Assembly (NCBI GenBank): GCA_023150125.1
Contig: JAKLLM010000001.1
Coordinates: 1-39,140, forward strand
Origin: Zoogloea sp.
GTDB taxonomy: Bacteria > Pseudomonadota > Gammaproteobacteria > Burkholderiales > Rhodocyclaceae
Direction of reading: 5' to 3'
Length of the DNA: 39,140 nucleotides
The notes beneath the pieces are model-generated. The model did no database searches, was not told the DNA's origin, and saw only the letters and a program-made list of their open reading frames with translations. Positions 1 through 39,140 of the stretch are shown piece after piece. How positions within the stretch are numbered: the first letter of the stretch is position 1; every line of letters starts with the position of its first letter. The translations under genes and the position numbers were made by a program.

Positions 1-522
1 CACGGCGCTGTAGTTGCCGAAGGGGCCGGGGCTGGAGAACGGCCCCATCGGCCGCCCGAACTCGAGCCGCATCAGCGGCCCGCCGAGCAGCTCGGCCTTG
101 GCCAGCAGCGCCACCCCACCGGCGGCCAGCCCCGCGGCGGCGAAGCCCGCCAGCAGGCCCCGGGCCGACAGGCCGCAACGCCGCACCAGCAGATACACCG
201 GGATCGCCCACAGCAGGTGGGCCGGCCGGTCGAAGGCGCGCATGTTCCAGCCGAGCACGGCCATGTTGAGCAGGTAAGCGGCGGGCAACACCGCCGCGGC
301 GAGCATGAAGCGGCGGTCGAGGCGGTCGATGTGGCGCCCGGGCAGCGCCACCGCGAGCAGGCCCAGCAGCATCAGGAGCAGGGCCAGGTTGCGTGCCAGC
401 GCACCGGACAGCATCAGGCCCAGCAGGAAGACCGACAGCAGCCAGGGGAGCGCACGGCCAAGGGTGACGATCAGCCGCCCGGCGCGGGGCGAGCCCGCCA
501 CAGGCCAGGCGTCACCCTTCAT
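1..522 (-). CDS. O-antigen ligase/polymerase-like membrane protein, N-terminal part (C-terminus beyond window edge)
   Basis: Not in ORF track because no stop inside window; reverse-strand translation from ATG at 522 gives MKGDAWPVAGSPRAGRLIVTLGRALPWLLSVFLLGLMLSGALARNLALLLMLLGLLAVALPG..., strongly hydrophobic; overlaps the stop of the next upstream gene (512). Confidence 0.65.
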   Translation of the reverse strand, partial: MKGDAWPVAGSPRAGRLIVTLGRALPWLLSVFLLGLMLSGALARNLALLLMLLGLLAVALPGRHIDRLDRRFMLAAAVLPAAYLLNMAVLGWNMRAFDRPAHLLWAIPVYLLVRRCGLSARGLLAGFAAAGLAAGGVALLAKAELLGGPLMRLEFGRPMGPFSSPGPFGNYSAV

Positions 523-1549
523 TCAGGACGACCCCGGTGCTGCGGAAGGCCTCGCCCATCTGGCGCTTTTCGTCGTCCGACTTGAAGCGCACCCGCCCCC
601 AGCCGAACGCCACCACCCGGGTGCTGGCCGGGCTGGTCTGGCGGGCGAACAGCAGCGCGCTGGAGCGTACCCCGACGACCGCGTCGTAGGGCGTGTTGGC
701 GAGGTGGACTTCGAGAGGCTCGTCGAGGCTGAGGGTCTCGTAGTCGGGCTGCCGGAGCTCCTGGTCGGGGTCTTTCGGGTGGCCCTTGTAGATGATCCGC
801 CGGATGCCGAGGGCCGCCAGCCAGGCGCGGATCTCGTCGCTCACGGCGTCGCGGTCGGCGGGCTTCATGAGGCCGGCGCCGACCAGCGGCTGGCCGATGA
901 CGAGGGCCGTGCGCTCGGCCGGCGCCCCCGCCGCCGTGCCGGCCCGCGGGGTGACCAGCGGCGGCAGCACGACGACCTTGCCGGCCGGGTATTCGTGGGG
1001 CAGGCCGGCGATCACGTAGATGCGGTCGCAGAAGGGCGCGTCGGAGCCGATACGGTCGCCGCCGAAGCACCAGTAGTCGAGCTCCGGCGCCACCAGCCGA
1101 CGCAGCTTGCGGGCGTACTGGGCGAGGCGCTTGCCGGCCGGCAGCGGGTAGCGGCGGATGCTGATGATGCCGTCGGGCAGGATCCGGGCCTGCATCTGGC
1201 GGGCGCCGCAGGCCTTGGGCAACGCGCGCAGGAAGTAGTTGATGGCCTCGGTGTCGAACACCGCGCTGTGGATCACCAGCTCGTCGCAGCGGCCCACCAG
1301 CCCGGCCACCCGCCGGATGTTGTCGCGCAGCCGGCGGTGGCGGCCGAAGGGGCCGGGCAGCGGCTCCCAGCGCGGCCACGGCATGTAGCGGGCGGCGTCC
1401 CAGTCGGCCTCGCGGACGATGGGCGTGACGCCCGGCTTGTACCACACCAGCACCTGGCGGGCGCCGGCCTCGAAGTTCTCGGCGATGCGCCGCGCCGCGA
1501 GGTATTGCAGCGGCGAGGCGACAAAATAAACGGCAACCCGCGCGCCCAT
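512..1549 (-). CDS. Polysialyltransferase/GT52-like glycosyltransferase family protein
   Basis: 345 aa ORF; MGARVAVYFVASPLQYLAARRIAENF... and C-terminal YDAVVGVRSSALLFARQ... resemble polysialyltransferase-type surface-sugar transferases; LPS-gene context. Confidence 0.6.
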   Translation of the reverse strand: MGARVAVYFVASPLQYLAARRIAENFEAGARQVLVWYKPGVTPIVREADWDAARYMPWPRWEPLPGPFGRHRRLRDNIRRVAGLVGRCDELVIHSAVFDTEAINYFLRALPKACGARQMQARILPDGIISIRRYPLPAGKRLAQYARKLRRLVAPELDYWCFGGDRIGSDAPFCDRIYVIAGLPHEYPAGKVVVLPPLVTPRAGTAAGAPAERTALVIGQPLVGAGLMKPADRDAVSDEIRAWLAALGIRRIIYKGHPKDPDQELRQPDYETLSLDEPLEVHLANTPYDAVVGVRSSALLFARQTSPASTRVVAFGWGRVRFKSDDEKRQMGEAFRSTGVVLNEG

Positions 1550-1552
1550 CGC

Positions 1553-3300
<1,748 letters not shown>

Positions 3301-3304
<4 letters not shown>

Positions 3305-3969
3305 TCCCGGTGCAGCACCTTGTCGACGATCAGGCTGGCCCAGCCCTCCTCGCGGAAGCGGTTGTGGAGCTCGAGCCGGTTGTATTCGGTGTCGACCCAT
3401 TCGAGGAAGCCGATGGGCGACTGGGCGTTGCGGGCCACGTAGGTGGCGAAGAAGAAGTCCAGCACGCCGGTCTTGGCGCTCTTGAAGTGGCCGTACACCC
3501 AGTCGAGCTCGGCCATCGCGTCCTCGACCCGGTGGCCCAGGTGCAGGATGCGGTACAGCGCCGCGCCCAGGCCGGCCCGGTCGGCGCCGGACTTGCAGTG
3601 CAGCAGCGCGGGGTATTCGATGCGCTTGAACAGCTCGTCCATGGCGTGCACCTCCTCGATCTCGGGCGGGGTGCGCGAGTACAGCTTGACGTCGTGGAGC
3701 GCGATGCCCAGCTTCTCGCAGGCCTCGCGCTCGAGGGCGTAGGAGCCGTAGCCGTGGGCGCCGCGCAGATTGACGATGGTCTTGAGGCCGAACTTCTGCT
3801 GATACTTGCGGATCTGCGCCGGGCTGGGCTGGCTGGAGCGGTACATGCCGCCGCCGAGATCGTAGAAGTTGTTGTACACCGCGCGGATCGCGCCGTGGTC
3901 GACGAGGTGCATGTCGAGCCAGGCGATGATGCGGCCGCCGGTGGTGGATATGTCCTTGACGTCGCTCAT
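3301..3969 (-). CDS. Dual-specificity/tyrosine phosphatase-like protein
   Basis: 222 aa; HCKSGADRAG matches the HCX5R phosphatase loop; GGMYRSSQPSPAQIRKYQQKFGLKTIVNLRG typical of bacterial DSP-like PTPs. Confidence 0.8.
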
Positions 3970-5288
3970 CGCACCCCCTCGCCAGGCAGCAGCGCCGACT
4001 TGAGCCCGGCGGGCAGGCTGGCGGCGGTGGCCGCGTCGCAGCCGAGGGCGTCGGGGCGCAGCTGCAGGAGCAGCGTGGCGCAGCCTATCGGGTCGGCCTG
4101 CACCACCCAGTCCACCGGGCGCAGCGCGGCGAGCACCGCGGCGCTGCCCGCGTCTGTGGCGGCGGGCTCGATCACCAGCACGCGCCCGGCCGCCTGCCGG
4201 GCGGCTTCGAGGCGCGCCAGCAGGGCCGCGTCGGGCTGGCCGAGGGGGCCCAGCAGCACCGCGATGCGCTCGCCCTCGGCGCGGGCACGCTGGCAGGCCG
4301 CCAGCGCCGCGTCCACATCGAGCAGGCCGTGGGCGATGGGCGCGTGGGTGGCCATCGCCTCGCGGATCTCGTCGAGGCTGGCGGTGGCGGTGCCGAGCTT
4401 GCCGACCACCACGCCGGCTGCCAGGTTGGCCAGCAGGGTTGCGTCGCGCAGAGAAAGCCCCGCGGCGATGCCGCAGCCGAGGGCCGCCGAGACGGTGTCG
4501 CCGGCGCCGGTGACGTCATAGACCTCGAGCGCGCGGGTGGGCTGGTGGTGGGCCGGCTGGCCCCGTTGCAGCAGGGTCACGCCCTGCTCGCTGCGGGTGA
4601 CCAGCAGGGCTTCCAGGCCGAGCTCGGTGCACAGGGCTTCGCCCCTGGCGACCAGCGTCGCCTCGTCGGGGCAGGGGCCGACCACCGCCTCGAACTCGGA
4701 CAGATTGGGCTTGACGATGGTGGCGCCCCGGTAGCGGGTGAAATCGGTGCCCTTCGGGTCGACCACCACCGGGATGCCGCGGGCCCTTGCCGCCGCGATC
4801 AGGGCCGGCACGTCAGCCAGGGTGCCCTTGGCGTAGTCGGACAGCACCAGCACGTCCACCCCGTCGAGCCCGGCCTCGAGGGCGGCGAGCACCCGCTCGG
4901 CGTGGAGGGCGGCGAAGCGCTCCTCGAAGTCGAGGCGGATCAGCTGCTGGTGGCGCGAGATGACCCGCAGCTTGGTGATGGTGGGCGCGTCCTGCACGCG
5001 CTCGAAGGCGCAGTCGACGCCCCGCGCGGCGAGGTTTTCCTCGAGCAGGCGCCCGGCCTCGTCGTCACCGACCAGGCCGATCACCCGTGCCCGGGCGCCG
5101 AGCGAAGCGACGTTGAGGGCCACGTTGCCGGCGCCACCGGCGCGCAGCTCGTCGCTCCTGACCTGCACCACCGGCACCGGCGCCTCCGGCGAGATGCGCG
5201 CGGTGGCGCCGTGCCAGTAGCGGTCGAGCATCACGTCACCACAGACGAGCACGCGGAAGGCGGAGAAATCCGGCAGGGAAAGGTGCAT
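3966..5288 (-). CDS. hldE: PfkB-family heptose-7-phosphate kinase (HldE/RfaE domain I) with divergent C-terminal nucleotidyltransferase-like domain
   Basis: [41 protein letters not shown] and [14 protein letters not shown] PfkB signatures; C-terminus aligns with HldE adenylyltransferase ([14 protein letters not shown]...LRPDALGCD) but lacks the GxFDxxHxGH motif. Confidence 0.8.
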   Translation of the reverse strand: [440 protein letters not shown]

Positions 5289-5393
5289 GGGCGCGGGGCA
5301 TCCGGGCGGATGCCGAAAAAAGGCGAAGGCCCGGATTATCGCACCAAGGCCGGGCCGTCGCGAGGGGCGGCCCGGGTGGCGGTGCCCGGCGCG

Positions 5394-6448
<1,055 letters not shown>

Positions 6449-6452
<4 letters not shown>

Positions 6453-7516
6453 GCCAGGCCCTCCGTGGAATCCGCCTCGTCGGCAGCGGGTGTGATGGCC
6501 GTCCAGGCCGAGAACAGCGCCTGGCCGAGGGCCAGGAAGGTGGGGCCGAGGAACAGCCCGATGAAACCGAAGGCCAGCACACCGCCGAAGGCGCCCAAGG
6601 CGATCAGCAGGATCGGCAGGCTGGCGGTGCGGCTGATCAGGAAGGGCTTGAGGAAGTTGTCCACCGAACTCACCGCCAGCGCGCCCCACAGCACCATGAA
6701 CACGGCCCAGCCGCTGTCGCCCTGCTGGTACAGCCAGAAGGCCGCCCCGCCCCACAGCAGCGGCGGCCCAACCGGCACCAGCGACAGGAAGAAGGTGCCC
6801 GCCGCCAGCAGCAGCGCGCCCGGCACGCCGGCGATCACGAAGCCCACGAAGGCCACCAGGGCCTGGGCGGCGGCGGTGCCGACGATGCCGATCATCACCG
6901 CCTTGACGGTGTTGCCGGCCAGCTCGAGCAGCTGCCCGCCCAGCTCGCCGCCCAGCCGCGCGGCGGCGGTTTCGAGCTGGGCCGAGATGCGCGCGCCGTC
7001 GCGGTAGATGAAGAACACGATGAACAGCACCAGCGAGATCTGCAGCAGCCCCTGGCCGAGCATGCCGCCCAGCCCCAGCGCAAACTTGCGCGCCGGCTCC
7101 ACGGCCTGCAGGCCCAGCTTGCGCATCTCGTCGTGGCTGCGGGTGAGCTTGCGCACGTAGGCGTCGATGTCGCCGCCGACCACCGGGATCTCCTTCAGCC
7201 AGGCCGGCGGGCGCCCGTCGGAGGCTTCGATGGCGGCGCGGATCACCTCGACGAGGTTCATCACCGCGTCGGTCAGCGAGGCCGCCAGCCCGGCCATCGG
7301 CACCAGCAGCAGCGCGGTGAGGAGCAGGGTCATGGAGATCGCGGCCAGGCCGTCGCGCCCGCGCAGGGCGCCGTGCAGCCGGGCATACAGCGGCCAGCTG
7401 GTGATGGCCACGGTGCCGGCAAACAGGATCGCCGCAAAGAACGGGCTGAGCACGTAGGCACAGCCGAGGAGCAGGAGGGCCGTGATGGCCACCTGGGCGG
7501 TACGTCGGGGCGCCAT
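6449..7516 (-). CDS. AI-2E family transporter (PerM/YdiK-like)
   Basis: 355 aa multi-[53 protein letters not shown] motifs; overlaps ruvB start (4 bp). Confidence 0.85.
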
Positions 7517-7747
7517 GGGGAATACCTCGGGTTGGGGTGGGACGGATTATCCCCGAATCGCCGCGGCGGTCCTAATGACGCGCCCGTCATCGCCTCGGGT
7601 GGCGACCTGCCACAAGGTGAAATTGTGCACGGCACCCCTGCCCTGGCCACGCTGGTGGCGGGCGGGTTTGTTACCCTAGTCGGCCTGTAGACGGCCGGGC
7701 AGGCAGCCCGCGCAGCGTCGCCCGATCTCTCCCGGCCTGGCACCACG

Positions 7748-8941
7748 ATGGCAGACACGCCCACCAACTTCCGCAGCTTCGACCAGCAGGACCACCTGCA
7801 GGTCATCGACGCCCTGCGCGGCTACGCGATCCTCATCGTCATCGCGGTGCACACCCTGGGCCACGTGCCCGACCTGGCATGGCCGGCCAAGCGTGTGCTG
7901 ACGATGGGCTTCTACGGCGTGCAGCTGTTCTTCCTGGCCTCGGCGGTGACGCTGATGATGTCCTGGCACCGCAGCGCCGACCCCTTCGGGCCGCGCAGCC
8001 TGAAGTTCCTGGTGCGGCGCTTCTTCCGGATCGCCCCGCTGTACTGGATGGCGGTGGTCTTCTACTGGTTCGCCTACGAGATCCGGGCCGAAGACTTCAG
8101 CCTGCAGCTGCTGTTCGCCACGCTGTTCTTCTACAACGCCTGGAGCCCCTACCTGATCCCCACGGTGCCGGGCTGGACGCCGGTGCCCGGCGGCTGGAGC
8201 ATCGGCGTCGAGTTCTGCTTCTACTTCACCTTCCCGCTGATCGCGACGCTGGTCACCAGCCTGCGGCGGGCGCTGGGCTTCGTGGCCCTGGCGCTGGGCG
8301 TGATGCTCGCGGCGTCCCACTTCGGCCAGGGCCTGTACCCGGAGATCGGCCCCGAGGAACGCGCCAACTTCCTGTATTTCTGGCCGCCCAACCAGCTGGT
8401 GGTGTTCGCGCTGGGCTTCCTGCTCTATCACCTGGTCAAGGACGAAGCCACCCGACGGCGCATCATCGCATCAAAGATCAGCGCCGACCTGGCCTCGCTC
8501 GCCATGCTCGGCGCGACGCTGGCGGTGGCCCTGTCGCTCGGCCCCAACAAGTTCTTCGACTGGAACCGCGGCCTGCCGCCGACCCACCTGGTGATGAGCC
8601 TGTGCTTCGTGCCGTGGGCCCTGGTGCTGATCCTCAAGCCCTCCGGCCGGGTCATCAACCGCGCCATCACCGGGCTCGGCAAGGTCAGCTTCAGCGCCTA
8701 CGTGCTGCACTTCGCGGTGCTCAAATACACCGGCCAGCTGCTTCACCGGCTGTGGCCGGTGGCCAAGACGGGCGTGTATTCGATCGCCTTCGAAGCGGTG
8801 TTCCTGGTGCTGGCCCTGGTGCTGATCCGCGCCATCGGCGAAGCCAGCTACCGCCTGATCGAGCAACCCTTCATCGATCTGGGCAAAGGGCTGCTGGGGC
8901 GGCTGAACCGGCCGGCGACGGTCGCCAAGGCGGGGCGATAA
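7748..8941 (+). CDS. Acyltransferase 3 family membrane protein (OafA/YrhL-like)
   Basis: IDALRGYAILIVIAVHTLGH...; FLVRRFFRIAPLYWMAVV; PGGWSIGVEFCFYFTFPL typical acyltransferase-3 motifs. Confidence 0.85.
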   Translation: MADTPTNFRSFDQQDHLQVIDALRGYAILIVIAVHTLGHVPDLAWPAKRVLTMGFYGVQLFFLASAVTLMMSWHRSADPFGPRSLKFLVRRFFRIAPLYWMAVVFYWFAYEIRAEDFSLQLLFATLFFYNAWSPYLIPTVPGWTPVPGGWSIGVEFCFYFTFPLIATLVTSLRRALGFVALALGVMLAASHFGQGLYPEIGPEERANFLYFWPPNQLVVFALGFLLYHLVKDEATRRRIIASKISADLASLAMLGATLAVALSLGPNKFFDWNRGLPPTHLVMSLCFVPWALVLILKPSGRVINRAITGLGKVSFSAYVLHFAVLKYTGQLLHRLWPVAKTGVYSIAFEAVFLVLALVLIRAIGEASYRLIEQPFIDLGKGLLGRLNRPATVAKAGR

Positions 8942-8951
8942 GCGCGGGGCC

Positions 8952-9443
8952 TCAGCGCCCCGGCTTGCGCCTCACGTACAGCGTCTTCTCCACCGTCGCC
9001 ACCACCTCGCCCTTGCGGTTGGTCACGTCAACGGCAAACACCGGCTCGTGCTTGTCGCCGCCGGCGGTGGCGTGGCGGATGGCTTCAACCTGCTCGGGGG
9101 TGATGCGGAAGATCGCCCGCACGGTGCCGCGGCCGGGCAGCTTGTAGTCGATGCTGGAGGCCTTGTCCCACACCACGTAGTCGCGCCCCAGGCGGTGCAT
9201 CACCAGCAGCGCGAAGAAGGGGTCGGTCATCGCGAACAGCGAGCCGCCGAAGTGGGTGCCCATGTAGTTGCGGTTGAGCAGGCCCAGGCGCATCCGCACG
9301 CGGGCTTCCAGGTAGTCGGGAGCGAGGTGCTCGACGTGGATGCCGGCGCCGATGAAGGGCGGCCACAGGTTCATCAGCAGGCGCAGGGTGCCGGCGCTGA
9401 CCTTCACGTTGCGCATGAAACCCTGCTTGAGCTTGGTGCTCAC
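8952..9443 (-). CDS. DUF4442/thioesterase-like (hot-dog fold) protein
   Basis: [71 protein letters not shown]; start either GTG 9443 (overlapping ruvA stop) or ATG 9416. Confidence 0.75.
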
Positions 9444-10030
9444 GCCTTCGAGAGGCCCTTCAGGGCCTGGCGGATGCCGTCCGACACGCCGACCCCCTCG
9501 GGCAGGTTCTTGACCGCGCCGAGGGCTTCCTTCTCGTTGTAGCCCAGCGCCAGCAGTGCATTGACGATGTCGGCCCGGTCGTCGCCGGGCAGGTTGGCGG
9601 TGACGCTGCCGGCCACCGCGGGCAGGGCCTTGGCGAGCTTGTCGCGGAGTTCGAGGAGCAGGCGCTCGGCGGTCTTCTTGCCGATGCCGGGGATCTTCAC
9701 CAGCCGCCCCGACTCCTGCAGCGCGACGGCCTGGGCGAGGTCGTGCACCGACAGCCCGGAGAGCACCGCCAGCGCGGTGCGCGCGCCGATGCCGGCCACC
9801 TTGAGGAGCTGGCGGAAGGCCGCCCGCTCGTCCTCGGTGGCGAAGCCGTATAAAAAGTGCCCGTCCTCGCGCACCGCCATATGGGTGGCGAGGCTGACGT
9901 TCTGGCCGAGGGCCGGCAGGCCGTAGAAGGTGCTCATCGGCACCTCGAGCTCGTAGCCGACGCCGTTCACGTCGACGAGGATCTGCGGCGGGTTCTTTTC
10001 GGCCAGGCGGCCGGTGATGCGTCCGATCAT
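9440..10030 (-). CDS. ruvA: Holliday junction branch migration protein RuvA
   Basis: [39 protein letters not shown]...[26 protein letters not shown] track version runs far upstream, Met at 10030 used. Confidence 0.95.
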
Positions 10031-10040
10031 GAGGGCGTTG

Positions 10041-10125
10041 GGAAGTGGGAAGTGGGGAAGTGGGAAGTGGGGAAGTGGGAAGTGGGGAAGTGGGGAAGTG
10101 GGGAAGTGGGGAAGTGGGGAAGAGG
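10041..10125. repeat. Tandem short repeat, 11 units of GGAAGTG(G) (7/8-mers)
   Basis: Read directly: units of 7,8,7,8,7,8,8,8,8,8,8 bp (last GGAAGAGG), filling the interval between the GST stop codon (10126-10128) and ruvA start (10030). Confidence 0.97.
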
Positions 10126-10740
10126 CTATTCGAAGCGGGCGGCCATGAAGGCGGGCAAGGCCTCGGCCTGGGCCGACAGGGCGGCGAGGTGGGGGTAGTC
10201 GCTGTCGGCGACGAGGCCCGGCGCGGTGGCATGCACGAAGCGCCAGGCTACCGCCACGGTGACGTCGGCCTGGCTGATCACGTCGCCGCACAGCCAGTCG
10301 CCCTCGGCCGGCACCCGCTTCTCGATCTCGCCGAAGGTGTCGCGGATCTGCCCCTCGACCCGCCGCAGCCAGCCCAGGTCGCGGCTTTCCGGCGGGCGGA
10401 CCTTGGTCTCGTAGACGCGGTGCACGCCCTTCTCGGCGGCCGCCAGCCCGAAGCCGGTAAGCTGCAGGCAGCGCCGCAGCTGGGCCGGATCGGCGGGCCG
10501 CAGGCTGCGCCCGGCCGGCGCGATGTGTTCGAGCCAGTCGATGATGTGGCTGCTGTCCACCAGCAGCTCGCCGTCGTCGAGCACCAGGGTCGGCGCCTTG
10601 GTGAGGGGGTTGATGGCGTGGAACGCGTCGAAATCGCGAAACACCGACAGGCTCTGGTGCTCGAAGGGGATGCCCAGCATCCGCGCGGTGATGACGCTGC
10701 GCCGGACAAAGGGGGAGTCCAGCAGGCCGACGATCTTCAT
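10126..10740 (-). CDS. Glutathione S-transferase family protein
   Basis: [71 protein letters not shown]. Confidence 0.85.
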
Positions 10741-10773
10741 GGTTGCACTCCGTAAGGCTGGGGAATCGGGGTT

Positions 10774-11460
10774 TCAGGCGGCCCGGCCGGCCAGGAAGGC
10801 GGCCAGGTCGTGCAGGCTGCGGGCCAGCGGCACGCCGGCGGCGCGCACGTCGTCGGCGGGGGCGAGCAGGTCGGGCACCATCACCACCCGGGCGCCGGCA
10901 GCCAGGGCGCCGCGCACGCCGGCGTTGGAGTCTTCCAGCACCAGGCAGTTCGCCACCGGCACGCCAAGGCGCTCGGCGGCCTTCAAAAAGATGTCCGGCG
11001 CCGGCTTGCCACGGCTCACCTCGTCGCCGCACACCATGCCGTGCACCCGCTCGATCAAGCCGGCGGCGGCGAGCTTGGGCTCGGCCCGGGAGCGCCGCGT
11101 CGAGGTGGCCACCACGCGGCCCAGGGCCAGGGTGTCGAGCACGTCGAAGAGCTCGGTGACGCCTTGCATCAGCGGGATAGCGCTGCTCGCGATGCGCGCC
11201 TCGTAGATGCGCCCGAAGTGTTCGTAGAGCTGGTCCACCGGAAAATCCTCGCCCAGATGGCGGCGGATCACGTGCTGGCCGTCCTTCGAGTTGAGGCCGA
11301 CCATCGCCAGGCCGAGCTCGGGCGGCCAGGCGATGCCCATCTCGGCGGCCGCCGCCGCGACGGTGGCCAGCGCCACCCGCTCGCTGTCGAGGAGCAGGCC
11401 GTCCATGTCGAAGATGACGCCGTGGATGTCGAGGGCACTGAAGGCCGGTGCAAAACTCAT
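10774..11460 (-). CDS. HAD-superfamily hydrolase (beta-phosphoglucomutase-like)
   Basis: [63 protein letters not shown]. Confidence 0.85.
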
Positions 11461-12539
11461 GACAGGGCTCCGGGCCAGCGTCCGAGGGCCAGGGTGGCGG
11501 CCAGGACGAGGCCATGCAGGTGAGCGGCGGCGATCGTCAGCCGGAGGGCCGGCGCCAGCTCGGAAGCTTCGTCCGCGTGGGCGAGCAGGCTGCGCGCCGC
11601 GCGGAACGACAGGATCAGCGTGAGCGCCGCAGCGGCAGCGCCCTGGGGAAGATAGCCGCGCCCGACCATCAGCACCAGCCAGCCGTAGGCCGCCAGCACC
11701 AGGCCGAGCCAGGCCCACTTGGCCCCGTCCGGGCCGAGGCGCACCACCAGCGTGCGCTTGCCGGCGGCCGCGTCGCCGCGCCGGTCGGGGAATTCGTTGA
11801 TGAACAGGATCGCCGCCACCAGCAGCGCATACGACAGCCCGGCCTGCAGCGGCGCAAGGGCGAAGGCGCCACGCTGCACGTAGTCGCTGCCCAGCACCAC
11901 CACCAGCCAGCCGGCCGCCACCGCCGCCTCGCCGAGCCCTCGGGACACCAGCGCCAGCGGCGGCGCGCTGTAGGCCCAGCCGATCACCAGCCCGGCCAGC
12001 CCGATGCCGACCAACCCCGGCCCCGACTGCCACGCCAGCCACAGCCCGGCCGGCACCACGGGCAGCAGCAGCCCCCAGCCGAGGCGCGCCGTCTCGGCCT
12101 CGCTGAGCACACCGTTCTGGATGAAACGGCTGCCGCCGGTGAAGGGGAAGACCCGCTCGACATTGGCCGCGTCGGCACCGCTGCGGGCATCGAAGTAATC
12201 GTTGAGGACGTTGATGCCGGCGTGGGCCAGCAGCGCAAAGAACACCGTCGCCGCGGCCTTGAGCGCATCGAGCGGCACACCGCTGCCGTGGGCCACGGCG
12301 AGGCCGATCAGGCAGGCGCACAGGGTGACCCCGAGAAAGGCCGGGCGCGTGGCCAGGAAACCGGCGAGGACGGGGCGGGAACGCAGGGAGGGCAGCGGTT
12401 CGGGGGGAGGCACGGGGGCGGCTCGGCGGGTCGGAACAGGCCGCCAATGCTGCGGTGCGCCGGAGCCGCGGTCAAGCCGGGCAGGGCGCAGCGACAAAAT
12501 ACGGCCCAATCGGTTAGCATCGGCAGCCGTCATCGTCAT
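11457..12539 (-). CDS. UbiA-superfamily prenyltransferase (MenA-like)
   Basis: [18 protein letters not shown] and [24 protein letters not shown] Asp-rich motifs; multi-TM. N-terminal start uncertain. Confidence 0.7.
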
Positions 12540-12550
12540 GCCCTCCCGCC

Positions 12551-14977
12551 GTGGAAACCACCGCCCCGCCCCGATCCCGCCTGCCCCGCAACAGCGCCGG
12601 CCCGCGCCTCTACGGCATGCTGACGGCCCTCGCAGCCCTGGCAGCGCTGGCGGGCTGGTTCATGATCTACCCCCTCGACCGCTGGGTCGCCGGCATCCTG
12701 CTGGGCCTCTACGGGCTTGGCCTCGCGCTGCGGCCGGCCCTCTGGCTGGTGCTGATGCCCGCCCTGTGGCCGGTGGTCGACCTCGCCCCGTGGAGCGGCC
12801 ACATCCACTTCACCGAAAGCGATGCGCTGGCCCTCGCCACCCTGGCGGCCCTCGGCCTGCGCGAAACCTTCGCCCCGCCCTCGCCCACCCTGACCGGGCG
12901 GGCACCGGTTAAGCTGACGGTGAGCGCGCTGGCCCTCTTCGGGCTGCTGGCGGCGAGCGTGCTGATCTCGGGCCTCCGCGGCCTCGGCACGGCCCCCGCG
13001 TTCGACGCGGCGGCGCTGGTGGGCTACAACACGCCGCTCAACGCACTGCGGGTCGGCAAGGGCTTCGTGCTGGGCTTTGCGCTGATCCCCTTCCTGCATC
13101 TGGCGATCCGCCGCGACGGCCAGGCCGGGCTGGACCGGCTGACCCTCGGCCTGACCCTCGGCCTCACGGCCTGCAGCCTGGCCGCCCTGTGGGAGCGCCT
13201 GGCCTTCCCGGGCCTCACCGACTTTGCCTCCGACTACCGGACCACCGCCCTGTTCTGGGAGTCCCACGTGGGTGGCGCGGGGCTCGACGCCTGGCTGCTG
13301 CTGTGCCTGCCGTTTGCCGTCCTGCTCCTGCAGCAGACCCACCGGACGGCGGGCAAGATCGTGGCCTTGCTGCTCGTCGGCCTCGGCAGCTACGCGCTCT
13401 TCAGCACGCTGTCGCGCATCGTCTATGGCGCCCTGGCCGTCGCGGTCACCATCGGCGGCGGGCTGCTCCTGCTCCGCCCGGCCGCCCCCGACAAGGCGCC
13501 ACGCCGGCCGCTCGTGCTGGGGGCGCTGCTGGCCGCGACCCTGCTGGCGGCGGCCCTGGTCTTCCAGGAAGGGGGTTACCGGGGCCTGCTCGCCTTCTTC
13601 GGTGTGGCGCTGCTGGTCTATCCGGCGGGGGACGCGCTGGCCGGGATGCGCCCCGGCCTGCTGGCCTCCAGCCTCCTGGTGGGCGCGCTGCTGCTGATCC
13701 TCACCGGGCTCGCGGCGATCTGGCTGCCGAAGGGGGTCTATCTGATCTACGCCCTGTCGTGGGCCGCAACGGCCCTCGCCATCGTCGCCCATGGCCGCAA
13801 CAGGGCCGCCGCCGCGGGCTCGCTGGTCGCCTCGCTGCTGGCCTGGACGGCCCTGAACACCGTCTGGATCAGCGCCTTCTGGCACCCGGAACACCACTTC
13901 GGCATCACCGCCGCCGCCATCGCCGCGGTGCTCGGGCTGATGGTCTGGCAGGCCCGCGCGCGCCTGTGGCAGCCGCAGCCGGCCGACCTGTTCAGCCTGG
14001 CCGCCAGCCTCGCGCTCGGCGGCTTTCTGGTCGCCACCCTCGGCAGCTATTACATGAGCAGCAGTTTTTCCGCCGCCGACACGGAGCAGGACGTCCGCCT
14101 GACGCAGATCGAACGCAGCATCGGCCTGCCCCGGACCGGCGCGGACAAGCTCTTCGGGCTCGGGCTCGGGCGCTACCCGAGCGCCTACTTCTGGTCCGTC
14201 GAAGACCCCATCGCCCCCGGCTCCCTGAGCCTGGTCGAGGAGGCCGGCGGCTACTTCATGCGCCTGGGCAGTGCCCGCGGCCGGCGGGGGGCCGACGAAT
14301 GGCTGGGGCTTTCCCAGCGCATCCCGGCGTCGACCGAGGGCCGGCTGCTGTTCCGCTTCCGCGCCCGCAGCCCGGCGGACGTCACGCTCATCGTCAACGT
14401 GTGCCGCAAGCACCTGCTCTACCCCGAGAACTGCCTGGCCCTGAGCCCGCAGGTCAAGGGCGGCGCCGGCTGGCAGACCTTCGAGGGCGTCTGGCCCGAT
14501 GCGCTCGTCGGGCCGGGCCGGCCGCCGCGCCTGGCCATGTTCTCCATCGGCATGCCGGGCGTGGGGCCGGTCGATGTGGACGACCTGGAGGTGATGGATT
14601 CCCACATGCGCCCGCTCCTGCGCAATGGCAACTTCGCCCAGGGCGGCGACTTCTGGTTCTTCGGATCGGATCGCTACCACCTGCCCTGGCACGCCCACAA
14701 CATGTTCGCCCACACCTATGTCGAGCAGGGCCTGTTCGGCCTGGCGGTGCTGGCGCTGGCGCTGGCCCTCGCCGGCTGGCACCTGCTGCGGAGCGCCCGC
14801 CGCGGGAGCGCGCTCGTGCCGACCCTGGCCGCCGCGCTGGCCGGCGCTTCGGTGGTCGGGATGGTGGACAGCCTGCTGGACATCCCCCGCCTCACCCTGT
14901 TCTTCACGCTGCTGCTCTGGCTGGCCCTCACCGTACGCCCCACCGGCCAGGCCGCCGGGGCGCCCTCCCCGCAATGA
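12551..14977 (+). CDS. Large O-antigen ligase/polymerase-like membrane protein with inserted soluble beta-sandwich-like region
   Basis: 808 aa; many TM segments; LFGLGLGRYPSAYFW and HLPWHAHNMFAHTYVEQGLFGL (Wzy_C-type loop) separated by ~160 mostly polar residues (SQRIPASTEGRLLFRFRARSPADVTLIVNVCRKHLLY...LRNGNFAQGGDFWFFG). Confidence 0.75.
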   Translation: METTAPPRSRLPRNSAGPRLYGMLTALAALAALAGWFMIYPLDRWVAGILLGLYGLGLALRPALWLVLMPALWPVVDLAPWSGHIHFTESDALALATLAALGLRETFAPPSPTLTGRAPVKLTVSALALFGLLAASVLISGLRGLGTAPAFDAAALVGYNTPLNALRVGKGFVLGFALIPFLHLAIRRDGQAGLDRLTLGLTLGLTACSLAALWERLAFPGLTDFASDYRTTALFWESHVGGAGLDAWLLLCLPFAVLLLQQTHRTAGKIVALLLVGLGSYALFSTLSRIVYGALAVAVTIGGGLLLLRPAAPDKAPRRPLVLGALLAATLLAAALVFQEGGYRGLLAFFGVALLVYPAGDALAGMRPGLLASSLLVGALLLILTGLAAIWLPKGVYLIYALSWAATALAIVAHGRNRAAAAGSLVASLLAWTALNTVWISAFWHPEHHFGITAAAIAAVLGLMVWQARARLWQPQPADLFSLAASLALGGFLVATLGSYYMSSSFSAADTEQDVRLTQIERSIGLPRTGADKLFGLGLGRYPSAYFWSVEDPIAPGSLSLVEEAGGYFMRLGSARGRRGADEWLGLSQRIPASTEGRLLFRFRARSPADVTLIVNVCRKHLLYPENCLALSPQVKGGAGWQTFEGVWPDALVGPGRPPRLAMFSIGMPGVGPVDVDDLEVMDSHMRPLLRNGNFAQGGDFWFFGSDRYHLPWHAHNMFAHTYVEQGLFGLAVLALALALAGWHLLRSARRGSALVPTLAAALAGASVVGMVDSLLDIPRLTLFFTLLLWLALTVRPTGQAAGAPSPQ

Positions 14978-16128
14978 AGCGGCCGGCGCGCCTCCTGGCC
15001 TTCGCCCTGCTGCTCGCGGGCGCGGGGCCGAGCCTCGCCGCCGTCATCACCGTCGGCCCGGGCGAAGCCGTCACGCGCATCGCCGACGCGGCCCGCATCG
15101 CCCGGGACGGCGACACCGTACTCATCAAGCCCGGCACCTACCGGGGCGACGTCGCGGTGTGGCTGCAGCGGGATCTCGAGATCCGCGGCATCGGCGCGCG
15201 GCCGGTGCTGCTGGCCGACGGGCAGGTGGCCGAGGGCAAGGGCATCTGGGTGCTCAGGAGCGGCCGCTTCCGGATCCGCAACATCGAGTTCCGCGGCGCC
15301 CGCGCGCCCGCCGGCAACGGCGCCGGCATCCGCTTCGAGCACGGCTCGCTGGATCTGGCCGACTGCGTCTTCGAGGACAACGAGATGGGCATCCTCACCG
15401 GCAACGTCGCCGACAGCGAGCTGCGCATCACCGGCAGCGTGTTCGGCCACGCGCCCCGGGGCGGGCCGCTGCTGCCGCACCTGCTCTACGTGGGGCAGAT
15501 CAGCCGCTTCGTGCTCGAAGGCAGCCGCTTCGTGCAGGGGCACCGCGGGCATCTGGTCAAGAGCCGGGCGCGGGTCAATGAGGTGCGCTACAACTGGCTG
15601 GCCGACGGGCCGGGCGGCTCGGCGTCCTACGAGCTGGAGTTTCCGGAGGGGGGCGATGCGCGGGTGGTGGGCAACCTGATCGCCCAGAGCGCCACCACCG
15701 ACAACCCGGCGATCGTCTCCTACGGTGCCGAGAACGGCCGCTGGCCGGTGAACCGGCTGCAGATGTCCCACAACACCCTGATCAACGACGGCGCCCGCCC
15801 CGGCCAGTTCGTACGGGTGTGGTTCGAACGCCTGCCCGCCGACACCCGCGTGACCACGCGCAACAACCTGCTGGCGGGGCCGGGGAGCTTCGTCGAGGGG
15901 ATGCCCGGCGACCACCAGGGCAACACGCGGCTGCCAGCCGGCACGCCGCTGCCGGATTCGGGCTGGGCAGGCTCGCAGCTGGCGCCGGTGCCATCAGCCG
16001 CCGACAGCGGGCTCGCGCCCGCGGCAGAGTTCCGCTTTCCGGCCGGCACGCGGCCGCTGGCCGCCCGGCCACGCTGGATACCCGGCGCCTTCCAGGCAGC
16101 GCCGGCCGGCGACGGCCCGGCGCCCTGA
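14974..16128 (+). CDS. Secreted right-handed parallel beta-helix protein (polysaccharide lyase/epimerase-like fold)
   Basis: Signal peptide MKRPARLLAFALLLAGAGPSLAA; IADAARIARDGDTVLIKPGTYRGDVAV..., FRIRNIEFRGARAP, SHNTLINDG beta-helix repeats; ATGA overlap with upstream gene. Confidence 0.8.
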   Translation: MKRPARLLAFALLLAGAGPSLAAVITVGPGEAVTRIADAARIARDGDTVLIKPGTYRGDVAVWLQRDLEIRGIGARPVLLADGQVAEGKGIWVLRSGRFRIRNIEFRGARAPAGNGAGIRFEHGSLDLADCVFEDNEMGILTGNVADSELRITGSVFGHAPRGGPLLPHLLYVGQISRFVLEGSRFVQGHRGHLVKSRARVNEVRYNWLADGPGGSASYELEFPEGGDARVVGNLIAQSATTDNPAIVSYGAENGRWPVNRLQMSHNTLINDGARPGQFVRVWFERLPADTRVTTRNNLLAGPGSFVEGMPGDHQGNTRLPAGTPLPDSGWAGSQLAPVPSAADSGLAPAAEFRFPAGTRPLAARPRWIPGAFQAAPAGDGPAP

Positions 16129-16134
16129 AGGCCC

Positions 16135-16740
16135 TCAGGCCCGGCGCAGGGCCATGTGGGCGCGGACCATCTCTTCGGCGCCCTGCCGGAAGGGCGACTC
16201 GGGCCCGCCTTCCAGCCAGTGCTTCACCAGCCCGCCGACGAACATGAAGGTGTCGGTCGCCAGCACCTCCGGCGTCGCCCCCGGGCGCAACAGGCCGCGA
16301 GCGGCGGCGCGGGCGTAGGCGCGGGTCAGGTCGTCGAGGAAGGCCTGCTGACCCGCCGAGCAGCCCATCAGCGGCAGGAGCTCGTCCACGTATTCGCACT
16401 TGAAGGAGACGATCTCCAGGGTCTCGCGGGTCTTCTGCTCGTCGGCGAGGACCCGGAAGATCTCCAGCAGGGCGGTCTCGATGCCCGCCAGCGGCTCCTC
16501 GTCCTCGGCGTCGAAGACCACCCGGTCGACGAAGGGCAGTATCGCGTCCTCGCGCATCGCAAAGAACAGCTCGCTCTTGTTGCGGAAATGCCAATACACC
16601 GCGCCGCGGGTCACTCCGGCGGCGGCGGCGATCTTTTCGAGGGAAGTGTGGCTCACCCCACATTGCAGAAACACCCGGCGCGCAGCATCGATGATGTGCA
16701 GGCGGGTGATCTCGGCTTCTTCTTTCGTTTTACGAACCAT
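16135..16740 (-). CDS. TetR family transcriptional regulator (AcrR/TtgR-like)
   Basis: MVRKTKEEAEITRLHIIDAARRVFLQCGVSHTSLEKIAAAAGVTRGAVYWHFRNKSELFFAM; divergent from RND operon. Confidence 0.9.
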   Translation of the reverse strand: MVRKTKEEAEITRLHIIDAARRVFLQCGVSHTSLEKIAAAAGVTRGAVYWHFRNKSELFFAMREDAILPFVDRVVFDAEDEEPLAGIETALLEIFRVLADEQKTRETLEIVSFKCEYVDELLPLMGCSAGQQAFLDDLTRAYARAAARGLLRPGATPEVLATDTFMFVGGLVKHWLEGGPESPFRQGAEEMVRAHMALRRA

Positions 16741-16847
16741 CGGCCTGTTCTAAAGTCGGTATTATCTTCGCGGCATGCCCGGGAGCGGCCTTCGGTGTGG
16801 CGCAATCCGATGGGCGCAATCTTTACCCACCCTTACGTGCCGGGCTA

Positions 16848-16873
16848 TTTACATACGACCGTGTTTGTATAAA
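16848..16873. promoter_or_regulatory. Candidate TetR/AcrR-type operator
   Basis: TTTACATACGACCGTGTTTGTATAAA in the tetR/RND divergent intergenic region, imperfect dyad resembling AcrR-type sites (TACATAC...GTATGTA). Confidence 0.45.
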
Positions 16874-16917
16874 CTATGCCCCAAGCCCCATCAGAAATCC
16901 AGCCCCCGGAGATCATC

Positions 16918-18129
16918 GTGACCGTCCGTTCTGCCACCCGTCTCGCCGGCCTTGGCCTGTCGACCCTTTCCGCCACCCTCCTGCTCGCCGCCTGCTCCGG
17001 CAAGGAGCAGCCGCCCGCCGGCCCGCCGGGTGGCGCCATGCCGCCGCTGCCGGTGACTGCCCTCGAGATGCAGCCGACCCGCGTCGAGACCAGCGTCGAG
17101 GCCGTCGCCCAGACCGAGGGCGCCCGCGAAGTGGAGGTCCGCGCCCGCGTCGGCGGCATCCTCGAGAAGCGCGTCTTCGAAGAAGGCTCGGCGGTGAAGG
17201 CCGGCCAGGCGCTCTACCAGATCGACCGGGCGCCCCTCGAGACCGCCGTCGCCCAGGCCCGGGCGCAGCTCGCCGAAGCCAGGGCCCGCGTCGAGCAGAC
17301 CCAGCGCGAGGCCGCCCGCCTCAAGGGCCTGCTCGCCCAGCAGGCCATCAGCCAGCGCGAATACGACACCGCCAGCTCCGACAACAACGTCGCCACGGCC
17401 ACCGTGCAGGCAGCCCAGGCCGCCCTGCGCCAGGCCGAACTGAACCTCTCCTACGCCACCGTCACCGCCCCGGTGGGCGGCATCACCGGCCGCTCGGTGG
17501 TCTCCGAAGGCACCCTGCTCGCCACCGGCGGCGGCACCCTGCTGACCACCGTGGTGCAGGTCAACCCGATGTGGGTGCGCTTCTCGATCCCCGAGGCCGA
17601 GCTGACGGCGGCGATGCCCGACGGCCGCTTCAAGCCCCAGGCGATCCGCGGCGTCGAGCTGGTGCTGCCCGACGGCAGCAGCTACCCGGTGCGCGGCAAG
17701 CTCAACTTCGCCGCCAGCCAGATCGACCCCAAGCTCGGCACCCTGCAGCTGCGCGGCGAGTTCGCCAACCCCGAAGGCCGCCTGCTGCCCGGCCAGTTCG
17801 TGCGCGCCCGGCTGATCACCGGCGAGCGCAGCGGCGTCTTCAAGGTGCCCCAGGCGGCGGTGATGCAGACCGACAAGGGCGCCATCGTGATGACCGTCGG
17901 CGCCGACAACAAGGTCGAGCCGCGCCCGGTCAAGACCGGCCAGTGGAGCGGCACCGACTGGGTGATCCTCGGCGGCCTGAAGGCCGGCGACAAGGTGATC
18001 GTCGACAACCTCATGAAGGCCCGCCCCGGCGCAACCGTCGCCCCCCACGCACCGGGCCAGGGCCCGGGCGCGCCGGGTGCCGCCAAGCCGGGCGCAGCGC
18101 CCGCGGCCGCCCCGGCGGCGAAGGGTTGA
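16918..18129 (+). CDS. RND efflux periplasmic adaptor subunit (AcrA/MexA-like lipoprotein)
   Basis: Lipobox LLLAACSG; VEVRARVGGILEKRVFEEGSAVKAGQALYQIDRAPLE; GTG start with upstream GGAG; ATG at 16876 alternative. Confidence 0.88.
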   Translation: MTVRSATRLAGLGLSTLSATLLLAACSGKEQPPAGPPGGAMPPLPVTALEMQPTRVETSVEAVAQTEGAREVEVRARVGGILEKRVFEEGSAVKAGQALYQIDRAPLETAVAQARAQLAEARARVEQTQREAARLKGLLAQQAISQREYDTASSDNNVATATVQAAQAALRQAELNLSYATVTAPVGGITGRSVVSEGTLLATGGGTLLTTVVQVNPMWVRFSIPEAELTAAMPDGRFKPQAIRGVELVLPDGSSYPVRGKLNFAASQIDPKLGTLQLRGEFANPEGRLLPGQFVRARLITGERSGVFKVPQAAVMQTDKGAIVMTVGADNKVEPRPVKTGQWSGTDWVILGGLKAGDKVIVDNLMKARPGATVAPHAPGQGPGAPGAAKPGAAPAAAPAAKG

Positions 18130-18142
18130 GGGGGCACGCACG

Positions 18143-21100
18143 ATGTCACGTTTCTTCATCAACCGGCCGATCTTCGCGTCGGTCATCTCGATCATCATCG
18201 TGATCGCCGGCCTGATGGCCGCGCGCGCGCTGCCCATCGCCCAATACCCCGAGATCACCCCGCCGACGGTGGTGATCACCGCCTCCTACCCCGGCGCCTC
18301 CGCCGAGACCCTGGCAAAAACCGTGGCCGCCCCCATCGAGGAGCAGCTGTCGGGGGTCGAGAACCTGCTGTACTTCAACTCCACCGCCTCGTCCAACGGC
18401 AGCCTGACGATCACCGCCTCCTTCGAGGTGGGCACCAACGTCGACATGGCCACCGTCAACGTCAACAACCGCGTCAAGATCGCCGAACCGCGCCTGCCCG
18501 ACGTGGTGCGCCAGTTCGGCGTGACGGTGCAGAAGCGCTCCAACGACATCCTGATGGTCACCACCCTGACCTCGCCGGATGCCAGCCGGACGCCGCTGTT
18601 CCTGTCCAACTACGCGCTGGTCAACGTGCTCGACGACCTCAAGCGCATCCCCGGCGTGGGTGACGCCCAGATCTTCGGCGCCCTCGACTACTCCATCCGC
18701 CTGTGGCTCAAGCCCGACCGCATGGCCCAGCTGGGGGTGACGGCCACCGACGTGGCCAACGCCATCGCCGGCCAGAACCGCCAGAACGCCGCCGGCAAGA
18801 TCGGCCAGGAGCCCGCCCCCGCCGGCCAGCAGCTGGTGTACACCGTCACCGCCAAGGGGCGCCTCAGCTCCCCCGAGGAGTTCGGCAACATCGTGGTGCG
18901 TGCCGCCGGCCCGGGCGGCGTGCTCCGGGTGAAGGACGTGGCCCGGGTCGAGCTCGGCGCCCAGAACTACGACGCCAGCACCACCCTGCTCGGCAAGCCG
19001 GTGGTCGGTGTCGGCATCTTCCTGCAATCCGGCGCCAACGCGCTCGAAGTGGCTTCCAAAGTGCGCACCCGCATGGACGAGCTGAAGCAGAAGTTCCCCT
19101 CCGGCGTCGACTACGTGGTGCCCTTCGACACCACCAAGTTCGTGCAGGCCTCGATCGAGGAGGTCGTGCGCACCCTCGGTGAGGCCATCCTGCTGGTGGC
19201 GGTGGTGGTCTTCGTGTTCCTCCAGAACTGGCGCGCCACGCTGATCCCGCTGATCGCCGTCCCGGTGTCGCTGATCGGCACCTTCGCCGGCCTGTGGATG
19301 TTCGGCTTCTCGATCAACACCCTCACCCTGTTCGCGATGGTGCTGGCGATCGGCATCGTGGTGGACGACGCCATCGTGGTGCTCGAGAACGTCGAGCGCC
19401 TGATGTGGGAAGAGAAGATGCAGCCCCGCGAGGCCGCCATCGAGGCCATGCGCGAAGTCTCCGGCGCCGTGGTGGCGATCGTGCTGGTGCTGTGCGCGGT
19501 GTTCGTGCCGGTGGCCTTCCTCGGCGGCATCGCCGGCAAGCTCTACCAGCAGTTCGCGGTGACGGTGGCCATCTCGGTGACCCTCTCCGGCGTCGTCGCG
19601 CTCACCCTCACCCCGGCCCTGTGCGCGCTGCTGCTGCAGACCAAGCACGAAGAAGCCCCCATCTTCCGCCCCTTCAACCGCCTCTTCGACGCCTTCACCC
19701 GCTCCTACACCGGGATGGTGAACAAGACCCTGCACCACCGCATCATCGGCACCGTGGCGTGCACGATCATCGTCGGCGGCAGCATCTTCATGTTCCGCGC
19801 GGTGCCCGGCGGCTTCGTGCCGGCCGAAGACCAGGGCTACCTGATCAGCGCCCTGATGCTCCCCGACGGCGCCAGCCTGCAGCGCACCCGCGTCACCGGC
19901 GAGAGCTTCCAGCAGAAGCTCAAGCAGGACGAGAGCGTCGACAAGGTCTTCGTGATCGCCGGCAACGACATCATCGGCGGCGGCCTCAAGCCCAACGCCG
20001 GCACGGTGTTCATCCCGCTCAAGGACTGGTCGGAGCGCAGCACCGGCGCCGACGAGCTGGCCAAGAAGTTCACCGGCCTCGGCATGACCATGCCCGACGG
20101 CCTCGCCATCGTGTTCAACCCGCCCGCCATCCGCGGCCTGGGTGCCGCCGGCGGCTTCGAGGCCTACATCCAGGCCCGCGGCGACGCCGACCCGCAGAAG
20201 CTCGCCGGCGTGATGCAGCAGTTCATGGAAGCCCTCAAGAAGCGCCCCGAGCTCACCGGCATCAACACCTTCTTCCGCCCCACCTCGCCCCAGCTCTACG
20301 TGGAAGTGGACGAAGCCAAGGCCATCTCGATGGACATCCCGGTGGCCGACGTCTACCAGACGCTGCAATCCACCATGGGCTCGCTGTACGTGAACGACTT
20401 CAACCTCAACGGCCGCACCTACCGCGTCCAGCTCCAGGCCGACGGCGCCTACCGCGCCCAGCCCGACGACCTGGGCAAGGTGTATGTGCGCTCCACCGCC
20501 GGTGCGATGGTGCCGGTGGGCACGCTGATCAAGGTCAAGCAGATCGTCGGCGCCGAGCAGCTCGAGCGCTTCAACGGCTTCCTGTCGGCCAAGGTGCTGG
20601 GCAACTCCATCCCCAAGGTCAGCACCGGCGACGCCATCAAGATCGTCGAGGAAGTCGCCCGCGAAACCCTGCCGGCCGGCTACGAGCTGGCCTGGACCGG
20701 CCAGGCCTTCCAGGAGAAGCGCACCGGCACCACCTCGGCGATCGCCTTCGGCTTCGGCATCATCATGGTCTTCCTGATCCTCGCTGCCCAGTACGAGAAG
20801 TGGTCGCTGCCGCTGGCGGTGATCATGTCGGTGCCCTTCGCGCTGTTCGGCGCGCTGGCGGCGGTGATGATCCGCGGCATGCCCAACGACATCTACTTCC
20901 AGATCGGCCTGGTGGTGCTGATCGGCCTCGCCGCCAAGAACGCCATCCTGATCGTCGAGTTCGCCGCCCAGAAGCGCGCCGAGGGCATGCACGTGCTTGA
21001 GGCCGCCCTCGAAGGCGCGCGGCTGCGCTTCCGGCCCATCGTGATGACCTCGCTGGCCTTCATCCTGGGCGTCTTCCCACTGGTCATCTCGACCGGCGCC

Positions 21101-21262
21101 GGCGCCGCGGCCCGCAAGTCCATGGGCACCGGCGTGTTCGGCGGGATGCTGGCGGCCACCTTCATCGCCACCATCTTCATCCCCATGTTCTTCAGCTGGT
21201 TCGCCGGGCGCCGGGCGTCCAAGGCCGCCATTACCCCCCACAGCTCCGAGGAGAAGGCATGA
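18143..21262 (+). CDS. RND efflux transporter permease (AcrB/MexB-like, HAE1)
   Basis: MSRFFINRPIFASVISIIIVIAGLMAARALPIAQYPEITPPTVVITASYPGASAET; 1039 aa. Confidence 0.95.
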   Translation: MSRFFINRPIFASVISIIIVIAGLMAARALPIAQYPEITPPTVVITASYPGASAETLAKTVAAPIEEQLSGVENLLYFNSTASSNGSLTITASFEVGTNVDMATVNVNNRVKIAEPRLPDVVRQFGVTVQKRSNDILMVTTLTSPDASRTPLFLSNYALVNVLDDLKRIPGVGDAQIFGALDYSIRLWLKPDRMAQLGVTATDVANAIAGQNRQNAAGKIGQEPAPAGQQLVYTVTAKGRLSSPEEFGNIVVRAAGPGGVLRVKDVARVELGAQNYDASTTLLGKPVVGVGIFLQSGANALEVASKVRTRMDELKQKFPSGVDYVVPFDTTKFVQASIEEVVRTLGEAILLVAVVVFVFLQNWRATLIPLIAVPVSLIGTFAGLWMFGFSINTLTLFAMVLAIGIVVDDAIVVLENVERLMWEEKMQPREAAIEAMREVSGAVVAIVLVLCAVFVPVAFLGGIAGKLYQQFAVTVAISVTLSGVVALTLTPALCALLLQTKHEEAPIFRPFNRLFDAFTRSYTGMVNKTLHHRIIGTVACTIIVGGSIFMFRAVPGGFVPAEDQGYLISALMLPDGASLQRTRVTGESFQQKLKQDESVDKVFVIAGNDIIGGGLKPNAGTVFIPLKDWSERSTGADELAKKFTGLGMTMPDGLAIVFNPPAIRGLGAAGGFEAYIQARGDADPQKLAGVMQQFMEALKKRPELTGINTFFRPTSPQLYVEVDEAKAISMDIPVADVYQTLQSTMGSLYVNDFNLNGRTYRVQLQADGAYRAQPDDLGKVYVRSTAGAMVPVGTLIKVKQIVGAEQLERFNGFLSAKVLGNSIPKVSTGDAIKIVEEVARETLPAGYELAWTGQAFQEKRTGTTSAIAFGFGIIMVFLILAAQYEKWSLPLAVIMSVPFALFGALAAVMIRGMPNDIYFQIGLVVLIGLAAKNAILIVEFAAQKRAEGMHVLEAALEGARLRFRPIVMTSLAFILGVFPLVISTGAGAAARKSMGTGVFGGMLAATFIATIFIPMFFSWFAGRRASKAAITPHSSEEKA

Positions 21263-22692
21263 TGCGCCGCCCTGACGCTCCCCACTTCACCGCACGGCCC
21301 CTCGCCCTCGCCGCGCTGACGCTGGCCGTGCTGTCCGGCTGCGCCCTCGGGCCCGACTACGTGCGCCCGGCGGCCCAGCTCGGGCTGCCCGAGGCCTACA
21401 CCGCCGCCGGCCCGCTGGCCGCGGCGCCCACGGTGGCCGCCAACTGGTGGTCGCTGTTCGGCGACGCCCAGCTCGACGGCCTGGTCGCCCAGGCCCTCTC
21501 CACCAGCCCCGACGCCCGCATCGCCGCCCTGCGCATCGAGGAAGCCGACGCCCTGCTGCGCCAGGTCGACGCTGCCCTGCTGCCGCAGGTCAACGCCGAG
21601 GCCAGCGGCAGCCGCAACCGGATCAGCCAGACCAACGCCACGCCGATCCCGTCCACCGCGCCGATCACCCGCAGCAGCGCCCGCCTGGCCCTGTCCACCT
21701 CCTTCGAACTCGACGTGTGGGGCAAGCTGCGGCGCGCCTCGGAGGGCGCCCGCGCCCAGGCCCTGGGCACCCGCTACGCGGCCGACACGGTGTCGCTGAG
21801 CCTGGCCGCCGCGGTCACCCAGGCCTACCTCAACCTGCGCGCCATCGACGCCCAGCTGCTGGCCGTCGACGACTCGCTGAGCAGCCAGAGCCGTAGCACC
21901 CAGCTCACCCGCACCCGCTTCGAGGGCGGCATCGCCTCGCAGCTCGACGTGCAGCAGGCCGAGGGCGCGCTGGCCACCTACACCGCCGCCCGGGTCGAGC
22001 TCGACCGCGCCCGCGGCCTGTCCGAGAACCTGCTCGGCCTGCTGGTGGGCCAGCCCGGCCTCAAGATCGCCGCGGGCGACCTGCGCACCCTGCCGGTGCC
22101 GCCGGTGCCGCCCGCCGGCCTGCCCTCGGCGCTCCTCGACGCCCGCCCTGATGTGAAGAAGGCCGAGACCGACCTGGTCGCCGCCAACGCCCGGATCGGT
22201 GTCGCCAAGGCCGCGCTGTTCCCCAGCATCACCCTCACCGGCAACTTCGGCCGCGAGAGCAAGGACCTGTCGCAGCTCTTCAGCGCCCCGTCGGCGGTGT
22301 GGTCCTTCGGCGCCGGGCTCACCCAGCCGATCTTCGAAGGCGGCCGCCTGCGCGCCCAGGTGGATCAGGTCACGGCCCAGCAGCAGCAGAGCCTCGAAAC
22401 CTACCGCAAGACCGTGCAAGGCGCCTTCCGCGAAGTGAACGACGCCCTCGTCAGCGTCGGCCGCAACGCCGATGCCGAGGACGCCTACACCCGCGCGATG
22501 AACGCCGCCAGGCGCGCCCTGCAGCTCGCCCAGGCCCGCTACGACGCCGGCTACTCGCCCTACCTCGAAGTGCTCAGCGCCCAGCGCACCGCCAACGACG
22601 CCACCGTGGCCTGGATCCAGAACCGCCAGGCCCGCCTCACCGCCACCGTGGACCTGTTCAAGGCCCTGGGGGGTGGCTGGAAGGGCGCCTGA
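21259..22692 (+). CDS. RND efflux outer membrane factor (OprM/NodT-like lipoprotein)
   Basis: LSGCALGPDYVRPA; FELDVWGKLRRASEGARAQ; GAGLTQPIFEGGRLRAQVDQ; ATGA overlap with acrB-like gene. Confidence 0.93.
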   Translation: MMRRPDAPHFTARPLALAALTLAVLSGCALGPDYVRPAAQLGLPEAYTAAGPLAAAPTVAANWWSLFGDAQLDGLVAQALSTSPDARIAALRIEEADALLRQVDAALLPQVNAEASGSRNRISQTNATPIPSTAPITRSSARLALSTSFELDVWGKLRRASEGARAQALGTRYAADTVSLSLAAAVTQAYLNLRAIDAQLLAVDDSLSSQSRSTQLTRTRFEGGIASQLDVQQAEGALATYTAARVELDRARGLSENLLGLLVGQPGLKIAAGDLRTLPVPPVPPAGLPSALLDARPDVKKAETDLVAANARIGVAKAALFPSITLTGNFGRESKDLSQLFSAPSAVWSFGAGLTQPIFEGGRLRAQVDQVTAQQQQSLETYRKTVQGAFREVNDALVSVGRNADAEDAYTRAMNAARRALQLAQARYDAGYSPYLEVLSAQRTANDATVAWIQNRQARLTATVDLFKALGGGWKGA

Positions 22693-22698
22693 GGCCCA

Positions 22699-22731
22699 AT
22701 GCCGCCGTGTGACACGATCACGCGGCGGCAT
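22699..22731. terminator. Strong stem-loop immediately downstream of RND operon
   Basis: ATGCCGCCGTGTGA-CACGA-TCACGCGGCGGCAT, 14-bp arms with one T/G position; 6 bp after the OMF stop codon. No obvious T-tract. Confidence 0.6.
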
Positions 22732-22759
22732 GATTCACCCACACCCTGTCGTTTGCCTG

Positions 22760-22796
22760 GTACGAGCCCTTGTGTCTTCATCACAAGGGCTCGTAC
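22760..22796. repeat. Perfect 15-bp-arm hairpin
   Basis: GTACGAGCCCTTGTG-TCTTCAT-CACAAGGGCTCGTAC. Confidence 0.95.
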
Positions 22797-22802
22797 TCCT
22801 TC

Positions 22803-22858
22803 AACGATAGCTCTTTCCCTTATCACGAGGCCTCGTGATTCGATAAAACGCTATCGTT
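22803..22858. repeat. 56-bp nested palindromic unit, copy 1
   Basis: AACGATAG...ATCACGAGGCCTCGTGAT...CTATCGTT: 8-bp outer inverted repeat enclosing an 18-bp perfect palindrome. Confidence 0.95.
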
Positions 22859-22859
22859 C

Positions 22860-22885
22860 CTTTGATGCGAGGCCTCGAATCAAAG
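22860..22885. repeat. GGCC-centred imperfect palindrome
   Basis: CTTTGATGCGAGGCCTCGAATCAAAG, 13-bp arms with one mismatch. Confidence 0.9.
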
Positions 22886-22902
22886 GTAGAAGGCCGTCTA
22901 CC
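22885..22902. repeat. GGCC-centred imperfect palindrome
   Basis: GGTAGAAGGCCGTCTACC, 6-bp arms around A-GGCC-G. Confidence 0.85.
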
Positions 22903-22907
22903 ACGCC

Positions 22908-22963
22908 AACGATAGCTCTTTCCCTCATCACGAAGCCTCGTGATTCGATAAAACACTATCGTT
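22908..22963. repeat. 56-bp nested palindromic unit, copy 2
   Basis: Same length and architecture as 22803-22858 with three substitutions; offset exactly 105 bp. Confidence 0.95.
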
Positions 22964-22991
22964 CCTTTAGCACGCGGCCTCGTGCTAAAGG
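22964..22991. repeat. GGCC-centred hairpin
   Basis: CCTTTAGCACG-CGGCCT-CGTGCTAAAGG, perfect 11-bp arms. Confidence 0.93.
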
Positions 22992-23007
22992 AACGAGGCC
23001 GCGTACC
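22990..23007. repeat. GGCC-centred imperfect palindrome
   Basis: GGAACGAGGCCGCGTACC, 6-bp arms with one mismatch. Confidence 0.75.
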
Positions 23008-23017
23008 ACGATCACAA

Positions 23018-23031
23018 GGCGGTGTACCGCC
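23018..23031. repeat. Small hairpin at end of array
   Basis: GGCGGT-GT-ACCGCC. Confidence 0.8.
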
Positions 23032-23128
23032 ATCACGCGCACCCGTATCAAGCCGACGTCCGCGCCATTCATGCAAACGGTGCGGCAAGCTGCCGGCCGG
23101 CGGGCACTCACCCTCCCGGTGAGCCCGG

Positions 23129-23998
23129 TTAGGTGGCCGGCGCCGCGCCGCGGGCCCGCCCGACCCGGTTGAGCACCAGCGACAGCAGGATCACCCCGCC
23201 CCCCAGGGCTATCTTCTGCAGATCCGCGTCGCGGTTCCAGATCAGCAGGTTCACCAGCAGCCCCAGCGGCACGTGCAGCTCGTTCATCACCGCCAGCGCG
23301 CCGGCGTCGACGCGGGTGCTGCCCTTCACCCACCAGAACATCCCCAGCGCGGTGGCGAACAGGCCCATCCACACCAGTACGCCCCACTGCAGCGCGGTGT
23401 GTGGCAGCTTGGCCGGGTTGCCGAAGATCAGCCACGAGGGCAGCGCCAGCACCAGCGCGCCGAGAAAAAAGTGGCCGAAGAAGCGGTACAGCGGCACGTC
23501 GGTGACGTGGCGGGCGAGCAGGTGGCGGCACAGCACCTGGCCGGCGGCGAAGGTGGCGTTGGCGAGTTGGAGCAGCAGGAAGCCGGTGAGGTAGTCGCCC
23601 TCCAGGGGCTGGAAGCGGATCGCCACCCCGCCGGCCACCGCCACCAGCGCCGCCAGCAGCGCCCAGGGGTTGAAGCGGCGCGCCAGGGCGTCGTCGAGGA
23701 GGGTCACGTAGATCGGGGTGAGCACCGTGAACAGCAGCACCTCGGGCACCGTGAGCACCGTGAAGCTGCGGTACAGGCACAGGTAGGTGACGCCGAACTG
23801 CAGCGCCCCGGCCAGCCACAGGCCACCCACCAGCCGCGGCGGCAGGCCGCGCCAGCGGGTGAAGGGGATGAACACCAGCGCGGCGATGGCCACCCGCACC
23901 AGCACCGCGAAGTCGCTGTCGACCCGCCCGGCCAGGTATTCGCCGATCAGGCTGAACGAGAAGGCCCACAGCAGATTGACGGTGACGAGGTAAGGCAT
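23129..23998 (-). CDS. EamA/DMT-family transporter
   Basis: MPYLVTVNLLWAFSFSLIGEYLAGRVDSDFAVLVRVAIAALVFIPF; ten-TM-like hydrophobic profile. Confidence 0.85.
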   Translation of the reverse strand: MPYLVTVNLLWAFSFSLIGEYLAGRVDSDFAVLVRVAIAALVFIPFTRWRGLPPRLVGGLWLAGALQFGVTYLCLYRSFTVLTVPEVLLFTVLTPIYVTLLDDALARRFNPWALLAALVAVAGGVAIRFQPLEGDYLTGFLLLQLANATFAAGQVLCRHLLARHVTDVPLYRFFGHFFLGALVLALPSWLIFGNPAKLPHTALQWGVLVWMGLFATALGMFWWVKGSTRVDAGALAVMNELHVPLGLLVNLLIWNRDADLQKIALGGGVILLSLVLNRVGRARGAAPAT

Positions 23999-24220
23999 GG
24001 GGGCGGCGGCTCGGTGGTGACAGGCCGCGGATTATCCTGAAAACCGCCGCCGAACGCTGCAGCAAACCTCGGATGCCGGCGGAACGACAGCCCTCTTCCC
24101 TTTGCTGCCTTCGAAAAGGCTTCATCACCGCAAGCGGTGGAAACAGACCGCCCCGGGGATGCGCCATGTAGGTGCCGGCAATGTAGTCCGGGCGCGGGCG
24201 GCGGTCCGGCGAGGCCTGGC

Positions 24221-25213
24221 TCAGGCCTCCGGCTCTTCCACCTCGGGGGCCGGCGGCGCCTTCGCCTTCGCGTCGGCCTTCGCCTTGGCGAGCTGCGCCT
24301 GGCGCTCGACCCACTCGGCCTCGGGCATCACCGTGACGCGCACCTCGGGCGCCTGGGCGAGGCCGCCGAGGATCACCCCGCGCAGCGGCGAGACGTCCTG
24401 GAAGTCACGCCCCCAGCCGAGGGTGACGTGGCGCAGGTCGGGCTGGATGCCGTTGGTGGGGTCGTATTCGATCCAGCCGTGGCCGGGGCACCACACCGCC
24501 ACCCAGGCGTGGGAGGCGTCGGCGCCGACGAGGCGCGGCTTGCCCGGCGGCGGGTCGGTGAGCAGGTAGCCCGACATGTAGCGTGCCGGCAGGCCGATGG
24601 AGCGCAGCGCGGCGATCATCAGGTGGGCGAAGTCCTGGCACACGCCGCGCTTGCGCTTGAGTACCTCGTGCACCGGGGTGTTCACCTCGGTGGCCTCGGC
24701 GTCGAAGGTGAAGGTCTTGAAGATCAGGTCCATCAGCGCCCTGGCGCCGGCCAGCAGCGGCAACCCGGGCGTGAAGGCCTGCCGCGCGAAGTCGGCGAGG
24801 GCGGCGTCCCGCGGGACGCGAGGCGAGGCGTAGAGGTAGCGCTCGGCATCGAGGCGTTCGCGGCTGTGGGGCTCGGGGCGGTACAGGAAACCTTCGCGGA
24901 CGCGCTCCCAGGGCGGCGAGTCGGCGGGGGCCGGCAGCGTGCGGCGCACCACCGTGACGTGGCTCTCGGCGCGCACCAGCAGGCCGTCATGGGGGGTGTC
25001 GAGGGACAGCCAGGTGACCGGGTTGCCGAAGGCGTCCTCGCCGTGTTCGAGGCGGCCCACGTCGGGCTCGATGGTGATGCCGGCCGACGCGCGCAGCTGG
25101 TGCGGCAGCGCACGCGGGATGAGGTGCAGGAGGTGCTGGGCCAGCGACACCGGCACCCCGCACTGGGGGTACTCGGTCTCGTGGATGACGATGTAGGCGA
25201 CGCTCTGGCTCAT
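24221..25213 (-). CDS. Transglutaminase-like protein with bacterial transglutaminase N-terminal domain
   Basis: RKRGVCQDFAHLMIAALRSIGLPARYMSGYLLT...GADASHAWVAVWCPGHGWIEYDPTNG (Cys, His, Asp triad motifs). Confidence 0.9.
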   Translation of the reverse strand: MSQSVAYIVIHETEYPQCGVPVSLAQHLLHLIPRALPHQLRASAGITIEPDVGRLEHGEDAFGNPVTWLSLDTPHDGLLVRAESHVTVVRRTLPAPADSPPWERVREGFLYRPEPHSRERLDAERYLYASPRVPRDAALADFARQAFTPGLPLLAGARALMDLIFKTFTFDAEATEVNTPVHEVLKRKRGVCQDFAHLMIAALRSIGLPARYMSGYLLTDPPPGKPRLVGADASHAWVAVWCPGHGWIEYDPTNGIQPDLRHVTLGWGRDFQDVSPLRGVILGGLAQAPEVRVTVMPEAEWVERQAQLAKAKADAKAKAPPAPEVEEPEA

Positions 25214-25234
25214 GGTGATGGGCGGGGCGGAGAC

Positions 25235-27760
25235 TTACGCGGCGAAGGTGGCCTGGCGGTTGCCGCCCACGTGGCTGAAGAAGCGCATCGCGAGGCGGTC
25301 GGAGAGCTGCCGGCCGGCGTCGGCCAGGGCCTCCAGGCGGGTGGCGAGGAGGACGCAGGCGGCGTGGCGGTCGGCCTCCGGGGTGCTCGCCTCGAGGCGC
25401 TTCCAGGGGAAGACCTGGATGCCGGCGAAGGCCTGCTCGAACTCGGCCATCCCGAGGGGCGAGCCGCTCTTCTCGAAGCGGCTGAGGTAGTTGCCGGCCA
25501 TGCGCAGCTGGAAGGCCAGCGCGTGGGGGTTGGCCTCGTCCATCGCGAGGAGGTGGATCGCAGGCAGCAGCTCGGGCTGGGCGCGGTAGCGGGTGCGGTA
25601 GGTGATGACCGAGTCGCACAGCTCGAGCAGGGCCTCCACGGCCAGCTCGCGGTTGAGCTGGGAGTCGAGCCCGGTGTAGCGCCGCAGGAAGCGCGCCAGC
25701 GTGCTGGCCAGGTTGTCGAGGCGCTCGAGGCGGCGCCCGACGATGTGCAGGCGCCAGCCCATGTCGCGGGTCATGGTGTCCATCGCGAAGCCCGACAGGG
25801 ACACGAAGGTGGTGAGGGCCTCGTCGAGGAATTCGAGCAGGGCGGAGGTGTCGCTGGCCCGCTCGCGGCAGGCCTCGATCTCGGCCGACAGGCGCTTGAG
25901 GGCGTGCCAGTGGTCGAGGGAGAGGTGCTCGCGGGCCTGGGTGGCGCACCAGCTGAGGCGCTGCAGGTTGGCGGCGAGGCCGTGGTCGGCCCGGCGATCG
26001 AGGACGGCGCGGAAGAGGTCGAGCTCGGCCTTGACCACCGGGCCATCGACGGCCTCCTCGTCGATCAGGCCGGCACCGGCGGCCAGATCGAGCATCACCG
26101 CGAGGGCCCCGGCGCGTTCGGTGCGGCGGCCCTCGGAGAGCCGCGTGAGGGCCAGCCGGGCGAGGCGGGCGACGGCGTCGCAGCGTTCGCTGTAGCGGCC
26201 GAACCAGAACAGGTTCTCGGCCAGCCTCGACGACAGGGTGCCGGTCTCGCCGATCAGGTCGTCGACGCCGATGACGTTCTTGAGCAGGCTGAAGGTGGAC
26301 ACCGGCCCGTCGGAGAGCACCCAGGTGTCCTTGCTGCTGCCGCCCTTCTGCAGCGTGAGGATGCGGGTGTTCTCGACGCCGGCCACCCGCGCCAGCCCGC
26401 CGGGCAGCACGCTGTAGCCTTCGGGGGTGATCGCGGCATAGACGCGCAGGCCCATCGCCCGCGGGCGCAGCTTGCGCCGGTGGCCACCGGCCCACACCGG
26501 GGCGCGGGAGAGCTTGACGAGCTCCTGGGCGACGAACTCGGTGGGGTGGGCCTCGATGCGCGCGGCCAGGGCGTCGAGCTGGTCTTCGGCCAGCCGGTCG
26601 CCGAACAGCACCTCGCTGGAGCGCCCGGGGAAGGTGGGCTTGAGCACCAGGTTGCGCAGGTTGTCGAGCACCTCGGCACGGGCCGGTGCCTCGCCGCACC
26701 ACCAGGTGGCCACCGAGGGCATGGCCAGCTCCTCGCCGAGCAGGTGGCGGCAGATGCCCGGCAGGAAACCCGGCAGCGCCGCCGATTCGAGCAGGCCCGA
26801 GCCCAGCGCGTTGGCCACCAGCACCTTGCCGGCACGCACCGCGCCGAGCAGGCCGGGCACGCCGAGGGCCGAATCGGCGCGCAGCTCTACAGGGTCGCAG
26901 AAGTCGTCGTCGAGGCGGCGCAGGATGGCGTGCACGCGCTTCAAGCCCGACACGGTCTTGAGGAAGACGGTGTCGTCGCGCACCGTGAGGTCCTGCCCCT
27001 CGACCAGCGGGAAGCCCAGGTAGCGGGCCAGGTAGACGTGCTCGAAGTAGGTTTCGTTGAAGGGGCCGGGGGTGAGCAGCACGCTGAGCGGCGGCTCGCC
27101 ATCACTCGGGGCCTGGGCCGCGAGGGCGCGCTGCAGGCCGCGGAAGAAGCCGGCCAGGGTGTGCACCTGCATGTCGCGGAACAGGTCGGGGAAGGCCCGC
27201 GACACGAGCAGCCGGTTCTCGAGGGCGTAGCCGGCGCCCGACGGGGCCTGGGTGCGGTCGGCGATGACCCACCAGCGGCCGTCCGGCGAGCGGGCCAGGT
27301 CGGCGGCGTAGAGGTGCAGGTAGTGGCCGCCGGCCGGCCGGATGCCCTGGCAGGGCCACAGGAAGCCCTTGTGGCCATACACCAGCTCGGTGGGCAGGAG
27401 GCCCTTCTCGAGGGTGGTCTGGGGGCCGTAGAGATCGCCGAGCAGGGTGTCGAGCAGGCGCGCGCGCTGGGCGATGGCGGCGGCGATGCCGCGCCATTCG
27501 TCGGCCGGCAGGATCAGCGGCAGGAGGTCGAGGGACCACGGGCGGCCCGCACCGCGGGGGTCGGCATAGACGTTGTAGGTGACGCCGTTCTGCTGGATGC
27601 CCCGCTCCAGCTGGGCGGCCCGGCCGCGCAGGGTGTCGCTGCCGGTCTCCTCGATGTGGTCGACGAAGGCCTGCCAGTGGGGCCGTACGTCCTCGTCGCC
27701 GATCAGCTCATCGTAGGAGTCGGGCCGGTAGGGGTAGTGGGCAAGGAGTGGGTGGCTCAT
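25235..27760 (-). CDS. Fused circularly permuted ATP-grasp (COG2308/DUF404-DUF407) and alpha-E (COG2307/DUF403) protein
   Basis: MSHPLLAHYPYRPDSYDELIGDEDVRPHW...QNGVTYNVYADPRGAGRPWSLDLLPLIL; C-terminal half SSRLAENLFWFGRYSERCDAVARLARLALTRL alpha-E signature. Confidence 0.88.
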   Translation of the reverse strand: MSHPLLAHYPYRPDSYDELIGDEDVRPHWQAFVDHIEETGSDTLRGRAAQLERGIQQNGVTYNVYADPRGAGRPWSLDLLPLILPADEWRGIAAAIAQRARLLDTLLGDLYGPQTTLEKGLLPTELVYGHKGFLWPCQGIRPAGGHYLHLYAADLARSPDGRWWVIADRTQAPSGAGYALENRLLVSRAFPDLFRDMQVHTLAGFFRGLQRALAAQAPSDGEPPLSVLLTPGPFNETYFEHVYLARYLGFPLVEGQDLTVRDDTVFLKTVSGLKRVHAILRRLDDDFCDPVELRADSALGVPGLLGAVRAGKVLVANALGSGLLESAALPGFLPGICRHLLGEELAMPSVATWWCGEAPARAEVLDNLRNLVLKPTFPGRSSEVLFGDRLAEDQLDALAARIEAHPTEFVAQELVKLSRAPVWAGGHRRKLRPRAMGLRVYAAITPEGYSVLPGGLARVAGVENTRILTLQKGGSSKDTWVLSDGPVSTFSLLKNVIGVDDLIGETGTLSSRLAENLFWFGRYSERCDAVARLARLALTRLSEGRRTERAGALAVMLDLAAGAGLIDEEAVDGPVVKAELDLFRAVLDRRADHGLAANLQRLSWCATQAREHLSLDHWHALKRLSAEIEACRERASDTSALLEFLDEALTTFVSLSGFAMDTMTRDMGWRLHIVGRRLERLDNLASTLARFLRRYTGLDSQLNRELAVEALLELCDSVITYRTRYRAQPELLPAIHLLAMDEANPHALAFQLRMAGNYLSRFEKSGSPLGMAEFEQAFAGIQVFPWKRLEASTPEADRHAACVLLATRLEALADAGRQLSDRLAMRFFSHVGGNRQATFAA

Positions 27761-27826
27761 GGAGGGGCGGTCGGGGGCGATGCGGCGCCCGGCAGCGGGC
27801 AGGTGCGAACGATACGGCACGGCGTG

Positions 27827-27873
27827 ACCGCCGGCAAAGGGCGGTTCGAGCGGGGAGAAGCCCCTCCCCGCTC
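27827..27873. other. Two tandem stem-loops in operon spacer
   Basis: ACCGCC-GGCAAAG-GGCGGT (27827-27845) and GAGCGGGGAG-AAGCCC-CTCCCCGCTC (27848-27873, perfect 10-bp arms) between the DUF2126 gene and ATP-grasp gene. Confidence 0.8.
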
Positions 27874-27889
27874 CGCCGGTGGTGAAGTA

Positions 27890-30800
27890 TCAGCGACGCA
27901 GGTCGAGGGTGAAGGGGAACTCCTTCTCGACCGGCGAGACTTTGAGCTGCGGCTCGCCCGGGGTGTGGCCCATCCGGAAGAAGCGCGCCAGGCGGCGGCT
28001 CTCGGCCTCGAAGGCGTTGACCGGGAAGGTCTCGAAGCTGCGCCCGCCCGGGTGGGACACGTGGTACTGGCAGCCGCCGAGGGAGCGGCCGGTCCAGGTG
28101 TCCACCAGGTCGAAGACAAGCGGCGCGTGGGGCGGGATGGTGGGGTGCAGGCAGGACGGCGGCTGCCAGGCGCGGTAGCGCACCCCGGCCACGTGCTCGC
28201 CGACGGTGCCGGTGGGCTGCAGCGGGATGGTGCGGCCATTCACGGCCAGCAGGAAGCGGTCGTTCGACATGCCCGACACCTTCACCTGCAGGCGCTCCAC
28301 CGACGAGTCGACGAAGCGCACGGTGCCGCCGATGGCCCCCTCTTCGCCCATCACGTGCCAAGGTTCGAGGGCGCTGCGCAGCTCGATGTCGATGCCGCGC
28401 ACCGCGAAGTCGCCGATCTTGGGGAAGCGGAACTCGAGGTGCGGGGCGAACCACTCGGGCTTGAAGGGCAGGCCGTGGGCCTGCATGTCTTCCATCACGT
28501 CGTTGAAGTCCTGCTCGACGAAGTGGGGCAGCAGGAAGCGGTCGTGCAGCTCGGTGCCCCAGCGCACCAGGCGCTCCGGCGCGTAGGGGGTTTCCCAGAA
28601 GCGGGCCAGCAGGCCGCGCAAGAGGAGCTGCTGGGCCAGCGACATGCGCGCGTGGGGCGGCATCTCGAAGGCGCGCATCTCGACCAGGCCGAGGCGGCCG
28701 GTGGGGCCGTCGGGCGAGTAGAGCTTGTCGATGCAGAACTCGGAGCGGTGGGTGTTGCCGGTGACGTCGATCAGCAGGTTGCGCAGCAGGCGGTCGATGA
28801 GCCACGGCGGCACCGTCTCGCCGGCCTTGGGGAACTGGCGGAAGGCGGTCTCGATTTCATACACCGAGTCGTTGCGCGCTTCGTCGATGCGCGGGGCCTG
28901 GCTGGTGGGGCCGATGAAGAGGCCCGAGAACAGGTAGGACAGGCTGGGGTGGTTGTGCCAGTAGGAGATCAGGCTGCGCAGCACGTCGGGACGCCGCAGG
29001 AAGGGCGAGTCGGACGGCGTGGCGCCACCCAGCACGAAGTGGTTGCCGCCGCCGGTGCCGGTGTGGCGGCCGTCCACCATGAACTTCTCGGTGGTGAGGC
29101 GGGAGTAGTGGGCCGCTTCGTAGAGGTGGGTGGTGCGCTCGACGAGCTCTTCCCAGTTGCTGGCGGGGTGGATGTTGACCTCGATCACGCCGGGGTCGGG
29201 GGTGATCCGGAAGTGGGTGAGGCGCGGGTCGGAGGGCGGCTCGTAGCCTTCGATGACCACCGGCATGCCCAGATCCTCGGCGGTGGCTTCGATGGCGGTG
29301 ACGAGCTCGAGGTATTTCTCGAGGCTGGCCAGCGGCGGCATGAAGATGTGCATCGTGCCGTTGCGCGGCTCGGCGCACATGGCGGTGCGCACGATCCAGT
29401 CGGCCGACTGGAAGGGCTGCGGCTGGCGGTCGGTGGGGCTGAGCTTGCCGGCCTCCTGGGCGGCCTTGAGGGCTGCGGCGGCGCGGGCGGCGGCCGAGGT
29501 GCCGAAGCCGGGCTCGTCGTCGCGGAGGGCATTGACCACCGCGGTCTGGCCGCCCGGCAGCTGGCGGCGGATGGCCTGGTAGGCGGGCAGCGGTTCGAGC
29601 TGCTGGTGGGCGTCGGGCGGATTCACATAGGGGTAGTCGCCCTTCGTGACCCAGGGCTGGGAGTCCAGCGGCAGGCGGTAGCCCAGCGGCGAGTCGCCGG
29701 GGATGAGGTAGCAGCGCTCGTCGCGCAGGAACCACGGGCCGGTCTCCCAGCCGCCGGTGTAGGCGTTGAGGGCCACCGGCAGCACGTAGCCGACCGGGTT
29801 GGGCAGGCCGTATTCGTACACGCGGCGGATGCGGTCGCGCTCGAGGGGGTCGTCGAGGCGGGCGTCGAAGGGGTCGACGTTGCCCGGCAGGCGGCGCTCG
29901 CGCCACAGGTAGTAGAAGGCGTCTTCATACGCCGGGAAGACGCGGCGGCGGTCGAGCTGGAGCCGCGCGGCGACGCCGGCGAGGAAGGTGTGGGCCTTGT
30001 CGGCCTTCACGTCGCCGGGGGCGGAGGCGTCGGCGATGAGGTCGGGGTTGAGCCAGATCGGTTCGCCGTCCTTGCGCCAGAAGCAGGTCAGCGACCAGCG
30101 CGGCAGCTGCTCGCCCGGGTACCACTTGCCCTGGCCGAAGTGGGCCAGGCCCTGGGGGGCGTACTTGTCGCGCAGGCGGTGGTAGAGGTCTTCGGCGCGG
30201 ATGCGCTTGGTGGGGCCCATCGCCTCGGTGTTCCATTCGGCGCCGTCGGGGTCGTCGATGGACACGAAGGTGGGCTCGCCGCCCATCGTGAGGCGCATGT
30301 CGTGGGCGTCGAGGTCCACGTCGATGCGGTGGCCTAGGGCTTCGATCTCGGCCCACTGCTCCTCGGTGTAGGGCTTGGTGACGCGCGGCGCCTCGAGCAC
30401 GCGGGTGACCTTCATGTGGTGCTCGAACTCGCACTCGCACTCGTCGATGAGGCCGGACACCGGCGCCGCGGAGGACGGGTCGGGCGAGGCGGCCAGCGGG
30501 ATGTGGCCTTCGCCGGCGAACAGCCCGGAGGTGGGGTCGAGGCCGACCCAGCCGGCGCCGGGGAGGTACACCTCGGTCCAGGCATGGAGGTCGGTGAAGT
30601 CGACCTCGGTGCCGGAGGGGCCGTCGAGGGATTTGACGTCGGCCTTCAGCTGGATCAGGTAGCCGGATACGAAGCGCGCGGCCAGGCCCATGTGGCGCAG
30701 CAGCTGGACCAGCAGCCAGGCCGAGTCGCGGCACGAGCCGGTGCGCTTGGTGAGGGTCTCCTCGGGGGTCTGGACGCCCGGCTCCATGCGGATCACGTAG

Positions 30801-31270
30801 CCGATGTGCTGCTGCAGGTCGGCGTTCACCTTGACCAGGAAATCTACGCTTCGCATCGTCTCGCGGGGGATGCTGGCGAGGTAGTCGGCGAAGGCCGGGG
30901 TGGCCGGCTCCTTCAGCAGGAAGGGGGCGAGCTCGTGGGCGAGGGTCTTGTCGTAGCTGAAGGGGAAGTTCTCGGCCTCGGGCTCGAGGAAGAAGTCGAA
31001 GGGGTTGATGACCGACATCTCGGCCACGAGGTCGACCTCGACGCTGAACTCGGTGACCTTCTCGGGGAAGACCAGGCGCGCCAGGTAGTTGGATTGCGGG
31101 TCCTGCTGCCAGTTGATGAAGTGGGGCTTGGGCAGGACGCGCAGGGAATACGAGAGGATCCGGGTGCGGCTGTGGGGCGCCGGGCGCAGGCGGACGACCT
31201 GCGGCCCGACGTTGATCGGGCGGTCGTACTTGTAGGAAGTCAGGTGATTGAGGGCTACGTGGATGGTCAC
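27890..31270 (-). CDS. Large transglutaminase/DUF2126 protein
   Basis: MTIHVALNHLTSYKYDRPINVGPQVVRLRPAPHSRTRILSYSLRV; KRTGSCRDSAWLLVQLLRHMGLAARFVSGYLIQL; DLHAWTEVYLPGAGWVGLDPTSGL; long C-terminal DUF2126-like region (1126 aa). Confidence 0.9.
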   Translation of the reverse strand: MTIHVALNHLTSYKYDRPINVGPQVVRLRPAPHSRTRILSYSLRVLPKPHFINWQQDPQSNYLARLVFPEKVTEFSVEVDLVAEMSVINPFDFFLEPEAENFPFSYDKTLAHELAPFLLKEPATPAFADYLASIPRETMRSVDFLVKVNADLQQHIGYVIRMEPGVQTPEETLTKRTGSCRDSAWLLVQLLRHMGLAARFVSGYLIQLKADVKSLDGPSGTEVDFTDLHAWTEVYLPGAGWVGLDPTSGLFAGEGHIPLAASPDPSSAAPVSGLIDECECEFEHHMKVTRVLEAPRVTKPYTEEQWAEIEALGHRIDVDLDAHDMRLTMGGEPTFVSIDDPDGAEWNTEAMGPTKRIRAEDLYHRLRDKYAPQGLAHFGQGKWYPGEQLPRWSLTCFWRKDGEPIWLNPDLIADASAPGDVKADKAHTFLAGVAARLQLDRRRVFPAYEDAFYYLWRERRLPGNVDPFDARLDDPLERDRIRRVYEYGLPNPVGYVLPVALNAYTGGWETGPWFLRDERCYLIPGDSPLGYRLPLDSQPWVTKGDYPYVNPPDAHQQLEPLPAYQAIRRQLPGGQTAVVNALRDDEPGFGTSAAARAAAALKAAQEAGKLSPTDRQPQPFQSADWIVRTAMCAEPRNGTMHIFMPPLASLEKYLELVTAIEATAEDLGMPVVIEGYEPPSDPRLTHFRITPDPGVIEVNIHPASNWEELVERTTHLYEAAHYSRLTTEKFMVDGRHTGTGGGNHFVLGGATPSDSPFLRRPDVLRSLISYWHNHPSLSYLFSGLFIGPTSQAPRIDEARNDSVYEIETAFRQFPKAGETVPPWLIDRLLRNLLIDVTGNTHRSEFCIDKLYSPDGPTGRLGLVEMRAFEMPPHARMSLAQQLLLRGLLARFWETPYAPERLVRWGTELHDRFLLPHFVEQDFNDVMEDMQAHGLPFKPEWFAPHLEFRFPKIGDFAVRGIDIELRSALEPWHVMGEEGAIGGTVRFVDSSVERLQVKVSGMSNDRFLLAVNGRTIPLQPTGTVGEHVAGVRYRAWQPPSCLHPTIPPHAPLVFDLVDTWTGRSLGGCQYHVSHPGGRSFETFPVNAFEAESRRLARFFRMGHTPGEPQLKVSPVEKEFPFTLDLRR

Positions 31271-31317
31271 GGGAGACTCCGTTATCAGTGCGGCAAAATA
31301 GGTTGGCCATACGCGTC

Positions 31318-31333
31318 AGCAAGTTTCGAGCCA
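31318..31333 (-). promoter_or_regulatory. Candidate sigma-54 (-24/-12) promoter
   Basis: Minus strand TGGCTCGAAACTTGCT: GG-N10-GC spacing and match to TGGCAC-N5-TTGC. Confidence 0.6.
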
Positions 31334-31354
31334 GCATTAAAGGCCCGAAAAATT

Positions 31355-31369
31355 GCACCAGCATGGCTG
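31355..31369. promoter_or_regulatory. Candidate NtrC-type half-site/weak site
   Basis: GCACCAGCATGGCTG versus GCACCA-N3-TGGTGC. Confidence 0.35.
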
Positions 31370-31402
31370 TTTGCCGCCCTGTCCACGCCCCACCCACGCC
31401 CG

Positions 31403-31421
31403 GCGCACCAAAGTGATGCGC
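31403..31421. promoter_or_regulatory. Candidate NtrC-type enhancer site
   Basis: GCGCACCAAAGTGATGCGC, near-palindrome matching GCACCA-N3-TGGTGC with one mismatch. Confidence 0.5.
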
Positions 31422-31424
31422 CCC

Positions 31425-31447
31425 GTGCGCACCGCTGCGGTGCGCAC
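31425..31447. terminator. 23-bp near-perfect palindrome downstream of acyl-CoA ligase gene
   Basis: GTGCGCACCGC-T-GCGGTGCGCAC, 14 bp beyond the ligase stop codon; no T-tract. Confidence 0.45.
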
Positions 31448-31460
31448 GCCCCCTTGGCGC

Positions 31461-33113
31461 TCAGCCGGGCCCGGGCTCTTCGCGCATCGCGCGCTTGTTG
31501 AGCTTGCCCACGCTGGTCCGCGGCAGCACGTCGACGAACTGCACCTGGAGCAGCACCCCGTAGCGCGACACGCCGGTGGATTCGATGAGCCGCGCCGAGA
31601 AGTTGCGGATCTCGTGCTCGCTCACCTTGCCGACCTGCTCCGGCTTGAGGGTGACCCGGGCCAGCGGGCGCTCACCCCATTTTTCGTCGGGCACCCCGAT
31701 CACCGCAACCTCGGCCACCGCCGGGTGCTGGGCGACCACGTCCTCGATCTGCAGCGAGGAGGTCCACTCGCCGCCGGTCTTGATGACGTCCTTCATGCGG
31801 TCGGTGATCTGCAGCCAGCCGGCGGCGTCGATGTGGCCGATGTCGCCGGTGTGCAGCACGCCGCCCTGCCACAGGGCCTCGGAGGCGGCCGGGTCGTGGA
31901 GATAGCCCTGCGTGAGCCACGGGCTGCGCACCACCACCTCGCCGACGGATCTGCCGTCGCGGGGCAGCTCCGCGAGCTGCTCGTCCACCACCCGCAGGTC
32001 CACCAGCGGCAGCGGGATGCCGGTCTTGGCGCGCAGGGCGGCCTGGGCGTCGGGGCCATCGGCCAGCGCCGCGGTGGGCAGCTGGGCCAGGCTGAGGATG
32101 GGGCAGGTCTCCGACATGCCGTAGCCGGTGAACACGTCGATGCCCCGCGCCAGCGCCGCCTTCGCCTGGGCCTGGGACATCGCCGAGCCGCCGATGATGA
32201 GCTTCCAGCGCGACAGGTCGATGACCTTGGAGAGCGGATGCACCAGCAGCATGTGCAGGATGGTGGGCACGCAGTGGGAGAAGGTGACGCCCTCGTCGCG
32301 GACCAGCTTGAGCAGGGTCTCCGGCACGTAGCGGCCCGGGTAGACCTGCTTGAGGCCGAGCATCGTGGCCACGTAGGGCAGGCCCCAGGCGTGCACGTGG
32401 AACATCGGGGTGATCGGCATGTACACGTCGTCCCGGTGCAGGCGGCCCTGGGCCGGCGCGTTGCCGAGGGCCGCGGCGGTGGCGAGGGTGTGCATCACGA
32501 GCTGGCGGTGGCTGAAGTAAACGCCCTTCGGCAGCCCCGTGGTGCCGGTGGTGTAGAAGGTGGTGGCCTGGGCGTTCTCGTCGAAGTCGGGGAAATCGTA
32601 GTCGGGCGAGGCCGCCGCCAGCAGGGCTTCGTATTCACCGGCGAAGGGGACGGGGGCTGCGCCCGCGGCCGGCGCGTCCTCGATCAGCACGAAACGCTTC
32701 ACCGTCTCGAGGCGCGGCGCGATGGCGGCGAGGATGGGCAGGAACTCGGCGTTCACCAGCACCACGTCGGCGCGGGCGTGGTTGAGGGTGTACAGGATCT
32801 GCTCGGGCGTGAGGCGCACGTTCACCGTCTGCAGGATGGCGCCCATCATCGGCACCGCGAAGAAGCATTCGAGGTAGCGGTGGCTGTCCCAGTCCATCAT
32901 CGCCACGGTGTCGCCGGCCTCCACGCCCAGCCCGGCCAGCGCGCTGGCCAGCCGGCCGATGCGCTGGCGCAGCTCGCGGTAGCTGTGGCGGCGCCCGCCC
33001 AGGTAGGTGATCTCCTGGTCCGGCGCCACGGCCAGGGGCGTGTGCAGGAGCTGCTTGATGAGCAGCGGATAGGCGTAGGCGTCGGGCGTGCGCTCGATCA
33101 GGCGGACGGGCAT
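31461..33113 (-). CDS. AMP-dependent acyl-CoA synthetase (medium/long-chain fatty acid-CoA ligase-like)
   Basis: TTFYTTGTTGLPKGVYFSHRQLVMHT, FTGYGMSETCPILSLAQLP, ITDRMKDVIKTGGEWTSSLQIEDVVAQHPAVAEVAVIG. Confidence 0.9.
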   Translation of the reverse strand: MPVRLIERTPDAYAYPLLIKQLLHTPLAVAPDQEITYLGGRRHSYRELRQRIGRLASALAGLGVEAGDTVAMMDWDSHRYLECFFAVPMMGAILQTVNVRLTPEQILYTLNHARADVVLVNAEFLPILAAIAPRLETVKRFVLIEDAPAAGAAPVPFAGEYEALLAAASPDYDFPDFDENAQATTFYTTGTTGLPKGVYFSHRQLVMHTLATAAALGNAPAQGRLHRDDVYMPITPMFHVHAWGLPYVATMLGLKQVYPGRYVPETLLKLVRDEGVTFSHCVPTILHMLLVHPLSKVIDLSRWKLIIGGSAMSQAQAKAALARGIDVFTGYGMSETCPILSLAQLPTAALADGPDAQAALRAKTGIPLPLVDLRVVDEQLAELPRDGRSVGEVVVRSPWLTQGYLHDPAASEALWQGGVLHTGDIGHIDAAGWLQITDRMKDVIKTGGEWTSSLQIEDVVAQHPAVAEVAVIGVPDEKWGERPLARVTLKPEQVGKVSEHEIRNFSARLIESTGVSRYGVLLQVQFVDVLPRTSVGKLNKRAMREEPGPG

Positions 33114-33187
33114 GGCTTTTCCCTCCCATTGTTATGGTTTTGTGAAGGATGCGGAGCTTAACAGGCCGCCCGGCCGGTGGACGAGGA

Positions 33188-33209
33188 GCGGCCGCCCGCA
33201 GGCGGCCGC
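33188..33209. terminator. Stem-loop between nirE 3' end and acyl-CoA ligase
   Basis: GCGGCCGCC-CGCA-GGCGGCCGC perfect 9-bp arms, downstream of nirE on the minus strand. Confidence 0.5.
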
Positions 33210-33230
33210 CGTAATGGGAACCCTCGCGCC

Positions 33231-34121
33231 TCAGGCGCCCTGCACGGCCGCCCCGGTGGCGGAAAACCAGGCCAGCTTGCCGGCCAGGCTGACCACCTCG
33301 CCGACGATCAGCAGCGCCGGCGGCCGGATACCGGCCTCGACGGCCTTCGCCGGCAGGGTTTCGAGCGTCCCGACGACGATCCGCTGGCGCGGCGTGGTGC
33401 CGTTCTCGACGAGGGCTGTCGGGGTGCCGGCGGCGCGGCCGTGGGCGACCAGCGCGGCGCAGTGGGACTGCAGCATGCCGACGCCCATGTAGATCACCGC
33501 GGTCTGGTGGGGGCGCGCCAGGGCGTCCCAATCGAGCGCCGATTCGCCGGCGCGGCGGTGGCCGGTGGCGAACACCACCGACTGGGCGTAGTCGCGGTGG
33601 GTGAGGGGGATGCCGGCGTAGGCGCCGGCGCCGCAGGCGGCGGTGATGCCGGGCACCACCTCGAAGGGCACGCCGGCTTCGAGCAGCTCCTCGAGCTCCT
33701 CGCCGCCGCGGCCGAAGATGAAGGGGTCGCCACCTTTCAGGCGCACCACCCGCTTGCCCTCGCGGGCCAGGCGCACCAGCAGGCGGTTGATCTCTTCCTG
33801 GGGCAGGGTGTGGTGGCCGGCTTCCTTGCCGACGTAGAGCATCTCGGCGCCGCGGCGGGCAAACTGCAGCACGCCGTCGCTCACCAGGTGGTCGACCACC
33901 AGCGCATCGGCCTCGCCGATCAGGCGGGCGGCGCGCAGGGTGAGGAGCTCGGGGTCGCCGGGGCCGGCACCGACCAGGGCCACGCAGCCCATCGCGCCGG
34001 CGTCGGACGACCGGGACGGATCGCCGGCCTCCGTGCGGCGGTTGCCCACCCACTGGTCGAGGAATGAACGCAGGGCGCCGGTGGCCGGCAGGGCGAGGCT
34101 TGCGGTGACGGGCGGCGGCAT
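33231..34121 (-). CDS. nirE: Uroporphyrinogen-III C-methyltransferase (NirE/CobA-type)
   Basis: [40 protein letters not shown]...[18 protein letters not shown]...[37 protein letters not shown] track over-extends, Met at 34121 used. Confidence 0.92.
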
Positions 34122-34169
34122 GGCGTTACTCCCGGAATCATGACGGGAGGAATCTATCAGGCCAGGTGA

Positions 34170-35990
<1,821 letters not shown>

Positions 35991-36045
35991 TCGTCGTGCC
36001 CGCCGCCGGCTCCGGCCGGCGGACAACTGCCAAAGGAGTTCTCCG

Positions 36046-36363
36046 ATGAAATATTCGCTGATTCTCGCCGCCCTCCTCGCCACCGCCGCCAGCGGCAGCG
36101 CACTCGCCGCCGACCCGGCCGCCGCCGCCCAGAAGGCCGGCTGCATGGCCTGCCACGCGATGGACAAGAAGATGGTCGGCCCGGCCTTCAAGGACATCGC
36201 CGCCAAGTACAAGGGCCAGGGCGATGCCGTTGCCAAACTGTCCGACAAGGTCCGCAAGGGCGGCTCCGGCGTCTGGGGCCCGATCCCGATGCCGCCGAAC
36301 CCCGCCGACAAGATCAGCGACGGCGACCTGAAGGACGTCGTGGGCTGGATCCTGAAGGGCTGA
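36046..36363 (+). CDS. nirM: Cytochrome c551
   Basis: Signal peptide; [28 protein letters not shown]...GPIPMPPNP; directly downstream of nirS. Confidence 0.92.
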
Positions 36364-36385
36364 GTTCTACCTGCATCAACACCGC

Positions 36386-36418
36386 AACGGCGGGACCCTG
36401 GCGGGTTCCGCCGTTTTT
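36386..36418 (+). terminator. Intrinsic terminator after nirM
   Basis: AACGGCGGGACC-CTGGCG-GGTTCCGCCGTTTTT, GC stem then TTTTT. Confidence 0.85.
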
Positions 36419-36577
36419 CATGGCTCGGCCCACGCGCCCAGTCGAACACCTCACTCCACGCTGCCGCTGTCGCCGCGGCTTCAGCCGCAGGCCACCGGTC
36501 AAAGCGGGGCAGATCCTCCATCCAGCCTCCGCGTGCGGGCGAATTCTCAGCGGCAGCGCAGGGCGCCGCCCCCCGTC

Positions 36578-36591
36578 TTGACACCCATCAA
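36578..36591. promoter_or_regulatory. FNR/Dnr-type box upstream of nirC
   Basis: TTGACACCCATCAA, matches TTGAY-N4-ATCAA. Confidence 0.8.
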
Positions 36592-36645
36592 TGCCCCCCG
36601 CCCCCCGCCAACCTAATCTGGCGGCATTGTTCGAAGGAGGTCGTG

Positions 36646-36987
36646 ATGGATAGATCCTTGCTCATCCACGTTGCCGTGTTGCTCGGCCTCACCGCGGTCG
36701 CGGTCAGCACCACCCAGGCCGCCGAGCCGGCCCCCGCCCGCCAGAAGGAGCTCGTGCACATGGTCCGCCAGGACTGCGGCTCCTGCCACGGCATGCGTCT
36801 GGCCGGTGGCCTCGGCCCGGCCCTGCTGCCCGAGCGCCTCGCCGAATGGCCCGACGAGTCCCTCGTCGCCACCATCATCCACGGCCGCCCGGGCACCGCG
36901 ATGCCCGGCTGGCAGCGCTTCATGAACGAAGCCGAGGCCGGCTGGATCGTCGCCCGCCTCAAGCAGGGTTTCCCGGGGCTCGACTGA
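36646..36987 (+). CDS. nirC: c-type cytochrome NirC (c55X-like)
   Basis: MDRSLLIHVAVLLGLTAVAVSTTQA; RQDCGSCHGMRLAGGLGPALLP; SD GAAGGAGG upstream. Confidence 0.88.
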   Translation: MDRSLLIHVAVLLGLTAVAVSTTQAAEPAPARQKELVHMVRQDCGSCHGMRLAGGLGPALLPERLAEWPDESLVATIIHGRPGTAMPGWQRFMNEAEAGWIVARLKQGFPGLD

Positions 36988-36988
36988 C

Positions 36989-38170
36989 ATGCGCCTCCGC
37001 CCCCTTCTCTCAGCCCTCGGCCTCGCCCTCGGCCTCGCCGGCTGCGCCACCACCCCGCCCGAGGCCCTGCGCGGCACCGGCGACCTGGGCGTGGTCATCG
37101 AGCGCGCCGCCGGCCGCGTGCAGATCGTCGAACACAGCACCAACACCAGCCTCGCCACCGTCCCCGGCCTCGGCGACCTCTCCCACGCCCACGTCACCTT
37201 CTCCCGCGACGGGCGCTTCGCCTACGTCTTCGGGCGCGACGGCGGACTCACCAAGGTCGACCTGCTGGCCCGCCGCATCGACAAGCGCATCATCCAGGCC
37301 GGCAACTCCATCGGCGGCTCGATCTCCCAGGACGGCCGGCTGATCGTCGCGCAAAACTACGAGCCCGGCGGCATCAAGGCCTTCGACGCCGACACCCTCG
37401 AACTCCTCTCCGAAGTGCCCGCCGAATACGCCCCGGGCAAGTTCTCCAAGGTCGTCGGGCTGGCCGACGTTTCCGGCCAGCGCTTTGTGTATGCCCTCTT
37501 CGAGGCCGGCGAGATCTGGGTCACCGACTTCAGCGACCCGCGCCGCCCCGTCACCACCCGCCACCCGGCCGGCAAGCAGCCCTATGACGGCCTCGTCACC
37601 CCCGACGGGCGCTACTTCCTGGCCGGCCTGTTCGGCGAGGACGGCATCTCGCTGCTCGACCTGTGGCAGCCCGAGCGCGGCGCCACCAAGATCCTCGCCG
37701 GCTACGGCCGCGGCGAGCAAAAGCTGCCGGTCTTCAAGATGCCCCACCTGCGCGGCTGGTCGCTGGCTGCCGGGCAGGCCTGGCTGCCCGCCATCGGCCG
37801 CCACGAAGTCCTCGTCGCCGACGCGCGCAGCTGGCAGGAGACCGGCCGCGTGCCGGTCAAGGGCCAGCCGGTGTTCGTGATGGCGCGCCCCGACGGGCGC
37901 CAGGTGTGGGTCAACTTCGCCTTCCCCGACAACGAATGGGTGCAGGTCATCGACACCGTCGAGAAGCGCGTGGTGCACACCTTCAGCCCCGGCAAGGCGG
38001 TGCTGCACATGGAGTTCGAGCCCCGCGGCGACGAGGTCTGGCTGTCGTCCCGCGACAGCAACCGGGTCAGCGTGGTGAACACCACCACCTTCGCGACCCG
38101 CAGCGAGCTCCCCGCCGATGCCCCCTCGGGCATCTTCTTCACCGCCCGCGGGCAAAGGATCGGGTTCTGA
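36989..38170 (+). CDS. nirF: Heme d1 biosynthesis protein NirF (lipoprotein)
   Basis: Lipobox [33 protein letters not shown]...SRDGRFAYVFGRDGGLTKVDL...; nir context. Confidence 0.93.
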   Translation: MRLRPLLSALGLALGLAGCATTPPEALRGTGDLGVVIERAAGRVQIVEHSTNTSLATVPGLGDLSHAHVTFSRDGRFAYVFGRDGGLTKVDLLARRIDKRIIQAGNSIGGSISQDGRLIVAQNYEPGGIKAFDADTLELLSEVPAEYAPGKFSKVVGLADVSGQRFVYALFEAGEIWVTDFSDPRRPVTTRHPAGKQPYDGLVTPDGRYFLAGLFGEDGISLLDLWQPERGATKILAGYGRGEQKLPVFKMPHLRGWSLAAGQAWLPAIGRHEVLVADARSWQETGRVPVKGQPVFVMARPDGRQVWVNFAFPDNEWVQVIDTVEKRVVHTFSPGKAVLHMEFEPRGDEVWLSSRDSNRVSVVNTTTFATRSELPADAPSGIFFTARGQRIGF

Positions 38171-39140
38171 TGATGAATGTCGCAACCGACCTCGCCCCGG
38201 CGGACACCGCCCTGCCGCCGGCCCAGCTCAAGGCCGGCCCCGCCGTGGCAGACCCCGACGCCCTCGACTTCGCGCTTCTCAACGACTTCCAGCGCGGCTT
38301 CCCGCTGGTCGCCGAGCCCTGGGCCGAGCTCGCGGCGCGCCTCGGCTGCAGCGCCGACGAGGTGCTCGCCCGGCTCGAGCGGCTGCGCGACGGCGGCAAG
38401 ATCAGCCGCGTCGGCCCGGTCTTCGCCCCCAACCGCATCGGCGCCAGCACCCTCGCCGCGATGGCCGTGCCGGTGGGCGACCTGCCCCGCGTGGCCGCCA
38501 TCGTCAACGCCTTCGCCGGCGTCAATCACAACTACCGGCGCGAGCACCGCTACAACCTGTGGTTCGTCGCCAGCAGCACCGACGAGGCCGCCCTCGCCCG
38601 CCTGCTCGCCGACATGGGCGCCGCCACCGGCTGCCCGGCCATCGCCCTGCCGCTCGTCGAAGAGTTCCACATCGACCTCGGCTTCGATCTCGCCAGCGGC
38701 CGCCGCACCCGCCACGTGGTCGACACCACCGCGCCGCGGCCCCGGCTGTCGGCCGCCGACTGGCGCCTCATCGACGCCCTCCACGACGGCCTGCCCTGGC
38801 TGGCGCGCCCCTACCAGGCCGTCGCCGAAGCCGCCGGCCTCACCGAGGCCGTGGTGCTCGACACCCTCGCCGGCTGGCAGGCCGACGGCACGCTGCGCCG
38901 CTTCGGGGTGGTCGTGAAGCACCGCGAGCTCGGCTACCGGGCCAACGCCATGTGCGTGTGGGCGGTGCCCGAGGCCGAGGTCAGCCGCCTCGGCCACCTG
39001 CTCGCCAGCCATGACGGGGTCAGCCTGTGCTACCGCCGCCGCCTCGATGGCGACTGGCCCTACAACCTGTTCTGCATGATCCACGGCCGCTCCCGCGAGG
39101 CCGTCGCCGCCCGCCGCGAGGCCCTCGCCGCCGAAGTCGG
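38170..39140 (+). CDS. nirD: Fused NirD-NirL siroheme decarboxylase (truncated at window end)
   Basis: Two Lrp/AsnC-like halves: ALDFALLNDFQRGFPLVAEPWAELAARLG...GGKISRVGPVFAPN...NHNYRREHRYNLWFV, then SAADWRLIDALHDGLPWLARPYQAVAEAAGL...DGTLRRFGVVVKHRELGYRANAMCVW. Confidence 0.88.
   Translation, partial: MMNVATDLAPADTALPPAQLKAGPAVADPDALDFALLNDFQRGFPLVAEPWAELAARLGCSADEVLARLERLRDGGKISRVGPVFAPNRIGASTLAAMAVPVGDLPRVAAIVNAFAGVNHNYRREHRYNLWFVASSTDEAALARLLADMGAATGCPAIALPLVEEFHIDLGFDLASGRRTRHVVDTTAPRPRLSAADWRLIDALHDGLPWLARPYQAVAEAAGLTEAVVLDTLAGWQADGTLRRFGVVVKHRELGYRANAMCVWAVPEAEVSRLGHLLASHDGVSLCYRRRLDGDWPYNLFCMIHGRSREAVAARREALAAEV

Follow-up and report, generated by a model that had tools for sequence, protein, structure and literature searches.

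Bacterial intergenic repeats are normally recognized by a common sequence and explained by a transposase. In REP, BIME, and REPIN elements the enzyme is RAYT (TnpA-REP), and a GTAG or GGAG tetranucleotide (or CGTC) stands at one end of each palindrome. Plasmid iterons of the RepA/RctB type are direct repeats of ∼17 to 22 bp, set in helical phase and read by a multimerizing protein; they are found at a single origin, next to the gene for the initiator. The GTAG-1 repeats of Thauera sp. MZ1T are reported to be short-stemmed (5 bp) palindromes that are mostly clustered and were first noticed in a tandem repeat database (PMC3733652). In marine Beggiatoaceae, a single lineage, short tandem repeats with the sequence TAACTGA form numerous intergenic sets (PMC4679880).

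Here we describe an intergenic array from Zoogloea sp. and the large set of satellite-like, extragenic arrays, restricted to one clade, of which it forms part. Each comprises ∼10 to 20 dyad-symmetric units in tandem, every one exactly 21 bp long; most arrays lie between convergently transcribed genes or just beyond the 3′ end of a gene. The arrays change by gain and loss of whole units, and the 21-bp geometry is kept while the unit sequence varies, which suggests that what is conserved is the geometry and not the sequence.

Results

The window (the whole 39,140-nt stretch of DNA analyzed) holds a tandem array at 22709 to 23044, in which 16 units of 21 bp follow one another with zero indels (no strand assigned; defined by the 21-nt register, unit scores, and lags of 21). 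To its left lies a gene for an outer membrane efflux protein (21259 to 22692, + strand; Pfam OEP, E = 1e-48), whose stop codon is 17 bp upstream of the array; to its right is a convergent EamA-family transporter gene (23129 to 23998, − strand; Pfam EamA, E = 5e-18), whose 3′ end is 85 bp away. Written in 21-nt columns, the units yield a dyad-symmetric consensus close to GTGATnnnATCACGAGGCCTC, and self-identity of the region peaks at lags of 105, 63, 42, 21, 126, and 84. The unit nearly equals its reverse complement, the axes lying at unit positions 7 and 17.5, i.e., 10.5 bp apart; these are one property, not two, because symmetry about one axis in a periodic sequence forces symmetry at the half period. 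For the units in 22751 to 23044 the symmetry z is 5.2. At up to two mismatches, ACGAGGCCTCGTGAT is matched seven times in the window, every time inside the array region (0.11 expected). Elsewhere in the window, a nearly perfect tandem repeat of GGGAAGTG (10040 to 10122; 8/15-nt unit, 98% matches) is unrelated to the array.

The first-pass annotation had reported at least nine closely packed inverted repeats in 22699 to 23031, and we recover them to within a few bases. The first hairpin lies at the left edge of the array (22699 to 22731, no strand; arms 22699 to 22712 and 22718 to 22731, 93% complementary) and is followed by inverted repeats at 22760 to 22796 (arms 100% complementary), 22803 to 22858 (80%), 22859 to 22886 (94%), and 22885 to 22902 (89%). 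The strongest hairpin (22959 to 22996, − strand; arms 95% complementary) is also a terminator-like site according to the consensus scan alone; an overlapping inverted pair (22972 to 22983 and 22993 to 23004) is 100% complementary, and the palindrome GGCGGTGTACCGCC occupies 23018 to 23031. Folding of 22699 to 23031, compared with dinucleotide shuffles, gives z = −11.8 on the + strand and −11.6 on the − strand (0 of 100 shuffles as good). These hairpins are parts of one array in exact 21-nt register, not separate elements, and the 21-bp period, which the annotation missed, is the main feature.

Tandem Repeats Finder identifies a 105-bp (five-unit) block present in two copies at 22802 to 23010 (no strand; 83% matches, no indels). 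The segment 22908 to 22963 is a near copy of 22803 to 22858, offset by 105 bp; the pair of long hairpins is a five-unit duplication. Exact matches to a 52-bp core palindrome, CGATAG-N40-CTATCG, were found at 22805 to 22856 and, 105 bp (five units) further on, at 22910 to 22961 (neither assigned a strand).

Open frames also run across the array on both strands (22699 to 23172 on the + strand, 157 codons; 22801 to 23088 on the − strand, 95 codons), with 7-residue repeats such as LITRPRD. Both are probably artefacts of the 21-bp (seven-codon) period, and annotation as hypothetical proteins is possible; coding heptad repeats were rejected because the reading frames are interrupted in sister arrays. 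Arrays of this kind yield false ORFs with 7-residue periods that are liable to be taken for genes.

The same genome (G000) contains at least seven further arrays besides that at 22709 to 23044. BLASTN searches of this genome with the region recover its unit family at C265 and C222 and, in diverged form, at C415; an array at C355 was detected through the core pattern. An unbiased 173-kb sample of G000 holds three further period-21 arrays, whose units (ACTTTGCCAAGTTGACGCTGC, a TGCCTAAAAnTTAGGC type, and a CCATC...GATGGC type) are unrelated to that of the window; a fourth period-21 match lies inside a coding region. The exact unit is rare, since the 18-mer ATCACGAGGCCTCGTGAT gave a single, unrelated match in the GTDB collection, and the region has no blastn match among plasmids and phages. 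The assembly is 82.5% complete in 421 contigs, and array densities are taken from samples; the occurrence of orthologues in other assemblies speaks against an artefact of assembly.

An orthologous array downstream of azlD is present in 3 of 24 genus genomes (G000, G005, and G008). Between G005 and G008 it aligns without gaps over 377 bp at 85% identity, compared with 95% for the upstream coding sequence. That the array belongs to a dispersed repeat family, one of the candidates in the first-pass annotation, is supported: further copies lie at other places in the genome, and an orthologous site is conserved. The outcome it had set against this idea, neither copies nor conservation, did not occur: same-genome copies and the orthologous azlD array were both found.

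Arrays with other units occur in G002, G003, G017, and G018. GTGAT-type arrays lie 3′ of an MmeI-like/DNA-methylase gene (L029:2170-2631 and L092:3401-3820; G000, C265, and G008, C10), and those of G000 and G008 are probably a second orthologous array, strongly diverged. The orthologous EamA gene of G002 is followed by a 21-bp array built from another unit (GTGACATCTCGCCACGGCGTA; L041:2508-2885). The orthologous gap between the EamA and outer membrane factor genes of G008 holds a different, weaker array. One gene end, that of EamA, bears different arrays in different species.

Unbiased sampling gave 3 arrays in 173 kb of G000, 3 in 289 kb of G008, and 4 (one weak) in 400 kb of G017; none was seen in 400 kb of the congener G006 or in 100 kb of each of four other genera. 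Period 21 prevails among the strong intergenic repeats of the three sampled genomes and is not seen in G006 or the four other genera. Period-21 leads in G006, G033, and G028 were weak and unconvincing on inspection. Extrapolation from these partial genome samples leads to an estimate of ∼45 to 60 arrays per genome in array-bearing species. The 21-bp register is exact in every array read, and the unit sequence varies between arrays and species. Strong repeats of other periods were also observed: period 18 near azlD in the congener G001 (L058:2079-2310; z 17.8) and, in the period scan, periods 30 (L186:15457-15756, G000) and 56 (L155:9374-9673, G017), both called non-coding.

The 52-bp core is common in arrays, and its interior differs between them. 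Exact matches were found in 9 of the 24 genus genomes, with up to 9 per genome (0 to 1 for a reversed control); outside the genus there were single matches, no more than the control level. When the gap was left free between 26 and 55, 35 of 41 CGATAG...CTATCG pairs (eight genomes) had a gap of exactly 40, the other six being scattered. The exact match at C258 of G000 is probably fortuitous, and with two mismatches allowed chance matches swamp the signal.

To assess symmetry, we tested 24 arrays, drawn from six genomes, by setting the position-specific profile of each array's 21-bp unit against versions with permuted columns. These include orthologous arrays and shared unit families and are not 24 independent cases; 23 of them are dyad-symmetric (p < 0.03, mean z 4.3), and the L079 array of G008 shows no significant dyad symmetry against column permutations.

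Indels were scored in the two cleanest orthologous array alignments, both between G017 and G018. One alignment has two within-array indels of 21 bp each; in the other, the indels sum to 105 bp plus steps of 21-bp size. Within a genome, several loci have unit types in common, and these vary from species to species (GTGAT in G000, G005, and G008; GAACAnnrTTCCGACGnGTCG in G017 and G018), which suggests exchange between arrays. At 25 array sites that had both neighboring genes called, with orthologous sites counted separately and a few doubtful calls from a simple codon-usage gene caller, the neighbors are convergent in 9 cases, tandem in 13, and divergent in 3; the background of 214 intergenic regions (≥100 bp, two congeners) comprises 30, 120, and 64, respectively. 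At tandem sites the array is usually closer to the 3′ end of the upstream gene. The flanking genes and proteins that were scanned have nothing in common and include no shared partner protein and no replication initiator gene.

Whole-unit indels and quick turnover of units between loci and species would also fit arrays without function, whose size is set by unequal exchange and slippage, whose symmetry comes from quasi-palindrome template switching, and which persist at gene ends because they do least harm there; symmetry without strict pairing points the same way, as does the scarcity of arrays in divergent promoter regions, a pattern also seen for REPs. Slippage alone, however, produces a different period at each locus, whereas every strong palindromic array has period 21, and plain slippage is further argued against because no other period takes over. 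The core spacing of exactly 40 despite a diverged interior and the retention of the azlD array in three species suggest constraint, and we regard a purely functionless origin as rather unlikely.

The first-pass annotation took arms that differ in sequence yet pair as a sign of selection on hairpins. This stands, modestly, for the GTGAT family, in which same-hairpin pairing exceeds cross-hairpin pairing (p 0.002 to 0.004), and in the comparison of G005 with G008, which has five compensatory pairs on the gap-centered (GGCC) axis versus zero to two on the other 20 axes. It does not carry over to the other families, where same-hairpin pairing shows no excess (core), and across the 24 arrays the local symmetry belongs to the consensus and does not come from compensation within individual units. 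Over all arrays, pairing shows no excess close to the axes and a small excess 10 to 19 bp from the gap-centered axis; between G005 and G008, broken pairs are no rarer on that axis than elsewhere. Mismatches comprise 81 G-T and 76 A-C, counted irrespective of array orientation, and show no wobble bias. Rfam gave no match for the array region at E up to 1, and a known RNA family was rejected on this ground.

Arrays acting as RNA, i.e., as tandem 3′ UTR hairpins that end transcription, shield the 3′ termini of mRNAs, or undergo RNase III cleavage, their pairing being under selection, would account for the pairing excess in the GTGAT family, the five compensatory pairs, the position at gene ends, and folds that are very stable on both strands. 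Such a role is at odds with the missing per-hairpin compensation in other families, with pairs broken as often on the gap-centered axis as elsewhere, and with the lack of both a wobble bias and an Rfam match; it also leaves the exact 21-bp spacing in every family without a reason, and we judge it rather unlikely. The symmetry resides mainly in the consensus, as for a double-stranded site read by a dimer, and a symmetric double-stranded protein site suits the weak per-hairpin compensation somewhat better than a selected RNA hairpin does, though hairpins may also be under some selection.

First among the first-pass candidates was a REP/BIME-like family, here taken as one mobilized by a RAYT transposase; the extragenic, palindromic, multicopy, clustered character of the repeats speaks for it, as does the presence of Y1_Tnp genes in some congeners. 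A PF01797 search, which matched in control genomes, found no Y1_Tnp in the complete genome of array-bearing G008 and none in G000 or G005, whereas G006 has four and yet showed no arrays in its sampled 400 kb. No phased GTAG/GGAG or CGTC tag is common to the arrays: GTAG occurs zero to one times in nearly all of the 24, and partial phase in a few (GTAG in G002, GGAG/CTCC or GACG) is not shared by the set. With both the RAYT gene and the phased tag missing, a RAYT-driven origin was rejected, and we give it very little credence.

Ordinary back-to-back terminators of two convergent genes would suit the convergent position and two weak terminator-like matches, both on the − strand, but are scarcely tenable: the consensus scan found no GC-rich hairpin with a T tract on both strands and no terminator-like match on the + strand, the array has 16 phased units, the hairpins are more than two terminators need, as the first-pass annotation had argued, and the same architecture recurs in tandem intergenic regions and genus-wide, with a 21-bp period that terminators do not account for.

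Discussion

The likeliest working model, with a probability of roughly 0.4, is that the arrays are multivalent platforms for one or more dimeric proteins and form boundaries at gene ends. This reading of the geometry is favored because of the exact register, the symmetry of 23 of 24 arrays, the core spacing of 40, the 21- and 105-bp indels, the kept azlD array, and the excess of convergent sites; a dimer-read site is expected because the symmetry lies in the consensus, without per-unit compensation. A length of 21 bp, or 2 × 10.5, would be the smallest whole number of base pairs equal to whole helical turns. An array of such units would present a symmetric half-site on one face of the helix every turn, and dimeric DNA-binding protein(s) could assemble cooperatively along it; the complex might then constitute a topological (supercoil) or transcriptional boundary. 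Recombination between arrays within a genome may spread unit types and so give rise to families common to several loci.

Several observations count against the platform model. Units within one genome are too different for any single sequence-specific protein to bind all arrays, and the model would call for more than one protein or for a protein that recognizes shape. No partner protein emerged, the L079 array is not significantly symmetric, and a few compensatory changes do occur. A wider and rather doubtful proposal is that geometry and not sequence defines the arrays as a class of element in bacterial chromosomes: dozens of satellite arrays at gene ends, with dyad-symmetric 21-bp units in helical phase, whose unit sequences would turn over from array to array and species to species with fast-evolving DNA-binding partners or be read by a shape-reading protein, and which would serve as chromosome or transcription boundaries. 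If a protein does assemble on them, the arrays would be a satellite-like, fast-evolving element of the bacterial chromosome and a natural test of helical phasing selected independently of sequence.

In comparison with known systems, the arrays, like REP, BIME, and REPIN elements, are made of short palindromes outside genes that occur in large numbers per genome and cluster, in alternating orientation, close to the 3′ ends of genes; they differ in having no RAYT in G008, no tag, an exact 21-bp tandem period, and array-specific units. With iterons they share direct repeats at helical-turn spacing, seen here as the exact 21-bp register; unlike iterons, they form an estimated 45 to 60 chromosomal arrays with different units and no common neighbor gene. 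GTAG-1 of Thauera sp. MZ1T is the nearest published relative found and may be an earlier description in a related bacterium; compared by description only, it is defined by the GTAG tag, which is unphased in our arrays, and no 21-bp period is stated in its description (PMC3733652). The TAACTGA repeats have a 7-bp unit of one fixed sequence, as against the sequence-diverse 21-bp palindromes of the arrays (PMC4679880). Our search of the open-access literature found no description of 21-bp phased arrays. Set against the usual intergenic repeats, and with no RAYT, what these arrays have in common is a length of two helical turns and dyad symmetry, while their sequence is variable.
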